Assembly (NCBI RefSeq): GCF_944393015.1
Contig: NZ_CALXYQ010000004.1
Span: forward strand, 1 to 64,000
DNA from: an uncultured Brachyspira sp.
Lineage (GTDB): Bacteria; Spirochaetota; Brachyspiria; Brachyspirales; Brachyspiraceae
DNA: 64,000 nt
Direction of reading: 5' to 3'
The notes below the pieces were generated by a model. That model did not search any database. It was given only the letters and a program-made list of their open reading frames with translations, and had not been told where the DNA came from. Each line of letters begins with the position of its first letter. The first letter of the stretch is position 1. Positions 1 to 64,000 of the stretch are shown in pieces. A program made the translations under genes and the position numbers.

Positions 1-44
1 AATAATTAGAAGCTAATTAGATTTTAATAAATCAAAATAGTGAG

Positions 45-76
45 CCTCTGATAGCTTTAGCTGTCAGAGGTTTTTT
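45..76 (+). terminator. Intrinsic terminator, array copy 1
   Basis: CCTCTGATAGCT pairs with AGCTGTCAGAGG (one wobble) and is followed by six T. It probably terminates the gene whose stop codon lies at the very start of the window. Confidence 0.85.
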
Positions 77-185
77 AACAAATTATTTTGATTGTATTAT
101 AAAAGGTATAGAACTTCCATGTATTGCTGTATTACAGGATAAATAATTAGAAGCTAATTAGATTTTAATAAATCAAAATAGTGAG

Positions 186-217
186 CCTCTGATAGCTTTA
201 GCTGTCAGAGGTTTTTT
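186..217 (+). terminator. Intrinsic terminator, array copy 2
   Basis: Same hairpin as copy 1. Here the flanking AATCAAAATAGT (upstream) and ACTATTTTGATT (downstream) also pair perfectly, giving a long composite stem. Confidence 0.83.
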
Positions 218-326
218 AGCGAACTATTTTGATTGTATTATAAAAGGTATAGAACTTCCAGGTATCGCTGTATTACAGGATAAATAATTAGAAGCTAATT
301 AGATTTTAATAAATCAAAATAGTGAG

Positions 327-358
327 CCTCTGATAGCTTTAGCTGTCAGAGGTTTTTT
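327..358 (+). terminator. Intrinsic terminator, array copy 3
   Basis: Third copy of the CCTCTGA...TCAGAGG hairpin with a T tract. The unit decays about 20 bases after the T tract, so no coding tail follows it. Confidence 0.83.
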
Positions 359-574
359 AACAAATTATTTTGATTGTTTATAAAATATTGTTTTTATAAA
401 TTTAATAGTTTTTATAGTTTTTTATTATACCTTTATAAGTACATACTTTATACATAATAAATCAAATATAGTTTATAAAATTTCATATTAATATTAATTA
501 TATCGATATGAAATTATACACAATAATAAACTCAATATAATTGAATAATTTTTTAAATTTAAAGATATTTATAC

Positions 575-602
575 TTGACAAAAAAAACTTATGTATTATT
601 AT
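575..602 (+). promoter_or_regulatory. Sigma-70-type promoter of the Asp-rich gene
   Basis: TTGACA at 575-580 and TATTAT at 597-602 with a 16-base spacer. The predicted start near 609 leaves a leader of about 25 bases. The stretch 378-574 is plain AT-rich DNA in which I see nothing else. Confidence 0.7.
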
Positions 603-633
603 AGCTTTAAAATTATGAATTATGGAGCAAATG

Positions 634-1014
634 ATGGAAGAATTAGGATCTATCTTTTTTTTAGACGAACTTAATATATTAAATAATGGCTATTTTGCAA
701 AACTTGATGATGATGATTATGAAGATGACTATGATGATGATTATGATGACGAAGATGATTATGATGATTATGACGATGAAGGCGATTTCGATGACGATTT
801 CGATGATGATGACTTCGACGATGATGACGACTTCGATGATGATTATGATGATGAAGACGACTATGATGATGATTATGATGACGATGATGATTACGATGAT
901 GATGATATAGACGATTTTGATGATGACTTCGATGATGACTTCGACGATGATGATGAAGATTATGACGATGATTATGATGACGAAGACGACTACGACGATG
1001 ATTTTGATGAATAA
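634..1014 (+). CDS. Asp-rich low-complexity acidic protein
   Basis: Unrecognised. After a short hydrophobic head (MEELGSIFFLDELNIL) the protein is almost entirely Asp with interspersed Tyr, Phe and Glu in DDYDD / DDFDD / DDEDDYDD units, so its pI must be extremely low. I chose the ATG at 634 because a GGAG at 624-627 sits six bases upstream; this GGAG overlaps the in-frame ATG at 622, which therefore cannot use it. There is no signal peptide. The codons are mostly GAT/GAC, so the DNA itself is a degenerate trinucleotide repeat and length variation is plausible. It could be a metal-binding or charge-based protein partner; the function is unknown. A hairpin separates it from the next gene. Confidence 0.7.
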   Translation: MEELGSIFFLDELNILNNGYFAKLDDDDYEDDYDDDYDDEDDYDDYDDEGDFDDDFDDDDFDDDDDFDDDYDDEDDYDDDYDDDDDYDDDDIDDFDDDFDDDFDDDDEDYDDDYDDEDDYDDDFDE

Positions 1015-1030
1015 TTAATTGTTTTTATAT

Positions 1031-1062
1031 ATAAAGCAATACTTTTATTAGTGTTGCTTTAT
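1031..1062 (+). terminator. Hairpin without a clear T tract
   Basis: ATAAAGCAATAC pairs with GTGTTGCTTTAT (one wobble) around an eight-base loop. It lies between the Asp-rich gene and the Zn-ribbon gene. No U-run follows, so it may be a weak terminator, a processing site or an RNA-stability element. Confidence 0.45.
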
Positions 1063-1077
1063 ATAAAAAGGTTTATG

Positions 1078-1584
1078 ATGTCAGAGAAGAAATTCAAAAA
1101 ATTTAATAATAACAACAATAATAATAAAGAAAACAATAAGAAATTTTATAATAATAAAAAAAATAAAAATAACTTCTATAAGAAAAAATATAATAATCAA
1201 TATAAATATCAGGAAAAAAGCATAGAGGAATACGAAAAAAGCTATCTTAAAAGACGTATGAGAGAAGACGTTGAAAGACCTATATGTCCTATATGTAATG
1301 AACCTATTTATATAGTAGAAGAAGCTATAAGACATAATGCTAGCGGAGAGTTAGCACATTTTGAATGTATATTAAATGAAATCAAAGAGAATAATATTGC
1401 TGATATGGAAGAAGAAGATAAAATAGTTTATCTTGGTTCTGGAACTTTCGGCATTATACAGGAAAGACAAAACGGAAAGAATACTAGATTTTTTGTACGA
1501 AAAAGAATCAATTATGAAAATAGAAAAGTAAAAAGAATAGAGGATGATGCCGATCCGGAAGAGGAGGATTTATTTAATGTATGA
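1078..1584 (+). CDS. Asn/Lys-rich protein with zinc-ribbon motif
   Basis: The product is 168 aa. The first ~55 residues are extremely basic and Asn-rich, including a run of seven Asn. Then comes RPICPICNEPIY and about 25 residues later GELAHFECI, which together form a CxxC...HxxC zinc-binding arrangement. The C-terminal third is charged (FVRKRINYENRK). The ATG at 1078 is preferred because AAAAGG at 1066-1071 sits six bases upstream. It overlaps argJ by 8 bases, implying translational coupling. The Lys/Asn head and the zinc knuckle suggest RNA or ribosome binding, but this is inference and I cannot name the family. Confidence 0.75.
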   Translation: MSEKKFKKFNNNNNNNKENNKKFYNNKKNKNNFYKKKYNNQYKYQEKSIEEYEKSYLKRRMREDVERPICPICNEPIYIVEEAIRHNASGELAHFECILNEIKENNIADMEEEDKIVYLGSGTFGIIQERQNGKNTRFFVRKRINYENRKVKRIEDDADPEEEDLFNV

Positions 1585-2740
1585 TATGCCGCTGGGATTT
1601 TCTTCTGCTGCAATGAAATCAGGGCTTAAAAATAATGATTATGATTTGGCAATAATTAAAAGCAATCCGCCAAGCGTTGTATCTGCTGTATATACTCAAA
1701 ATAATTTTCAGGCTGCTCCTATTATATTCTCTAAAAAGAATGACAAAAATAATATAGAATTATTAATAGTTAATAGTAAAATAGCAAATGCTTTAACAGG
1801 TAAAAAAGGTTATGATGATGTTTTGGATGTGGTTAAACATGCTTCTGAAACATTTGATATAAAAAAAGATAATATATTAATGGCTTCTACAGGAATTGTA
1901 GGTGTACCTCTTGAAACAGAAAAAATTAAAAAAGCAATTAATATATCAAATAAACATTTCAATAATAACTTCGACAATATTTCTAAAGCGATTCAAACCA
2001 GAGATAAATTCGATAAAATATATACTACTCAATTAGAAGTAGCTTCAGGAAAGACAGCTAATTTTTATGCGGTTGCAAAGGGAAGCTCTATCATACATCC
2101 TAATATGGCTACTGTGCTTCTTTTTATATTCACTGATCTCAATATAGAAAAAGAAACTTTGGATAAGGCTTTCAAAGAATCAATAGATAAAACTTTAAAT
2201 AGAATATCCGTAGATGGAGAAACTTCTACGAATGATATGGCTCTTATTATGGCTAATGGAGCTTTAAATAATAAAATCATTACAGAAAAAAATAAAAAAT
2301 TATTCAAAGATTTAAAATACAAATTAGATGAAATATGTGCATATCTTGCAAAAATGATAATACTTGACGGAGAAGGCATTACAAAAACTATGATAGTTTC
2401 TGTAAAAAGAGCCAAAACACAAAGTAATGCTTTTGATGTAGCAAAAAAAATAGCAACTTCAAATCTAGTGAAAATTTTATTTCTTTCTAAAAATCCTAAT
2501 TTTGAAAAGATATTATCTGTTTTGGGTAATTGTAATATTAATATAAACAATGTATCTCTATATGTGAATGATGAAGAGATTTATAAAAATGGTACAATAA
2601 ATAAATATAATGTTGACACTGAAAGAAAAGAAAATTATATAACTATAGATTTGGGATATAATACAAAATATGAAGATTATTATTATTTCACTGATTTAAC
2701 TCAGGAATATATATCAATACATTCTTCCTACAATATATAG
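1577..2740 (+). CDS. argJ: Bifunctional glutamate N-acetyltransferase / ornithine acetyltransferase
   Basis: ArgJ transfers the acetyl group of N-acetylornithine to glutamate in cyclic arginine biosynthesis. Family motifs seen are MASTGIVGVPL, KGSSIIHPNMATVL with the Ala-Thr self-cleavage site (Thr about residue 179), and DGETSTND. Length is 387 aa, normal for the family. The start is the ATG at 1577 because a strong GAGGAGG (1561-1567) lies nine bases upstream; it overlaps the preceding gene by 8 bases. No other arginine gene is in the window. The self-processing threonine predicts an alpha/beta heterodimer. Confidence 0.95.
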   Translation: MYDMPLGFSSAAMKSGLKNNDYDLAIIKSNPPSVVSAVYTQNNFQAAPIIFSKKNDKNNIELLIVNSKIANALTGKKGYDDVLDVVKHASETFDIKKDNILMASTGIVGVPLETEKIKKAINISNKHFNNNFDNISKAIQTRDKFDKIYTTQLEVASGKTANFYAVAKGSSIIHPNMATVLLFIFTDLNIEKETLDKAFKESIDKTLNRISVDGETSTNDMALIMANGALNNKIITEKNKKLFKDLKYKLDEICAYLAKMIILDGEGITKTMIVSVKRAKTQSNAFDVAKKIATSNLVKILFLSKNPNFEKILSVLGNCNININNVSLYVNDEEIYKNGTINKYNVDTERKENYITIDLGYNTKYEDYYYFTDLTQEYISIHSSYNI

Positions 2741-2753
2741 AATTTTTTTTAAT

Positions 2754-3078
2754 CCCCCACCCTTTATATTTATAGTCATAATCTGCAATTTTAATTTTCA
2801 ATTTTTTTATTATCAAATTAGAATTTAAAGCACCCCACCCTAGTTTAAAATAAATTTATAATCTACACACCGCACGGTGAGCAAAACTATAAATATTGAT
2901 TTAATTATTATTGCAAATAAATCTAGAATAAAAATTCAGCTAACCGTGCGTTTAAATAGATTCATTATCTAATCAAAACTTGGGCGGGCATGCTTTTATA
3001 AGTAAGCAAAAAAGAAAAATTAAATTATTTATTTTTAAAATAAGTAAAAAATATAAAAGGGCGGGGTATGTAATTAAA
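2754..3078. repeat. Full nested-inverted-repeat intergenic element
   Basis: The GC-rich boxes lie in mirror order: CCCCCACCCTTT (2754), GCACCCCACCCTAG (2830), CGCACGGTGAGCA (2871), ACCGTGCG (2943), AACTTGGGCGGGC (2978), AAAGGGCGGGG (3056). Outer, middle and inner boxes are each complementary to their partner, so the ~325 bp could fold as three nested stems. It ends just before the promoter of the next gene. Confidence 0.85.
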
Positions 3079-3087
3079 GCATTATAC

Positions 3088-3115
3088 TTGACTTATAATA
3101 TTTTTTGTATATAAT
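3088..3115 (+). promoter_or_regulatory. Promoter of the MATE leader
   Basis: TTGACT (3088-3093) and TATAAT (3110-3115), 16-base spacer. The predicted transcript start near 3122 gives a ~120-base leader before the ATG at 3244. Confidence 0.75.
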
Positions 3116-3117
3116 TA

Positions 3118-3230
3118 GAGATATCAATATCTATAAAAATAATAAAATTTGTCGCCGGATAAATTTTTTTAAAACGTTTGTATTCATACCGTAGGCCTTA
3201 GAAAGTATGAACACAAACGTTTTTTTATTA
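3118..3230 (+). promoter_or_regulatory. Candidate riboswitch/attenuator leader (guanidine-IV-like)
   Basis: The leader carries an unpaired-looking GTCGCCGGAT (3151-3160). It is followed by a 19-bp hairpin (AAAACGTTTGTATTCATAC at 3171-3189 with its partner 3205-3223, one mismatch) and a T tract to 3226, only 17 bases before the start codon. The loop is CGTAGGCCTTAGAAA. A terminator inside the leader of a MATE exporter, with conserved-looking GCCGG and GGCC segments able to pair, fits the known mepA/guanidine-IV arrangement. The class assignment is from memory of that motif and is tentative; the attenuator itself is clear. Confidence 0.5.
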
Positions 3231-3243
3231 TGGGGTATTTTTT

Positions 3244-4545
3244 ATGAATGTACTGAATATGTTTATTAAATATGTATCATTAAACGTGCTTGGTATGATA
3301 GGATTATCATGCTATATACTCGCTGATACTTTCTTTGTAGCAAGAGGAATAGGCTCTGACGGACTTACAGCTTTAAATATAGCTATACCCATTTTCAATT
3401 TAGTTAATGGACTTGGCTTAATGCTTGGTATGGGCTCTGCTACTAAATACGCAATATTAAAAACTCAGAATAAAAATAATGAAGCTAATATTATATTCAC
3501 TAACTCTTTAATTTATATATTAATAATATCTACTTTGTTTATAGTTGTAAGCGTATTCTTTACATCGCACATAGCATATATTTTAGGTGCTAGAGATAAT
3601 ATACATACTATGACAAATACATATATTAAGATGATACTTTTATTTTCACCTATGTTTATGCTCAATAATGTACTTTTAGGATTCGTTAGAAATGATAATC
3701 ATCCAAGACTGGCTATGATCGCTATGCTTATGGGAAGTTTATTTAATGTAGTTTTTGATTATATATTTATATTTCCTTTTAATATGGGAATATTCGGAGC
3801 TGTACTTGCAACAGTTTTCTCTCCTATTGTAAGCATATTAATATTAGCAACATTGTTTATAAAAAAGAAAAATACATTTTTTATTGTTAAGCCTAATATA
3901 AGTTTTAATAAGTTTTTTGAAATATCTTCTCTTGGAATATCTTTTCTTATAACAGAATTATCATCAGCTTTTGTTATGATAGCTTTTAATATAATAATAT
4001 TAAATATTGCAGGTAATGTAGGAGTTGCAGCTTATGGTATAACTGCAAATATAGCATTAGTGATAATAGCAATATTCACAGGAATGGGACAAGGAGTTCA
4101 GCCTATCATAAGTATGAATTATAATAATGAAACGAATATAAATAAAATATATAAATACTCTATAATTTTATCAGCTAGCATTTCTATTGCAGTTTATATA
4201 ATCACTTTTATATTTGCAAATGAAATAACTTCAATTTTTAATAGAGATAATATTGAAGAGCTTCAAAAAATATCTGTTAATGGGCTTCGCATATATTTCA
4301 CAGCATTTATATTTGTAGGCTATAATATTATAACTTGCGTATATTTTTCTGCTATGGATAAAGCTAAACCATCATTTATAATATCTATATTAAGAGGCTT
4401 TATATTTATAATGCCTTCTATATTTATTTTATCATCGCTTTTTAATATGACAGGAGTATGGCTTTCTTTTCCAACTGCTGAAATTTTGACAAGTATTTTT
4501 TCTTTGATATTTTTTATAAATTTCAACAAACATAAAATGTACTAA
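3244..4545 (+). CDS. MATE family efflux transporter
   Basis: The product is 433 aa with about 12 hydrophobic segments, normal for the multidrug and toxin extrusion family, which exports cationic compounds using a Na+ or H+ gradient. Characteristic stretches are YILADTFFVARGIGSDGLTA near the N-terminus (cf. 'DTFFVGR.G'), GLMLGMGSAT, and GMGQGVQPIISMNYN in the second half. It is monocistronic, with its own promoter and an attenuator-like leader (3118-3230), so expression is probably ligand-controlled. A second MATE protein at 37.7 kb lacks such a leader. Confidence 0.92.
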   Translation: MNVLNMFIKYVSLNVLGMIGLSCYILADTFFVARGIGSDGLTALNIAIPIFNLVNGLGLMLGMGSATKYAILKTQNKNNEANIIFTNSLIYILIISTLFIVVSVFFTSHIAYILGARDNIHTMTNTYIKMILLFSPMFMLNNVLLGFVRNDNHPRLAMIAMLMGSLFNVVFDYIFIFPFNMGIFGAVLATVFSPIVSILILATLFIKKKNTFFIVKPNISFNKFFEISSLGISFLITELSSAFVMIAFNIIILNIAGNVGVAAYGITANIALVIIAIFTGMGQGVQPIISMNYNNETNINKIYKYSIILSASISIAVYIITFIFANEITSIFNRDNIEELQKISVNGLRIYFTAFIFVGYNIITCVYFSAMDKAKPSFIISILRGFIFIMPSIFILSSLFNMTGVWLSFPTAEILTSIFSLIFFINFNKHKMY

Positions 4546-4594
4546 AATTGACTATTTTTTATTGATATATAATCATTGCACTAAATAGATAATT

Positions 4595-4690
4595 ATGCAA
4601 AATAATTTTAGTATGATTTAGTACTAATATTATACTTATAGTTTCGCAGTAGGCAGGAAAAATAACAACATAAAAATTTTCAGTACATTT
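4595..4690 (+). repeat. Decayed fragment of the MITE-like element
   Basis: AATTTTAGTATGATTTAGTA followed by a TACTTATAG-type stretch and a terminal CAGTACATTTTTAG resembles bases 41850-41967 of the intact copy. The GC-rich centre and the left end are missing. Confidence 0.6.
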
Positions 4691-4698
4691 TTAGTAAT

Positions 4699-4733
4699 AA
4701 AAAGGGTTAAAACTTAATATCAAGTTTTAACCC
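4699..4733 (-). terminator. Terminator of thlA
   Basis: GGGTTAAAACTT / AAGTTTTAACCC, 12 perfect base pairs with a six-base loop. On the minus strand it is followed by five T. It lies 22 bases past the thlA stop. Confidence 0.88.
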
Positions 4734-4755
4734 TCACAATTTTATCAACTATAAA

Positions 4756-5931
4756 TTACATTTCTACAACTAAAGAAGTACCCATACCGCCGCCTATACA
4801 AAGTGTAGCAAGTCCTTTCTTAGAACCTCGTTTTTTCATCTCATATAAAAGCGTAGTAAGTATTCTAGCTCCGGAAGCTCCGATTGGGTGTCCTATAGCA
4901 ATAGCTCCTCCATTAACATTAACTTTATCCATATCGAATTTTAATTCACGAGCAACAGCAATAGACTGAGCAGCGAAAGCCTCATTACTTTCTATTAAAT
5001 CCATATCTTCAACTGTAAGATTAGCCATTTTCAAAGCCTTTCTAGTTGCCTCTACAGGACCTATACCCATTATTCTAGGTTCAACGCCATGAGTAGCATA
5101 ACCCAAAACTTTAGCCATATACTTAATTCCAAGCTCATCAGCTTTTTCTTTAGACATAACAACTACAGCTGAAGCAGCATCATTGATACCTGAAGCATTA
5201 CCAGCAGTAACAGTACCGTCTTTCTTAAATGCTGGCTTTAATCTGCCTAAAGATTCCATAGTAGTACCGAATGTAGGGTGTTCATCTGTATCTACTACTA
5301 TTTCACCTTTTTTAGTTTTTATTGTAACAGGAACTATCTCATCTTTGAATCTTCCGCTTTTTACAGCAGCCTCAGCTCTGTTCTGGCTTCTGCATGCAAA
5401 CTCATCTTGTTCTTGTCTAGTTATTCCCCACTTTTCTGCAATATTTTCAGCAGTAACTCCCATATGATAATGCTCAAAAGCACATATAAGAGCATCATTA
5501 AGTAAAGTATCCTGCATCTTAGTTTCAGCCATTCTAGCACCCATTCTCATAGCTGAAGAAGTATATGGAGCCATACTCATATTTTCAGTACCGCCTGCAA
5601 CTACTATATCAGCATCTCCAGCTCTAATCATTTGTGCTGCCATTGATACTGCTCTTAGTCCTGAACCGCATAATATATTGATAGTTAATGCAGGCTTATC
5701 TACAGGTATTCCGGCATTAATAGAAATTTGCCTTGCTACATTTGGAAGAAGTGCTGATTGTATAACACAGCCAAAATAAGTTTCATCAACTTGTTCAGGT
5801 TTGATGTTTGCTCTTTTTAATGCTTCTTTTACTGCTATTGTACCTAATTCTACAGCAGATACATTGGAAAATGATCCCAAAAATTTGCCTACAGGTGTCC
5901 TAACAGCACTTGCTATTACTATTTCTCTCAT
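4756..5931 (-). CDS. thlA: Acetyl-CoA C-acetyltransferase (thiolase)
   Basis: Condenses two acetyl-CoA to acetoacetyl-CoA, or runs in reverse, the first step of butyrate-type fermentation. The product is 391 aa, the usual length. The three catalytic residues are present: Cys88 in [10 protein letters not shown], His348 in [10 protein letters not shown] and Cys378 in [16 protein letters not shown] precedes the ATG. It is apparently monocistronic with its own terminator; no other butyrate-pathway gene is adjacent. Confidence 0.95.
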
Positions 5932-6059
5932 ATTCTCTCCTTAAAAAATTATTTTTATAATTATAGATTATTTTTCTGAAATATGGGCTATTATACTATA
6001 GTATAGTAATTTAAAATTGCTTTTACAAGTTTATTTATAATTTTTTTTATTATTAATCT

Positions 6060-6175
6060 AATCAACGCACGGTAAACGCATTTTTATATATTGTTTAAAT
6101 TAAAATTATTCATAAGTTTATATTTTTAATTATACTAAAGTTGCGGTCAGCAGACTATTATTGGTGGGGAGATAA
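6060..6175. repeat. Degenerate copy of the nested-inverted-repeat element
   Basis: Only CGCACGGTA (6066), TGCGGTCAGCAGA (6142) and GGTGGGGA (6163) are recognisable. It lies in the 500-base gap between thlA and thiL; the rest of that gap holds a hairpin and short AT-rich direct repeats. Confidence 0.5.
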
Positions 6176-6194
6176 AAAATCTGTTTTGACTATA

Positions 6195-6331
6195 AAAAAT
6201 TATTATTTATTATTATTGCTAATAAAAATTGTTCGCTCAAAGGCTCTGTCAAGTAAACTTGCCAGAGGCTCACAATTTTTATAATTAGCTTTACAATATT
6301 TAAAATTATTATTTATTATTATTGCTGATAT
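6195..6331. repeat. Composite hairpin flanked by direct repeats
   Basis: On the minus strand, GTGAGCCTCTG...CAGAGCC forms a stem (6241-6270) enclosed by an AAAAATTGT/ACAATTTTT outer stem (6224-6280). AATTATTATTTATTATTATT occurs on both sides (6198 and 6304). The GTGAGCCTCTG and AGCGAAC words are shared with the array at 1-377, so this looks like a dispersed copy of the same hairpin family. It may also act as a terminator. Confidence 0.55.
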
Positions 6332-6375
6332 TAATAATAAAAATTAAATATTAGTTATATTATAAGTTTTAAAGC

Positions 6376-6417
6376 GAGATTTTTTATATACAATAATAAA
6401 TTATAAATAAAAATCTC
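6376..6417 (-). terminator. Hairpin downstream of thiL
   Basis: GAGATTTTT...AAAAATCTC arms of about 11 bases lie about 20 bases past the thiL stop. No clear U tract follows on the minus strand, so terminator activity is uncertain. Confidence 0.4.
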
Positions 6418-6434
6418 AGGTAGATGTAAATAAA

Positions 6435-7394
6435 TCAACAATGCACAAATCCTAATGAATCAAAATGAATTTCATTATTATTTGAATCTATGAATCTTAT
6501 ATATGTATTTGAATATTCTTTAACTTTTCCTATCTTTATTAAATTATTTTCTTCAGGTATATCATCTGAAGTTGTAAAAATAACGGCATAATCTTCTCCG
6601 CCTGTGAGAATAGATTTTAATATTTCTTTATTGTTATTTTTATTGTCATTATTAAAAAATCTATTTACTAAATTCCAATTTGAAGATTCATATATTTCTA
6701 TAGTTTTATTTGATTCTTCGGCAATATGAGAAGTATCTTGTAAAAGTCCGTCACTTATATCTATAGATGAGTTGATTTTGTATTTACTAATGATATCCTG
6801 CCATTTATCATAAAAAAGTTTAGGTCTTAAATGAGTTTTAACACTATCATCATTATAATCGTAATTTCCAGATAAAAGTTTTTTAAGCCCTAAATCACTT
6901 TCCCCAACAAATCCAAGAACATAAACATTATCATCAATTTGAGCATTGCTTCTTAATATCGATTTATTTTTTTCTATAGTGCCAATCAATGTTACAGAAA
7001 TGAAAAAGAAATCATTTGATGAAGTGGTATCTCCTCCGGATATTTCAATATTATACGGCTTACAGGCTTCTATAAAACCTCTATACCATTCCAATATATT
7101 TTCATCATTAATTTTTTTAGGTATTGAAAGTGATATAAATGCATTTTTAGGATCTGCCCCTTTGCATATTATATCGCTAATATTTGCCTGAGCTGACTTA
7201 TATCCTACATCATAAAAAGAATAATAATTCAAAGAGAAATGTATATTCTCTACTAATATATCAGTTGTTATTAAAACATCTTTATCTGTGCTTATGTTTT
7301 TTATAACAGCACAGTCATCACCTATATTCAAATTATCTGTATTATTAGATTTTGTTAATTCTTTGATTTTTTCTATTAGCTTGAATTCCTGCAT
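6435..7394 (-). CDS. thiL: Thiamine-monophosphate kinase
   Basis: Phosphorylates thiamine monophosphate to thiamine diphosphate with ATP. The product is 319 aa, normal for ThiL. Motifs are NIGDDCAVI near residue 25, TTDILVENIHF, GYKSAQANISDI with GADPKNAF, and SGGDTTSS, which together make the Mg-ATP and substrate sites of this PurM-like fold. No other thiamine gene and no recognisable TPP riboswitch is nearby. It is transcribed alone on the minus strand from an extended -10 promoter. Confidence 0.93.
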   Translation of the reverse strand: MQEFKLIEKIKELTKSNNTDNLNIGDDCAVIKNISTDKDVLITTDILVENIHFSLNYYSFYDVGYKSAQANISDIICKGADPKNAFISLSIPKKINDENILEWYRGFIEACKPYNIEISGGDTTSSNDFFFISVTLIGTIEKNKSILRSNAQIDDNVYVLGFVGESDLGLKKLLSGNYDYNDDSVKTHLRPKLFYDKWQDIISKYKINSSIDISDGLLQDTSHIAEESNKTIEIYESSNWNLVNRFFNNDNKNNNKEILKSILTGGEDYAVIFTTSDDIPEENNLIKIGKVKEYSNTYIRFIDSNNNEIHFDSLGFVHC

Positions 7395-7422
7395 ATTTAT
7401 ATTTCCATAAATATTTTTTATG

Positions 7423-7431
7423 ATTATAACA
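7423..7431 (-). promoter_or_regulatory. Extended -10 element of thiL
   Basis: TGTTATAAT on the minus strand about 30 bases upstream of the thiL ATG. No good -35 hexamer is visible, as expected for a TGn extended -10. Confidence 0.5.
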
Positions 7432-7469
7432 TATATAAAAAAGTTTTAAATGAAAAATTTTATTCTCAT

Positions 7470-7670
7470 CCCCACCCTCTAGGCTTTTTATTAACATAGA
7501 CATTTTTGTGCTATTTTTCTTTTTAATTATATTATGTTATTTTTGCTGCCCACCCAAGATTTTTTTAAAATTTGAGTCGTTATCACCGCACGCAGAGTAA
7601 AATTTTGAGTATGAGTGAATTGTGAATTATAATTTAAATGATAAATAAAAATGCCATTCACCGTGCGCTA
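7470..7670. repeat. Half-element of the nested-inverted-repeat family (left arm and core)
   Basis: CCCCACCCTCTAGG (7470), GCTGCCCACCCAAG (7545), ACCGCACGCAG (7585) and CACCGTGCGC (7659) are present. The G-rich right arm is absent. Confidence 0.8.
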
Positions 7671-7699
7671 AATTGATTAATTCATAAATAAAAATAAAA

Positions 7700-7733
7700 A
7701 AGGCTTATAAAATGATTAACATTTATAAGCCTT
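7700..7733 (-). terminator. Terminator of the rnf transcript
   Basis: AAGGCTTATAAA / TTTATAAGCCTT, 12 perfect base pairs; on the minus strand it runs into TTTTTTATTTTT. It marks the end of the cluster directly after rnfG. Confidence 0.9.
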
Positions 7734-7756
7734 ATTAATTCTAATATTTAATTAAT

Positions 7757-8332
7757 TTATTGATTTTTGAACAAATTAACAGCCTCATCTTTAGCACTAT
7801 TAACAGCATTAACAACAGAAGCAGTGGATATTGTAGCACCGCTTATAGCAGCAATTTGAGCATCTCCAGCTTCTTCAGGCTTGATTCCTTTTACAACAGA
7901 TAAAGAAACTATTGTGCTTTGACCTTTGAATTGATCTCTGAAAGCAGGCTCAGTAATTTTAGCACCAAGACCAGGAGTTTCAGCTTGTTCAGTAACTACA
8001 ATAGCAGTTATCTTCTCAACATTAGCATCTAAACCAACAAGCACTTTATTTTCACCATTGTATCCGCCTGCAGAAGAAATCATAGCATAACCAACAACAG
8101 TACCATCAGCTTTTTTACCAATATAGTAAGGATAAGCAGAATTTTCAGTTAAAGGTCCTTCCAATTCATCAGCACCCTCAATAACAGTTTTAACACCATT
8201 AAGTACTGTTTTTTCATTGTTAGCTAAAATATCTTTTTCAAAAGAAGAATATACAAATGAAAGTAAAAAACCAGCCAACAATGCAGTAATAGCAACCGAA
8301 ATAACGGCAGTATAACCAACCTCTTTTTTCAT
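7757..8332 (-). CDS. rnfG: Rnf complex subunit G
   Basis: Membrane-anchored FMN-binding subunit of the Rnf ferredoxin:NAD+ oxidoreductase, an ion pump. The product is 191 aa with one N-terminal membrane segment (residues ~8-28) and the SGATIST flavinylation motif near residue 165, where the Thr carries covalent FMN in this family. GLGAKITEPAF is also typical. It starts 2 bases after the rnfD stop, so translation is coupled. It is the last gene of the cluster: a strong terminator follows and rnfE, rnfA and rnfB are not here. Confidence 0.93.
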   Translation of the reverse strand: MKKEVGYTAVISVAITALLAGFLLSFVYSSFEKDILANNEKTVLNGVKTVIEGADELEGPLTENSAYPYYIGKKADGTVVGYAMISSAGGYNGENKVLVGLDANVEKITAIVVTEQAETPGLGAKITEPAFRDQFKGQSTIVSLSVVKGIKPEEAGDAQIAAISGATISTASVVNAVNSAKDEAVNLFKNQ

Positions 8333-8334
8333 AA

Positions 8335-9438
8335 TTATTTACCTCCTTCTTTCTGAGCATTAGCTTTATTAATAGCAAGAAGCTCTTTTTTACCAACAGG
8401 CATAGGACGAGTAAGCATAGCAATTAAAGGCATAAACATATTACCTATAAGTATTGAATACATCATATACTCTGGAGAAGAACCGAAAGCTCTTAATATA
8501 GCAAGTACAGCACCTATTAAAATAGCATAGATCCAAGCACCTAAATGACTTGAAGGGCAAGTAACCATATCAGTAGCCATAAAGAAAGCACCTAAACCAA
8601 AACCGCCTGCTAATACTTGATATATAGGAGAAGGGAATTTTCCAGGCATTCCTAAACAAAGTAAAAGACTTACAAACATTAAAGATAAACACATTCCTAA
8701 AGGTATTCTCCAATCTATAGTCTTAGTAGCAAGCAAGTATATACCGCCTATTAAAAGAAGTAAGAATGAAGTTTCACCTATAGCACCTGAAGTACTTCCT
8801 AATAACATTTGAAGATAATAATGTGATTCAAAACCTATTTGTTCAGCTAATGAAGTGCTTATATTAGCATTGTAAGTAAATTTCATAAAAGTTAAAGGAG
8901 TAGACTGAGTCAAAGCATTCATCATATCTATAGACTGAGTACCGCCTGTAACAGTATTAACCAAATTATGAAGTCCTGGAGCAAATAAATCCAAGAAAGG
9001 CACTCTTGCAGGAGCAGCATATATAGTCATTTGAGCAGGGAAAGCTACTTGTAAGAAAGCTCTTCCCACTAAAGCAGGGTTGAATATGTTAGAACCCAAA
9101 CCGCCGAAAACTTCCTTAGCAAATACTATAGCAACAGCACTTCCTATTACAACCATAGTTATAGTTGAAGAAGGAGGAAGAGTCATAACTAAAAGTATAG
9201 CAGTAACAATAACCGCATAATCAGGTAATAAAGGTTTTTTTCTTACCTTTTTAACAATTACAGTTGCAAGTATACAAGTAATAATAGCAGCCAAATATAA
9301 AACTATAACTTTAGCTCCAAAAAGTACTATACTATATATAACAGCAGGTAAAAGAGCTATAATAACTCTTAACATTATCTTATTGGTAGTATCTCCGTCT
9401 TTTATATGCGGAGATGATTCTGTATAAAATTTCATCAT
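8335..9438 (-). CDS. rnfD: Rnf complex subunit D
   Basis: Integral membrane subunit with covalent FMN, homologous to NqrB. The product is 367 aa with about 9-10 membrane helices. GSNIFNPALVGRAFLQVAFP and TQSTPLTFMKF match the family; the Thr of STPL is the expected flavin attachment residue, replacing the more usual SGATPL form. It lies 12 bases after rnfC and 2 bases before rnfG, and works with RnfC and RnfG in membrane electron transfer. Confidence 0.93.
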   Translation of the reverse strand: MMKFYTESSPHIKDGDTTNKIMLRVIIALLPAVIYSIVLFGAKVIVLYLAAIITCILATVIVKKVRKKPLLPDYAVIVTAILLVMTLPPSSTITMVVIGSAVAIVFAKEVFGGLGSNIFNPALVGRAFLQVAFPAQMTIYAAPARVPFLDLFAPGLHNLVNTVTGGTQSIDMMNALTQSTPLTFMKFTYNANISTSLAEQIGFESHYYLQMLLGSTSGAIGETSFLLLLIGGIYLLATKTIDWRIPLGMCLSLMFVSLLLCLGMPGKFPSPIYQVLAGGFGLGAFFMATDMVTCPSSHLGAWIYAILIGAVLAILRAFGSSPEYMMYSILIGNMFMPLIAMLTRPMPVGKKELLAINKANAQKEGGK

Positions 9439-9450
9439 TATCTCCTTAAA

Positions 9451-10758
9451 CTATCTTCTTAATAAATCTTTACCAAATCTAATCCACTGAACCAAAGGAA
9501 TTTTTGAAGGACATATATAAGTACAGCAGCCGCATTCAAAACAAGTTGCTATATCTAAATCATTCAATTTATCTTTGATTTTAGCTTTTGCAGTATGAGC
9601 AAGCTCAGTAGGAGATAAGTGAAGCGGACAAGCATTACCGCATCTTCCGCATTTTATACAAGGATATTCCACTTCTTTAGGTAATTTATCCTTATCTAAG
9701 AATAGAAGCGAGTTAGTACCTTTATTAACACATTGTTCAAGATTAGGTATAGCAGCACCCATCATAGGACCGCCTGAAAGTATAAGAACGTTTTCAGCAG
9801 TAATTCCGCCGCATTCTTCAACAACATGTGAAATAGGTGTACCTAAAGGAAGCCATACATTTTTATGTTCTTTTATGGCATCACCTGATACTGTAACAAG
9901 TCTTTCTATAAGTGGTTTATTTTTAGCTACAGCTTCGTATATAGCATATAAAGTAGCTATATTAACAACTATAACGCCAACATCCATAGGAAGTTTGCTT
10001 ACAGGAACTATTCTTCCAGTAGTAGCTTCTATAAGCATTTTTTCAGCACCTTGAGGATAGCGAAGTCTTAAAGGCATAACTTCAACATTATGCTCTTTAC
10101 CTATTTTAGCCATTTCCTCTATTGCTTTAGGCTTATTATTTTCTATACCAATAATAGTTCTTTTCACTGAAGGAATTATCTTTCTTAAGATTTCAATACC
10201 TTTGAAAAGATCCTGAGTATATTCAATCATAAGTCTATAGTCGCTAGTAATATAAGGTTCGCATTCAACACCATTAATAATTAAAGTGTCAGCATTTCCC
10301 TTAGCAGCTCCATCAACTTTAACATGAGTAGGGAAAGTAGCACCACCCATACCAACTATACCAGCTTGCTGTATTCTCTTAGACATTTCCTCTACTGGCA
10401 TAGACATATAATCAGAACTCTCAAAATAAGCTAAATTATCTGCATTGCTGTCTACATTGATAAGCAAAGCATTAGCACCGCGCCCTAGAGGAGGAGCTGC
10501 AATTTCCACAGATGCAGCAGTACCTGTAACAGAAGAATGAACATTTCCTGATACATAACCGCCGGCTTCTCCTATAAGTTCGCCTCTTTCGATTTTATCC
10601 CCTTTGTTTTTCAACATTTTAGCCGGAGCACCAATATGCTGAGACATAGATATTAGGACGGTTTTAGGGGGATTGGATAGAGCTGATGAAGCAATATCGG
10701 CTGTATCCTTACTGTCATGCGGATGAACTCCGCCAAAACGAAATCTACCTAAGTTCAT
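9451..10758 (-). CDS. rnfC: Rnf complex subunit C
   Basis: Peripheral subunit that binds NADH and FMN and passes electrons to iron-sulfur centres. The product is 435 aa. Two 4Fe-4S motifs lie near the C-terminus, CIKCGRCGNACP and CFECGCCTYICP. GGVHPHDSKDT is the typical RnfC start. AAGGATTGATAAT precedes the ATG. It follows the FabH-like gene by 51 bases with no terminator between, so rpmF-plsX-fabH-like-rnfCDG may be one transcript. Confidence 0.94.
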   Translation of the reverse strand: MNLGRFRFGGVHPHDSKDTADIASSALSNPPKTVLISMSQHIGAPAKMLKNKGDKIERGELIGEAGGYVSGNVHSSVTGTAASVEIAAPPLGRGANALLINVDSNADNLAYFESSDYMSMPVEEMSKRIQQAGIVGMGGATFPTHVKVDGAAKGNADTLIINGVECEPYITSDYRLMIEYTQDLFKGIEILRKIIPSVKRTIIGIENNKPKAIEEMAKIGKEHNVEVMPLRLRYPQGAEKMLIEATTGRIVPVSKLPMDVGVIVVNIATLYAIYEAVAKNKPLIERLVTVSGDAIKEHKNVWLPLGTPISHVVEECGGITAENVLILSGGPMMGAAIPNLEQCVNKGTNSLLFLDKDKLPKEVEYPCIKCGRCGNACPLHLSPTELAHTAKAKIKDKLNDLDIATCFECGCCTYICPSKIPLVQWIRFGKDLLRR

Positions 10759-10809
10759 ATTATCAATCCTTCACTCAATTAAAAACTAAATATTACTTTT
10801 TAATTATAA

Positions 10810-11664
10810 TTAATTTATAGAAATAACAGCTACAGATTTGGTGTAACCGCTTCCATAACTGCATATAGCTACCTTACTATTTTTCTTTATAGAACCATCT
10901 TCTAAAGCCATAGATAATGCCACTCCTGATGAAGCACTTAAAGATGAGTGAGCATTTTCCATTTTAGAGTATACTATATCTTTGCTGACAGATAAACCAT
11001 CAACAAAGGCATTGTATGCATTAGGGCTTGAATAAGATGGTATATATAAATCGGGATTTATGTTATTAGATGATAAAATATCTTTAACATAAAGACCGGC
11101 TTTTTTAGCTTCTTCTTCAAAAATACGGCTGTCTTTTATAGAAATAAAATGTTCTTTATTGAGTACTCCTTCTTTTGTATAAGGGTTAGCTGTTCCGCCC
11201 ATAGGAATATAACAATTTTCTAATGCATTTCCGTCTGTTACTGAATCTATAAAATCTATTTGAATATCTGATTTTTCATTTGTTACTAAAGCAGCAGCAC
11301 TAGCATCATCAAATCTATTTTCATCATCACATATATAAAATGATTCTGTGGCAACTACTAAAATATTTTTATATCTTCCGCTTTTAACAAAAGCATAAGC
11401 TAATCTTAATGCTGATAAGAAGCCTGTAAAATCACTTTCTATATCAAAACAAAAAGCATTACTTGCTTTAATTTTTCCTGCTAATATACAAGCTGTGGAA
11501 GGATAAATATAATCTTTAGTAACTGTAGCACAAAGAATTGCATCTATATTATTTGGATCTATATCTTTAATTACATCATTTATTGATAGTAAGGCTAAAT
11601 CTGAGGCTGCCATATTGGTTTTATTATTTTTATAAGTGCCTTTACAAGATTTAATATATACCAT
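10810..11664 (-). CDS. FabH-like protein lacking the catalytic cysteine
   Basis: Resembles beta-ketoacyl-ACP synthase III (FabH) over most of its 284 aa: DIDPNNIDAILCATVT, YPSTACILAGKI, VKSGRYKNILVVATES and SYGSGYTKS. The active-site stretch that normally reads FDI-SAACSGF is FDIESDFTGF, with Phe79 where the Cys should be. The His region (normally PHQAN) reads IPSYSSPNA, and the Asn region (normally YGNTS) reads NAHSSLSA. So all three catalytic residues appear lost. It is shorter than FabH (~320 aa) but sits exactly in the rpmF-plsX-fabH position. It may be a regulatory or structural paralogue; condensing activity is unlikely. Confidence 0.75.
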   Translation of the reverse strand: MVYIKSCKGTYKNNKTNMAASDLALLSINDVIKDIDPNNIDAILCATVTKDYIYPSTACILAGKIKASNAFCFDIESDFTGFLSALRLAYAFVKSGRYKNILVVATESFYICDDENRFDDASAAALVTNEKSDIQIDFIDSVTDGNALENCYIPMGGTANPYTKEGVLNKEHFISIKDSRIFEEEAKKAGLYVKDILSSNNINPDLYIPSYSSPNAYNAFVDGLSVSKDIVYSKMENAHSSLSASSGVALSMALEDGSIKKNSKVAICSYGSGYTKSVAVISIN

Positions 11665-11677
11665 TTAAAAAATTCCT

Positions 11678-12697
11678 TTAAAAAATTCTTCTTTTAGCTC
11701 CGGAGTCATAAAGTTCTTTAGCTATCTTTTCGTTCACTTTGGCATCTAAGAATTTATACATATTTAGTACAGCATTTTTTATACCGACACCGCTAGTTTT
11801 GCCATGTCCTACAAAAGCCCCGCCATTTAACCCTAATAATATAGCAGAACCATAAGAATCGGAACTCATTTTTGATTTCAAATTATTAAATACAGGTTTC
11901 ATCATAAGTCCGCCCATTACACTGACAGGGTTCTTCTTAACCTCTTCTTTTAATAAATTAACAACAAAAGAAGCTGTTCCTTCTATTGTCTTTAATACTA
12001 TATTGCCATCGAATCCGTCAGTTACAACTACATCGACACTGTCAGATTTTAATATATCATTAGGCTCTATATTACCAATGAAATTAATTTTTTTCATTTT
12101 TTGAAGACGTTCAAATGATTTTTTAGCATTAGCATTTCCTTTTGAGTCTTCCTCCCCAATATTTAAAAGACCGACTCTAGGATTATCTATCTTTAAATAT
12201 CTTTTAGCAAATACTCTGCCCATAACTGCAAATTGTACTATATAATCTGTAGTACAATCCACATTAGCTCCCATATCCAACATACAGAACTCACCGTTTA
12301 TTTTTGGAAGTGTAGATATAAGAGGAGGACGCATAACACCTTTCAAGCGTCCTATTTCGGTAAGAGCTGCGGCTAAAGTAGCTCCTGTATTTCCTGGAGA
12401 GAAGAAACCATCTGCCTCTCCTTCTCTAACCAAGCGTGCAGCCAATAAAACTGAAGCATTCTTCTTATGTTTTATTCCATTAGCAGGGCTTTCATTCATA
12501 TCTATTATCTCATCTGTATGTCTGATATCTATACGATTATGATCATATTTAGTTTTAGATATGGCTTTTGATATACTTTGTTCATTACCTACTAAAATTA
12601 AATTAATATCTTTATTTTTCTGTAGGGCACTAACAGCACCTGAAACTAATTCTTCGAGAGGTTTCTCGCCGCTGGCTACATCTATGGCTAAATTCAT
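11678..12697 (-). CDS. plsX: Phosphate acyltransferase PlsX
   Basis: Makes acyl-phosphate from acyl-ACP for phospholipid synthesis. The product is 339 aa. Supporting stretches are GFFSPGNTGATLAAAL, RPPLISTLP, MLDMGANVDC, GLLNIGEEDSKGN and VVVTDGFDGNI. The usual N-terminal DAMGGD is DVASGE here, a modest divergence. It lies 31 bases after rpmF and 13 bases before the FabH-like gene on the minus strand, the classic rpmF-plsX-fabH order. Confidence 0.95.
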   Translation of the reverse strand: MNLAIDVASGEKPLEELVSGAVSALQKNKDINLILVGNEQSISKAISKTKYDHNRIDIRHTDEIIDMNESPANGIKHKKNASVLLAARLVREGEADGFFSPGNTGATLAAALTEIGRLKGVMRPPLISTLPKINGEFCMLDMGANVDCTTDYIVQFAVMGRVFAKRYLKIDNPRVGLLNIGEEDSKGNANAKKSFERLQKMKKINFIGNIEPNDILKSDSVDVVVTDGFDGNIVLKTIEGTASFVVNLLKEEVKKNPVSVMGGLMMKPVFNNLKSKMSSDSYGSAILLGLNGGAFVGHGKTSGVGIKNAVLNMYKFLDAKVNEKIAKELYDSGAKRRIF

Positions 12698-12728
12698 AAT
12701 AACTTCCTAAAAATTATTTTATTATTTA

Positions 12729-12923
12729 TTATCCGGCATTTTGTGTTTTTGGAGCTTTTACTACTCTATCTTTATAGAAACCGCATTCTGGGCAGATTCT
12801 ATGAGGCATTCTTTCTGCTCCGCATTGAGGACAGATTGATAATGAACCTAAGAATCTTTTATCATTAGCTGCTTGTCTTGATCTCTTTTTTGCTTTCGAC
12901 TTTCTATGCTTTGGTACTGCCAT
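12729..12923 (-). CDS. rpmF: Ribosomal protein L32
   Basis: 64 aa, starting MAVPKHRKSKAKKRSRQ as in bL32, with two intact zinc-binding pairs (CPQC and CPEC). AAGGAG lies upstream. It is the first gene of the cluster, behind a strong promoter. Confidence 0.97.
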   Translation of the reverse strand: MAVPKHRKSKAKKRSRQAANDKRFLGSLSICPQCGAERMPHRICPECGFYKDRVVKAPKTQNAG

Positions 12924-13008
12924 TTTTTTCTCCTTATATTGAATTATTTACTAATCAATTTCAAAAATTAAGATAATTATCGCTATTATACGATTTAAAG
13001 TTTAAAAT

Positions 13009-13037
13009 ATAATACTATGAAGCACTAATTTTGTCAA
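13009..13037 (-). promoter_or_regulatory. Promoter of rpmF-plsX cluster
   Basis: On the minus strand TTGACA (13037-13032) and TATTAT (13014-13009) are separated by 17 bases, near consensus. The leader to the rpmF ATG is about 80 bases. Confidence 0.78.
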
Positions 13038-13060
13038 GCAGAATTAACATAATATGTAGC

Positions 13061-14050
13061 CTATTTTTTTATTACTTTACCATCTTTTATTAAGAATGAA
13101 CTAATATTATGTATTTCTTCTGTCAATTTTATATCATATTCCTCAGCTATATCTTCATTTACCAGAATTTCATACGAATCAGACAATTTTAGAAAGTCCA
13201 CCCCTTCTGTTTTGCCATTATTATTTATAACTTCATTAAGAACCAATGCTAATTGTCTGCCTAAATAATAATAATTAAAATCTAATGAAAATAATATTGC
13301 AGTATTCACAGCCTCAGATATATCTGTATTTATTAACGGTATAGAATACTTATCGCATAAATAGGATATTGAGTATATATTATTGTTTATATAATCTTCA
13401 TTGGCTAAAATTATATAATCTATATTTTTTGATTTTATATTATTTTCTATATCAATAGAGTCTAGATTACCGTCTATAATCAAAGGATGATATGTTATAT
13501 TCTCATTACGGCAGTATCTGCCTATATACTTGGAAATATTAGCCGACATTTCTGAATTTTTTGTATATAAATAGGCAATGTTATCAACATATTTATCCGA
13601 AATCATTTTTATATATTTAGTTATATCCAAATTCACATAAACTCCGGTAATATTATTATTTTGAATCCTATTCCTGTTAATATTACTTATTGATAAATCA
13701 TCGAAACAGCCGGCAAATATTATTGTTTGAGGAACTATTATATTCATAGAAAGTAAAGTAGCATTTTCACCTATAACTATTGCTATACTAGAATTATCAT
13801 CTCTTACATTATTAGCAGTTCTTATAATTGACAATTCATCATTGTCTAATGAATAAAAATTTATATAAACATCCATTCCATCTGAATTTATTTGATCTAA
13901 AAGTCCTTTCTCTATGGAATTATATTTTCTTGTATTTTTTTCCTTTATTACACTTATAATGGTAGTTTTTTTTGAACTTTCTTCATCGCTGCAGGAAACT
14001 GCCAAAAATATTAATATAAAAAATATAATTTTTAACTGATTAATCATCAT
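13061..14050 (-). CDS. ABC-type substrate-binding lipoprotein (TrpX/YtrB-like fold)
   Basis: The 329 aa product has an N-terminal lipoprotein signal (FLAVSCSDEE, Cys about residue 20). The body shows two Rossmann-like lobes with NIAYLYTKNSEMSANISKYI and IDYIILANEDYI-type strands and DFNYYYLGRQLALVLNEVI, as in the ABC_sub_bind family (Pfam PF04392). Its ATG overlaps the trmB stop by 4 bases (ATGA), so the two are co-translated. No permease or ATPase gene is adjacent, so it may serve a distant transporter or act as a sensor. The ligand is unknown. Confidence 0.75.
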   Translation of the reverse strand: MMINQLKIIFFILIFLAVSCSDEESSKKTTIISVIKEKNTRKYNSIEKGLLDQINSDGMDVYINFYSLDNDELSIIRTANNVRDDNSSIAIVIGENATLLSMNIIVPQTIIFAGCFDDLSISNINRNRIQNNNITGVYVNLDITKYIKMISDKYVDNIAYLYTKNSEMSANISKYIGRYCRNENITYHPLIIDGNLDSIDIENNIKSKNIDYIILANEDYINNNIYSISYLCDKYSIPLINTDISEAVNTAILFSLDFNYYYLGRQLALVLNEVINNNGKTEGVDFLKLSDSYEILVNEDIAEEYDIKLTEEIHNISSFLIKDGKVIKK

Positions 14051-14694
14051 ATATTTTTAGAATGAGCAAAAAAGTATATATTATGTCCCACTGCTCTCAT
14101 TTTCTCCTCATAAAGTGTAACTCCATATCCTTCCAATTTATGAACGTATTCACTATCCAAAACATTCCTAAAGTTTTCTGCTTCTTTATAAATAGGATTC
14201 ATTATTTCTAATGCATAATTATCATCATCTGTTACTGAATAGAATATGCCGTCATCTTTTAGTATAGTATGCATTTTATCCAAAAAACTTCTAGTAAATA
14301 TTCTTCTATGGGCATGCTTTTTCTTTGGCCAAGGATCTGGAAAGTTTAGATATATTTTATCAAAATAATACTTTTCTTTCAAATATTTATCTATTACATT
14401 ATTAGCTTCACCAAATATAATAGTAAGATTTTTTATATTTCTCTTATATGCCTTTGATACAGCTTTCTTAGCAGCTTTATATGAATACTCTATTCCTACA
14501 AAGTATTTATCCTTATTATTCATAGCAAGTTCTACTATAAACTTACCATTGCCGCATCCTATCTCTAATTCTCTTATTTCATAATCTGACAATCTTTTTT
14601 GCAGTTCATTTACTATTATAGAACTATCTTCAGAATTAAAATCATCTAATAAATATTCGCTTAATATTGATTCATCAAGATTTAAATTTCTCAA
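14047..14694 (-). CDS. trmB: tRNA (guanine-N7-)-methyltransferase
   Basis: Forms m7G46 in tRNA using S-adenosylmethionine. The product is 215 aa. SAM motif I is LEIGCGNGKFIVELA, FVGIEYSYKAAKKA follows, and LNFPDPWPKKKHAHRRI is the diagnostic TrmB block with the catalytic Asp. It overlaps the downstream lipoprotein gene by 4 bases. Confidence 0.95.
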   Translation of the reverse strand: MRNLNLDESILSEYLLDDFNSEDSSIIVNELQKRLSDYEIRELEIGCGNGKFIVELAMNNKDKYFVGIEYSYKAAKKAVSKAYKRNIKNLTIIFGEANNVIDKYLKEKYYFDKIYLNFPDPWPKKKHAHRRIFTRSFLDKMHTILKDDGIFYSVTDDDNYALEIMNPIYKEAENFRNVLDSEYVHKLEGYGVTLYEEKMRAVGHNIYFFAHSKNI

Positions 14695-14791
14695 TTATTA
14701 TTCCTCGTTAATAATATTTTATTTGAATGATATATTACTTAATATTTATGTCAATACATCATATAAAAAAGCATCATTGTTCTATACTATA

Positions 14792-15000
14792 ACGCACGGT
14801 GATCTAAATTTCAAATATAATAAAAATGCATTTAATAGTAAATTTCATATTCTTAATTTAATTCTGCGTGCGCTATATAACGCTATAAATTTAAAAAACT
14901 CCTGGGTGGGTGTTATAATAACAGTACAAACAAAAAAAGAATAATAGACAAAAACAACAGAATAAAATAATAAATCTAGAGGGTGGGCAAATGAAAATAA
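14792..15000. repeat. Half-element, core plus right arm
   Basis: CGCACGGTGA (14793), CTGCGTGCGC (14864), CCTGGGTGGGTGTTA (14901) and CTAGAGGGTGGGCAAATG (14976). It is followed at once by an oppositely oriented half-element. Confidence 0.82.
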
Positions 15001-15022
15001 ATTTTAAAACTTTAATTATATA

Positions 15023-15220
15023 CCCCGCCCTTTTTTCTTTATAACTTATTTTAAAAATTTAATTTAAATTATCTTTATTACCTAATTAGAAATGTTAACG
15101 CCCGCCCAAGTATTATTTAATTTTAAAATTTACATTAACGCACGATTAACTCGCTTTTATTATTATGATAGATTTGTATTGATAATTAACTTAATAATAA
15201 AATTTTATTTACCGTGCGAT
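15023..15220. repeat. Half-element, left arm plus core
   Basis: CCCCGCCCTTTT (15023), AACGCCCGCCCAAG (15097), AACGCACG (15137) and ACCGTGCG (15211). It is joined to the previous half-element by TTTTAAAACTTTAATTA, a linker also seen near 39.3 and 42.0 kb. Confidence 0.82.
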
Positions 15221-15240
15221 AAGATTAAAAAAGATATCAA

Positions 15241-16401
15241 TTAAAATACAGCCTTCATAGCAATATAATATCTTCCGTCTGTAGAGCCTTGGAATCCGAA
15301 ATAAATAGGATCAAATTTAATATAAGCAGAATATTCCAAACAGAATAAATCTTTTTTAGGATCAAATTTATTTCCATGATTATCAATATTATCAAAATTA
15401 ACAGGAATATAGAATAAAGGACGTATAGCAATGTTAAGCATTTTCCATTCAAGACCAAGTTCAAGCCTTACATAATGAGCATCATTATCTCTCCAAGTAT
15501 ATTCCCCAAGCAAATTAAGCCATAATTGTTTATCAAGAAAAGGAATTCTTCCCATACCAGATAATTGTACTAAATGGTGTGTATAATAATCTTCTTTATC
15601 ATTAACATCATTATTATATCTGCTATGAAAATTGTCTGGAGAAAGTGAATTTTTATCATTATATTGATATAGGAATTGAGCCCTGAAATAGTCGCCGTTA
15701 ATTTTGAAAACAGCTGCTAAAGGATTAGAATCTTTAGAATAACCTTGAGAATAAGATAATTCATAATTATAACCTATGAATCCTGCCCTAAATCCCATTT
15801 CATTATTAACCCTAGGAATATACCAATGCGGAGCAAAACTTGCAGATTCACTGTCAATAACAGAAGGAAGCAGCATAAATGTATTTCCATTTATATCATT
15901 AACAGCTTTCATTCTAAAAGATAATAAAATCCTAGTTAAAGTAACAGTTTCTATACCAGCATCATATAAGCCTATACTTCCAGTAGCATGATCTTTATTA
16001 AATACATCAAATTTTGAAGTCATAGTTACAAAAGGAGTAGCAGAAAACATCCAATCAAAATGAAAACTTTTGCCAAGAGATAAATACATATTAGGCATGC
16101 TGAAATGCCCGTCTTTTAAATTGACGCCTATTAAAGTATTCATATGAAGTTCTATAGTAGAAAGCTCATATAATAGTCTAGAAGGAAATGATTTTTTTAA
16201 CCTATTTTCTCTTTTATGACTTTCATGTATATAATCAAAAGGCATATAACTTTCTGTAGATCTTTCGTATTCTATACCTATAAAAGGCCAAGCATCTACT
16301 GCACCTTTTAAAACTTTTTGATCTTTATCTGTATATGGTGATTGTCCGTATATTATTGGACAGGTGATTAATACCAAACTCAACACAATTAATTTCTTCA
16401 T
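15241..16401 (-). CDS. Putative outer-membrane beta-barrel protein
   Basis: Unrecognised family, 386 aa. A type I signal peptide is visible (MKKLIVLSLVLITCPIIYG, cleavage probably near residue 20). The mature part is rich in alternating aromatic/polar strands and ends with Phe (IAMKAVF), as in outer-membrane barrels that carry a C-terminal aromatic. I infer location in the outer membrane and possibly a channel or porin role. It is monocistronic, facing away from the coiled-coil/zapA pair, with which it shares a promoter region. Confidence 0.65.
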   Translation of the reverse strand: MKKLIVLSLVLITCPIIYGQSPYTDKDQKVLKGAVDAWPFIGIEYERSTESYMPFDYIHESHKRENRLKKSFPSRLLYELSTIELHMNTLIGVNLKDGHFSMPNMYLSLGKSFHFDWMFSATPFVTMTSKFDVFNKDHATGSIGLYDAGIETVTLTRILLSFRMKAVNDINGNTFMLLPSVIDSESASFAPHWYIPRVNNEMGFRAGFIGYNYELSYSQGYSKDSNPLAAVFKINGDYFRAQFLYQYNDKNSLSPDNFHSRYNNDVNDKEDYYTHHLVQLSGMGRIPFLDKQLWLNLLGEYTWRDNDAHYVRLELGLEWKMLNIAIRPLFYIPVNFDNIDNHGNKFDPKKDLFCLEYSAYIKFDPIYFGFQGSTDGRYYIAMKAVF

Positions 16402-16435
16402 AAAAACCTGTTTTATATTATGTTTTATAAATTAT

Positions 16436-16485
16436 ATTGTATCATAAAATAAAAAATTGACAATTGAATTTATATGTGATATAAT
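16436..16485. promoter_or_regulatory. Overlapping divergent promoters
   Basis: Plus strand: TTGACA 16457-16462 and TATAAT 16480-16485 (17-base spacer) for the coiled-coil gene. Minus strand: TTGTCA (16463-16458) and TACAAT (16441-16436, 16-base spacer) for the barrel gene. The two -35 boxes share the same TTGACAA bases, so one polymerase may exclude the other. Confidence 0.65.
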
Positions 16486-16514
16486 TTTTAATATACATTT
16501 TTTTGGGGGGAATT

Positions 16515-17564
16515 TTGAAAGAATTTACAATTTTAGAAGAAAAATTGAAAGATTTTCTAGATGAATACCAAGTAATTTCATTCGATAATAAAGAATTGCA
16601 TCAAATTATAGAACAGCTCAAATCAGAAAAAGAAGAGTTAATAAACAGTTTGAAAAACGTAAAAGATAGCTTCAATATTTTAAAAGAAGAAAAAACTATA
16701 CTAGAAGCTGATAAAAGAAATGTTACTGATAATTACAATTCTATAAAAGAAGATAAAGATAATTTAATAAAACAATTAGAAGCTACTAGAATAGAGAGAG
16801 ATACTCTTAAATCTAATTTGGAAAATACAGAAAAAGATTCTATGACTTTAATAGAAGAAAATGATAATCTTAAAAAAGAATTAGAAAAAGCAATAAGAGC
16901 TATAGATTCTCTAAGCAAAGAAAATAATGAGCTTAAAGAAAAATTAAGTATTCTTATAGAAAGAATAGACAGCGTAAGAAAATCTAATTTTGAGGCTAAA
17001 AAATCTCATCATGCTTCTATGATTCATAATACAGAAAATGCTGTTCATAATGAATCAGTTAGTAACGAATCTTCTAACAATACATCTAATAATGAGATTA
17101 TTGAAGAAAAAGAGAATAAGCCATTAGAAGAACCATCTCAAGAAATTAAAGAAGAAGTAAAAAGTGCTGAGAATGTATTTGAAAGCAGTGTAGAAGAGAT
17201 TGATGAAGAAGCCCCTTTCTCATCAGCTGATGAATATGAAGAATATAAAGCTGAAAATAATGTTAATAAAAGCAGCGAGATAAAAGAAATAAAAGAAGTA
17301 AGAGAAATTTCAAATGTGAAAGTTACAGAAGATGAAGACCCTTTCAGTAATGCTTCAGATGCCAGCTGGGATAATGATATATGGGATAATGATATAAAAG
17401 AAGAACAACAAACAGAAAATAATAAAACTAATGAAGCAGAAGAAGAAAATATTGATAAAAACAGCAAAGAAGATAATTATGAATTCGATATAAATGAAGA
17501 TGATCAATATATGTTCGGCGATGATGATGAAGAAGAATTTTTCTTTGATAATGAATCAAAATAA
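16515..17564 (+). CDS. Coiled-coil protein with acidic tail, upstream of zapA
   Basis: 349 aa. Residues ~1-160 are a continuous Lys/Glu/Leu heptad coiled coil (repeats such as LKSEKEEL, NLKKELEKA, ENNELKEKL). The rest is an Asn/Glu/Asp-rich tail with a short WDNDIWDNDIK duplication. The start is the TTG at 16515, because a GGGGGG run (16505-16510) gives suitable spacing and an in-frame start at 16503 would lie on top of it. There are no membrane segments. It is 13 bases upstream of zapA and probably cotranscribed, so a Z-ring partner role similar in concept to ZapB is an inference. Confidence 0.75.
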   Translation: MKEFTILEEKLKDFLDEYQVISFDNKELHQIIEQLKSEKEELINSLKNVKDSFNILKEEKTILEADKRNVTDNYNSIKEDKDNLIKQLEATRIERDTLKSNLENTEKDSMTLIEENDNLKKELEKAIRAIDSLSKENNELKEKLSILIERIDSVRKSNFEAKKSHHASMIHNTENAVHNESVSNESSNNTSNNEIIEEKENKPLEEPSQEIKEEVKSAENVFESSVEEIDEEAPFSSADEYEEYKAENNVNKSSEIKEIKEVREISNVKVTEDEDPFSNASDASWDNDIWDNDIKEEQQTENNKTNEAEEENIDKNSKEDNYEFDINEDDQYMFGDDDEEEFFFDNESK

Positions 17565-17577
17565 TAGGTAAATAATT

Positions 17578-17919
17578 ATGGATGATATTACTATTGTAGA
17601 GGTTAATATATACGGCAGAATGCTAAGCATAAAATCTCCAGAGAGTAATGCTGAATATTTAAAAGAAGTTGCTGAATTTGTCAATGAAAGTATGAATGAT
17701 ATAGCAGAGCAGTATGGCCCTAATTATCCTAGAGATACCATAGCAATACTTGCATGCCTTAATATAGCAGACCTTTTGAAAAGAGAAATGGCAAATAATA
17801 AAGCAGGAAAAGATACATTATTAGCATTAAAAGAAAGTATAGCTTCCAGGTCTAATGAATTAATAAGACTTATAGATGAGACAAAAGAATCTAAAGAAGC
17901 CAATAAAGAAAACGAATAA
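17578..17919 (+). CDS. zapA: Cell division protein ZapA
   Basis: 113 aa. VEVNIYGRMLSIKSPESNAEYLKEVAEFVNE-type opening, then ILACLNIADLLKRE and a C-terminal helix, as in ZapA, which bundles FtsZ filaments at midcell. AGG is upstream of the ATG. It is followed by a strong bidirectional terminator. Confidence 0.85.
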   Translation: MDDITIVEVNIYGRMLSIKSPESNAEYLKEVAEFVNESMNDIAEQYGPNYPRDTIAILACLNIADLLKREMANNKAGKDTLLALKESIASRSNELIRLIDETKESKEANKENE

Positions 17920-17933
17920 AATTTATTATTTAT

Positions 17934-17967
17934 AAAAAAAGAGCTGATAATTTATCAGCTCTTTTTT
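17934..17967 (+). terminator. Bidirectional terminator after zapA
   Basis: GAGCTGATA / TATCAGCTC (17941-17961) with A7 before and T6 after. It serves zapA and possibly the convergent minus-strand TPR genes. Confidence 0.92.
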
Positions 17968-17995
17968 ATTATTTATTCTATATAAATTATAATAA

Positions 17996-19678
17996 TTATA
18001 TTCTGCTGTCCCTAAGCATATAATTAAATTGATTTCTAGTATAAACTTTTATTTTATCATTATGAGTAGCATAACTTCTTGCACTATTTGTAAGTTCAAG
18101 AGGTAAAACTAATATTCCATTTTTTGCACCTGCCTCATTAATAAGCAGCAGAAAATCTCTTATTACAAGCTCCCCTACTTCAGTATTTCTCCAGCGTTTG
18201 AAAGATATTAATGTTAAATCTTTTTTACTCTTATTCACAGCAAATGCTAAATAATTAACCTCATCTCCATAATCATAATCTATTAGCTTTTCATTATATT
18301 CCTGTACCGCAGAATATAAAAGTTTTTTCTGTATTATATCCTGACATATACTTTTAAAAGATGATAAACTTATATCAAAAATTTTATCTACTTTCTTACT
18401 GCTTACATTTTCTATAGTAGCATTATTTTCATTGATATTGCATTCTAGTAATACTTTTTCAATATCTACATTTCTTTCTATTTCTATCAAATTTAATATA
18501 GTATCTAAGCTATTAAATGAATCCTCCCATAATCTGACAGAATTTTCCCAAGATTCTATATACTGAGAATTAACATATTTTTCATAATTCTCTTTTACAT
18601 ATTTATCTTTATTATTTAATTGAATATCTCCTCTCAATTTTTTTAATTGAACTTCAGCTTTAGAAATTTCAGATAAATAAGTAAATATACTGTCCAAATC
18701 ATATATATCAAATTCAGGATCATTAAATAATCTTATATGCTCAAAATAGCTAATAGCACTGTTAATATCTTTTATGAAATAATTATAAAAAGCAAAGTCC
18801 AAAATGATAATACTTTCTTCTTTTTTTATTTCATCTATTCTATATTGCTTTGAATATTGATTATATAAGTTTATAAAAGCTTCATTATCATCTGATTTAT
18901 ATAATATATACAAATATATTCTGTTTATAAAGAAACGGTATTTAGGATCGTTTTTAATCGCTCTTGATGATAATATCGATTCTGTAAAACTTCTAGCACT
19001 GTTAATCTCATCGGTGATAATATATAATGATATCAATATCTTTTCTACCAATATAAGCTCATCATAATCATCTTCAATATTGCTTATATTTCTGCTTAAT
19101 CTTTTATGAAGCTCTTCAAGCATAGCAATAACTTTTCTATATTCTTTATTCATGAAATATGATATAGCAGCTATTTTAAGTTCATATATTTCAAAATCAT
19201 TTTTATTATTTAACACCCTATTGAAATATTCAGTAGCTAATTTATAAGCTCCTTCCCTTCCAAGTTCTGTAGCTGCTTTTATAGAATAGTATGTGTTATT
19301 AACATCTATTTGAGCTATTCTTAAAGTATATTTTAAACTTTCTTCTTTATTATCTAATTTGTTGTATAGCTCTTCTAGTTTTTTATATATATTTAATTCT
19401 TCGCCTTCAAAATATTTAATACTAAGAAGTTTTTCGTATTTCTCCAAAGCCTTCTCAGTCATATTATACTGCTCTTCTATTACAGCTAAATCATACATTG
19501 AATTATAATCTTTAGGGTTAAGCTGTATCTTTTTCTCAAGTTCTTCTATTTTCTTTTTGATATTCTTCGGTTTATATGTACTATTGTTTCCTGTTATAGT
19601 CTTGAAGAAAAAAATAAGTCCTAATAATATTGCTATAGATATTGGAACAATGACTATATAAATATAAGAGTCTAACAT
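17996..19678 (-). CDS. Membrane-anchored TPR protein with Mrr-like nuclease domain (copy 1)
   Basis: 560 aa. One N-terminal membrane helix (residues ~6-26), a cytoplasmic TPR region (LNPKDYNSMYDLAVIEEQYN and following helices), then a C-terminal ~110-residue domain like the Mrr catalytic domain: GDEVNYLAF, LTLISFKRWRNTEVGE, IRDFLLL, AGAKNGILVLPLELTNSARSYA and IKVYTRNQF. The Lys of the PD-(D/E)XK core is kept (SFKR), but the Asp of Mrr GDGGID appears replaced by Tyr. It lies 17 bases after its paralogue. Binding or cleavage of nucleic acid near the membrane is possible. Confidence 0.7.
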   Translation of the reverse strand: MLDSYIYIVIVPISIAILLGLIFFFKTITGNNSTYKPKNIKKKIEELEKKIQLNPKDYNSMYDLAVIEEQYNMTEKALEKYEKLLSIKYFEGEELNIYKKLEELYNKLDNKEESLKYTLRIAQIDVNNTYYSIKAATELGREGAYKLATEYFNRVLNNKNDFEIYELKIAAISYFMNKEYRKVIAMLEELHKRLSRNISNIEDDYDELILVEKILISLYIITDEINSARSFTESILSSRAIKNDPKYRFFINRIYLYILYKSDDNEAFINLYNQYSKQYRIDEIKKEESIIILDFAFYNYFIKDINSAISYFEHIRLFNDPEFDIYDLDSIFTYLSEISKAEVQLKKLRGDIQLNNKDKYVKENYEKYVNSQYIESWENSVRLWEDSFNSLDTILNLIEIERNVDIEKVLLECNINENNATIENVSSKKVDKIFDISLSSFKSICQDIIQKKLLYSAVQEYNEKLIDYDYGDEVNYLAFAVNKSKKDLTLISFKRWRNTEVGELVIRDFLLLINEAGAKNGILVLPLELTNSARSYATHNDKIKVYTRNQFNYMLRDSRI

Positions 19679-19695
19679 AATTTTTCCTTATTAGT

Positions 19696-21375
19696 TTAAT
19701 CTACAAAATTAGTTTTCAAAAATGAATTAAATTGACTTCTTGTATAAACTGTAATCTTATCATTATGTTTTGCATAGCTTTTTGCACTATTTGATAATCT
19801 TACAGGAAGAATCAATATACCATTTTTTGCTCCTGATTCATTTACCATAAGTAAAAAATCTCTTATTATCAGTTCCCCTACCTCTGTATTTTTCCATCTT
19901 TTTATAGAAATTAATGTTAAATCTTTTCGGCTTTTTGTTACATGATATGCCAAATAATTAACCTCATCTCCATAATTATAATCTATTACATTATCGGTAT
20001 ATTCTTGAAGTATAGAATATGATAATTTATTTTGAATCAAATTCTTACATAATTTTTTAAAATTACTTACATTCAAAGAATATATTTTATCTATTTCATT
20101 TAAATTAATATTTTTTGTGCTGTCATTTTCTCTAGCGGCATTTAATTCTGCCAATATTTTATCTATATCTATTTTATTTTCCGGATTTGGAGCATTTGAA
20201 GTGATATAATCAAATTTAATAAATGTACCCTGCCATAAACTTAATACTAATTCCCATATATCTATCAATTCAGAATCTATATATTTTTCATAATTTTCAT
20301 TTTTATATTTTTCATTATTTACTTTTCCATCGCCTCTTAATTTTACTAATTGAATAGATGCTTTATTAACTTCATTAAGATAATCTAATATTTGATCTAA
20401 ATAATAAACGCTATATTCAAGCATGTGAAAAGAATTTAATTTTTTGAAATAATTTATAGAAGTATTTATATCTTTTAAGAAATAAGCATAGAATGCAAAG
20501 TCAAATATTAATGCAGCATATTCTTTTTTAGCTTCATCTAATTTATAATAAGCTCTTAATTCATTATATTTAGAAATAAATTTATTATTATCTGAAAGTT
20601 TATATAATATGTACATATATATTCTATTAACATATAGTTTATGATCTTCACTTATATTCTTATTAGATAATATTTGCTCTAAAAATGTAATTGCTATATT
20701 AAGTTCATCTGCTGATATATAAAGAGATACAAGCAATATTTCAAGATTATAAATTTCTAATATATCTGTTTCTTTATCATTTGATATTTTCTTATATAAT
20801 TCCTCTAAAAATATTATAGATTTTTTATAATCTTTAATCATAAAAAATGACAAAGCTGCTGTTCTAGCTTCTTCTATAGTTAAATTTTCTTTTGATACTA
20901 TCACTTTATTAAAATATTCGGAAGCTAATTTATATTTACCTTCCTTTCCTAAAACATTACCTATTTTTACAGCATAGTCAATATTATTAGGGTCTAATTT
21001 AGATATCATCATAGCATATTTAAAACTATTTTCTATATCTTCAAGCTGACCGTATCCTGCCTCCATCTTTTTATATATTTCTATCTCATTTATATTATTG
21101 TCTTTAAAATATCTTTTGCTTAATAATAATTCAAATTTAGGCAATGCCCCTGTTAATTCATTATATTCTTCTTCTATAAGTGCCAACTCATATAAAGAAT
21201 CTAAATCTTTTGGATTTAAAGAAACAATTTTTCTTAGTTCATGCATCTTCTTCTTTGTATTTTTTGAAGGTTTATGAACCTTTTTATTAAATATATTTCT
21301 TATCATTATAATTGTAGATATTAATATAATAATAAATATTACTGCTGTTATAGTATATAATGTAGTATCGCTCAT
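19696..21375 (-). CDS. Membrane-anchored TPR protein with Mrr-like nuclease domain (copy 2)
   Basis: 559 aa, same architecture as the downstream gene: N-terminal membrane helix (~8-26), TPR region starting LNPKDLDSLYELALIEEEYN, and the C-terminal GDEVNYLAY...LTLISIKRWKNTEVGE...AGAKNGILI-type region with LSNSAKSYAKHNDKI. The C-terminal domains are much more alike than the TPR regions, so selection is on the Mrr-like part. It is the first gene of the pair. It is separated from hisC by ~110 bases with no clear terminator, so it could be cotranscribed with hisC. Confidence 0.7.
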   Translation of the reverse strand: MSDTTLYTITAVIFIIILISTIIMIRNIFNKKVHKPSKNTKKKMHELRKIVSLNPKDLDSLYELALIEEEYNELTGALPKFELLLSKRYFKDNNINEIEIYKKMEAGYGQLEDIENSFKYAMMISKLDPNNIDYAVKIGNVLGKEGKYKLASEYFNKVIVSKENLTIEEARTAALSFFMIKDYKKSIIFLEELYKKISNDKETDILEIYNLEILLVSLYISADELNIAITFLEQILSNKNISEDHKLYVNRIYMYILYKLSDNNKFISKYNELRAYYKLDEAKKEYAALIFDFAFYAYFLKDINTSINYFKKLNSFHMLEYSVYYLDQILDYLNEVNKASIQLVKLRGDGKVNNEKYKNENYEKYIDSELIDIWELVLSLWQGTFIKFDYITSNAPNPENKIDIDKILAELNAARENDSTKNINLNEIDKIYSLNVSNFKKLCKNLIQNKLSYSILQEYTDNVIDYNYGDEVNYLAYHVTKSRKDLTLISIKRWKNTEVGELIIRDFLLMVNESGAKNGILILPVRLSNSAKSYAKHNDKITVYTRSQFNSFLKTNFVD

Positions 21376-21483
21376 ATTCTTTATCCGGTTTTTTATTCAA
21401 TTTTTTATAATATAATAGTATATACAAAAACTACAAAGTTTAAATATTTTTTTAATTTTGATTATCAATTATCACATTATTCT

Positions 21484-22548
21484 TCAATTTTTTATTATAT
21501 ATTTTATCTTTTCTACAAAAATATCCATTTCTTTATCTGTACCTATAGTTACCCTTATATAATTATTTATAATATCGGTTTTAAAATATCTTACTAATAT
21601 ACCATTTTCTCTTAATTTCATATAAATATCTTCGGCAAATACATTTTTATGTGATATAAATATAAAATTAGATTTAGAATCAAGCACATTAAATCCCAAT
21701 TCTTTTAATTTTATTTTTGTTTTTTCTCTTGTATTTATTACTTTATTTACAGTATCTTTAAAATAATCTTTATCTTTTATAGCTTCAATTCCTGCTATTA
21801 TAGAAAGCCTATTAATGGTATAAGAATTAAAAGAATATTTAATATTTTTAAGACCCTGAATAAGATTTTCATTACCTATAGCAAAGCCTAAACGAATTCC
21901 AGCCAATGCCCTAGATTTTGAAAAAGTCTGTATAACTAAAAGATTATCATATTTATTTACAAGTTTATAAGCACTTTCTGTTTCAGAGAAATCAATATAT
22001 GCTTCATCTACTATCACTATATTATTTCTATTATTTATTATAATTTCTTCTATCTGTGATAAAGTAATAAGTAATCCCGTAGGAGCATTAGGATTGGCTA
22101 TAAATATACCGGCATCCAAATTTTTATAATCATTAATATCTATACTAAAATCATCTTTTAATGGTATTTTCACTTCGTTTAAATCAAAAAGAGATGAATA
22201 TACGGAATAAAAGCTGTATGTGATATTAGGATAATAAACTTTATCCCCTTTATTAAAGAAAGCCATAAAAGAAAAGGCTAATATTTCATCGGAGCCGTTT
22301 CCTACAAAAATATTATTTGTATTGACATTATATAATTCAGCAATTTCTTTTTTCAAATCTGATACATTAGGATCAGGGTAAAGTCTCAAATCATCGAAAT
22401 TGCTATCTATTAATGCCTTTTTCACATTTGGAGAAGGAGGATACGGAGATTCATTTGTATTTAATTTTATATAATTTTTATCTTTAGGCTGTTCACCTGG
22501 AGTATATGATTCTATAGACTTTGCTTTATCACTTAAAAACTTGCTCAT
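21484..22548 (-). CDS. hisC: Histidinol-phosphate aminotransferase
   Basis: PLP enzyme of histidine biosynthesis, converting imidazole acetol-phosphate to histidinol phosphate. The product is 354 aa. LNTNESPYPPSP, FVGNGSDEIL, IANPNAPTG, IVDEAYIDFS and FSKSRALAGIRLGFA (PLP Lys211) are the fold-type I HisC signatures. Other his genes are not adjacent; hisF is 17 kb away, so the pathway is scattered. Confidence 0.92.
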   Translation of the reverse strand: MSKFLSDKAKSIESYTPGEQPKDKNYIKLNTNESPYPPSPNVKKALIDSNFDDLRLYPDPNVSDLKKEIAELYNVNTNNIFVGNGSDEILAFSFMAFFNKGDKVYYPNITYSFYSVYSSLFDLNEVKIPLKDDFSIDINDYKNLDAGIFIANPNAPTGLLITLSQIEEIIINNRNNIVIVDEAYIDFSETESAYKLVNKYDNLLVIQTFSKSRALAGIRLGFAIGNENLIQGLKNIKYSFNSYTINRLSIIAGIEAIKDKDYFKDTVNKVINTREKTKIKLKELGFNVLDSKSNFIFISHKNVFAEDIYMKLRENGILVRYFKTDIINNYIRVTIGTDKEMDIFVEKIKYIIKN

Positions 22549-22772
22549 AAAAAATCCTTATATTTTTATATTAATAGAAATTTTATTAGAAGTATTATTA
22601 TATACAATATTTAATCATATCACAATAGAATTAATTAAAAAATTATCAAATATGATATTTCCTCTACATATATAAACGTATAATATGTATTTTATATAAT
22701 ACAAACAACAGTTAAATTTCTTAAAAAATCAAAAATTTTTTTTTATTTTTTTAAAAAAAATTCAAAAAAAAT

Positions 22773-22800
22773 TTGACAACGTAATTTTTATTGTTAGATT
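22773..22800 (+). promoter_or_regulatory. Promoter of the first MCP gene
   Basis: TTGACA (22773-22778) and TAGATT (22795-22800), 16-base spacer. A run of A/T precedes it. I see nothing else in 22549-22882. Confidence 0.55.
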
Positions 22801-22882
22801 AATACTGTCAATATCTGATAAACATATTTCTTAATTTAAATTACAAGTAAATAATTTTAATCATATATAGAGGTTTTTATCA

Positions 22883-24724
22883 ATGAAAAAAATACATAGT
22901 TTATCTTTTAAAATCCCAGTTATAATAAGTTCCATTATTTTTATAACAATAGCTTCATTAGCTTCTATTTCTATATGGTCTTCTTCAAGAGCCATTAGAA
23001 AATCAGCTTTAGAAGGTTTTTCTTCTACAGTTTCAGGATATTCATATATGATAGATATGGTTCTTCATGAGCAGCTATTAGCAATAGCAACTTATTCTCA
23101 GTCAGGCACATTAGCAAACGGAATCATAAATATAGATGATATAACTGTAAGAAATGAGGCAGAAAAAAGATTAAAAGATTTTGCTTCGGTAAATACTTAT
23201 GCGGTAAATGTTGGGCTTGCTGATATTAATGGTGTAGTATTACTTGACAGCTCTAACCCTAAACTTATTGGAGTATCTATAGCAGAAATTCATAAAGATT
23301 TATTTTCACAAATGAAAGCTAATAACTATAAATTTACTTATGATAATTCTCCAAGCATATCATCTACAACAGGAGGACAGGCACTTCTTCTTTGCGGAGG
23401 AATTAAGAATTCACAAGGTAATATAATAGGATTAGTTTATATTAATTTAGATTTGCAAAAAGTAAATGATGAATTTATAAGCAGCTTGAAAATTAACGGA
23501 AGAATAACAGTTGCCAATAATGATGGTAATATAATATTATCATCAGATAATAAAAGAATAGGCGGAAATTTACCTGAAGTTTATGATATAATAAAAACAA
23601 AAAAAGAAGGCATAATAGAATCATATACTTATGAAGGTTATGATGGAAAACGTTCTGCCGCTTACCAAAATGTCAATATAATGCCTTGGACTGTTGTATT
23701 TGCAAAAGCAGATAGTGAAATATATAAAGAAATAAAATATACTATTCTTCGTACTGTAATAATAGGACCGCTATTTATAATATTATGTACTGTATTAATA
23801 TTTATGTATATCGAGAGCATTACAAAACCTTTAGATGAATTAGTTCTAATATCAAGAGAAATTTCTAATGGAGATTTAACTTCTACACATAGAAACATAA
23901 AACGTAAAGATGAACTTGGAGTATTGGCTAACTCTTTCTTTGATATGAGAGACAGACTTTCAGATATTATTATTAAAGTAAGAACTTCTGCAGATGAAAT
24001 CAGAATGAATGCTAAAGAACTTTCTACAGGAAGTGTAGATTTATCAAAACGTACAGAGGCACAGGCTGCAAGTTTGGAAGAAACAGCTTCATCAATGGAG
24101 CAAATGGCTTCTACAATAAAATCATCAGCAGATCAGTCTGTGGAAGGTAATAAAATGATGATAGATTCAAGAGAGGCTATTCAAAATGCCGGCGAAATAA
24201 TACTTGATACCACTAAAAATATAGAAGAAGTTTATGATGCCAGCACTAAGATTAAAGATATTACAAAGATAATAGAAGATATCGCATTCCAAACTAATAT
24301 ACTAGCCCTTAATGCTGCAGTTGAAGCGGCTCGTGCTGGTGATATGGGTAAAGGTTTTGCGGTAGTAGCTTCTGAAGTGAGAAATTTGGCACAGACTACA
24401 CAATCATCAGTAAAAGATATTACTACTTTGGTAGACAATGCCTATGAAAAAATTAATAAAGCCACAGAATCTGCAAGAGTTTCGCAGGATATATTCAGCG
24501 AGCTTCAGGAAAAGATAGAAAATACTGCAAAAATAATGCAGGATATTAGCTCAACAGCAGTAGAACAGCATGAAGGCGTGGAACAAGTTAATAGAGCTGT
24601 TACTGATATGGACACAGTAACTCAGCAGAATGCCGCATTAGTAGAACAGGCTTCTGCTTCATCTAACTCTTTGCTTAATCAGGCTGAAGAATTGGTTAAT
24701 GCTATGAGCTTCTTTAAAGTTTGA
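22883..24724 (+). CDS. Methyl-accepting chemotaxis protein (Cache type)
   Basis: 613 aa. Membrane segment ~11-33, extracytoplasmic double-Cache-like sensor ~40-280, second membrane segment ~285-310, HAMP ([18 protein letters not shown]), then the methyl-accepting helices. The hairpin tip is [20 protein letters not shown] near residue 466, which contacts CheA and CheW. AGAGG precedes the ATG. It is followed by a terminator and by a close paralogue, an evident tandem duplication. The ligand is unknown. Confidence 0.93.
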
Positions 24725-24745
24725 TAATTTTAATATGAGTTTTTT

Positions 24746-24780
24746 AAGGGTTATTTCCTAACTGGAATAACCCTTTTATT
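24746..24780 (+). terminator. Terminator after first MCP
   Basis: AAGGGTTATTTCC / GGAATAACCCTT with a short loop, followed by TTTTATTTT. Confidence 0.88.
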
Positions 24781-24940
24781 TTATATTTTAATCTTTAATA
24801 TTGAATAAATAGCATAAAATATAATTTTTTATAAAAAAATTACAATTTTTTTTTATTTTTATATTCAAATTATTCGAATAAAATATATATTAAAACAATT
24901 ATTATTAAATAATAACAAAATTTCATTAGGGTTTATATGT

Positions 24941-26767
24941 ATGAGAAAAATGAAGAGTTTATCTTTTAAAGTTCCTTTCATTATAAGTATTATCATTTTT
25001 ATTACAATTCTTATATTGGGTACGCTTTCTGTATTATCATCTACAAGAGCAGTAAAAAGAGCAACATTGAACGGATTTAAATCTACAGTTTCAGGATATG
25101 CTTCTATGGTAGATATGGTGCTTCATGAACAGCTGCTCGCTATTGATACTTATTCTAAATCATCAACTGTATTCAACACTCTTTATACTAATGATATAAA
25201 CGTCAAACAGCAAAGTATAAATAGATTAAAAGATTTTAATGATGCAAATAGATATGCTCTTAATATGGGACTTGCAGATGTTAATGGAAAAATAATAGTT
25301 GATAGTGATAATGCATCTCTTGAAGGAACATCTATATTCGATTCCGATCCTGAATTATCTGCAAGATTAAAAGCAAATAATTATAAGGGTACTTATGCTG
25401 ATGTTACTACAAAAGATTCTCAGGCTATAATTCTTTGTAAAGGCTTATTTAATACTGCCGGAAACTTAATAGGTATTATTTATATAAATATAGATTTAGG
25501 AAAAGTTAATAAAGATTTTATAGATAATATTAACTTTGACGGCGATATAACAATAGCAAATGATAAAGGTATTATTATGCTTTCATCTGATCATAACAAA
25601 ATCGGTACTGCATTACCTCAAGTTTATGATATAACAAAGACTACATCGGAAGGTGTTATAGAATCTTATGTGTTTGGAAATGATAAAAATAAACGTTCTG
25701 CTGTTTATAAAAATATTAGTATAATGCCTTGGTCTGTTATATTTGCAAATTATAACAGTCAAATTTATAAAGATATAAGAGGTATAATTTTTAGAACATC
25801 TACAACAGGGCCGTTCTTTATAATATTAGCATGCTTTGTAGTTGCTCTTTATATAAAGACTATAACAAAACCATTAATTTCACTTGTATTATTTGCAAAA
25901 GAAATATCTCAAGGTAATTTGGTTTATGAACATCAGAATATTAATAGAGATGATGAATTAGGTATGCTTGCTAACTCTTTCTTTAATATGCGTGATGTAC
26001 TGCTTGATATTATAATGAAAGTTAGAGTTTCAGCTGATGAGATAACTAATAGTGCAAGGGTTCTTTCAAAAGACAGTGAAGATTTATCAAGAAGAACAGA
26101 TACTCAAGCATCTAGTTTGCAGGAAACAGCTTCATCAATGGAAGAGATGGCTTCAACTATTGTATCATCTACAAATAAATCAGTAGACGGAAATAAAATG
26201 ATGATAAACTCAAAAGCCTCTATTAAGCATGCAGGAAGTATAATTTTAGATACTGTTCAAAATATAGAAGAAGTTAATGAAGCTAGTACAAAAATAAAAA
26301 ACATCACAAAAATAATAGAAGATATAGCTTTCCAAACTAATATACTTGCTTTAAATGCAGCAGTGGAAGCAGCTCGTGCCGGAGATCAAGGTAAAGGTTT
26401 TGCAGTTGTAGCTTCTGAAGTTAGAAATTTGGCACAGACTACTCAGTCATCAGTAAAAGATATCACTAGTCTAGTAGATAATGCCTATGAGAAAATTACT
26501 AAAGCCACAGAATCAGCAAGAGAATCACAAGAGATATTTAAAGATATTCAAGATAAAATAGATGTAACTTCAAAACTCATGGACGATATAAGCACAACAG
26601 CATTAGAACAGCAGGCGGGGGTGCAGCAGGTTAATAAAGCTATTACAGATATGGATGCAGTAACTCAGCAAAATGCCGCATTAGTAGAACATACTTCTGC
26701 ATCATCTAGCTCTTTGCTTAATCAGGCTGAAGAATTAGTTAATGCTATGAGCTTCTTTAAAGTATAA
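24941..26767 (+). CDS. Methyl-accepting chemotaxis protein (paralogue)
   Basis: 608 aa, same order of domains as the previous gene: membrane helix, Cache-like sensor, membrane helix, HAMP ([20 protein letters not shown]) and signalling domain with [20 protein letters not shown]. Both end with [15 protein letters not shown]. The sensor regions differ much more than the signalling domains, which points to divergence of ligand specificity after duplication. It is expressed separately, since a terminator lies between the two. Confidence 0.93.
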
Positions 26768-26804
26768 AATTTTTAAAAATATAAAGAATTATAATAAAAA
26801 ATAA

Positions 26805-26837
26805 TAGGCTGTCTTTTAAAAAGGCAGCTTATTTTTT
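26805..26837 (+). terminator. Terminator after second MCP
   Basis: GCTGTCTT pairs with AAGGCAGC (one wobble), followed by TTATTTTTT. Confidence 0.75.
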
Positions 26838-26883
26838 ATAATTTAATTAATATACAATACTTATGTATTGTATATTAAAAAAC

Positions 26884-26911
26884 TTGACAAATTATATATG
26901 TATTGTAGTAT
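26884..26911 (+). promoter_or_regulatory. Promoter of lipoprotein gene
   Basis: TTGACA (26884-26889) and TAGTAT (26906-26911), 16-base spacer, about 35 bases before the AGGAGG of the next gene. Confidence 0.6.
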
Positions 26912-26953
26912 TGAAAAAGTTTTTTTATTTATAAAAAAAATTAGGAGGTAAAA

Positions 26954-27499
26954 ATGAAAAAACTTTTAATTATTTTTTCTTTTGTTTTTATAGCCGCATG
27001 CGGTGCAAATGCAAAAGAGCAAGTTTCAGTACCTGGAGTTGAGAAAAATAGTAAAGAAGCAGCTGAGTTTTTGAAGGCAGTTAGAGGAAAAGCTATTGTA
27101 CCTTTAAGATCTATAAGAGGATTTCCTGCTGGGTATTTTAAGGATAATGGAGATATAGCAAGCCGTTACCATGAGCCTGTTCTACAAGGTGATTTAATTT
27201 TTATAGGTATGTATAATAACTATGCTGTATATTCAAGAAAAATGCGAGAGGGAAAGAAACTTGTAGATGCATATACACTTATAACTTTATCTGAAGATAA
27301 AAAGCTTTTTAGAGTCTATCTTGAGTCAAATGATTATATTTCTGAAATTTATAAATGGAGAGTAGCAGGTTCTGATTGGAAGAACTTTCCTAAAATGGAG
27401 ATATCAGATATAGGATTAGGAGAGAGACAATATAATAAAGATGATTATGTTTATAAGATTACAGATGATGAATATGACAAGAATGATTTTAAGAACTAA
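26954..27499 (+). CDS. Hypothetical lipoprotein
   Basis: 181 aa, not recognised. A lipoprotein signal is clear: MKKLLIIFSFVFIAAC with Cys at residue 16. The mature part has a mixed alpha/beta character with an aromatic stretch (LIFIGMYNNYAVYSRKM) and an acidic/Lys-rich end. The strong AGGAGG eight bases before the ATG, own promoter and terminator indicate an independently and probably well expressed gene. The expected location is inner or outer membrane, periplasmic face. Confidence 0.8.
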   Translation: MKKLLIIFSFVFIAACGANAKEQVSVPGVEKNSKEAAEFLKAVRGKAIVPLRSIRGFPAGYFKDNGDIASRYHEPVLQGDLIFIGMYNNYAVYSRKMREGKKLVDAYTLITLSEDKKLFRVYLESNDYISEIYKWRVAGSDWKNFPKMEISDIGLGERQYNKDDYVYKITDDEYDKNDFKN

Positions 27500-27516
27500 A
27501 TAAAATTATTTATAAA

Positions 27517-27554
27517 GCGGGCGGAAATTATATGTTTTTGTCCGCATATTTTTT
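27517..27554 (+). terminator. Terminator after lipoprotein gene
   Basis: GCGGGC / GTCCGC stem (one wobble), then TATTTTTT. Bases 27555-27783 show no further structure that I can see. Confidence 0.7.
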
Positions 27555-27783
27555 ATTATTCAGTAATTAGATGTATTTATTTTAACTCATAAAATATTAT
27601 TCATAATTTAGCCATTCAAAATTACACTATCAAAAAACTGTCAATTAAGAAAATGATTTCATCAAACAAAATATATGTTTAAAAAATATATTATTTTAGG
27701 CTTATTTTATAAAAAGAATTTGTTTAACTAATATTAAAATTTAATCTTATCTCTACTTATATTATAATTTTGGGGAATAATAA

Positions 27784-28684
27784 ATGAGAAACATAAACAG
27801 AATGAATGATTATTTTATAAGATACCTGTTAGCATCAGAAGGAAATGAAGATATACTATGAGAATATAGTAAATTCTGTACTTGAAGATTTAGGATTTGA
27901 AGAAGTTCATAATCTGCATATAATTAATCCTCATAATCTTCCTGAAAATATTAATTTAAAAGAATCCGTACTTGATGTTAAAGCCATTACAAAAAGTAAT
28001 AAAAAAATAATTATAGAAATACAATTATCAGGTAATATAGATTTTTTGAAGAGAATATATTATTATATATCTAGAAATATAGTAAGTGAAGTAGATGAAA
28101 AAGAACCATACTATATAATTAGTGAGGTTATAAGTATTAATTTCGTTAATTTCAATATGGATTTTAATGATGAAGGTAAGCCTCATAGATGTTTTAAATT
28201 AATAGATATAGAAAATCCTAATGTTGTTTTAGATATGGTACAAATGCATATATTGGAGGTTCCAAGATTTAAAAATATTTTATCTAATTCCAATATAGAA
28301 GATATGAAGAAAAAAAGAATATTATCTTGGATAGAGTTTTTTACGGCAAAAGATTTAGATAATAATGAAAAATCAAAATTAAAGGAGGTAAATAAAATTA
28401 TGAAAAAAGTAATAGATAGATACGAACGTTTTACATCAAGCGAAGATGAAATGCAAGTTTATAATGCAAGAGATGCTTTTTTATACGGTCAAACTGTTAT
28501 GCTTAAGAAAGAGCGTGAAGAAGGTATAAAAGAAGGTATAAAAAAAGGTATGGAAGAAGGTGTAGAGAAAGGTAAAAAATCTGAAAAGATTGCTATAGCT
28601 AAAAATTTAAAAAATTCAGGTATAGATATAAATATTATCAGTGAAAATACTGGCCTTAGCATAGAAGAAATAAAGAATCTTTAA
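27784..28684 (+). pseudogene. Rpn-family PD-(D/E)XK nuclease gene with a frameshift
   Basis: The intact family opens MRNINRMNDYFIRYLLASEG and continues NEDIL...NAVLEDLGF. Here the opening frame begins at ATG 27784 and hits TGA at 27862-27864 after GNEDIL. The family sequence resumes in another frame as ENIVNSVLEDLGF; one extra T at the junction explains it. The rest is intact to 28684: LDVKAITKSNKKIIIEIQLSG (catalytic D...EIQ) and a Lys/Glu-rich GIKEGIKKGMEEG tail typical of the family. Rpn proteins are recombination-promoting nucleases related to PDDEXK transposase-type proteins. An internal ATG at 27845 could start a truncated protein, but its ribosome-site spacing is poor. Confidence 0.75.
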
Positions 28685-28849
28685 TAAATATATAAACATA
28701 AAACATATATACCATTTTATTATTATGTTACCTGTTTGTTACAATAACAAAAAAATGTAATAATTTTTTTTATTAATACGATAATTACTAGTAATTAAAT
28801 TATTATTTATTATAGTTGTTAATTAACTAATAAAAAATTATATATCAAT

Positions 28850-28930
28850 TAAGTGATAAGCGAGCAGCTGATAACTGACGAAGGAAGTTGTCAGCTATGT
28901 TTTAGCGAGTTTATCGCTAGCAACAATAAA
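28850..28930. other. Structured leader hairpin upstream of flgK
   Basis: AGCTGATAACT pairs with AGTTGTCAGCT around GACGAAGGA. The flanks AGTGATAA and TTATCGCT also pair, giving a composite stem. The TTTTAGCGAG word resembles the 3' side of the hairpins at 186-240 and 6224-6280. It ends ~30 bases before flgK, so it may be a leader structure or a terminator for the upstream region. The rest of 28685-28958 is AT-rich. Confidence 0.5.
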
Positions 28931-28958
28931 AAATTATTATTTTTTAAGGAGCATAATA

Positions 28959-30872
28959 ATGTCAACAAGCTCATTTTTCGGTATAGAATTAGGTAAAAGA
29001 TCATTACAAAACTTCAAAACAGCTTTGGAAGTTACAGGTCATAATATAAATAATGTTGCCACTAAAGGATACAGCAGACAAAGAGTGGTAATGCGTTCAT
29101 TCGATAAGCCTTTAGAAGCACCTAGTTTGAATAGAGCTGAACGTGCCGGTCAAATAGGACAAGGTGCTGAGATAACTACAGTAGAGAGAATAAGAGATCA
29201 ATTCATTGACTCTAAAATAATGATGGAGCTTGGCACTGACGGTTATTGGAAAACAAAATCAGATTATTTAAAGCAATTAGAAGCTATATATAATGAGCCA
29301 GGCAATGCAAATTTAAGAAGCGACTTAGATGCTTTCTGGGATTCTTGGCAGGAAATGGCTGCTAATCCTACTGAAAGAGGCGCTAGAATGGTGCTTGTAG
29401 AGAGAGCCGATAGAATCAATAATTCTATTAATCAAATGTTTAATCAAATGAACGGTATGCGTAATAATTTGAATAATTTAGTTGAAAATAAAGTTAATAG
29501 AATCAATGATATAGCTAATTCTATAAAAGATTTAAATACAGAAATAGTAAAACAACAGGCATTGGGACAAAGCCCTAATGACTTATTAGATAGAAGAGAT
29601 TTACTTGTTGATGAACTTTCTTCTCTTGCTAATGTTGATATAAAATCTATGGATCCTGATGAAACTATGATTTATATAGGCGGAAGAGCTTTAGTTCAGG
29701 GAAATGTAGTAAGCGAATTAAGTGCTGAAAAAAATATCAATAATGAAGGAATGTATGATATTTATTGGAAAAAAGATCATGTTCAGGTTCAGTTTGAAGG
29801 CGGAGAATTAAAGGCTTTATTAGAACTTAGAGATGTTGATACTGTTGATGCTATTAATGATTTAGATACTTTCGCTATGAATTTAGCAGACAGTGTAAAT
29901 GAAGTTCATAGAAGCGGTTTCGGACTTAATCAGGAGACAGGTGTTGATTTCTTCACAGTTACAAAAACTACTCCTTCCGTAATAGGTAATTTTGATATTA
30001 ATAATGACGGACAGGAAGATTCTACCATAATGTTCAAAGTAAGCGGTATTAATTCAGTAGATTCTACTGCCAGCATAGGAAGCAGCGGAACTTTAGTATT
30101 CGGCAATAAATCAAGAGAAGGTGCTGATGTTGCCATAGATTATACTGCTCAAATGAAAGTTGGAGAATTGATAGATAAAATAAACTCAAGCGAAGCTAAT
30201 GTTTCAGCTTATTTAGATGATAAAAACAGACTTGTTCTTAAAGCAAGAGGCTTTGATGACTATATGAAGCCTTCATATTTCATTAAGCATATACAAGATT
30301 CAGGTGATTTCCTTGTAGGAATAACTGGGGTATTAAATCAATCTGGTGCCGCTGGTGCTTATAATTGGCAAACAATAGATCAAGTTAACCAATTAGCAGG
30401 AGATTTTAGAAACTTTACAGTTACACCTGACAGACACCCTGCTGCCGCTATTGCTGTTAATGATATTATAAGAAACGATGTAAATTATATAGCAGCTTCT
30501 AAAGGTATAGACACTACAGGTAACGGCTTCAATGATAAATGGAATGGTATAGGTGATGGTTCTAATGCTTTGGCTATTGCTAATTTGAAAACTAAAGAAA
30601 TAATGGTAGACAGCAAATCTACATTCAATGATTTCTATACTGGAAGTCTTGCTAAAATAGCTTCAAGAACAGAAACAGCTAATGCTGAAACAGAAAAACA
30701 AACTGTCGTTATGGAATATCTTGAAAAATTAAGACAGTCAGTATCAGGTGTTAACTTAGATGAAGAAGTTGCTCAAATGGCTATGTATCAGCATGGTTAT
30801 AATGCATCTGCTAGGGTTGTAAGTGTTATGGATCAGCTTTTAGATGTTGTAATAAACAGAATGGGTGTGTAA
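28959..30872 (+). CDS. flgK: Flagellar hook-associated protein 1
   Basis: 637 aa. The N-terminus (FFGIELGKRSLQNFKTALEV, TGHNINNVATKGYSRQRV) and the C-terminus (MAMYQHGYNASARVVSVMDQ, LLDVVINRMGV) are the conserved coiled terminal regions of FlgK, which joins hook and filament; in spirochaetes the filament is periplasmic. AAGGAG lies eight bases upstream of the ATG. flgL, usually the next gene, is absent; a terminator follows directly. Confidence 0.95.
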   Translation: MSTSSFFGIELGKRSLQNFKTALEVTGHNINNVATKGYSRQRVVMRSFDKPLEAPSLNRAERAGQIGQGAEITTVERIRDQFIDSKIMMELGTDGYWKTKSDYLKQLEAIYNEPGNANLRSDLDAFWDSWQEMAANPTERGARMVLVERADRINNSINQMFNQMNGMRNNLNNLVENKVNRINDIANSIKDLNTEIVKQQALGQSPNDLLDRRDLLVDELSSLANVDIKSMDPDETMIYIGGRALVQGNVVSELSAEKNINNEGMYDIYWKKDHVQVQFEGGELKALLELRDVDTVDAINDLDTFAMNLADSVNEVHRSGFGLNQETGVDFFTVTKTTPSVIGNFDINNDGQEDSTIMFKVSGINSVDSTASIGSSGTLVFGNKSREGADVAIDYTAQMKVGELIDKINSSEANVSAYLDDKNRLVLKARGFDDYMKPSYFIKHIQDSGDFLVGITGVLNQSGAAGAYNWQTIDQVNQLAGDFRNFTVTPDRHPAAAIAVNDIIRNDVNYIAASKGIDTTGNGFNDKWNGIGDGSNALAIANLKTKEIMVDSKSTFNDFYTGSLAKIASRTETANAETEKQTVVMEYLEKLRQSVSGVNLDEEVAQMAMYQHGYNASARVVSVMDQLLDVVINRMGV

Positions 30873-30891
30873 GTAATATATAGATTTTTTG

Positions 30892-30926
30892 AGGCGGTAT
30901 CTATATTTTTTGATATCGCCTATTTT
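30892..30926 (+). terminator. Terminator of flgK
   Basis: AGGCGGTATC / GATATCGCCT with a T-rich loop, then TATTTTTAT. Confidence 0.85.
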
Positions 30927-31077
30927 TATATTTAAAATGTAAAAAGTATAATAAAAAATATTATACTTTTTTTATCGATATCTCTTTACAGCTATTAGTT
31001 TTAAATATATTATAGATATTAATTCTTTAAAATATATACTTCCAATGCCGATATTAACTACACAGGAGCATTTTGAA

Positions 31078-33915
31078 ATGGGTATAAAGATTCGTATAAT
31101 TTTAATAATAGTTGGAGTTATGGTTTTGGTGGCTTTCAGCACCAATTTCTTAAGCAATACTTTAAATACGGAAACTTTTTCTACTGTTATAGAAAGAAGT
31201 TTAGATAATAGATTTAGATTAATAGAAAAAGAATTTGAATATAATATACTTTCAGCAAGAGAAGAATCTGCAAAAATCTCTACTACACTTTCAGTTGTTT
31301 ATGATAATATTAAAAATTTCCCTACAGACGATAGAGATGAATACTTTAAAAATTTCTTATCAGCTACTGTAAATGAATCTCAATTATATTTTAATAGAAT
31401 TGTAAGCGTTTTATTTCACCCTAATGCTATTGGTGATGGGAACGAACCTTTTACTCTTTATAAATACTCCACTTTCAATAAGGAATTTACAAAGGTAAAT
31501 ACAACAAATAAAGCTATGTGGGACGCTCTAACAAATACTTATGGACAAACATATAAAAGTATATTACGAAGACAAATATTGAAGCCTTATATGATTAATG
31601 AAGGCCCTCATATTGGAATGACATTTAATATAGCGTCCACAATACCTGATATTCAAAATGAGGAAAAAATTGTAGGTATTGCAAATGTAGGAGTTCTTTT
31701 CAACTATTCTACAGAGAATATAAAAGATATTCTTAATATAGAAGGTGCTGATATAATGGTAATTGATAAAAGAAATTCAGCTATCATTAATTCAAAAAAT
31801 CCTGATATAGTAAATGGAAGATTAGATATATTATACCCTCAATACTATGAAGTGTTTAATTCCAATCTAACTGCCGGATTTAGTAAAACAGATGATATAG
31901 AAATAAATAATACACTATGCAAGGCTTATGTTGCTAATATTTCAGGACTTATCAATATAGTAATGCTTATACCTAATTCATACTATACAGCACAGATAAA
32001 AGATATGAATAATGCTATATTCTATACTATAATAATAGCATTCTTAATGGCAATAGTTACTATTATATTCTTTATTAAATTATTATTCAGTTCTATAACA
32101 AAAATATCTGATGCTATAGGTAATTCTGTTGATAATAAAGACTTAACTGTAAAAATACCTGCAGTTTCAGGAAGCGATGAAATAGGAGAGATGACTAAAT
32201 GGGTAGGACTTTTAAATAACTCACTTCAGTCAGTGCTTTCAAGTGTAAAAAGAACTATTTTAACTTCTAAAAAACAAAGTGATACTCTTTCTCAAAAAAT
32301 CAGTGATAACTTAGAGATAATATACGGTATTAACAATAATATAGAAGTTATTAAAAATAATGTTAATGATGAATTGAATCAGGTAGAATTAGTAGAAAGC
32401 AGCAACCAAAATATGCAGGAGTATATAGCTTCAAATACTAGCAATATTGATTCGGTTGAAAAAGATACTAGAGAACTTCAAAATAAAATCATTGAAGAAG
32501 GTGAAAATATAGAGCAAATAGCTGCTTCAGTAGAAGAAATGAGTAAAACTATAGAAAATATAGATGCTATTATTTCTAAAGCTACAAATAAAGCTAAAGA
32601 CTTATCATTGGCTTCTGTCAAAAGTAAAGAGAAGATGCAGGCTACTTCTATGGCTACAGGCGACTTAAGAAATGCTTTGGGCTTCATTTCTAATTTCGTA
32701 AGTTCTATTAGAAACATCGCACATCAAACAAACCTTTTGGCTATGAACGCTGCTATTGAGGCTGCACATGCCGGAAAATACAGTTCAGGTTTCGCAGTAG
32801 TTGCTGAAGAAATACGTAAATTGTCTGAAGTTTCTAACGAACAGGCTGACAATGCTAATAAAGTTCTTCAAAACATCGAAGAAAAAATCATTATAACTAC
32901 TAATGATTTGACAGAATCTACAGAACAGTTTGATATACTTACAAAAGATGTACAGGAAGTTACAGAGATTATGGATACAGTGCATGTATCTTCTGTAGAA
33001 CAGTTGAAAGCTATCAATGAAATAGTTGATTCTATCACTAAAATTTCTCAATCAAGTGATCATATTAAAACACAGTATATTGATATGGCTGATAAACTTG
33101 GAAATATAAGAAATAGTCTTGAATCTCTTAATAATATTTCTATTTCCACATCTAAAACTATGAATAAACTCAAAACTATATCTGAGTCTATACATACTAG
33201 TGTAATAAATATTTCCGACAGTTCTAATGATCTTTCTACTTCTGCAAATGTTATGAATAAATTTGCAAATGATAATAACAAATTACTATCAGAACTTGAA
33301 TCAGAAATATCTCAATATAAGATTAGAGATATGAAAACTAAGAAAGATACTGTTACTCAAAGAGTTAAGGGTATTACATTAATAATATTAAAAGAATTCA
33401 TAAAAACAAAATTCGGAGAAGAAGGATATCAGAAATGGGTAACTGCAATGGAGCCTTCATCTTCTTTAATATTTAAAAATGAAATATCAAGTAAGGAATG
33501 GTATCCTTATATGACTTCATTCCATAAACCTTATAAATTGGTATGTGATTTATTCTATGCTGGTGCTAATACAGGTATTAAAGAAATTTCAGAATACCAT
33601 TATCAGCAAATAATACCTAAATATATTAGACCATTACTTTTCTTTGTACCTAAGCATTTTGCTTTGACTTATGCCGCTGAACATATCTTTACTGATTTAT
33701 TTGATCCGGCTAGAATAGAGTTAATCAAAGCTAGAAAAAAGTTATTGGTAGTTCATCTTACTAATTTCAATGAGGATCCTGAAGTTATTGAGCTTGCTAT
33801 ACTTGCTTGGGCTAGCCTTTTACTTGAATCTCTTACACATATTAGATCATCTATGGAAATTACTAAATCTATTAAAGACGGAGAGATTTACACAGAATTC
33901 GTACTTAAATGGTAA
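31078..33915 (+). CDS. Methyl-accepting chemotaxis protein with C-terminal extension
   Basis: 945 aa. Membrane helix ~7-25, extracytoplasmic sensor ~26-310, second helix ~318-340, HAMP region, then signalling helices with [20 protein letters not shown] at ~546. Beyond the normal end (~750) is a further ~190-residue alpha/beta domain: [59 protein letters not shown] and [15 protein letters not shown]. Its style recalls HNOB/V4R/DUF2378-like helical sensor folds, but I cannot assign it. The start is the ATG at 31078, with AGGAG nine bases upstream. The gene follows flgK. Confidence 0.88.
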
Positions 33916-33936
33916 TTTAAGTTTTTATAAAATAAA

Positions 33937-33967
33937 AAGGAGCCGTTATTTACAGCTCCTTTTTTTA
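33937..33967. terminator. Bidirectional terminator between convergent genes
   Basis: AAGGAGC / GCTCCTT with A-run upstream and seven T downstream, between the long MCP and the AddB-like gene. Confidence 0.85.
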
Positions 33968-33983
33968 TTATTATTTTATCTTA

Positions 33984-36900
33984 TCAATTTTCATCATCAT
34001 CTTTTCTATATACTTTCTCACAATAAGGAGCATTATAGCAATTTGAACAATTTGTAATATTAGATATATAAACTAATTCTCCAGCTAAAATTTTATCAAA
34101 TACTTCATTGAAATAATCATTCAAATTATATTCGCTGTCAATAAATCCGCATATAGATAAAAGTATATCTCTATCATTATACATCTGATTTATTTGCTGA
34201 GATTCATTGATAACTTCTTTTTCTTTATATACTGTAAACACTACTTCGCAATGCTTTATTTTTTCTTCTATATTTTTTTTGATGTATTCACTAAGTATGT
34301 ATTTTAAATATAAAATAGGCTGTAAATATATTCTGATTGTTTCTCTTATAATATCTTTTTGAGTTTCGCCTTTAGGCTTTTCTAATTTATAGCTTGACTT
34401 ATAATCAACAATTCTTACACCATTTATATTTTTATATTCTTTATCAGAATAACTTAAATCAATTCTATCAACTATACCTCTTATTTTTATAGATAAATCT
34501 TTGTTTTTATATATTATAAAATCTTTTTCATCGCCTATTTTTTCTTCAAAATATCTGGGTATATAAAAAGCTCCTTCATCTTCTTCTTTTAGCTTATTGT
34601 TTATGATTTCTTTTTTTATGAAAGATGACATAACATTTAATGCTTCTTCTCTTATAACATTTAAATCAAATTTGTATTCTAATAAATACTTCTCCTCCAA
34701 ATCCCTTGATGAATAAGACTCAATTAATTTATTTATATGATTATCTATAACCTGATTTGCTATATTGCAGTAATTATTAAATTCGCTTTCTATCAAATGG
34801 CAGCCTTCATCTGAATATTGATTTCTAACTTCCTCATAGAAATTCTGAAAGAATCTATGATATGCACTTCCCCTATCCATATAATTTATGCCTTGTATTT
34901 TCGACTCAACAGATTCTTTAGAGTATAATCTTGAATAGAAGAATTTAGCCGGACATTCCATTATAGCCTGCAAAGTTGTAACGGATACTTTCTCTTTTAA
35001 AATATTCAAAAAGAAATTTTTTATATCTTCATTATTATTAAAGTCATGATGTATATTTTTATTTTGCTTATGATAAACAAGATCTATGATATTTTCTGCA
35101 TTATCAATCTTATAAGCTATATCATTATATAAAAATAAACTCATAAGATTTTCTTTATCGGTATGAATATTATCTTCTCTTTGTATATATTCTTTTCTGT
35201 ATATGAGTCCGTTTTTTTCTAAACTTTCAAATTTAAAATCTTCATTGTATAATTCTCTATAAAGATTTTCTAAATAATAAAATGGTATCTCCAAATTTCC
35301 TTTTTCATCTTTAAATCTAAACGAAAAATAAATATTACTATCCTCATAACATGAAGACAATATATTCAAAAATAAAGCATAATGAATATCTGATAAATAG
35401 CTTTGAGTATTGAAAACTATTTTTTTATTTTCTTTATTTATTGCATCTCTCAATTTGGCACTTATAAAAAATGCATTAGGTCTTCTATTTATAAAATCAT
35501 TATTCATTCCTAATATAAATATATGTTTTAATTTTAAACCTCTGGCATCATATAAATTACTTACCGTAAGAGTTATGTCTCTATTTTCATCTTCGCCTAT
35601 GGATTTATCTCTTAAAATTGTATTTAAAGCCGCATGAAAATCAAAATGACTTATATCCTGATTATCAATATTTTCAAGTTTTTCTGTATATGCTATTTCT
35701 AATATAAGATTAATGAATAAAGCTAATGCCTCATTATCTCTATAGAAATATTCATTTTGATTATCATTAATATTATCTGTATCTTCTGTATTATCTATGT
35801 TTCCTATATTTAAGAATTTCAAAATATTTATATATGCAAGCCCTATTTCTTTATAGCTTTTCTTTGATACTAAATTATTTAATAAATCCAAAAATTCCGC
35901 TATAGATTTTGAAGCCTCATTATATTCAAACTTCTTAGAAATTTTATTTTCAAAATCTTTGAAAGACATTTTTGAAAATATTTCTATAGAGTTAAAATCT
36001 TCATAAGAATAAATCAAATCTCTTATATTATAAGGATTAACACCATCCAGCTTTATATATGCAGAAGATAATATTTTTATTAAAGTATCTACATCTATTT
36101 CACCATTATATTTATCTAATATTAAAAATATTGAAGTGAGTACAGGTATTATAGGAACTTTCCATATAAAGTTGGCTCTTCTTTCATTGAATTTTATTTG
36201 GCATTCTTTTAATCTGCTTGAAACAATATCGCTGTATAATTGAATATCTGAAAATATTATTCCTATATCATAAGGATTAACTCCGCTTTCTATAAGTTTA
36301 ATTATTTCATCAATAACAGTATCGGCTTCCTGTTTAGCACCGAATCCGGATATAAACTTTATTTTATCTTTATATTTATTTATATCCTTATTTTCTCCAA
36401 TCAAAGCCTTAGCAAAATTTGAAGTTTCATTTATTTCAAAATTATCAATGCCTTGATAGAATGATTTATAATTATTAAAATGTTTTTCCATATCATAAGG
36501 CATTACAACTTTTATATTTTTATTATAATGCTTTTTTAAAGATTCAAGAAATATCAAATGCAAAGGAGGGATCTTTTCAAAATTATAAATTGTTATCGAT
36601 TCATAAGTATTTAAAAATTCTAATTCCTTATTTTCTATGGATTTTATAAAAAGCTCAAAAATATCAAATTCATCTAATAAATTATTTTCATTATTATGCT
36701 TTTTATATAGATTTATTATTTCATTTATATCCTTAAGATTACTATACTTTTCTAATTTAAATCCGTAAAACTTAGCTAATGTTATTTCCTCTATGAGTTT
36801 ATATAAAGTATATGCCAATTCATAAGTTGTATTTTGTTTTGATATTAATGCTTCTTTATTTTTTTCTTTATACTGAAATAATATATTATGAATATTGATT

Positions 36901-37091
36901 ATTGCTATTGATTCATCTATATCCTGAACATTATTATCTATTTTGTAATTTTCAAAAAACATTTCTTTACTGCTTTTATAGTATTGATGCAGTGTTTGAT
37001 AATTAGTTATATCCAAAGTATATTTTTTGAAATTAGTTTTCAGATAATTATTTTTTGCTTTATAATTGGGAAATAAAAATAATTCTTGCAT
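33984..37091 (-). CDS. AddB-like PD-(D/E)XK nuclease with Fe-S cluster
   Basis: 1035 aa. The C-terminal RecB-type nuclease domain has GIVDRIDL (~874) and VRIVDYKSS (~895) as catalytic Asp and D-x-K. Cysteines for a 4Fe-4S staple are present: one in ECPAKFFYSRL (~712) and NCSNCYNAPYC (~1015-1025) giving CxxC-x5-C, the AddB pattern. The middle has helicase-like decay (LKHIFILGMNNDFIN). No Walker A is visible at the N-terminus, unlike Bacillus AddB. It probably works with an AddA helicase encoded elsewhere in double-strand break repair. It is transcribed alone. Confidence 0.8.
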   Translation of the reverse strand: MQELFLFPNYKAKNNYLKTNFKKYTLDITNYQTLHQYYKSSKEMFFENYKIDNNVQDIDESIAIINIHNILFQYKEKNKEALISKQNTTYELAYTLYKLIEEITLAKFYGFKLEKYSNLKDINEIINLYKKHNNENNLLDEFDIFELFIKSIENKELEFLNTYESITIYNFEKIPPLHLIFLESLKKHYNKNIKVVMPYDMEKHFNNYKSFYQGIDNFEINETSNFAKALIGENKDINKYKDKIKFISGFGAKQEADTVIDEIIKLIESGVNPYDIGIIFSDIQLYSDIVSSRLKECQIKFNERRANFIWKVPIIPVLTSIFLILDKYNGEIDVDTLIKILSSAYIKLDGVNPYNIRDLIYSYEDFNSIEIFSKMSFKDFENKISKKFEYNEASKSIAEFLDLLNNLVSKKSYKEIGLAYINILKFLNIGNIDNTEDTDNINDNQNEYFYRDNEALALFINLILEIAYTEKLENIDNQDISHFDFHAALNTILRDKSIGEDENRDITLTVSNLYDARGLKLKHIFILGMNNDFINRRPNAFFISAKLRDAINKENKKIVFNTQSYLSDIHYALFLNILSSCYEDSNIYFSFRFKDEKGNLEIPFYYLENLYRELYNEDFKFESLEKNGLIYRKEYIQREDNIHTDKENLMSLFLYNDIAYKIDNAENIIDLVYHKQNKNIHHDFNNNEDIKNFFLNILKEKVSVTTLQAIMECPAKFFYSRLYSKESVESKIQGINYMDRGSAYHRFFQNFYEEVRNQYSDEGCHLIESEFNNYCNIANQVIDNHINKLIESYSSRDLEEKYLLEYKFDLNVIREEALNVMSSFIKKEIINNKLKEEDEGAFYIPRYFEEKIGDEKDFIIYKNKDLSIKIRGIVDRIDLSYSDKEYKNINGVRIVDYKSSYKLEKPKGETQKDIIRETIRIYLQPILYLKYILSEYIKKNIEEKIKHCEVVFTVYKEKEVINESQQINQMYNDRDILLSICGFIDSEYNLNDYFNEVFDKILAGELVYISNITNCSNCYNAPYCEKVYRKDDDEN

Positions 37092-37182
37092 ATATGATAT
37101 CTCTTTTTTTATTTAATTATACTAGAATGAATATATTTTGTCAAAATGAGTTTTTGAATTTATTAATTTTTGAATAGTCATA

Positions 37183-37392
37183 ACCGCACGGTGAACAGAT
37201 TTTTATTTATCATTTAAACTATTATTTCAAATTATCATCTATTTAAAATTTTATTTTATCGTGCGTTTGTATATGCAATAAATTTAAATAACGCTTGGGT
37301 GGGTGCTGACAAATTCTAATTAAGTAACAAGAAAATAAAAATTTTAATGGCAGATTTAAATAATAAGCCTAGAGGGCGGGCAAATGTAATAA
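37183..37392. repeat. Half-element, core plus right arm
   Basis: CCGCACGGTGA (37184), TCGTGCGT (37259), CGCTTGGGTGGGTGCT (37292) and CCTAGAGGGCGGGCAAATG (37368). Confidence 0.82.
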
Positions 37393-37404
37393 AATTTATA
37401 AAAC

Positions 37405-37540
37405 AAAAGGCTCGAATCTAATTAAAGACTCAAGCCTTATATATTAATTACTTTAAAGAGATACAAATATTTAAAAGTTATGCCATCATTAATTGACCGT
37501 TATTTTTTATGCATATTTCTAAAGAGTTAGAGTTAAAATT
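37405..37540 (-). other. Possible fossil gene 3' end with hairpin
   Basis: On the minus strand, bases 37540-37478 read an open frame of 20 codons ending SLEICIKNNGQLMMA and stop. It is followed by an imperfect hairpin (AAGGCT...AGCCTT, 37408-37438) that runs into TTTTG. There is no start and a stop lies just upstream, so if real it is only a remnant. Weak evidence. Confidence 0.25.
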
Positions 37541-37619
37541 TTATTTACATATCACACCATTTATTCCTCAAGGCATTAATATAAAATTTGTACTTTATTT
37601 TCTTTTTCTACGCTATTAG

Positions 37620-37645
37620 AAAATATAGCACCCGCCCAAGATTTC
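37620..37645. repeat. Fragment of the nested-inverted-repeat family
   Basis: GCACCCGCCCAAG (37628-37640) preceded by TTAGAAAATATA, the typical left-middle box. The other boxes have decayed. Confidence 0.6.
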
Positions 37646-37681
37646 ATTACATTTATAGCTAAATTCTCACTTGATTAATGC

Positions 37682-37710
37682 TTGATAATAAGAATCAAAT
37701 ATAATATAAT
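37682..37710 (+). promoter_or_regulatory. Promoter of the second MATE gene
   Basis: TTGATA (37682-37687) and TATAAT (37705-37710), 17-base spacer. The leader is only about 20 bases, with no attenuator. Confidence 0.75.
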
Positions 37711-37736
37711 ACTCTCTACTTTTTTGGGAAAACATT

Positions 37737-39110
37737 ATGAATCAGAACGATAAAAAAATAGATATATTTGAAAATTACCCTGTATATAAAGCATTAATAA
37801 CATTGGCACTTCCAACTATATTAGGAATGCTTGTTAACGTATTCTATAATATGGTAGATACTTTTTTTGTAGGACAGACTAATGATCCTAATCAGGTAGC
37901 TGCTGTTTCTTTGACTATGCCTATTTATTTGGTTCTTATGTCATTCGGATCTATATACGGAATAGGCGGAGCTTCTTACATCTCTAGAAGTTTAGGTGCT
38001 AGAAATTATGATAAGGCAAAAAAGGTTTCTTCTTTTGCTTTTTTTGCTAGTGTTATTACAGGCTTTGTATGTATGATAGTTTTTTTATTATTCTTAAATA
38101 ATATACTAAAATTATCCGGAGCAAGCCAAAATACATATAATTTTGCTAAAGACTATTTACTTATAGTGGCATTTGGAGCTGTATTTGTAGTTTGTCAAAT
38201 GTCATTGGGGCAGATTGTACGTTCGGAAGGCTCTTCAAAAGAAGCTATGATAGGTATGATGCTTGGCACTATAATCAATATCATATTAGACCCTATAATG
38301 ATACTATATATGAATATGGGTGTTGCTGGTGCTGCCCTTGCAACTATAATAGGAAATGCCTCTTCAACATTATATTATATTTGGCATATAGCTAAAAAAA
38401 GCAGTTTCCTTTCTATAAAATTCAAAGATTTTTCATTAACAAAAGATATAATAAATAATGTCTTTTCAATAGGCTTTCCTGTGTTTATGAATAATGTTCT
38501 TATAAGCATAGCAAATATTTTAATAAATAACTTTGCCTCAAGATATAATGATAATGTTGTGGCAGGGCTTGGAGTTTCGCAAAGAATATTTATGCTTGTT
38601 CTTTTGGTATTCATAGGATTAGGACAAGGGGTACAGCCTTTTATAGGATATAATTTCGCATCCAAAAATTATAAAAGAATGAATGCTTCAATAAAACTTT
38701 CATGCTTATTCAGCTTTGTGTCAGGAATAATATTTTTAATTTTTGCTTTTATATTCTCAAAAGAGCTTATAGCAATATTTATAAAGAATGATGAAGTTAT
38801 AGAATACGGTTCTAAATTTTTAATAGCAGCATATTCTGTAGCTCCTATTATAGGATTTCAATTTGTATTCATATCAACATTCCAGGCATTAGGAAAAGCT
38901 TTGCCTTCTTTGATATTATCTGTATGCAGACAAGGAATAGCATTCGTGCCTGCAATATATTTCGGTACAAAATTTTTTGGAATTAATGGGATAATATGGT
39001 CACAGCCTATAGCGGACGTTGTTTCTATACTATTATCTGGTGGAATGTACCTATATATTTATATAACAACAAAAAAGAAAAATATGTTAGAAAATGAGAT
39101 TAATTCATAA
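37737..39110 (+). CDS. MATE family efflux transporter
   Basis: 457 aa with about 12 membrane segments. Signatures are YNMVDTFFVGQTNDPNQVAA, FGSIYGIGGASYISRSLGA and GLGQGVQPFIGYNFASKNYK, which are more typical of the DinF/NorM-like branch than the MATE at 3.2 kb. It exports organic cations or drugs coupled to Na+ or H+. Monocistronic; both flanks are filled with the palindromic intergenic elements. Confidence 0.93.
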   Translation: MNQNDKKIDIFENYPVYKALITLALPTILGMLVNVFYNMVDTFFVGQTNDPNQVAAVSLTMPIYLVLMSFGSIYGIGGASYISRSLGARNYDKAKKVSSFAFFASVITGFVCMIVFLLFLNNILKLSGASQNTYNFAKDYLLIVAFGAVFVVCQMSLGQIVRSEGSSKEAMIGMMLGTIINIILDPIMILYMNMGVAGAALATIIGNASSTLYYIWHIAKKSSFLSIKFKDFSLTKDIINNVFSIGFPVFMNNVLISIANILINNFASRYNDNVVAGLGVSQRIFMLVLLVFIGLGQGVQPFIGYNFASKNYKRMNASIKLSCLFSFVSGIIFLIFAFIFSKELIAIFIKNDEVIEYGSKFLIAAYSVAPIIGFQFVFISTFQALGKALPSLILSVCRQGIAFVPAIYFGTKFFGINGIIWSQPIADVVSILLSGGMYLYIYITTKKKNMLENEINS

Positions 39111-39118
39111 TTGATTTT

Positions 39119-39328
39119 ACCGCACGCAGAATAAATTTAAAATATAAATAGATTATGAATCATAATTTAAACAACATACAAAGATGCATTCAGCGTGCGT
39201 TAAATAAATTTTTAAATATAATCAACACTAGGGCGGGTGTTATAATTACAAATTAAAACTATAAATCTAAAAAAATTATAATTACAAATTAATACATATA
39301 ATAATAAAGGGCGGGCAAATGTAATTAA
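39119..39328. repeat. Half-element, core plus right arm
   Basis: ACCGCACGCAGA (39119), CAGCGTGCGTTA (39191), CACTAGGGCGGGTGTTA (39226) and AAAGGGCGGGCAAATG (39306). It starts 8 bases after the MATE stop codon. Confidence 0.82.
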
Positions 39329-39347
39329 GTTTTAAAACTTATTTTCA

Positions 39348-39550
39348 CTCCCCACCCTCTAGGCTTATAGTTTTTGTACGCAATACAAACTTTTTAATTC
39401 TTTATTATTCTCATTAGAATTTTTAGCACCCCACCCAAGTGTTTTTTAAATTTATGGCTTTATGCACCGCACGCAGTACGATTCTTTTCATATATGTTTA
39501 TTTTGAATTATAATTTAAATAATAAATAAAAATCCATTCACCGTGCGTTA
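39348..39550. repeat. Half-element, left arm plus core
   Basis: CTCCCCACCCTCTAGGC (39348), AGCACCCCACCCAAG (39425), CACCGCACGCAG (39465) and CACCGTGCGTTA (39539). The join to the previous half contains AAGTTTTAAAACTT. Together the two fill the whole 467-base gap between the MATE gene and hisF. Confidence 0.85.
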
Positions 39551-39577
39551 ATAAAAATTAAAATATATATAAAAAAT

Positions 39578-40333
39578 TTAAATCCTTACTTTGACATTAT
39601 TTTTTTGAAGATACTCTTTTAATTCTTTTATATCTATTTCTTTAAAGTGGAATATTGAAGCAGCAAGACCAGCATCAACACCTTTAACCTGAAATACATC
39701 TTTGAAATGCTCCATATTTCCAGCTCCGCCTGAAGCAATTAAAGGTATAGAAACATTATTAGCTATTTCTTTAAGTAATTCTATATCAAAACCATTTTTT
39801 ACTCCGTCTGTATCAATACTATTTATTACAAGCTCCCCTGCCCCATTCTTCTCGCCTTTTACAGCCCATTCAATTGCATCGATTCCGGTGTCCTCTCTTC
39901 CGCCTTTAGAAAATACAGAATATCTTCCATTAACTCTTTTTATATCTATAGAAAGTACTACGCATTGATTGCCGTATTTTTCAGCTGCCTCTCTTATCAA
40001 ATCAGGATTCTTTATAGCTCCTGAATTTACGCTCACCTTATCAGCTCCAGATTTTAAAACCATATCAAAATCTTTTATAGTGTTTATTCCGCCGCCGACT
40101 GTAAGAGGTATAAATATTTCATTTGCCACTTTCTCAAGCACATTTACAAATAATTTTCTACCCTCATAAGAAGCCGTAATATCATAAAATACAAGCTCAT
40201 CAGCTAAAGAATTATTATAATATTTAGCAAGCTCTACAGGATCATCAACATCTTTTAAACCTTCAAAGTTAGTACCTTTTACAACTCTGCCGTCTCTTAC
40301 ATCTAAACATGGAATTATTCTCTTTGTTATCAT
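39578..40333 (-). CDS. hisF: Imidazole glycerol phosphate synthase subunit HisF
   Basis: Cyclase subunit of IGP synthase in histidine biosynthesis. The product is 251 aa, a (beta/alpha)8 barrel with catalytic Asp11 (IIPCLDVRDGRVVKG) and the second Asp in VLSIDIKRVNG. Phosphate-binding loops are PLTVGGGI and PLIASGGAG. hisH is not adjacent in this window. Confidence 0.95.
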   Translation of the reverse strand: MITKRIIPCLDVRDGRVVKGTNFEGLKDVDDPVELAKYYNNSLADELVFYDITASYEGRKLFVNVLEKVANEIFIPLTVGGGINTIKDFDMVLKSGADKVSVNSGAIKNPDLIREAAEKYGNQCVVLSIDIKRVNGRYSVFSKGGREDTGIDAIEWAVKGEKNGAGELVINSIDTDGVKNGFDIELLKEIANNVSIPLIASGGAGNMEHFKDVFQVKGVDAGLAASIFHFKEIDIKELKEYLQKNNVKVRI

Positions 40334-40581
40334 ATAAAAACACCCTATTAAATTTATAAAAATTATACAGTAAAAATTTTATTTCGTAAAGCACAAAGAA
40401 TATTATATAGCTTAAATAAATTATTTATTTACTCTATATTGAAAAACATTTATAAATTTACTATAATTGTATGAAACACTATTGATTAAAAAACTTTAAA
40501 AATTATCTTAATTTTTTATTAGAAAATACTGTAATATAGAAGTTTAATATATCAATAAAAATATTTTTTCGGAGTTATATA

Positions 40582-41478
40582 ATGAAATTCGTATCTTTTG
40601 TTGAATGGAATAATACTGAGTCTGTGGGTATATTAAGCAAGGACGGAAATAAAGTTATTGCTATTAGTGAAATAATATCTGATTTCAAATGCAATAATAA
40701 CCCTATGATACAATTAATAAATATGATAAATGAAAACAATGATATTCTAAATAAATTAAAATATGCTGAAGAAAATTTTGAAAGAGCATACTCTATAGAA
40801 AATGTTAAAATATTATCTCCTATAAGAAAGCCTATTCATGATATTATATGTGTAGGTGTTAATTACAGCGATCATTTAGGGGAAATAAAAAAAGATATGA
40901 AAGATTTTAAAGAAGTTAAAGCACCTGTATACTTTTCTAAAAGAGCTATAGAAATAATTGGTTTTGGGGACAAGATAAAATCGAGATTCGACTTAGATGA
41001 ATGCCTTGACTATGAGGTTGAATTAGCTGTTATCATAGGAAAAACTGCAAAAGATATAAAGCCTGAAGAAGTTAATGATTATATATTCGGCTACAGCATA
41101 TTTAATGATATATCATCAAGAGACATACAAAAAAAACATTCACAGTGGTATAAAGGAAAAAGTTTGGATTCATACTCTGCTATGGGACCATGCATCGTTC
41201 ATAAAGACGATTTTAAATTGCCTTTGAAGCTCGATATAAAAAGCATTTTAAATGATGAAGTAAGACAATCTTCAAATACCAAATATATGATTCATGATAT
41301 AAATTATTTAGTATCTGATATATCAAAAGGTATGACTTTAGAAGCAGGAGACATAATAGCTACAGGAACTACGGGTGGTGTAGGAATGTCTTTTAATCCT
41401 CCTAAGTACATGAAAAGCGGAGATAAAATAATTTGCTCTATAGAAAATATAGGCGAGCTTATAAATTTTGTTGAATAA
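40582..41478 (+). CDS. Fumarylacetoacetate hydrolase family protein
   Basis: 298 aa. The FAH fold is supported by IICVGVNYSDHLGE, LDECLDYEVELAVIIGK (metal-binding Glu residues), GYSIFNDISSRDIQ, KSLDSYSAMGPCIV and ATGTTGGVGMSFNPPKYM. Members are divalent-metal enzymes that cleave or decarboxylate 2-oxo acids or acylpyruvates. The exact substrate cannot be read. It is monocistronic, with an AT-rich upstream gap (40334-40581). Confidence 0.88.
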   Translation: MKFVSFVEWNNTESVGILSKDGNKVIAISEIISDFKCNNNPMIQLINMINENNDILNKLKYAEENFERAYSIENVKILSPIRKPIHDIICVGVNYSDHLGEIKKDMKDFKEVKAPVYFSKRAIEIIGFGDKIKSRFDLDECLDYEVELAVIIGKTAKDIKPEEVNDYIFGYSIFNDISSRDIQKKHSQWYKGKSLDSYSAMGPCIVHKDDFKLPLKLDIKSILNDEVRQSSNTKYMIHDINYLVSDISKGMTLEAGDIIATGTTGGVGMSFNPPKYMKSGDKIICSIENIGELINFVE

Positions 41479-41500
41479 TTTTTTATTGACATGTATTAAA

Positions 41501-42010
41501 CGCACGGTAAGCAGACTCAATATTATAATTTAAATTATAATCATTAATCAGCATATATTTTAAATTTTACTTAACGTGCGGTATATGCATTACAAATTAA
41601 AAAAACACTTGGGTGGTCAGCTAATAAATTTTAATTTAGTAATAAAAAAATTAAGAGTTTATACCTAAACAACTATATTTTGTCAAAAATAAATTTATAT
41701 TTTTGTTTTTATATCTAGGGCTTTGCTGCGAAGCACACAGTCGTGCCATACCCAACTTCTTTTGGACGACGTCCGCCTCACGAAGACCGCCTACGGCAAG
41801 AAGCAGGCACAAAGGTTATATTTGAACTTAAATGTAATAAATTATTTTACGTGTAAGATAATTTTAGTATGATTTAGTACTAATTTTATACTTGCATTTT
41901 TTGCAACTTTTTGCGGCGGGAAAAAGTTGAATAAAAAAATGACAAACTTAAAAATTTTTAGTATATATGCATATAAAAACTGTAAGCCTTAAGGGTGGGC
42001 AAATATAATT
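41501..42010. repeat. Half-element (core plus right arm) split by a MITE-like insertion
   Basis: CGCACGGTAAGCAGA (41501), TAACGTGCGGTA (41572) and CACTTGGGTGG (41606) on the left. The element then breaks at ~41659 and resumes at ~41968 with AGCCTTAAGGGTGGGCAAAT (41985). Comparison with the copy at 63.6 kb shows the break lies in the AT-rich spacer between the middle and outer boxes. Confidence 0.82.
41660..41967 (+). mobile_element. MITE-like element, about 308 bp, no transposase
   Basis: The left end TATACCTAAAC...TTTTGTCA and the right end TGACAAACTT...TTTAGTATATA form imperfect ~26-base terminal inverted repeats. The centre is GC-richer, with short palindromic words (GCTTTGCTGCGAAGC, GCAACTTTTTGCGGCGGG). 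It sits inside a palindromic element copy and may have a TA target duplication. There is no convincing ORF. An inverted relative lies at 53.9-54.2 kb. Confidence 0.72.
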
Positions 42011-42034
42011 AACTTTTAAAACTTTAATTACATA

Positions 42035-42233
42035 CCCCCGCCCTTTATTACTTTTAGATTAGTTTTGAAATTTCTGCTTAATTATTTTTATATACTAACA
42101 CTGAAATGTTAATACCCGCCCAAGTTTTTATTAGATTTTTAGCATTATTCAACGCACGCCTAATAACTTTTAATTTATTATTTAAATTATAAATTAAAAT
42201 ATTTTTATATTTTATAATCTAATTACCGTGCGT
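42035..42233. repeat. Half-element, left arm plus core
   Basis: CCCCCGCCCTTT (42035), AATACCCGCCCAAG (42111), AACGCACGCC (42151) and ACCGTGCG (42225). It is joined to the previous half by TTTTAAAACTTTAATTA. Confidence 0.82.
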
Positions 42234-42238
42234 AAATT

Positions 42239-42266
42239 TTGACAAATATAAATATTTAAGTATAAT
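42239..42266 (+). promoter_or_regulatory. Promoter of the membrane protein/PRT pair
   Basis: TTGACA (42239-42244) and TATAAT (42261-42266), 16-base spacer, starting six bases after the repeat element ends. The same adjacency of repeat and promoter is seen at 3078/3088. Confidence 0.78.
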
Positions 42267-42303
42267 ACATACTAAATGAAAATAATTTAATCAGGATATT
42301 TTT

Positions 42304-42804
42304 ATGAGAACTATATCTTTAAGAAAAATAAATGTTAATATTTTTATACTGTTTCTGCTAAGCATCATAAGTTTAGCTTCACCTATTATAACACATTACT
42401 TCGGATTTAAAGGTACTGAATTTCTTCCTTTATTTTTTGCATTGTCTTTGGGAGCTTATATATTAAATCCTCTATTTTTAATAATGCTTAGTTTTATATC
42501 ACCTCTTTTGAATTATTTTCTTACAAATATGCCAATGCCTCCTACATTATATTTTTTAATATTTGAAGGAGTTGTGTTTGCAAGTGTAATAAGCATAATG
42601 AAAAATAAAAATATATCTTTTATATTCACTTCATTATTTGCACTTATACTAGGAAGATTATCATCTGTAATTCTCACATTTATTTTCGATATCAATATTA
42701 ATACTTGGTTAAACGGATTTATTTTGGGATATAAAGGAATAATAGTAAATTGGATTTTTGCAAGCGTAATGTACTTAATACTAAAAGATAAAATAAATGA
42801 ATAG
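42304..42804 (+). CDS. Small membrane protein, possible ECF transporter S component
   Basis: 166 aa with five or six hydrophobic helices and short loops. The second and third helices (LPLFFALSLGAYILNPLFLI, followed by a Pro-rich MPMPP loop) resemble energy-coupling-factor substrate-binding (S) components, but the match is by general style only. It overlaps the phosphoribosyltransferase gene by 8 bases, which suggests uptake of a nucleobase-like compound coupled to salvage. No ECF ATPase or T component is nearby. Confidence 0.5.
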   Translation: MRTISLRKINVNIFILFLLSIISLASPIITHYFGFKGTEFLPLFFALSLGAYILNPLFLIMLSFISPLLNYFLTNMPMPPTLYFLIFEGVVFASVISIMKNKNISFIFTSLFALILGRLSSVILTFIFDININTWLNGFILGYKGIIVNWIFASVMYLILKDKINE

Positions 42805-43339
42805 TATTTTTACTGCTTATAAAAAATTCAATGTAGACAATATACCTATAACAGCATTAGGTGATTTGGATAAAGAACTTGGAGATGAATTAAGAGCATT
42901 CAAAAAAAATAATATTGATTTTCCTATAAAGATAACAGAACAAATAAAAAATTATTATTCTGATTATATAAAAACAAATAATAAGAAATTTGACATTATA
43001 CTTTATGTGCCTTCAAATAAAAATAATGGTGTAATGGATTTTTTTGCTGATTATATATCTAAAGAATTTAATATAGAAAAATGCGAATTTATAAAAATAA
43101 AAAAAGATATAAAAGAACAGAAATTTTTGGAAACTCTAAAAGAAAGAAATGAAAATATTAAAGATGCTTTTGAAATACTAAATTATGATAAACTCAAAAA
43201 TAAAAATATACTTTTAATAGATGATGTTTATGCCTCAGGTGAAACTATAAAAGAGATTATAAAAATATTTAAAGGATTTGAATTCAATTATAATTTAGAA
43301 ATATTAATTTTCTGTTATAGGAATCATTTTTTTTATTAA
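42797..43339 (+). CDS. Phosphoribosyltransferase-domain protein
   Basis: 180 aa. The PRPP-binding motif is clear (NILLIDDVYASGETIKEI near residue 135). Upstream is ILYVPSNKNNGVMDFFADYI, as in ComF-like and type I phosphoribosyltransferases. The substrate specificity is not evident, and there is no zinc-ribbon head as in full ComF. It is translationally coupled (8-base overlap) to the membrane protein before it. Confidence 0.72.
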   Translation: MNSIFTAYKKFNVDNIPITALGDLDKELGDELRAFKKNNIDFPIKITEQIKNYYSDYIKTNNKKFDIILYVPSNKNNGVMDFFADYISKEFNIEKCEFIKIKKDIKEQKFLETLKERNENIKDAFEILNYDKLKNKNILLIDDVYASGETIKEIIKIFKGFEFNYNLEILIFCYRNHFFY

Positions 43340-43348
43340 AAATATTTT

Positions 43349-44083
43349 TTATGATTTTATCTTTTCTATTATTCTTTTAGTTGTTCTTTCATTAATAAGA
43401 CCATCTATATGCTCTTCTAAAGAAACATCTATATGATTACCCATTGGATTTAATATAAAATCTATTCCTTCCCTTCTAGCTATTTTTGAAGCTGGTACAA
43501 AATCACTATCTCCAGATATTAATACTATTTTATCCACCAATTTTTTATATGATAGTGATGATATATCAACAGCAATTTTCATATCTATTCCTGTCTGTTT
43601 CAAATTTAAAATAAAATCATCTTCACTTATATCATTATAGTCTAATTTAAAATTTTCTTTTTTATTTCTAATATCTTTTATTATAGACTCTATTTTTGAT
43701 GGTTTCATAGTCCAACTGTATTGTTTTTTTAATTCACCTAATCTTAAAGCTACCTTCCTATTTTTTCTAAGTTCATTAAATAATTCATTTCTAAATATAT
43801 ATTCATCTGTTTTTGAAAAGTCTATTGATTTATTAGTCTTTGGATTATGTTCTTTTTCTTTATATGGAAAGCAATCATAGTAAAATATTCTGTACAAATA
43901 ATAATTCATATCCTTTTTTCCTTTGTTCATACTTGCTAATGATATTGAATATAAATCCTTTACTATATCTTGAACATTATTTTTAGAAAAATTGAAATTA
44001 CTATCGATATTCCTTTTATAAAATTTATATCTTTTTAGGAAAAAAGAACCGTCTATTAGAATAGCTGCTTTTATATAATACAT
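43349..44083 (-). CDS. NYN/LabA-like (PIN-fold) protein
   Basis: 244 aa from the ATG at 44083, where MYYIKAAILIDGSFFLKR is the natural start; a TTG at 44119 would add 12 residues encoded by the terminator-like hairpin. NYN signatures are AILIDGSFFL and KIVLISGDSDFVPASKIARR, with conserved Asp residues for metal-dependent RNA cleavage, and GIDFILNPMG. No Shine-Dalgarno sequence is seen before 44083. NYN proteins are usually RNases. Unusually, it lies directly behind a promoter-hairpin-T-tract unit. Confidence 0.8.
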   Translation of the reverse strand: MYYIKAAILIDGSFFLKRYKFYKRNIDSNFNFSKNNVQDIVKDLYSISLASMNKGKKDMNYYLYRIFYYDCFPYKEKEHNPKTNKSIDFSKTDEYIFRNELFNELRKNRKVALRLGELKKQYSWTMKPSKIESIIKDIRNKKENFKLDYNDISEDDFILNLKQTGIDMKIAVDISSLSYKKLVDKIVLISGDSDFVPASKIARREGIDFILNPMGNHIDVSLEEHIDGLINERTTKRIIEKIKS

Positions 44084-44089
44084 AAAAAA

Positions 44090-44155
44090 TAAAAAAAGAT
44101 TCGGGGTTGGCACACCCAATATGTTTGGGGGCTTTTACACCAGAATCTAATAATG
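44090..44155 (-). ncRNA. Putative short terminator RNA / attenuator before the NYN gene
   Basis: A near-consensus promoter (44161-44189) would start transcription at about 44154. The next ~50 bases form a composite hairpin: AGATTC/GAATCT outer pairing (44097-44148) and CCCAA/TTGGG inside. Seven T follow (44097-44091) and the NYN ATG is 7 bases further on. The product would be a ~60-nt RNA, or an attenuator controlling read-through into the NYN gene. Confidence 0.5.
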
Positions 44156-44160
44156 AATCA

Positions 44161-44189
44161 ATTATATCAAAAAAAATATATATTGTCAA
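44161..44189 (-). promoter_or_regulatory. Promoter of the hairpin RNA / NYN gene
   Basis: On the minus strand TTGACA (44189-44184) and TATAAT (44166-44161) with a 17-base spacer, a perfect consensus. Confidence 0.8.
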
Positions 44190-44228
44190 TAAATTACTAT
44201 AAAAATTGATACATATTTTGTTAGATTG

Positions 44229-44257
44229 TTGATTTTTATACCTATTTATAATATAAT
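44229..44257 (+). promoter_or_regulatory. Promoter of aspS
   Basis: TTGATT (44229-44234) and TATAAT (44252-44257), 17-base spacer; divergent from the NYN-side promoter. Confidence 0.65.
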
Positions 44258-44345
44258 TATTATGTTTATTCAAAAAAGAAATATAACTTATTTTTTATAA
44301 TAAATTTTAAACAATAAAATAATCAACTAAAAAAGAGGAATTAAC

Positions 44346-46106
44346 ATGCGTTTTAAAAGTGCCTATAATGGTATATTAACAAAAGATGATATCGGTAAAG
44401 AAGTTAAGCTAGCCGGCTGGGTTTTAAGAAGAAGAGATCATGGCGGAGTAATATTCGTAGATTTAAGGGACAGAACAGGATTCGTACAAATAGTATTCAA
44501 TCCTGAAATAAGCAAAGAAGCACATAATGAAGCTCAAGATTTAAGAAGCGAATATGTTATCAGTATAGAAGGTAAAATCAGAGCTAGAAGTCCTGAGATG
44601 ATTAACCCTAAAATTCCTACTGGTGAAATTGAAGTTATGGTTGAAAAAATGGAGCTTCTTAATACTTCTGAAACTCCTCCTTTCCTACTTGAAGATGATA
44701 TTGATACTGGTGAAGATATAAGATTAAAATACAGATACTTAGATTTAAGAAGACCTACTGTATTCAATAATTTATATAAAAGATTCCAAATTACTAATGC
44801 TTTTAGAAAACATTTAGCAGACAATGGATTTATAGATGTAGAAACTCCTATATTAAATAAAAGTACTCCTGAAGGTGCTAGAGACTTCCTTGTTCCTTCA
44901 AGATTAAATGCTGGAGATTTCTATGCATTGCCTCAGTCTCCTCAAATATTCAAGCAAATACTTATGATAGGCGGTTTTGAAAGATACTATCAAATAGCTA
45001 AATGTTTCCGCGATGAAGATTTGAGAGCAGACAGACAGCCTGAATTTACTCAGGTTGATATTGAAACTTCTTTCCTTAATACTGATGAGTTTTTATCTAT
45101 TATGGAAAATATTACTGCTAATATAGTTAAAGATGTTTATGGTATTGACTTACCTACCCCATTCCCTAGATTAAATTATTATGATGCTATGGAAATGTAT
45201 GGAAGCGACAAACCAGACACTAGATTTGAATTAAAACTTATCAATGTTGAAGATGCTGTTAGAGGCTGTGATTTTGCAGTATTCAAAAATGCTTTAGACA
45301 ACAAATTTATAATAAGATGTTTGAATGCTAAAGGCGGAGAGAAATTAAGCAGAAAAGATATTGATGACTTCACTAAATATGTTGGTATATTTGGAGCTAA
45401 AGGACTTGCTTGGATGAGAGTTACTGAAAAAGGACTTGAATCTAATATAGTTAAATTCTTCTCTGAAGAAAATCAAAAGAAAATATTAGAAGTTACTAAA
45501 GCAGAAAAAGGCGACCTATTATTCTTCGTTGCTGATACTCCAAAAGTTACATTTGATGCTTTGGGTAATTTAAGATTAAAAGTTGCTGAGAAATTGAACT
45601 TAATAGATAAAGATAAATTGAATTTCTTATGGGTAGTAGAGTTCCCATTATTTGAATATGATCATAAAGAGAAGAGAATATCAGCTACTCACCACCCATT
45701 CACTGCCCCAGTACCCGAAGATGTTGCTATACTTGAAAGCGAACCTTTAAAAGTAAGAAGCGATACTTATGACTTGGTATTAAATGGTAATGAAATAGGC
45801 GGTGGCGGTCAGCGTATTTATGACAGCAAAGTACAGGCTATAATATTCAAACTTTTAGGCATAGACGAAGAGAAAGCAAAATTGAGATTCGGATTCTTGC
45901 TTGATGCTTTGAAATATGGTGCTCCTCCTATGTGCGGTATGGCTTATGGTATAGACAGAGTTGTTATGCTTTTACAAAAACAAGACAGCATTAGAGAAGT
46001 TATAGCATTCCCTAAAACTCAAAAAGGACAATGTTTGATGAGCGGATGTCCTTCTACTGTTGATGCTGATCAATTAGAAGAGCTTCATTTAAGTATAGAA
46101 GAATAA
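44346..46106 (+). CDS. aspS: Aspartyl-tRNA synthetase
   Basis: 586 aa, bacterial type with anticodon-binding OB domain (LAGWVLRRRDHGGVIFVDLR), class II core (PTVFNNLYKRFQITNAFRKH, FRDEDLRADRQPEFTQVD) and the inserted GAD domain. Motif 3 is YGIDRVVMLL. GAGGAA lies upstream. It charges tRNA-Asp (and tRNA-Asn if non-discriminating). Confidence 0.97.
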   Translation: MRFKSAYNGILTKDDIGKEVKLAGWVLRRRDHGGVIFVDLRDRTGFVQIVFNPEISKEAHNEAQDLRSEYVISIEGKIRARSPEMINPKIPTGEIEVMVEKMELLNTSETPPFLLEDDIDTGEDIRLKYRYLDLRRPTVFNNLYKRFQITNAFRKHLADNGFIDVETPILNKSTPEGARDFLVPSRLNAGDFYALPQSPQIFKQILMIGGFERYYQIAKCFRDEDLRADRQPEFTQVDIETSFLNTDEFLSIMENITANIVKDVYGIDLPTPFPRLNYYDAMEMYGSDKPDTRFELKLINVEDAVRGCDFAVFKNALDNKFIIRCLNAKGGEKLSRKDIDDFTKYVGIFGAKGLAWMRVTEKGLESNIVKFFSEENQKKILEVTKAEKGDLLFFVADTPKVTFDALGNLRLKVAEKLNLIDKDKLNFLWVVEFPLFEYDHKEKRISATHHPFTAPVPEDVAILESEPLKVRSDTYDLVLNGNEIGGGGQRIYDSKVQAIIFKLLGIDEEKAKLRFGFLLDALKYGAPPMCGMAYGIDRVVMLLQKQDSIREVIAFPKTQKGQCLMSGCPSTVDADQLEELHLSIEE

Positions 46107-46131
46107 GAATATAATAATAATTTTTAATAAA

Positions 46132-46170
46132 AAAGTCCCATTATATTTACATAGTGGGGCTTTTTATTTT
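46132..46170 (+). terminator. Terminator of aspS
   Basis: AAAGTCCCATTA pairs with TAGTGGGGCTTT (wobbles), followed by a T-rich run. Confidence 0.8.
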
Positions 46171-46185
46171 TTAAAAATTTATTTC

Positions 46186-46245
46186 CACTCCCCACCTATG
46201 TCTTTTTTGCAACTTTTTTGGGCACAAAAAAGTTGATAGTTAAAA
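46186..46245. repeat. Composite remnant of both repeat families
   Basis: CACTCCCCACC (46186) begins like a left arm of the palindromic family. It then switches to TTTTTTGCAACTTTTTTGGG and AAAAAGTTGAT, as in the right part of the MITE-like element. Confidence 0.5.
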
Positions 46246-46331
46246 AATAAATTACTACACAATATTAAAAAAAATCGTATTATATAATTAATCAAATAAT
46301 TTTATTTTTTAGAATTGAAGGAATATAAAAT

Positions 46332-47015
46332 ATGAATAAATTAGATTTGGTAATATTCGATATGGACGGTCTGCTGCTTGATACTGAAACTATAAGTTTG
46401 GCTGCTTGGAAAAAATCTTTTAAAAATTATAATGTCAATATAGATGTTAAAAAATTGTTTTTCAGTAAAATATTAGGATCAAATGAAAATGCGATAAAAA
46501 ATACAATAATGGAAATTTCAAATAATAATGAAAAATTATTTTATGATATAATTAAAAGCCAAGTTGATGAATCTTTTAATATAGTTAGAGAAGATGGCAT
46601 CAATATAAAAAAGGGAGCCAATGAATTAATAAAGTTTTTAAATGATAATAATATAAAAAAAGCCATAGCTAGTTCAAGCATAAGAAAAAAAGTTGATTTG
46701 TATTTAGAGAAAACTAACTTGAAAAAAGAATTTGATTATATAGTTTGCGGAGATGAAGCGGAATTTCCTAAGCCTTATCCTCATTTATATAATAATGCCT
46801 GCAGTTATTTTAATGCTGATAAAAATAATGTAATAATATTAGAAGATTCTAAAAACGGACTTTTATCTGCCAAGAATGCCAATATAGAAAAAAGATTTTA
46901 TGTTCCTGATTTGCTTTTATTAACTGAAGAAGATGAAAAAGAATTAGCGTACAAAAAATTTAATGATTTAATAGAAGTAAAAAACTATATAGAAAATAAT
47001 TTTAAATATAATTAA
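46332..47015 (+). CDS. HAD-superfamily hydrolase (beta-phosphoglucomutase/phosphatase type)
   Basis: 227 aa. HAD motif I is VIFDMDGLLLDTE, motif II is AIASSS, motif III Lys is in EFPKPYPHLY, and motif IV is VIILEDSKNGLLSA. The helical cap between I and II places it in subfamily IA, with pseudouridine-5'-phosphatase and beta-phosphoglucomutase-like enzymes. The substrate is unknown. Confidence 0.88.
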   Translation: MNKLDLVIFDMDGLLLDTETISLAAWKKSFKNYNVNIDVKKLFFSKILGSNENAIKNTIMEISNNNEKLFYDIIKSQVDESFNIVREDGINIKKGANELIKFLNDNNIKKAIASSSIRKKVDLYLEKTNLKKEFDYIVCGDEAEFPKPYPHLYNNACSYFNADKNNVIILEDSKNGLLSAKNANIEKRFYVPDLLLLTEEDEKELAYKKFNDLIEVKNYIENNFKYN

Positions 47016-47028
47016 ATTTATTCTCATT

Positions 47029-47342
47029 CCCCACCCTTTAAAGTTTGATGCTGTATCATGAAATTTTAATGCTAATTATATTTAAAGCCTAATTAGAAAT
47101 TATAGCACCCACCCAAGCGTATTTTAAATTTTAAAAATATCACAACGCACGTTTAGCTAAATTAAAAAATATAAATAGATTAATAATACAATATTTATTA
47201 TGTTTTAAAATCTGCTCACCGTGCGGTAAGTGGATTTTAAATATAATTAGAACTTGGGCGGACGTTAACATTTCAAAATAAATAATAAAATAATGCAGAT
47301 TAAAATTTGAAAAATGTACTATAAAACATAGAGGGCGGGAAA
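47029..47342. repeat. Full nested-inverted-repeat intergenic element
   Basis: Mirror order of boxes: CCCCACCCTTTA (47029), AGCACCCACCCAAG (47104), AACGCACG (47144), TCACCGTGCGGTAAG (47216), AACTTGGGCGGACG (47251), GAGGGCGGGA (47331). Same layout as 2754-3078. Confidence 0.86.
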
Positions 47343-47362
47343 TCTAAAATCGTTTTTTATGC

Positions 47363-47785
47363 TTATCTTATCTTTGTTAAAGTGCCTTCATCTAAAGTGT
47401 TATTATTTGCATAAAAAGAAAGATTCATATAACTATTATTAAAAGATAAAGTAAAGTCATATTTATATCCTGATGAAGTAATAGAAACTTTATATACATT
47501 ATCAGAAATTGTTATTATGTTCTCTTTGTATGCCGTATTATAAAAATTGATAGTGCCTCCAGTCATTCTTATAGATATGGCACTTCCGCTGCTTACTATT
47601 ACATTTGCAGTAGCCTGAGATGTGAGATTATTATTTTCTATTATTGTAACAGATCCTTCATAAGTACCATAATATTTTTTATCTATTCCATCATCATCAA
47701 GAGATGTAGAGCCTGTATAAAAATTAAGACAACTGCATATAAAAAATGAAGAAAATATTATTATTATTTTTGATAATCTGTTCAT
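47363..47785 (-). CDS. Small hypothetical lipoprotein
   Basis: 140 aa. Lipobox FFICSC with Cys at about residue 19. The mature part is beta-rich with Ser/Thr and Asn (GTYEGSVTIIENNN, VIVSSGSAISIRMTGGTINF), like small spirochaetal lipoproteins with a calycin-like barrel. Function unknown. It has a good promoter and is divergent from the DIP1984-family gene. Confidence 0.8.
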   Translation of the reverse strand: MNRLSKIIIIFSSFFICSCLNFYTGSTSLDDDGIDKKYYGTYEGSVTIIENNNLTSQATANVIVSSGSAISIRMTGGTINFYNTAYKENIITISDNVYKVSITSSGYKYDFTLSFNNSYMNLSFYANNNTLDEGTLTKIR

Positions 47786-47804
47786 ATTTTGCCCTTATAG
47801 ATAT

Positions 47805-47832
47805 ATAATACTACAAAATTAATTTATGTCAA
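47805..47832 (-). promoter_or_regulatory. Promoter of the small lipoprotein
   Basis: Minus strand TTGACA (47832-47827) and TATTAT (47810-47805), 16-base spacer. Confidence 0.7.
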
Positions 47833-47852
47833 AATAATTATAGGAGATATTT

Positions 47853-48305
47853 ATGAAACTAGGAGAAGCATTATTAAAAAAAGATGAATATATAAAAAAA
47901 ATAGATAATTTAAAGAAAAGAGTTAAAAATAATGTTGCTGTAAAAGAAGATAATGAAAATAATGAAGACCCTAATGATTTGATTAAAGAATATATAGAAA
48001 CTAATAATGAATTGTCCGACTTGATGATGAAGATAAGCAATAAAGAAAATACTACAAGACTAGAAATAGGTATATCAATATCAGAAGCTATTAATATAAG
48101 AGATAAATTAAGCAGAGAAATAGATATTTATAAAAGCATTCTGAAAGAGGTAAACAGTAAAGATTTTAGAACAGCAAAGAATGAAGTAAAAATGAAAGTA
48201 TTAGTCAATGTAAAAGATATACAAAATGAATTTGACAAATTATCAAAAGCATTTAATGATATTGATGTGATGATACAGTCTGCTAATTGGAATACAGATT
48301 TATAA
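47853..48305 (+). CDS. DIP1984 family protein
   Basis: 150 aa. MKLGEALLKKDEYIKKIDNL, the middle NELSDLMMKISNKENTTRLE and ISISEAINIRDKLSREI match the DIP1984 family (small coiled-coil proteins of unknown function). AGGAG precedes the ATG. It ends 3 bases from the convergent DUF819 gene. Confidence 0.82.
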   Translation: MKLGEALLKKDEYIKKIDNLKKRVKNNVAVKEDNENNEDPNDLIKEYIETNNELSDLMMKISNKENTTRLEIGISISEAINIRDKLSREIDIYKSILKEVNSKDFRTAKNEVKMKVLVNVKDIQNEFDKLSKAFNDIDVMIQSANWNTDL

Positions 48306-48308
48306 TTA

Positions 48309-49508
48309 TTAAAGGGCCAATAATAAATTCCCTATAAATATTCCAAAATATGTTCCTATAACATATCCAAGTGTTCCAACAAATATTACAGGCCCTACAA
48401 GATCAATCCACCCTTTTGATATTGCCATAGCTGCTGCTGTAGTAGGTCCTCCTATATTTGCATTAGAAGCTAATATAATCTCTTCTAAATTAAATTTAAA
48501 AATTTTTCCAAATACAAAAGATATAAGCATATTTATAAAAACAACTATAGAACAAAATACTAAAAGCAAAGGAGAATTTTTTATTATTTCAGTTAATGAT
48601 GCTGGAACTCCTATTACGAAAAAAAACAAATAAATTAAAAATGTACCTATCTCCTGTGCCGCTCCAATTTTACTTAATATATTCGGAAATAAAGCAGCAC
48701 AAATTGTAGATATAGTAGTTATAATTAAATATTTATTTCCTAATAAACCATTAATCATATACAATATAAAATTTGTTTTAGGAATCAATGCTGACAGATA
48801 AATAGATAATGAATTGGAAACGGCCACTATAATAAAACCTAATGATATTGATATCGCTATATCTTTTAAAGATATTTCCTTTGGTTTCCAATATTCTGAT
48901 ATAATATTATCAAGTTTCACATTCTCCATTTTATCAATATATGGATGTTTATAATTTCTACGAAAAAATTTTAATGATGGAATTGATATCAGTATAAAAA
49001 AATATAAAGCCATCAAAAGATTATCAGCAACAGTTGCAGATGAAACCATTTTTTCTGATACATTAAAAGCATTTGATAAGGCAGCAAAATTTACAGTACC
49101 GCCTATATAAGTTCCTGTAATCATGGCCGCTATCCCTTCTAATTCATTTATATGATTTTTGAATATAAAAAATGCTATCAAACTTCCAGCAGTTGTAGCA
49201 AAAGACCCTATTAAAAATATAACTAATATTTTTCCGCTTTCCATTAATATTTTTTTTATATCACATTTTATCAGTAATAATGGTATTGCCAAAGGTACAG
49301 CATAATCCCATACTATATCATATACAAGAGAAGATCTTGGTATTATATTTAAATTACTAAGAGTCATAGCACATATTAATGCTATAATAACTCCTGAAAT
49401 GGTTGAAGCCCATTTATGTTTTTGTTCAAGAACTATACTTAAAGTTGCAAATCCAACAACTATTGCCCATAAAGCCCAATAATTATCAGCTGAAATTAAA
49501 CTATTCAT
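48309..49508 (-). CDS. DUF819 family membrane protein
   Basis: 399 aa with about 10-11 membrane helices. SGVIIALICAMTLSNLNIIP, VPLAIPLLLIKCDIKKIL, TGTYIGGTVNFAALSNAF and ASNANIGGPTTAAAMAISKG are the family signatures. The repeated GG(T/P)xN-type re-entrant segments suggest a transporter of the BART-like superfamily. The substrate is not known. Confidence 0.88.
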   Translation of the reverse strand: MNSLISADNYWALWAIVVGFATLSIVLEQKHKWASTISGVIIALICAMTLSNLNIIPRSSLVYDIVWDYAVPLAIPLLLIKCDIKKILMESGKILVIFLIGSFATTAGSLIAFFIFKNHINELEGIAAMITGTYIGGTVNFAALSNAFNVSEKMVSSATVADNLLMALYFFILISIPSLKFFRRNYKHPYIDKMENVKLDNIISEYWKPKEISLKDIAISISLGFIIVAVSNSLSIYLSALIPKTNFILYMINGLLGNKYLIITTISTICAALFPNILSKIGAAQEIGTFLIYLFFFVIGVPASLTEIIKNSPLLLVFCSIVVFINMLISFVFGKIFKFNLEEIILASNANIGGPTTAAAMAISKGWIDLVGPVIFVGTLGYVIGTYFGIFIGNLLLAL

Positions 49509-49622
49509 TACTACCCCTACATAAAAATCAGAGCATCATTTTTAATACTTATTAATTGCTGCATTTATATAACTAATGAATTTATATATTGTTAATGATA
49601 AAAATTAAAAAATAATTGCTAA

Positions 49623-50525
49623 TTATACTTCTATTATATTAATACTATAATCTTCTTGTAATTGACTATACTTTTTTTCAATTTCTTTGGTATTATATAT
49701 ACTACTACTGCAATTTATCATAACATTAATTTTTTTAGTGATATTTTTATCGCTTGAATATACATCGCAAATTTGACATAATGTATTATAAAGACTAAAA
49801 TCTTTTGCCTCACCGCAAACATATATATATTTATAATTTTTTAATTCATAAACCCAAGCCATATCAAAAAATCTAGTTTCAGGAGTAATAACTTCAGGTT
49901 TTACAGCTCCATACATTTCAGTTAAACGTTCAGTACCTTTTATTATTTTATGTATATTTTTTCCTCTTAATCTTTCATAAAATAAGAGTATATTATTAAG
50001 CTGTTTTTCTATAAGCCAACCGTCTGTGCCATGAATACAATGATAAGGCCATATTATAAGATTTCTTGCATTAGCCTTTTCTAACTTTTTTAAATATTGT
50101 ATCTGCTCTTTTTTATATAATGGTATAATTTCATGATTATATATTTTATCCAATGTAACTTCAGTGAAAGGATCAACATCTTCTCCGCTATGCTTCTTCC
50201 ACATATATGGATGAAATATAGAATCATAATAATGAGTATCCATAGTTACATAAATTCTCGATATATCCTCTAAATTTGAATATATAAAATTTATTATTCT
50301 TTTAATATCTTTTAAAGCACCTTTTACAGGCAAAGAACCTTTTTTAGGATCTATAAAATCTCTTTGTGTATCTACTATTAACAATGCTATATTATTATCA
50401 TTATTTTTAAAACTAAATTTTTTTGAATAAATATCAGCAAGATGAAATATATCACTCTGATTGATAGGATTAACTTCCTTTCCTATATATTTTTCATTAA
50501 CAATTTTTTCGTATACATCACTCAT
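49623..50525 (-). CDS. Isochorismatase/nicotinamidase-like protein lacking the catalytic cysteine
   Basis: 300 aa. The cysteine-hydrolase fold is shown by IALLIVDTQRDFI (catalytic Asp), YHCIHGTDGW and IIKGTERLTEMYG (Lys). In the long nicotinamidase-like group the nucleophile lies in GEA-x-x-x-C-V. Here the stretch reads VCGEAKDFSLYNTLCQI, with Ser244 where the Cys is expected. Either the activity has changed or the protein is a pseudoenzyme. It is followed by the arylsulfotransferase gene upstream (31-base gap), so it is probably in the same transcript. Confidence 0.72.
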   Translation of the reverse strand: MSDVYEKIVNEKYIGKEVNPINQSDIFHLADIYSKKFSFKNNDNNIALLIVDTQRDFIDPKKGSLPVKGALKDIKRIINFIYSNLEDISRIYVTMDTHYYDSIFHPYMWKKHSGEDVDPFTEVTLDKIYNHEIIPLYKKEQIQYLKKLEKANARNLIIWPYHCIHGTDGWLIEKQLNNILLFYERLRGKNIHKIIKGTERLTEMYGAVKPEVITPETRFFDMAWVYELKNYKYIYVCGEAKDFSLYNTLCQICDVYSSDKNITKKINVMINCSSSIYNTKEIEKKYSQLQEDYSINIIEV

Positions 50526-50556
50526 ACCGCTAATACTCCTGCAATATAAAAATCGT

Positions 50557-52140
50557 TTAATTTATAAAAGAACTATCCTCACTATATTTATAGTCATCGG
50601 AATAATATAAAGGCATTTTATCTATTCTATAAATACCCCAAGTCTTTACTCCGAACTTCAAATGATAAAAAACTTCTTTTGTTTCTTTATCAACTTCCAT
50701 TATCTGAGCATTATTGCCAAAATCAAGAAGCATATTTCCATTACTTAAAAAATCTATGTCTGATATATAATGAGAATATAATTTATCTTCTGTTTTATAT
50801 TCATAGATTTTTTCAGCTTTCCAAGAACCATGAGAACCAGTGATTTTATATTCTACATATCTTGAGCCATTTGGATTTGTATCTTCATCGCCTTGATTAT
50901 CAAACATACCTATTATATTAGTTGATATCAAAAATAAAGCATGCTGACTTTTAGGGCCGTCAGTATTTCCATCACCTAATACTTTATAAGGATCGAATGA
51001 TTTTAAATCTTTTAAATATCTGCCGTAAGGATTGTATGATTCCATAGTATCTAATGTATCATCAGCCATATACCAAATAACCTCCCATTCACTGTAATCA
51101 ACTGCCATAACTGCTAAACTTCTTACAGATAAATAAAGTATATCATTAGACTCATCATAAACTAAAGAATTACAATGTGCCCAATCCATAGGAAAATCTT
51201 TTTTTCTTCCTATACTGTAATATTTATTATCTTCATCGAATATTAATTTTTTTAAATACTCTTTTTCTGCCTCATCGCCATTTTTATTAACTATCTTTTT
51301 TATCAAATCGCCGACATATAAATCTCTTATCAAATTTCCGCTACTATCAACTTCGCAAATTCTATCTTCAACACCCCATTCAGAATTAGCAAGCATTATA
51401 TAATTACTGTCAGATTTTTTTCTTATAACATCATGATGAACGCCTATATTCAATTTAGTAACATCAAGTTTTGCATTTCCAAGTAAATCGCTAACCCCCA
51501 TAGTATCATATATAACAATATCATTATCTTCATTTATTACTTTTGCTATTTCATTAGTAAGATAGAAGTTAGAATAATTCACATAACGCAAATTACCTTT
51601 TCTGCTTACACCCATTAAAAAAAGTCCTTTCCAGCTTCTATTTATAACAGGACTTGCAAAATATAATTCTGCATTATTATCTTTTAAATTAGTAATAGAA
51701 GCCTCATCATTAATATTGAAAAAATATACATTTTCTTCAGGCTTTAAATCTCTTATTACTCTGTTTGTAGCTGGAATATAAAGTCCGTCTATAGAAAGTT
51801 TATCAACTATTATATTAGTAGATATTTTGTTTGTACCATTAATAATATGAACTGTGTTTGTATTTTCTGAATAAAGCCCATGTATTGCAAAATTAGAGCC
51901 GTAATTTTTAGGATAAGTAAAAAGTATATCTTCATCGCCTAGTCTTCCTTCTGTTATTACAGTAACAGGATAATTATTATTAGTTTCTATCTTGTATAAC
52001 AATGATAAAGGAGTTTGTCCATTAGGATTTAATATAAACTTCCCTACCTTATCATCAGGAAGCGGGATTTCCTTTTTAGAACATGAAAAACATAAAAATA
52101 ATATCATCATTAAAATTATAAATGCTGCAAATCTTTTCAT
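50557..52140 (-). CDS. Aryl-sulfate sulfotransferase family lipoprotein
   Basis: 527 aa. Lipoprotein signal ILFLCFSCSKKE (Cys ~20). The body is a repeated beta-blade pattern. Likely catalytic histidines lie in NIGVHHDVIRK, PMDWAHCNSLVY and ITGSHGSWKA, with SQHALFLI between, matching bacterial PAPS-independent arylsulfotransferases. These move sulfate from one phenolic ester to another. The membrane-anchored location fits a periplasmic role. It is probably cotranscribed with the isochorismatase-like gene. Confidence 0.78.
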   Translation of the reverse strand: MKRFAAFIILMMILFLCFSCSKKEIPLPDDKVGKFILNPNGQTPLSLLYKIETNNNYPVTVITEGRLGDEDILFTYPKNYGSNFAIHGLYSENTNTVHIINGTNKISTNIIVDKLSIDGLYIPATNRVIRDLKPEENVYFFNINDEASITNLKDNNAELYFASPVINRSWKGLFLMGVSRKGNLRYVNYSNFYLTNEIAKVINEDNDIVIYDTMGVSDLLGNAKLDVTKLNIGVHHDVIRKKSDSNYIMLANSEWGVEDRICEVDSSGNLIRDLYVGDLIKKIVNKNGDEAEKEYLKKLIFDEDNKYYSIGRKKDFPMDWAHCNSLVYDESNDILYLSVRSLAVMAVDYSEWEVIWYMADDTLDTMESYNPYGRYLKDLKSFDPYKVLGDGNTDGPKSQHALFLISTNIIGMFDNQGDEDTNPNGSRYVEYKITGSHGSWKAEKIYEYKTEDKLYSHYISDIDFLSNGNMLLDFGNNAQIMEVDKETKEVFYHLKFGVKTWGIYRIDKMPLYYSDDYKYSEDSSFIN

Positions 52141-52330
52141 TTTTAAATACCCTAATTATCATAATTAATGTAAACTTTTTTTATATTCTAAATAATAAAA
52201 TAAGTTTTTGCAATAAAAAATATATAAAAAATATAAATATAATTGAAAATATTAGTTTTTTATATAAAATACAGTCCTTATTTTTTAGAAGTTAATTTTT
52301 TAATAATAGTTCAAAGGAGAAAAAATTAAA

Positions 52331-53569
52331 ATGAAAAAATTAAAATTTCACGATTTTATTTTTCACATAATTTTTATTATGTGCTTTTTTTTAACATTAT
52401 CTAATAATATTCTTTTTGGAGAGAAATTAGATAAAAACAAATTAGATTTAAATTATTATGAAAAATTTAAAGGTCAAAACAAAATATTAAATATATGCAA
52501 CTGGGGTGAATATATAGCTGACGGTTCTGATGATTCTATGGATATAGTAAAAGAATTTGAAGAACTTACAGGAATTAAAGTAAATTATACCACTTTCAAT
52601 TCTAATGAAGAGCTTTATATAAAATTAAAATTAGGAAACACTGATTATGATATCATATTTCCTACAGACTATATGGTTATAAGATTGATTAGAGAAGGAT
52701 TAGTGCAGAAAATGAATATAGATTTACTCCCTGCAAGAACTAATATAGATCCCTTCTTTCTATCATTAGCTTATGATAAAAACGGAGAATACACTATTCC
52801 TTATACTTGGGGAATGAGCGGTATAATATACAATACAAAAAAAGTTGATGTTAAACCGGAAGATGTAAGCTGGTCTTTATTATTCGATGAAAAATATAAA
52901 GATAAAATATTAATGGCTTATGGTCTTAGAGATTCCTTTGCCGCAGCTAAAGGATATTTAGGATACAATGTAAACAGTACAAATGAAACCGAAATAAGAA
53001 ACGCTTATGAGGCTTTGAAAAAACAAAAACCTATTGTACAAGGTTATGTTATGGATGAGATATTCGATAAAATGGAATCAGAATCCGCTTATTTAGGAAT
53101 TACTTATGGAGGAGATGCTTTAAGAACTATAGCAAATAATACCAATCTTAATTTTGCAATTCCTAAAGAGGGAGGAAATGCTTTTGTTGAATGCATAGCC
53201 ATACCCGCAAATGCTAAAAATATAGAAGAAGCTCATATGTTTCTTAATTTCTTATGCGAGCCTCAAGTTGCTTTGGAAAATGCCAATTATATAGAATATG
53301 CCTCTCCTAATATGACAGCTGTTAGTATGATGCCGGACGAAGTAAAAAATGATAGGAGAATATATCCGGATAAAGAAGCTATGGAAAATATGATTCATTA
53401 TGCAGCCAATCCGGATGGAAAAGATAGTTTACTTATGGAAAGCCTTTGGAAAGAAATGCTTACCACTGAAACTGCAAAATCAAATAACAGTATTATTATA
53501 ATATCTGTTATCGCTTTAATATTGATTGCTGTTATAGTTATTAAAAAGACTAGAAAAAAATCTTATTAA
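52331..53569 (+). CDS. PotD-like polyamine-binding protein with C-terminal membrane anchor
   Basis: 412 aa. LNICNWGEYIADGSDDSMDI, EFEELTGIKVNYTTF, YDIIFPTDYMVIRL and IPYTWGMSGIIYNTKKV are PotD/PotF hallmarks. An N-terminal hydrophobic segment (~10-30) and a C-terminal helix (IIIISVIALILIAVIVI) followed by KKTRKKSY would tether it to the membrane, unusual for PotD. No permease or ATPase gene is next to it. AAAGGAG lies upstream. Confidence 0.85.
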   Translation: MKKLKFHDFIFHIIFIMCFFLTLSNNILFGEKLDKNKLDLNYYEKFKGQNKILNICNWGEYIADGSDDSMDIVKEFEELTGIKVNYTTFNSNEELYIKLKLGNTDYDIIFPTDYMVIRLIREGLVQKMNIDLLPARTNIDPFFLSLAYDKNGEYTIPYTWGMSGIIYNTKKVDVKPEDVSWSLLFDEKYKDKILMAYGLRDSFAAAKGYLGYNVNSTNETEIRNAYEALKKQKPIVQGYVMDEIFDKMESESAYLGITYGGDALRTIANNTNLNFAIPKEGGNAFVECIAIPANAKNIEEAHMFLNFLCEPQVALENANYIEYASPNMTAVSMMPDEVKNDRRIYPDKEAMENMIHYAANPDGKDSLLMESLWKEMLTTETAKSNNSIIIISVIALILIAVIVIKKTRKKSY

Positions 53570-53616
53570 TTTAATTTTATTTTTAACTTCTGAAAAATAT
53601 AAATAAAAAAATAATT

Positions 53617-53646
53617 GAGGTAAAGTATGATAATATACTTTGCCTC
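53617..53646 (+). terminator. Hairpin after the potD-like gene
   Basis: GAGGTAAAGTAT / ATACTTTGCCTC, 12 pairs with one wobble. The expected U tract is missing because the MITE-like element starts six bases later. Confidence 0.6.
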
Positions 53647-53652
53647 ATAGTA

Positions 53653-53895
53653 TATACCTAAACAAATATATTTTGTCAATTTTTACTTTTTTGTAAATGT
53701 AATTTTTGTTTATTAACAGTATAAAACATTATTAAGTTTTGTTTGAAATATAAGGTAAAACCAAGATTTGTGTCAAAAATGCAGTCCTTTTGCTTCTTTG
53801 GGTCACCAAAAGAAGTAGGGGTTCGGGGACTAGTCCCCGAAAATAATAACAATATAAAAACTAATTTTGACAAACTTAAAAATTTTTAGTATATA
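53653..53895 (+). mobile_element. MITE-like element, short copy (~243 bp)
   Basis: Left end TATACCTAAAC...TTTTGTCA as at 41660, right end TGACAAACTT...TTTAGTATATA. The centre differs: it holds CTTTTGCTTCTTTGGGTCAC with its partner AAAAGAAG, and a 20-bp perfect palindrome at 53822-53841. It abuts an inverted copy tail-to-tail. Confidence 0.68.
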
Positions 53896-54224
53896 CTGAA
53901 AATTTTTAAGTTTGTCAATTTTTTTAGTCAACTTTTTCCCGCCGCAAAAAGTTGCAAAAAGTGCAAGTATAAAATTATTACTAAATAATACTAAAATTGT
54001 CTTACATGTAAAATAATTTATTACATTTAAGTTCAAATATAGCCTTTCGCGAAGCGTATCCGAGCTTGTCGAGGATATAGCTTCTTTGTAGCAATACCAC
54101 AGGCACTTCCTTCGGTCGCAAAAGAAGTAGGGTATGGCACGACTGTGTGCTTCGCAGCAAAGCCCCAAATATAAAAACAAAAATATAACTTTGCTTTTGA
54201 CAAAATATAATTGTTTAGGTATAT
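53891..54224 (-). mobile_element. MITE-like element, inverted copy (~334 bp)
   Basis: Reading the minus strand: TATACCTAAAC...TTTTGTCA, then GGGGCTTTGCTGCGAAGCAC and GTCGTGCCATACCC, in close agreement with the 41.7 kb copy, then TTTTTGCAACTTTTTGCGGC, ending TTAGTATATA-like. It lies tail-to-tail with the preceding copy. Three overlapping minus-strand ORFs over this region are not convincing. Confidence 0.7.
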
Positions 54225-54286
54225 ATTAACAATTAAAGATTTAATTAAATATTTAAACTTCATAATAAATAAAGGTTTTTAATAAT

Positions 54287-54997
54287 ATGAAAGAATTTTT
54301 TGATGCTGCTAAAAGCGGAGATTTAAACAAATTAAAAGAATGCTTAAATAAAAATATCAATATAAACATATTAGATGATGAAGGATTTACTGCCTTAATG
54401 CTTGCATCTATATTTAATAGACTTAATATTGCTGAAGAATTAATAAAAAATAATGCTGATATTAATTTGCAGACTGATGAAAATTGGACTGCTTTGATAT
54501 TTGCTTCATTTTACGGGCATAGTGAAATTGCTGAAATTCTGCTTAAAAACAATGCTGACTTAAATATAAAAAATAAACAAGGTTTCGATGCATTTCTTAC
54601 TGCAGTATTTTATAAAAGGATTGATATTGTTAAACTATTATTAAAATACAATGCTGATGTTAATACAAAAAATAATGAGGGCTTTACTCCGCTCATTTAT
54701 GCCTGCAATCATGATAATACCGATATATTAAAACTTCTTATAAATCATAATGCAGATATTAACAGCAAAACTAATGATGGTGTTAATGGACTTATGTATG
54801 CATGCTTAATGCTTAAAGAAGATATAGTAAAAGAGCTTCTTGAAAATAATATTAATATTGATGAAGTTGATAATAATGGTGATAATGCATATATTTATTT
54901 GAAAAGCAATGAAAATAATGAAAGCGATAATGAAGACAATGAAGATTTAAAAACTATGAACAGAATAAATGATATGATGAATAATTATAGAAAATAG
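54287..54997 (+). CDS. Ankyrin repeat protein
   Basis: 236 aa with about six ankyrin repeats of the form G-F/W-T-A-L...A...I...LL-x-N-x-A-D-(I/V)-N (e.g. GFTALMLASIFNRLNIAEEL, NWTALIFASFYGHSEIAEIL). The tail is acidic (NENNESDNEDNEDLK). No signal peptide, so it is cytoplasmic and presumably binds another protein. It is monocistronic. Confidence 0.88.
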   Translation: MKEFFDAAKSGDLNKLKECLNKNININILDDEGFTALMLASIFNRLNIAEELIKNNADINLQTDENWTALIFASFYGHSEIAEILLKNNADLNIKNKQGFDAFLTAVFYKRIDIVKLLLKYNADVNTKNNEGFTPLIYACNHDNTDILKLLINHNADINSKTNDGVNGLMYACLMLKEDIVKELLENNINIDEVDNNGDNAYIYLKSNENNESDNEDNEDLKTMNRINDMMNNYRK

Positions 54998-55035
54998 AGT
55001 AAATAAAAATGCTGTTTTCTTATTTAATCTTATCT

Positions 55036-55050
55036 CTCACCCACCCGCCC
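55036..55050. repeat. Fragment resembling a left-arm box
   Basis: CTCACCCACCCGCCC only; no other boxes of the family are recognisable around it. Confidence 0.35.
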
Positions 55051-55122
55051 ATAAATATTAATTTGTAATAATATTTCTTTTGCTATATAATATTAAGAAT
55101 CATAAATAAATTTTAAATAGTT

Positions 55123-56850
55123 GTGCGACTTATGCAGGATATATGTATAATAACAGATATAGGAACAATATACGGGTTCGGACATATTACCCGTATGAAG
55201 TTCATATCAAATAAATTAAAAGAATATTATAATTTTACATTTTCTTCTATTAATGATAACAGCGGTATATTTAAAGATAATACTATAAATACATGCAGAT
55301 ATAATGAAATAGTAAACTTAAATCCTTATCTAATAATAGTAGACAGCAGAGAAGTAGATTCAAAATATATTAAAGAATTAAAAAAAATAAGCAATGTTAT
55401 AATAATAGACAGCGTAGGAAATGAAAGAGCATTCGCCGATATAGTTATAGAAATGCTTCCTAATATAGATAATTCCAAAGAGGTAAATATAAAGCCTTTC
55501 ATAGCTACTATATTAAATTCTAATGTTAAACCAAAATATGATGCTGATGCCCCTATTCTTCTTTATTTAGGATTTAATAATGAATTAAAAAACAAGGCTA
55601 TAGAAATAATAAGCAAAATAAAAGATAAAAATTTTGTATTGATAGATACAGAAAGGGAAAGCGAATATAGTAATATAAGATATAAGAATTTCGGAACTGA
55701 TATATTTGAAAATCCATACAGTGCAGTTATAACCTATTTCGGACTTACAGCTTTTGAATGCATAGAATCTTCAATACCTGTAATTTTGCTTTCTCCTACA
55801 AAATATCATGATGATTTGGCAAGAAGTCAGGAAGAGCTTTTCTTTAATTTGGGATTCTTTCAAAATATAGATATTGATACTGCAATAAATAAATTAAAAG
55901 AATTTCTATTTAATGATGATATGCAAAATAAATACAAAGAAAAAGGTAAATTAATCAATACAGATAAATCTTTGGAGCGTATAAAAACTATAATAGACAA
56001 TATAAAAGATTTCAAAAATATAGAATGTCCATTTTGCAAAAGCAGAAATATAGAAATGAAAAATAGAAATTTGGAATCCAATTTATATAAATGTCAAAAA
56101 TGTAATACACTATTTAGAAAATATTTTCTTCCTCCATTTACAGATTATTCTTCTAAGTATTTCGTTGAAGATTATAAAAATCAGTACGGAAAAACCTATG
56201 AGGAGGACAGTGCCAATTTAACCGCTTTGGCTAAAAGAAGATTAGAAAAAATAAAGAAAATAAAACCCAATGGAAAAGTACTTGATATAGGAAGTGCAAT
56301 GGGTTTCTTTCTTAAAGAAGCAAGAGAATATGGATATGAAACAGAGGGCATAGAGATAAGTGAATATGCCTCAAGCTACTGTATAAACACTCTTAATCTT
56401 AATGTACATAACTGCTCTTTACTAGATTTTAAATATAAAGAAAAAGAATATGATATAATAACTGCCTGGTATGTTGTAGAGCATATATACAATTTTGAAA
56501 GTATTTTAGAACGCATAATTTATTCGCTTAAAGATGATGGAATATTGGCCTTTGCCACTCCTAATGGTAATGGTTTGAGCGGAAGATTCAATAAAAACTA
56601 TTTTTCTATAGTGCCTTCAGATCATGCATTTGAAGCTAATCCTAAATCTTTGGATATACTTATGTCTAAATATTCGCTTAAATGCATAAATTTAGAAAAT
56701 CAAAGTGTTTATTATAATAGATTCTGCGATATATTCGGCTTTAATTTCATTATAAAAAATAACTTTCTATCAGGAATATATAGCTCTTTTGCCAAAAGTA
56801 AGAATTTAGGCGATACATTTGAATGCATATATCAAAAGTCATTAAAATAA
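55123..56850 (+). CDS. PseG-like glycosyl hydrolase/transferase fused to a methyltransferase
   Basis: 575 aa. Residues ~1-290 resemble PseG-type GT-B proteins: ITDIGTIYGFGHITRMKFI, LIIVDSREVDSKYI and AVITYFGLTAFECIESSIPV. Then comes a zinc ribbon (IECPFCKSRN ... LYKCQKCNTLF, ~300-330) and a class I SAM methyltransferase (VLDIGSAMGFFLKEAREY ~385, ITAWYVVEHIYNFESILE). PseG makes pseudaminic-acid precursors for flagellin glycosylation, so a surface-sugar role is plausible. Start is GTG 55123 or ATG 55132; neither has a clear ribosome site. It is monocistronic here. Confidence 0.75.
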   Translation: MRLMQDICIITDIGTIYGFGHITRMKFISNKLKEYYNFTFSSINDNSGIFKDNTINTCRYNEIVNLNPYLIIVDSREVDSKYIKELKKISNVIIIDSVGNERAFADIVIEMLPNIDNSKEVNIKPFIATILNSNVKPKYDADAPILLYLGFNNELKNKAIEIISKIKDKNFVLIDTERESEYSNIRYKNFGTDIFENPYSAVITYFGLTAFECIESSIPVILLSPTKYHDDLARSQEELFFNLGFFQNIDIDTAINKLKEFLFNDDMQNKYKEKGKLINTDKSLERIKTIIDNIKDFKNIECPFCKSRNIEMKNRNLESNLYKCQKCNTLFRKYFLPPFTDYSSKYFVEDYKNQYGKTYEEDSANLTALAKRRLEKIKKIKPNGKVLDIGSAMGFFLKEAREYGYETEGIEISEYASSYCINTLNLNVHNCSLLDFKYKEKEYDIITAWYVVEHIYNFESILERIIYSLKDDGILAFATPNGNGLSGRFNKNYFSIVPSDHAFEANPKSLDILMSKYSLKCINLENQSVYYNRFCDIFGFNFIIKNNFLSGIYSSFAKSKNLGDTFECIYQKSLK

Positions 56851-57030
56851 AATACTGACGTAAAAATGTTTTAAATGTAGCTTAAATTTTGTATATTCAA
56901 TGATTAATTATCAATATATGAAAATAACTATAGTTTTTACAATTTTACAAATATAGTATTATTTTTGTTATAGATGTATATTATGTTAATTGTTTTAATA
57001 TAATAATATGATATTTAAGGAAATATAATT

Positions 57031-57642
57031 ATGAAAAAAATATTTTTACTTATGTCAGTAGTTATTCTAGCAGCTGCATGTAAAAGTGCCCCTGTTGCTA
57101 CTGGTCCAGAAGATAATAGCGGATTCAAAACAACTGAAGCAAATAATCAAAATGCTAAAGGGCTTAACCTTCCTGACGGAGCTAGTGTAAGAGAAACTCC
57201 AAGAGGAAAAGTATTGGTATTACATGACCCTAAATCTAAAGCTGATGTTGGTAAGCCTGGTTCAACTTATGAGGTAAAATTCGGATTTGATAATACTATA
57301 GAAATAGGAACTTATAAAGATGCTTATAACTTAGTTTATCAAATAATAAATAATAATTCGGGTATTAGAATAATATCAGAAGGACATTCAAGTAAAGAAG
57401 GTCCTGCTCCTTATAACTATAAACTATCTCAAAGAAGATCTGATAAAAGCTACAACTATATAATAAAATTAGGTGTAGAAAACAGCAGATTATTAAAGAA
57501 TGCTTTCGGAGAGGCTTTGCCTGAATACCCTACTCTAAAAGAAAATAGAAGAAGCGAATTTATAATAATAATGACTGAAGATGATTTGAAAAAGTATAAC
57601 GATTTTGCTAAAACTGTCGACATTAATAAAGAAACAAATTAA
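57031..57642 (+). CDS. OmpA-like lipoprotein
   Basis: 203 aa. Lipobox LAAACKSAP (Cys ~16), a short linker, then an OmpA/Pal-type peptidoglycan-binding domain: IRIISEGHSSKEG, PYNYKLSQRRSD and ENRRSEFIII. In canonical domains the loop is H-x-D-x-x-G; here Ser takes the place of the diaminopimelate-contacting Asp, while the Arg of LSQRR is kept. It is followed 20 bases later by a paralogue, probably in one operon. It likely tethers the outer membrane to the wall. Confidence 0.82.
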   Translation: MKKIFLLMSVVILAAACKSAPVATGPEDNSGFKTTEANNQNAKGLNLPDGASVRETPRGKVLVLHDPKSKADVGKPGSTYEVKFGFDNTIEIGTYKDAYNLVYQIINNNSGIRIISEGHSSKEGPAPYNYKLSQRRSDKSYNYIIKLGVENSRLLKNAFGEALPEYPTLKENRRSEFIIIMTEDDLKKYNDFAKTVDINKETN

Positions 57643-57662
57643 TGCCGAGGTTTTAGTAAATA

Positions 57663-58316
57663 ATGAAAAAAGTTTTATTGATTTTTAGTTTATTGATCTT
57701 TGTCATAGCATGTAAAAGTACGCCTACAAATACAACACCTGAAGATGTAGTAATAGCAGATGACCCTCAAGCGGTAGAACAAGAAAAGCCTAAGCCTGAA
57801 GAAGTAGTAGCTGATACTAATACGCCATCAGATACACAAACATTGGCTTCTGGTTCTGAAGAGCTTTATCTTCCTATAGATACTTCTATAAGAGATACTG
57901 AAAGAGGAAGAATATTGGAAACTACTCCAAAGGTAATATTCAAATTTGTGGAAACTAATATGCCTGCAACAGCTGAAATGTCTTTCAATCAGGTTATAGA
58001 GTTTTTAGAGAAGAATCCTAATGTGAATATAGTTTTGGAAGCTCATACTAGCAACAGAGGAAAGGCTTATCCTTATAATTATAATCTTTCTGTTGTAAGA
58101 GCTAAAAACGGTAAGGCATACTTGTTGGCTAAAGGAGTACCTTCTGAAAGAGTTATAGAAAGCCCTCTTGGTGAAGCTCTTCCTGAATATCCTACTCAAA
58201 ATGAACTTAGAAGATATGAGTTTGTTATAATAGCCAATGATCAAGACTTAGTAAAATATAACACTTACATTTCTAATTTGGATGTAAGAAGCGAAAGTAC
58301 ATATCAGGAAAATTGA
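57663..58316 (+). CDS. OmpA-like lipoprotein (paralogue)
   Basis: 217 aa. Lipobox IFVIACKSTP (Cys ~18), a longer acidic Pro/Thr linker, then the same domain: NIVLEAHTSNRGKAYPYNYN, LSVVRAKNGKAYLLAKGV, GEALPEYPTQNELRRYEFVI. As in its neighbour, the diaminopimelate-contacting Asp is Ser. Both share GEALPEYPT, showing duplication. A terminator follows. Confidence 0.82.
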   Translation: MKKVLLIFSLLIFVIACKSTPTNTTPEDVVIADDPQAVEQEKPKPEEVVADTNTPSDTQTLASGSEELYLPIDTSIRDTERGRILETTPKVIFKFVETNMPATAEMSFNQVIEFLEKNPNVNIVLEAHTSNRGKAYPYNYNLSVVRAKNGKAYLLAKGVPSERVIESPLGEALPEYPTQNELRRYEFVIIANDQDLVKYNTYISNLDVRSESTYQEN

Positions 58317-58341
58317 TTGTATTATAAAATAGCAAAAAAAC

Positions 58342-58378
58342 AAACCTCCTTTATTATTTATATTTTAAGGGAGGTTTT
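58342..58378. terminator. Bidirectional terminator
   Basis: AAACCTCC / GGAGGTTT with inner A-T pairs, T-run downstream and A-run upstream, between the OmpA pair and the HEAT gene. Confidence 0.82.
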
Positions 58379-58408
58379 ATTATAAACTTTAAGGAAATTT
58401 TTTATTTT

Positions 58409-59563
58409 ATGAGAAATATTATTGTTTGCACTTTATTATTAACTATTCTTATTAATTTTAAAGCTTTTTCAGAAAGTCCTACTAATGAAGCTCCTACAGC
58501 TCCTACTGTTTCAACAAATACTTCAACCACTGAATCATCCGGACTTATCAATGCTGAATATGAAAAGGCTTTTAAATTTGGAACTCCTACTCAAAAAATA
58601 GCAACTATTGCTAAAATAAAAAGAACTAAAAATGAAGCTGATATTGCAATGCTTGCCAGTCATTATCCTGAAGAAAAAAATAACAGAGTAAAAAGCGAGA
58701 TTATAAATTTCTTCAAACAAAATAAGAATGACAATGCAAAATCTATAATAGAATATGCCATTAAAGATGAAAATGATAGTGTAAGAAAAGATGCTTATTA
58801 TCTATGTTCTATTTATCCGGATATTCAATATGAAGTTCCTATAATGGCAGAAATTACAAATGCTTCAGGACTTGTATTAGACAGTATGGTAAATGCTTTG
58901 GGGGCTATAAAATCAGAGATGGCTGCAGATTATTTATTAGAGATATATACAAATAATACTGTAGGATCAAGTACTAAAGTTGAGATATTAAGATATTTCA
59001 GCATAACCAAAAACACTAAAGGTGAAAAGATTTGTCAGAATGCGGCTCAAAATGCTGGAGAACCTGCTTTAGTTAGATATATGGGTGTTGTGGCATTGGG
59101 TGCTTATCCTAGTGCTGAAAACTATGATATACTTCAAAAACTACTTGCTGAAGATTTACCGGAAATTACAGCAAGGGTTATTTATGTACTCCCTGAATAC
59201 AGTGCTTATGGAGATGTTAAAAAGGATGTAATAGAGGCTGCTAAAAATGACAGTGATTCTGTGCGTATTTATGCTATTAAGGCTTTATCAAATTATAAAT
59301 CTGAACCTGAAATAGAAGAGCTTCTAATTTACAGGCTTAAAAATGATAATTCAGAAGCGATCACTATGGAGATACTTAATTTATATAAAGAATCAGCACC
59401 TACAGGAAATATGTATGAAGCTATAAAAACATTAGCAACTTCATCTGCCAGCGATAAAATAAAGAATCTTGCAAAATCTGTTATAGGAGAAGAAGGATCA
59501 TCTTCCACTCCTACTATAGAAGAATCGCTAACAGGTGTAAAAAACGATTCTGCTGCTAATTAA
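58409..59563 (+). CDS. Exported HEAT-repeat protein
   Basis: 384 aa. Signal peptide MRNIIVCTLLLTILINFKAF then a Pro/Thr/Ser-rich linker. The rest is a solenoid of two-helix HEAT repeats (DSVRKDAYYLCSIYPD, PALVRYMGVVALGAYPS, DSVRIYAIKALSNYKSE). Probably periplasmic scaffold; no enzyme motif seen. It has its own terminator. Confidence 0.82.
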   Translation: MRNIIVCTLLLTILINFKAFSESPTNEAPTAPTVSTNTSTTESSGLINAEYEKAFKFGTPTQKIATIAKIKRTKNEADIAMLASHYPEEKNNRVKSEIINFFKQNKNDNAKSIIEYAIKDENDSVRKDAYYLCSIYPDIQYEVPIMAEITNASGLVLDSMVNALGAIKSEMAADYLLEIYTNNTVGSSTKVEILRYFSITKNTKGEKICQNAAQNAGEPALVRYMGVVALGAYPSAENYDILQKLLAEDLPEITARVIYVLPEYSAYGDVKKDVIEAAKNDSDSVRIYAIKALSNYKSEPEIEELLIYRLKNDNSEAITMEILNLYKESAPTGNMYEAIKTLATSSASDKIKNLAKSVIGEEGSSSTPTIEESLTGVKNDSAAN

Positions 59564-59583
59564 AAGTTATATATATTTTTATT

Positions 59584-59622
59584 AGGCTTGCTGTTATAAT
59601 ATAATGGTAAGCCTTTTTTATT
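59584..59622 (+). terminator. Terminator of the HEAT gene
   Basis: AGGCTT (59584-59589) / AAGCCT (59609-59614) followed by TTTTTTATTTT. Confidence 0.82.
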
Positions 59623-59637
59623 TTAAAAATTCATTCT

Positions 59638-59767
59638 GCCCGCCCACCCTCCCCTAACTTCATTTAAAATATTTATACTATACCCCGCACGCAGAACAAA
59701 ATTTATAATATAATTTAATTCACAATTATGATTTAAATTAATAATATAAATGCATTCACCGTGCGGA
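59638..59767. repeat. Truncated element of the nested-inverted-repeat family
   Basis: GCCCGCCCACCCTCCCCTA (59638), CCGCACGCAGA (59685) and TTCACCGTGCGG (59755): a shortened left arm and the core. Bases 59768-59930 show nothing further. Confidence 0.72.
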
Positions 59768-59930
59768 AATTAAAACAAAAAATTTAATGCTGACTATTTA
59801 GCTTAATAGAAATATTAATAAGGATTATAAAAGATTGATAATTAAAAAATGCTAGACTTAATTTATATATATGCTAAAATTTATTATAAGAAAATATTTT
59901 TTTAATATAAAAATTAAAGCGAGAAAATAA

Positions 59931-61178
59931 ATGCTTGTAAGTTTCAGTGCAAAGAACTATAAATCATTTTATGATGAAGTTACTCTTGATATGCGTATAG
60001 AAGTAAATGAAAGCAACAGGGAAGAAATTGAAAATAACCCATTTGTATATAAAATAAATGATGATTATATATCAAAACTATGCATACTATATGGACATAA
60101 CGGAAGTGGTAAGTCTAATCTGCTTGATGCAATTAAATATTTATTTGATATAAATTCTTATGAAGATGATGATATTAATCAGCATTATAAAAAATTATTT
60201 ATAAAAAATATGGTTTATGGAGAAAATGAAGATATAAAATTTTCTCTTGAATTTTATTATAATAATAATTTATATCATTATGAAATAGCTTATAACACTG
60301 ATATAAAATATGAATTACTAAAAGAAAATAATAATATAATTTTTGAAAGAGAAGAAAATTCTATTATTAATGGTATAAATCTTTTAAAAAACAAAGAAGG
60401 CATACCAAATAATATTACAGTTATTACATATCTAAATAGTGTAAATAGTTATAAATCAATAATAGGAAATTACAGAATGGCATTTATAACTAATTTCATA
60501 TTTCCATTACTAAATGCAAATGAAAATTATACTGATAGTTTATTTTTTCAACTTGATAGAGTTTATTATGCTTTAGATAAATCAAACTCTTGGAATATAT
60601 ATAAAAAATTAATTTCTCTTGCTGATGTTGGAATAGATAATATAAAAGTAATTGAAAATAGAAATTATAGAGAAACTACTAATCTTGTAGAAAATCTAAT
60701 TAATAGAACTAGTAAAAAAAAGCTTATTTCAGTTCATAGTAATTATGAAGATGAATTTAGAAAAATAGAATCTTATGGAACAAAAAATTATGCTAATAAT
60801 CTATTTGATACATTAGGATGTGTAAAGAGCGGTAAATTATCAATAATTGATGAATTTCAAGGTGTGCAGTCTGAACTTTTAGAGCTTGTTATTAGTTTGT
60901 TCCAAAAAAATATGTTTGAAGATTTAGATAATCCTAAAGCACAATTAATATTATCTACTCATGATACTAATTTGATGTGCCTTAAAAATACACTATTAAA
61001 TCATTATTGGTTTCTAAATAAAGAAGACAATAAAAGCGAATTATATTGTGCTGCTGATTTTGAAGATTTAAAAAGAGAAGATTTAGAAAAAGAGTATAAA
61101 AGAAACAGCCTAAAAGCTAAATACAATTCTCGATTATTTGAAATTCCTTCAAAATTTTTTATTAATGATGAGGAATAA
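59931..61178 (+). CDS. AAA family ATPase (AbiL/RloA-like), putative defence component
   Basis: 415 aa. Begins MLVSFSAKNYKSFYDEVTL, the usual head of AAA_15/AAA_21 (SMC-like) ATPases. Walker A GHNGSGKS at 55-62, an ESYGTK signature-like segment (~280), Walker B LSIIDEF at 303-309 (Asp307, Glu308) and a STHDTN switch with His344. The next gene begins 3 bases after the stop and encodes an RloB-like protein, the pairing known from RloAB/AbiL-type abortive-infection loci. Proposed role: ATP-driven sensor/regulator of the effector. The gene has no close terminator. Confidence 0.82.
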   Translation: MLVSFSAKNYKSFYDEVTLDMRIEVNESNREEIENNPFVYKINDDYISKLCILYGHNGSGKSNLLDAIKYLFDINSYEDDDINQHYKKLFIKNMVYGENEDIKFSLEFYYNNNLYHYEIAYNTDIKYELLKENNNIIFEREENSIINGINLLKNKEGIPNNITVITYLNSVNSYKSIIGNYRMAFITNFIFPLLNANENYTDSLFFQLDRVYYALDKSNSWNIYKKLISLADVGIDNIKVIENRNYRETTNLVENLINRTSKKKLISVHSNYEDEFRKIESYGTKNYANNLFDTLGCVKSGKLSIIDEFQGVQSELLELVISLFQKNMFEDLDNPKAQLILSTHDTNLMCLKNTLLNHYWFLNKEDNKSELYCAADFEDLKREDLEKEYKRNSLKAKYNSRLFEIPSKFFINDEE

Positions 61179-61181
61179 TAA

Positions 61182-61802
61182 ATGAGAAAAAGAAGATTAT
61201 TAAATAATGAAAAATATTATTTATACTGCTTTTCACCCGGAAAAACTGAATTTGAATATTTTAGAAAATATATAAATGAAAAACTTAATAATAAAGTTAA
61301 ATACAGAGGAGAAGCTTTAACTCATCAATTAAGTGCAAATATAAAAAATGATGAACAAAAAAATAAAGAGATAAATAGAATAGTAGATTTTATAACAAAT
61401 AGAACTTCCACTATGAATGAATATGGTTTAGGAAAAATAATTGTATTTATAACTGACTGTGATAATGCCAAACTGCAACATTTGGAAGATTTAAGAAAAA
61501 AATTTAATAAGAATTTAAAATCAGTACAAAATATTAATTCTAATATATTTATACTTAATTATCATGCATTAGAAGATTGGCTTGAATATTATTACAATAG
61601 TACAACAGATAAGGAAGTAATCAAAGATGATATATTTAAACATTGGGACAAAGTATTTCAAAACAATCATGATAATGCTGTAAATAAATATTTAAAAGAA
61701 CATAATCAAAAAGAACCTTCACCAATAAATGATTATTCAAATATACAATCAAAAAACTATTCAGACTTTCCTTATGCTTTCAAATATTTAGAGGAACTTT
61801 AA
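61182..61802 (+). CDS. RloB-like putative effector
   Basis: 206 aa. SPGKTEFEYFRKYI matches the EGEKTEPxYF head of RloB except that the first Glu is not conserved. VFITDCDNAK gives the D-x-D segment and NYHALEDWLEYYY corresponds to the RloB E-x-W-L block. RloB has a Toprim-like fold related to nucleases. It is translationally coupled to the ATPase. The loss of the first Glu leaves activity uncertain. Its likely role is the toxic arm of an anti-phage module. Confidence 0.68.
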   Translation: MRKRRLLNNEKYYLYCFSPGKTEFEYFRKYINEKLNNKVKYRGEALTHQLSANIKNDEQKNKEINRIVDFITNRTSTMNEYGLGKIIVFITDCDNAKLQHLEDLRKKFNKNLKSVQNINSNIFILNYHALEDWLEYYYNSTTDKEVIKDDIFKHWDKVFQNNHDNAVNKYLKEHNQKEPSPINDYSNIQSKNYSDFPYAFKYLEEL

Positions 61803-61822
61803 TTAATCAGAATATTTAAAAA

Positions 61823-62419
61823 TCATATATCCAAATGAACAGAGCCCTGACGAAGTACTTTATTTTCTAAGCAGTCATAAAGTGTGGAAGGCATTTTATT
61901 TTCTAAGACTCCGGCATTAACTATTAAATCAGCTTTGTCTTTGTAAAGCTCTGCTAATTCATTGCCGTCAAGTATAACTCCATAACCGCTTGGATTGGCT
62001 GAAGGAGCTACCAAAGGATTAGTGCCTTTTAATATAAGCTGCATATATTTATCATTCGGTATTCTTAAGGCTACAGTGTCTTTTAAATATGTGAATCTAT
62101 TTTTTAACTCTTCTAAAAGAGGAACAATGAAAGTTAATTCTCCCGGTATATTCTTTTTTATTATATCAGGAACTTCTTTATTAGAAAATTTTTTTACGCT
62201 TTCTAAATCTTTTGATAATATTAAAAGAGGCTTATTCTTCTCTCTATCTTTTATAGTATATATTCTATTTATAGCATCAGTATTGAAAGCATCTGCAAGC
62301 ATTCCATAAACCGTATCTGTTGGGGATACAACTATTCCGCCACCATTAATAACTTTTATAACTTCATTGGCTGCATACTCTATACTTTCAGAATTATTTT
62401 TATCGAGATTGATTATCAT
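61823..62419 (-). CDS. L-threonylcarbamoyladenylate synthase
   Basis: 198 aa, YrdC/Sua5 family, which makes the intermediate for t6A37 in ANN-decoding tRNAs. GGGIVVSPTDTVYGM, IKDREKNKPLLIL, VALRIPNDKYMQLIL and APSANPSG are diagnostic. It is TsaC-length, without the Sua5 C-terminal domain. It lies 16 bases downstream of the regulator gene on the same strand, so probably an operon. Confidence 0.93.
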   Translation of the reverse strand: MIINLDKNNSESIEYAANEVIKVINGGGIVVSPTDTVYGMLADAFNTDAINRIYTIKDREKNKPLLILSKDLESVKKFSNKEVPDIIKKNIPGELTFIVPLLEELKNRFTYLKDTVALRIPNDKYMQLILKGTNPLVAPSANPSGYGVILDGNELAELYKDKADLIVNAGVLENKMPSTLYDCLENKVLRQGSVHLDI

Positions 62420-62435
62420 ATAATGCCTTTAAATA

Positions 62436-63458
62436 TTATTTCTTTATCAAAGTAGGATGTACAAATAAACTAGCAAATCCGCGTCTTTTAGCATTATGGA
62501 GAGCTAATAATACGGGTGCTATTTCTTTCTCCATGCCTTCTATATGATAATTCTTTTTATATGCTGTATATGATATGCCGGCTGATATTGTATACTTAAT
62601 TATAATACCATTATATTCAAGCTCATTCTTATCAACAAAGCTTCTTATCTCTTCAAGCTTTTTATCATATAATCTTATATTCATTCTATTGAAAGCAACC
62701 ATAAACTCATTATTATCAAATCTAGCTAAAATGTCTTCCCTTCTAGTTGTCCTTCTAAGAACTTCTGTGAATTTAAGCATTATTTCTTCGGCTGCAATTA
62801 TTCCATACTCGCTTATGATACTATCAAGCCCATCTATAGAAAAACATGCAAGCACTATAGTTTCTTCATGCCTTACTGTTTCATAAAGAAGCCTTGAAAA
62901 CTGTTCATAAAACTCTTTTTTATTCCAAAGACCTGTTTCCAAATCTACATTCAATATATCATCATATTTTTTCTGTGCATCTTTATACGACTGATAATTT
63001 CTATTAGAAACTTCTGTCATATCAGCTAAAGAATTCTGTAAATAATCTGCCTGTTTAATTAGCTTCTGATGTTCCACATATAATTTTCTATACTTTAAAC
63101 AGCTATTAACCCTTACAATGAGCTCCATCTCATCAAAAGGTATAAATATAAGCCCATCAATTCCTAAATTTATAGCTTCCTCTATAAATTCCATTTTTCT
63201 ATAAGGAGTACTTAAAAGAATTACAGGTGTTCCTTTAGTTGATTCCTGATTTTTGAAAGTATCAAGAAGCTGTAAACCTTGAGAGTCCCCAATATCCGCA
63301 TCCAAAAGTATCAAATCTAATGTACTTTCATTGGAAATATTAACTGCTTGGGCTCTGGATTTAGTTGCTATAGGATTATAATGTCTTTCTCTTAATAGAT
63401 CGACAAACCTGTCTAAAAGGTCTGCTCTATGCTCTACTACTAAAATATTTTCATTCAT
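62436..63458 (-). CDS. Response regulator-GGDEF protein with degenerate active sites
   Basis: 340 aa. N-terminal receiver: ILVVEHRAD replaces the usual VVDDE acidic pair, the phospho-acceptor Asp53 is kept (LLDADIGDSQG), and the conserved Lys before Pro is Ile106 (IFIPFDE). A coiled linker (~120-170) leads to a GGDEF domain starting VDLETGLWNKKEFY. The signature GGDEF is DNNEF at 248-252, so diguanylate cyclase activity is unlikely. It may bind a partner or c-di-GMP instead of making it. Confidence 0.82.
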   Translation of the reverse strand: MNENILVVEHRADLLDRFVDLLRERHYNPIATKSRAQAVNISNESTLDLILLDADIGDSQGLQLLDTFKNQESTKGTPVILLSTPYRKMEFIEEAINLGIDGLIFIPFDEMELIVRVNSCLKYRKLYVEHQKLIKQADYLQNSLADMTEVSNRNYQSYKDAQKKYDDILNVDLETGLWNKKEFYEQFSRLLYETVRHEETIVLACFSIDGLDSIISEYGIIAAEEIMLKFTEVLRRTTRREDILARFDNNEFMVAFNRMNIRLYDKKLEEIRSFVDKNELEYNGIIIKYTISAGISYTAYKKNYHIEGMEKEIAPVLLALHNAKRRGFASLFVHPTLIKK

Positions 63459-63622
63459 AATTAATTACGTCTTCAAAGTATATAATTCTTATATTAGAGT
63501 ATCGTAAATTTACAAAATTTATTAAATAAAAAATAGAGTCATATTAATAATATAAATTAGAGTTATTAAAAGAATAAATACTGTTACTTTATATAGTCTG
63601 TACAAATTTCAAATTAATAAAA

Positions 63623-63875
63623 CGCACGGTAAGCAGACTTTATATTATTAACCATACTATTATTTTTTTAATTTTCACATAATCAAAAATATAACTATGC
63701 GTGCGGTAAGTTAATAAAAAAATAAATAAATCTTGGGCGGGTGCTATAAATTCTAATTAAGTAATAAAAAAAATTAAAAACTAAAATTGCAAAATAATTA
63801 GAAAATATAAAGGGCGGGGAAATGTAATTAAATTTTAAAACCTTATTTAATTATTTAACTACCCTACCCTTTTAT
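63623..63875. repeat. Half-element, core plus right arm, with start of a left arm
   Basis: CGCACGGTAAGCAGA (63623), TGCGTGCGGTAAG (63698), CTTGGGCGGGTGCT (63732), AAAGGGCGGGGAAATG (63809), then ACTACCCTACCCTTTTA (63858). Bases 63459-63622 show no other feature. Confidence 0.82.
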
Positions 63876-63966
63876 ATTTTTATTTAGCTTTGAAAGATAA
63901 AATCTTATAAAACTGCTAATATATAATCATTGATTTTTAGACTATTTTAATATAATATTAAATGCT

Positions 63967-64000
63967 ATGATTAACGATTCAAATAATAATATAAAATTAG
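63967..64000 (+). CDS. Possible start of a partial gene
   Basis: ATG at 63967 opens a frame (MINDSNNNIKL) that runs off the window without a stop. A TATAAT-like box lies ~20 bases upstream. Too short to identify. Confidence 0.25.
   Translation, partial: MINDSNNNIKL

Follow-up and report, generated by a model that had tools for sequence, protein, structure and literature searches.

Two tandem genes, here called P1 and P2, were found in the window (the whole 64,000-nucleotide stretch of Brachyspira DNA that was analysed) to encode membrane-anchored TPR proteins ending in an Mrr-like PD-(D/E)XK domain, and judged from its sequences the family to which they belong is a pseudonuclease family. Architecture, fold, loss of the catalytic triad, phylum-wide distribution and co-distribution with FliG are computed results; from the positive-inside rule we infer a cytoplasmic topology, and we further infer a scaffold role and a link to flagella or the envelope. 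Our best explanation, for which we see roughly even chances, is that P1 and P2 would be core inner-membrane TPR scaffolds that use the dead nuclease fold to bind protein or DNA, with a link to flagellum or envelope assembly.

Architecture and fold of P1 and P2

The anatomy of the two proteins (membrane helix, TPR, Mrr-like fold) is well supported. The genes are separated by 17 bp between the stop of P2, the upstream one, and the start of P1 (Table 1), and their products share 51% identity over 531 aa. The nearest named relatives of both are from Brachyspira species. The initial annotation, made from the sequence alone, had proposed one N-terminal membrane helix, a TPR solenoid and an Mrr-like C-terminus for each protein, and hydropathy, AF2 and Pfam bear this layout out. 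Each has a single N-terminal hydrophobic helix and no second hydrophobic window. In the full-length AF2 model of P1 (31 relatives, mean pLDDT 84), residues 2-29 form a helix and residues 40-350 helical repeats; a linker of lower order then leads to an alpha/beta domain at 429-554. Tandem helix-turn-helix repeats, as in a TPR solenoid, are thus present in P1 according to the AF2 helices, and TPR proteins are the top fold matches when the whole model is compared with the PDB by Foldseek. At the sequence level, a PDB search returned TPR and designed repeat proteins and nothing else, and the Pfam TPR models gave only marginal matches in P1 and P2.

Table 1. Coordinates of P1, P2 and their domains in the window.
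Feature	Position	Strand	Details and evidence
P1, membrane-anchored TPR protein with C-terminal pseudo-Mrr domain	17996..19678	(-)	560 aa; ORF, Mrr_cat, AF2 model
P2, tandem paralogue of P1	19696..21375	(-)	559 aa; ORF, Mrr_cat, identity to P1
P1 N-terminal transmembrane helix, residues 2-29	19592..19675	(-)	AF2 model, Kyte-Doolittle, K/R count
P1 TPR-like alpha solenoid, ~residues 40-350	18629..19561	(-)	AF2 helix pairs, PDB fold matches
P1 pseudo-Mrr PD-(D/E)XK domain, residues 429-554	18017..18394	(-)	Pfam, AF2, Foldseek, hhalign; N475, S492, K494
P2 pseudo-Mrr domain	19717..20097	(-)	Pfam, alignment; catalytic positions N473, S490, K492

The nuclease part had also been described as the best conserved between the paralogues, which agrees with the 62% identity of the last ~140 residues, versus 51% overall. 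Its kinship to Mrr, first seen by eye, was recovered in profile comparisons: the Pfam model Mrr_cat (PF04471) matches P1 with 34.2 bits and P2 with 33.0 bits, above its cut-off of 21 (the genome search gave 37.8 and 36.7 bits), and hhalign aligned a 41-sequence family profile to E. coli Mrr with a probability of 97.3% (E=2.8e-11). The model NA-iREase1 (PF22722) gave a weak cross-match to P1 and P2 below its cut-off (E 0.0013-0.0048). Folded alone by AF2, the C-terminal domain of P1 reached a pLDDT of 90.8 and a pTM of 0.87, and after a short leading helix its elements follow the order helix-strand-strand-strand-helix-strand-helix-strand-helix. This element order, together with the best Foldseek matches in the PDB (RPB5, MspJI, EndoMS and AspBHI, with RPB5 1dzf at the top, E 8.6e-5), identifies the alpha-beta-beta-beta-alpha-beta core of the PD-(D/E)XK fold, so the structure prediction, like the profiles, upholds the nuclease-fold assignment.

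P1 and P2 therefore share the fold and the order of conserved segments with Mrr (PF04471), a type IV restriction endonuclease, but differ from it in lacking the D-(E/Q)-K triad and the Mrr N-terminal domain, in place of which they have a membrane helix and a TPR solenoid. The N-terminal domain of RPB5, the closest structure to the P1 domain, has the nuclease fold too and plays a structural part in eukaryotic RNA polymerase; the likeness is structural, and RPB5 is a soluble polymerase subunit with neither TPR nor membrane helix. In NA-iREase1 (NACHT-associated inactive restriction endonuclease) the Mrr-like domain is likewise inactive, but no NACHT ATPase is present in P1 and P2.

Loss of the catalytic triad

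The register at the active site was taken from homologues that keep GDGID, from the true Mrr proteins of two genomes, a Brachyspira (G003) and a member of the same order (G026), and from the hhalign alignment to E. coli Mrr, in which GDEVNYL is aligned to GDGGIDG and ISFKRW to VQAKRW. The true Mrr proteins aligned with the family read D-Q-K, as does E. coli Mrr. The position of the catalytic Asp of GDGGID is occupied by N475 in P1 and N473 in P2, that of the Gln/Glu by S492 and S490, and the catalytic Lys is retained (K494 and K492). The initial annotation was thus right about the Lys, whereas its replacement of the Asp by Tyr was a register error and is rejected, as the Tyr is the next residue, one past the catalytic position, in these alignments.

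With two of the three catalytic positions lost in both proteins, the D-(E/Q)-K triad of an active Mrr is absent, and it is found in none of the 41 aligned members. These come from many families and include both T. pallidum-like paralogues (TP0916 and TP0471) and the Borrelia homologue, which we take, numbering by gene order only, to be at the BB0261 position. The suggestion of a nuclease effector is accordingly unsupported, both for the pair and for the homologues sampled in the phylum. Brachyspira members mostly read N-S-K at the triad positions; in one ortholog group, which includes B. pilosicoli, Asp is found at position 475 (D-S-K). Most other lineages have D-x-R or N-x-R, and the Borrelia and Treponema-type sequences D/E, then R or V, then a non-basic residue. 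Other residues are conserved instead across the 41 members, namely R495 (36/41), G502 (34/41), E503 (32/41), R507 (31/41), G521 (37/41) and A533 (38/41). A fold that is kept while its active site is lost suggests a domain that binds or has a structural function.

Distribution in Spirochaetota and association with flagella

A first profile of the C-terminal domain had matches in 296 of 393 Spirochaetota genomes, and a broader one in 327 of 392 (129 of 152 genera, uncorrected), the latter set consisting of Spirochaetota genomes with a completeness of at least 90%. Such a spread does not fit the view of the pair as a local defence oddity. Outside Brachyspira, the open frames that were inspected share the architecture of P1 and P2 and span ~440-590 aa. 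In a T. pallidum-like genome (1,139,633 bases), two copies are present: one is assigned to TP0916, since it lies directly before MgtE and TP0917 is MgtE (PMC7112178), and the other to TP0471, with which its coordinates agree (PMC10013896). In the sources searched, the family goes unnamed and uncharacterised: NCBIfam yielded no model for it, and a literature search on BB0261, TP0916 and Mrr-TPR fusions retrieved no functional description. All 25 Brachyspira genomes examined carry the family. A role in defence, as initially suggested, is unlikely given this near-universal presence in the phylum, and the search of PADLOC models gave no match at E<=1, nor was any phage match found for the family. 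On the same grounds, with the near-universal presence in both genus and phylum, a defence island or mobile cargo was rejected.

The presence of the family closely follows that of flagella, which places it probably with the envelope or motility machinery and not with defence. Of the 392 near-complete genomes, 335 contain FliG_C. The two genome lists were compared by eye, and the totals are consistent with 10 genomes having only FliG and two having only the family. Both family-only genomes (G386 and G403) turned out to carry ordinary Mrr genes (frames of 298 and 182 aa with GDGGID and QCKRY/QAKRW), and one of the FliG-only genomes (G245) contained, on re-search, a family member in a 448-aa frame with a membrane helix and TPR-like repeats. 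After these corrections, 326 genomes have both, nine only FliG, none only the family and 57 neither. The nine FliG-only genomes carry FlhA as well, so the family is dispensable for flagella, as nine flagellated genomes have no detectable member.

All 20 FliG-negative genomes listed are members of a single family, f49 (by inference, the non-motile coccoid Sphaerochaetaceae). Phylogenetic independence is therefore low, and one loss may account for much of the co-distribution. This leaves a real, though less than even, chance that P1 and P2 represent a housekeeping gene of spirochaetes lost in f49 for reasons other than flagella, such as genome reduction or the loss of an elongated shape, as MreB is also absent in 19 of the 20 f49 genomes tested. 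However, in the remaining one (G325) MreB is present while FliG, FlhA and the P1/P2 family are all absent, a pattern that mildly favours a flagellar link over one to MreB-dependent shape. This genome, without FliG or FlhA, has three MreB genes in tandem (G325:C1:255274-258349).

Topology, gene neighbourhoods and possible role

The orientation of the proteins in the membrane was predicted with the positive-inside rule. The P1 helix (Kyte-Doolittle mean 2.87) has no K/R before it and six in the 20 residues after it, and family-wide two to nine K/R are found in the 20 residues past the helix in nearly all members, with few having any before. Unless the rule fails here, P1 and P2 would be N-out/C-in, with the TPRs and the pseudo-nuclease facing the cytoplasm because of this clustering of K/R after the helix. 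A predicted cytoplasmic soluble part argues against DNA uptake at the cell surface, another role raised initially, since a function on the outer face then becomes unlikely. It also argues against a periplasmic collar protein. FlcA (BB0326) and FlcB (BB0058) are spirochaete TPR collar proteins of the periplasmic flagellum (PMC8609358), and the TPRs and the distribution of our family brought an identity with FlcA, FlcB or FlcC into consideration. This was rejected: the collar proteins are periplasmic, FlcB having a signal peptide, whereas P1 and P2 are predicted to be cytoplasmic and have a pseudo-Mrr domain, and in the search with the NCBIfam model FlcA_CTERM the homologues scored 25.7-34.4 bits, far under the cut-off of 300, with no match for P1 and P2.

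In the scaffold explanation, the single N-terminal helix would hold each protein in the inner membrane, the cytoplasmic TPR solenoid would recruit partners, and the dead Mrr-type PD-(D/E)XK domain would act as a module that binds protein, DNA or both, comparable to the dead nuclease-fold domain of RPB5 in RNA polymerase. Most likely the solenoid and the dead nuclease fold would offer two binding surfaces on one membrane anchor, and the scaffold would most probably build or place the envelope structures that accompany periplasmic flagella. A bolder version, which we put forward tentatively and regard as somewhat unlikely, is that a pseudo-restriction-enzyme has become part of the core biology of Spirochaetota as an unrecognised, cytoplasm-facing inner-membrane scaffold for periplasmic-flagellum or envelope assembly, from Brachyspira to Borrelia (BB0261 position) and T. 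pallidum (TP0916 and TP0471). The family is widely conserved in spirochaetes, the causes of Lyme disease and syphilis among them, and joins a recognisable but dead restriction-endonuclease domain to a TPR scaffold anchored in the membrane; if the flagellar link is true, it would point to a spirochaete-specific component on the cytoplasmic side of the periplasmic flagellar system. Mrr_cat matches in spirochaete genomes should not be taken automatically for restriction systems.

The neighbours of the family vary between spirochaete families, as expected of an old core gene. In Borrelia and three further families (genomes G193, G374 and G377), the gene and one encoding an Hsp70-like/LysM protein (BB0260 position) are divergent, and an SLT gene follows the latter; the Borrelia copy is thus two genes from an SLT gene homologous to BB0259. 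In B. burgdorferi, BB0259 (SLT) was shown experimentally to be a lytic transglycosylase needed for the hook of the periplasmic flagella to cross the cell wall (PMC8517470). The protein that combines an Hsp70-like segment with a LysM domain at its C-terminus is a conserved neighbour in several spirochaete families (L113:3918-4961(-), L149:3154-4320(+) and L094:4290-5297(-)), and its Borrelia version had no match in Pfam. In another genome (G148), the gene lies ~3 kb from a cluster resembling, by eye, FliG, FliH, FliI and FliJ. The Brachyspira copies are outside any flagellar operon. A gene judged by eye to be FtsK-like is near the Borrelia and G193 homologues, and in one large clade (L100:5824-6750(-), L109, L110 and relatives) a gene with a ParB N-terminal domain (ParB_N) comes next, with NrnA-like and STAS-like genes nearby. 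Within the window, P2 comes after a histidinol-phosphate aminotransferase-like gene, and P1 is convergent with zapA, which adjoins it, and a coiled-coil gene. At 16503-17919(+), the coiled-coil gene lies directly upstream of zapA, with a 13 bp gap, and encodes a protein whose C-terminus is highly acidic; it remains next to P1 in many Brachyspira genomes. As a conserved partner, zapA was rejected, since this neighbour changes even within Brachyspira (B. innocens group).

These surroundings bear on the idea of a membrane-tethered DNA binder, in which the dead nuclease would tie the chromosome to the inner membrane without cutting it, for segregation, nucleoid positioning or division. The Mrr-type fold, the zapA, FtsK-like and ParB_N neighbours, and the basic C-terminal domain of P1 (pI 8.6), P2 (9.5) and Borrelia (9.4-9.7) would suit such a tether, but the neighbours are not constant, and the domain pI, which drops to 4.9-5.6 in several members and spans 4.9-9.7 in all, argues against a uniformly conserved DNA-binding surface. 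The distribution, moreover, tracks flagella, which are not needed for chromosome segregation, and we consider the tether unlikely.

The layout of P1 and P2 also recalls E. coli LapB/YciM, in which a membrane helix is followed by TPRs and a small C-terminal domain. By this analogy, the family would be an N-out anchored cytoplasmic TPR adaptor that delivers substrates to a membrane protease or to an assembly complex. The order of the parts is shared, and the Borrelia homologue matched the LapB models with E 9e-10, but with 38 bits against a cut-off of 363, and P1 and P2 had no match to these equivalog models. The similarity is generic to TPRs, as MamA and PrsT match too, and the C-terminus of LapB is a rubredoxin, unrelated to the PD-(D/E)XK domain. 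The family is also present in Borrelia and Treponema, genera that to our knowledge lack LPS, and a LapB-like role appears improbable. Least credible of all is an active, atypical nuclease in Brachyspira, using K494 with D472/E473 for defence or DNA uptake: these residues are nearly invariant across the Brachyspira alignment and the B. pilosicoli group has its Asp at 475, but the genus has Ser in place of Gln/Glu and mostly Asn in place of Asp, the Lys is lost elsewhere, no defence context or PADLOC match was found, and all 25 genomes of the genus carry the family. With K494 and the acidic D472/E473 retained, a small chance of residual activity in Brachyspira nonetheless persists.

Another Mrr-like ORF was seen as well: in G193, three equal-scoring copies of a 316-aa Mrr-like ORF lie within 20 kb (G193:C1:1928815, 1944499 and 1947281), probably a repeated mobile or restriction gene. 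The tandem pair reflects an expansion within Brachyspira: genomes of the genus have one to three family copies in tandem, many with a further separate copy, against one or two copies in most of the other spirochaetes examined. A third paralogue is located elsewhere in the source genome (L001, G000:C15, ~2900-3130, minus strand). There, a stop comes after the membrane-helix start MVYIILSAIVLLILIIKKNS, and beyond a short A-run the remainder is read in a different frame, owing to a sequencing error, decay or phase variation; this frameshifted copy is the only helix-less member of the family. Interrupted copies, with in-frame stops or split frames, are also found beside intact paralogues in several Brachyspira genomes (G019:C1:1538946-1540562, G015:C3:143374-144912 and G010:C45:15526-17215).
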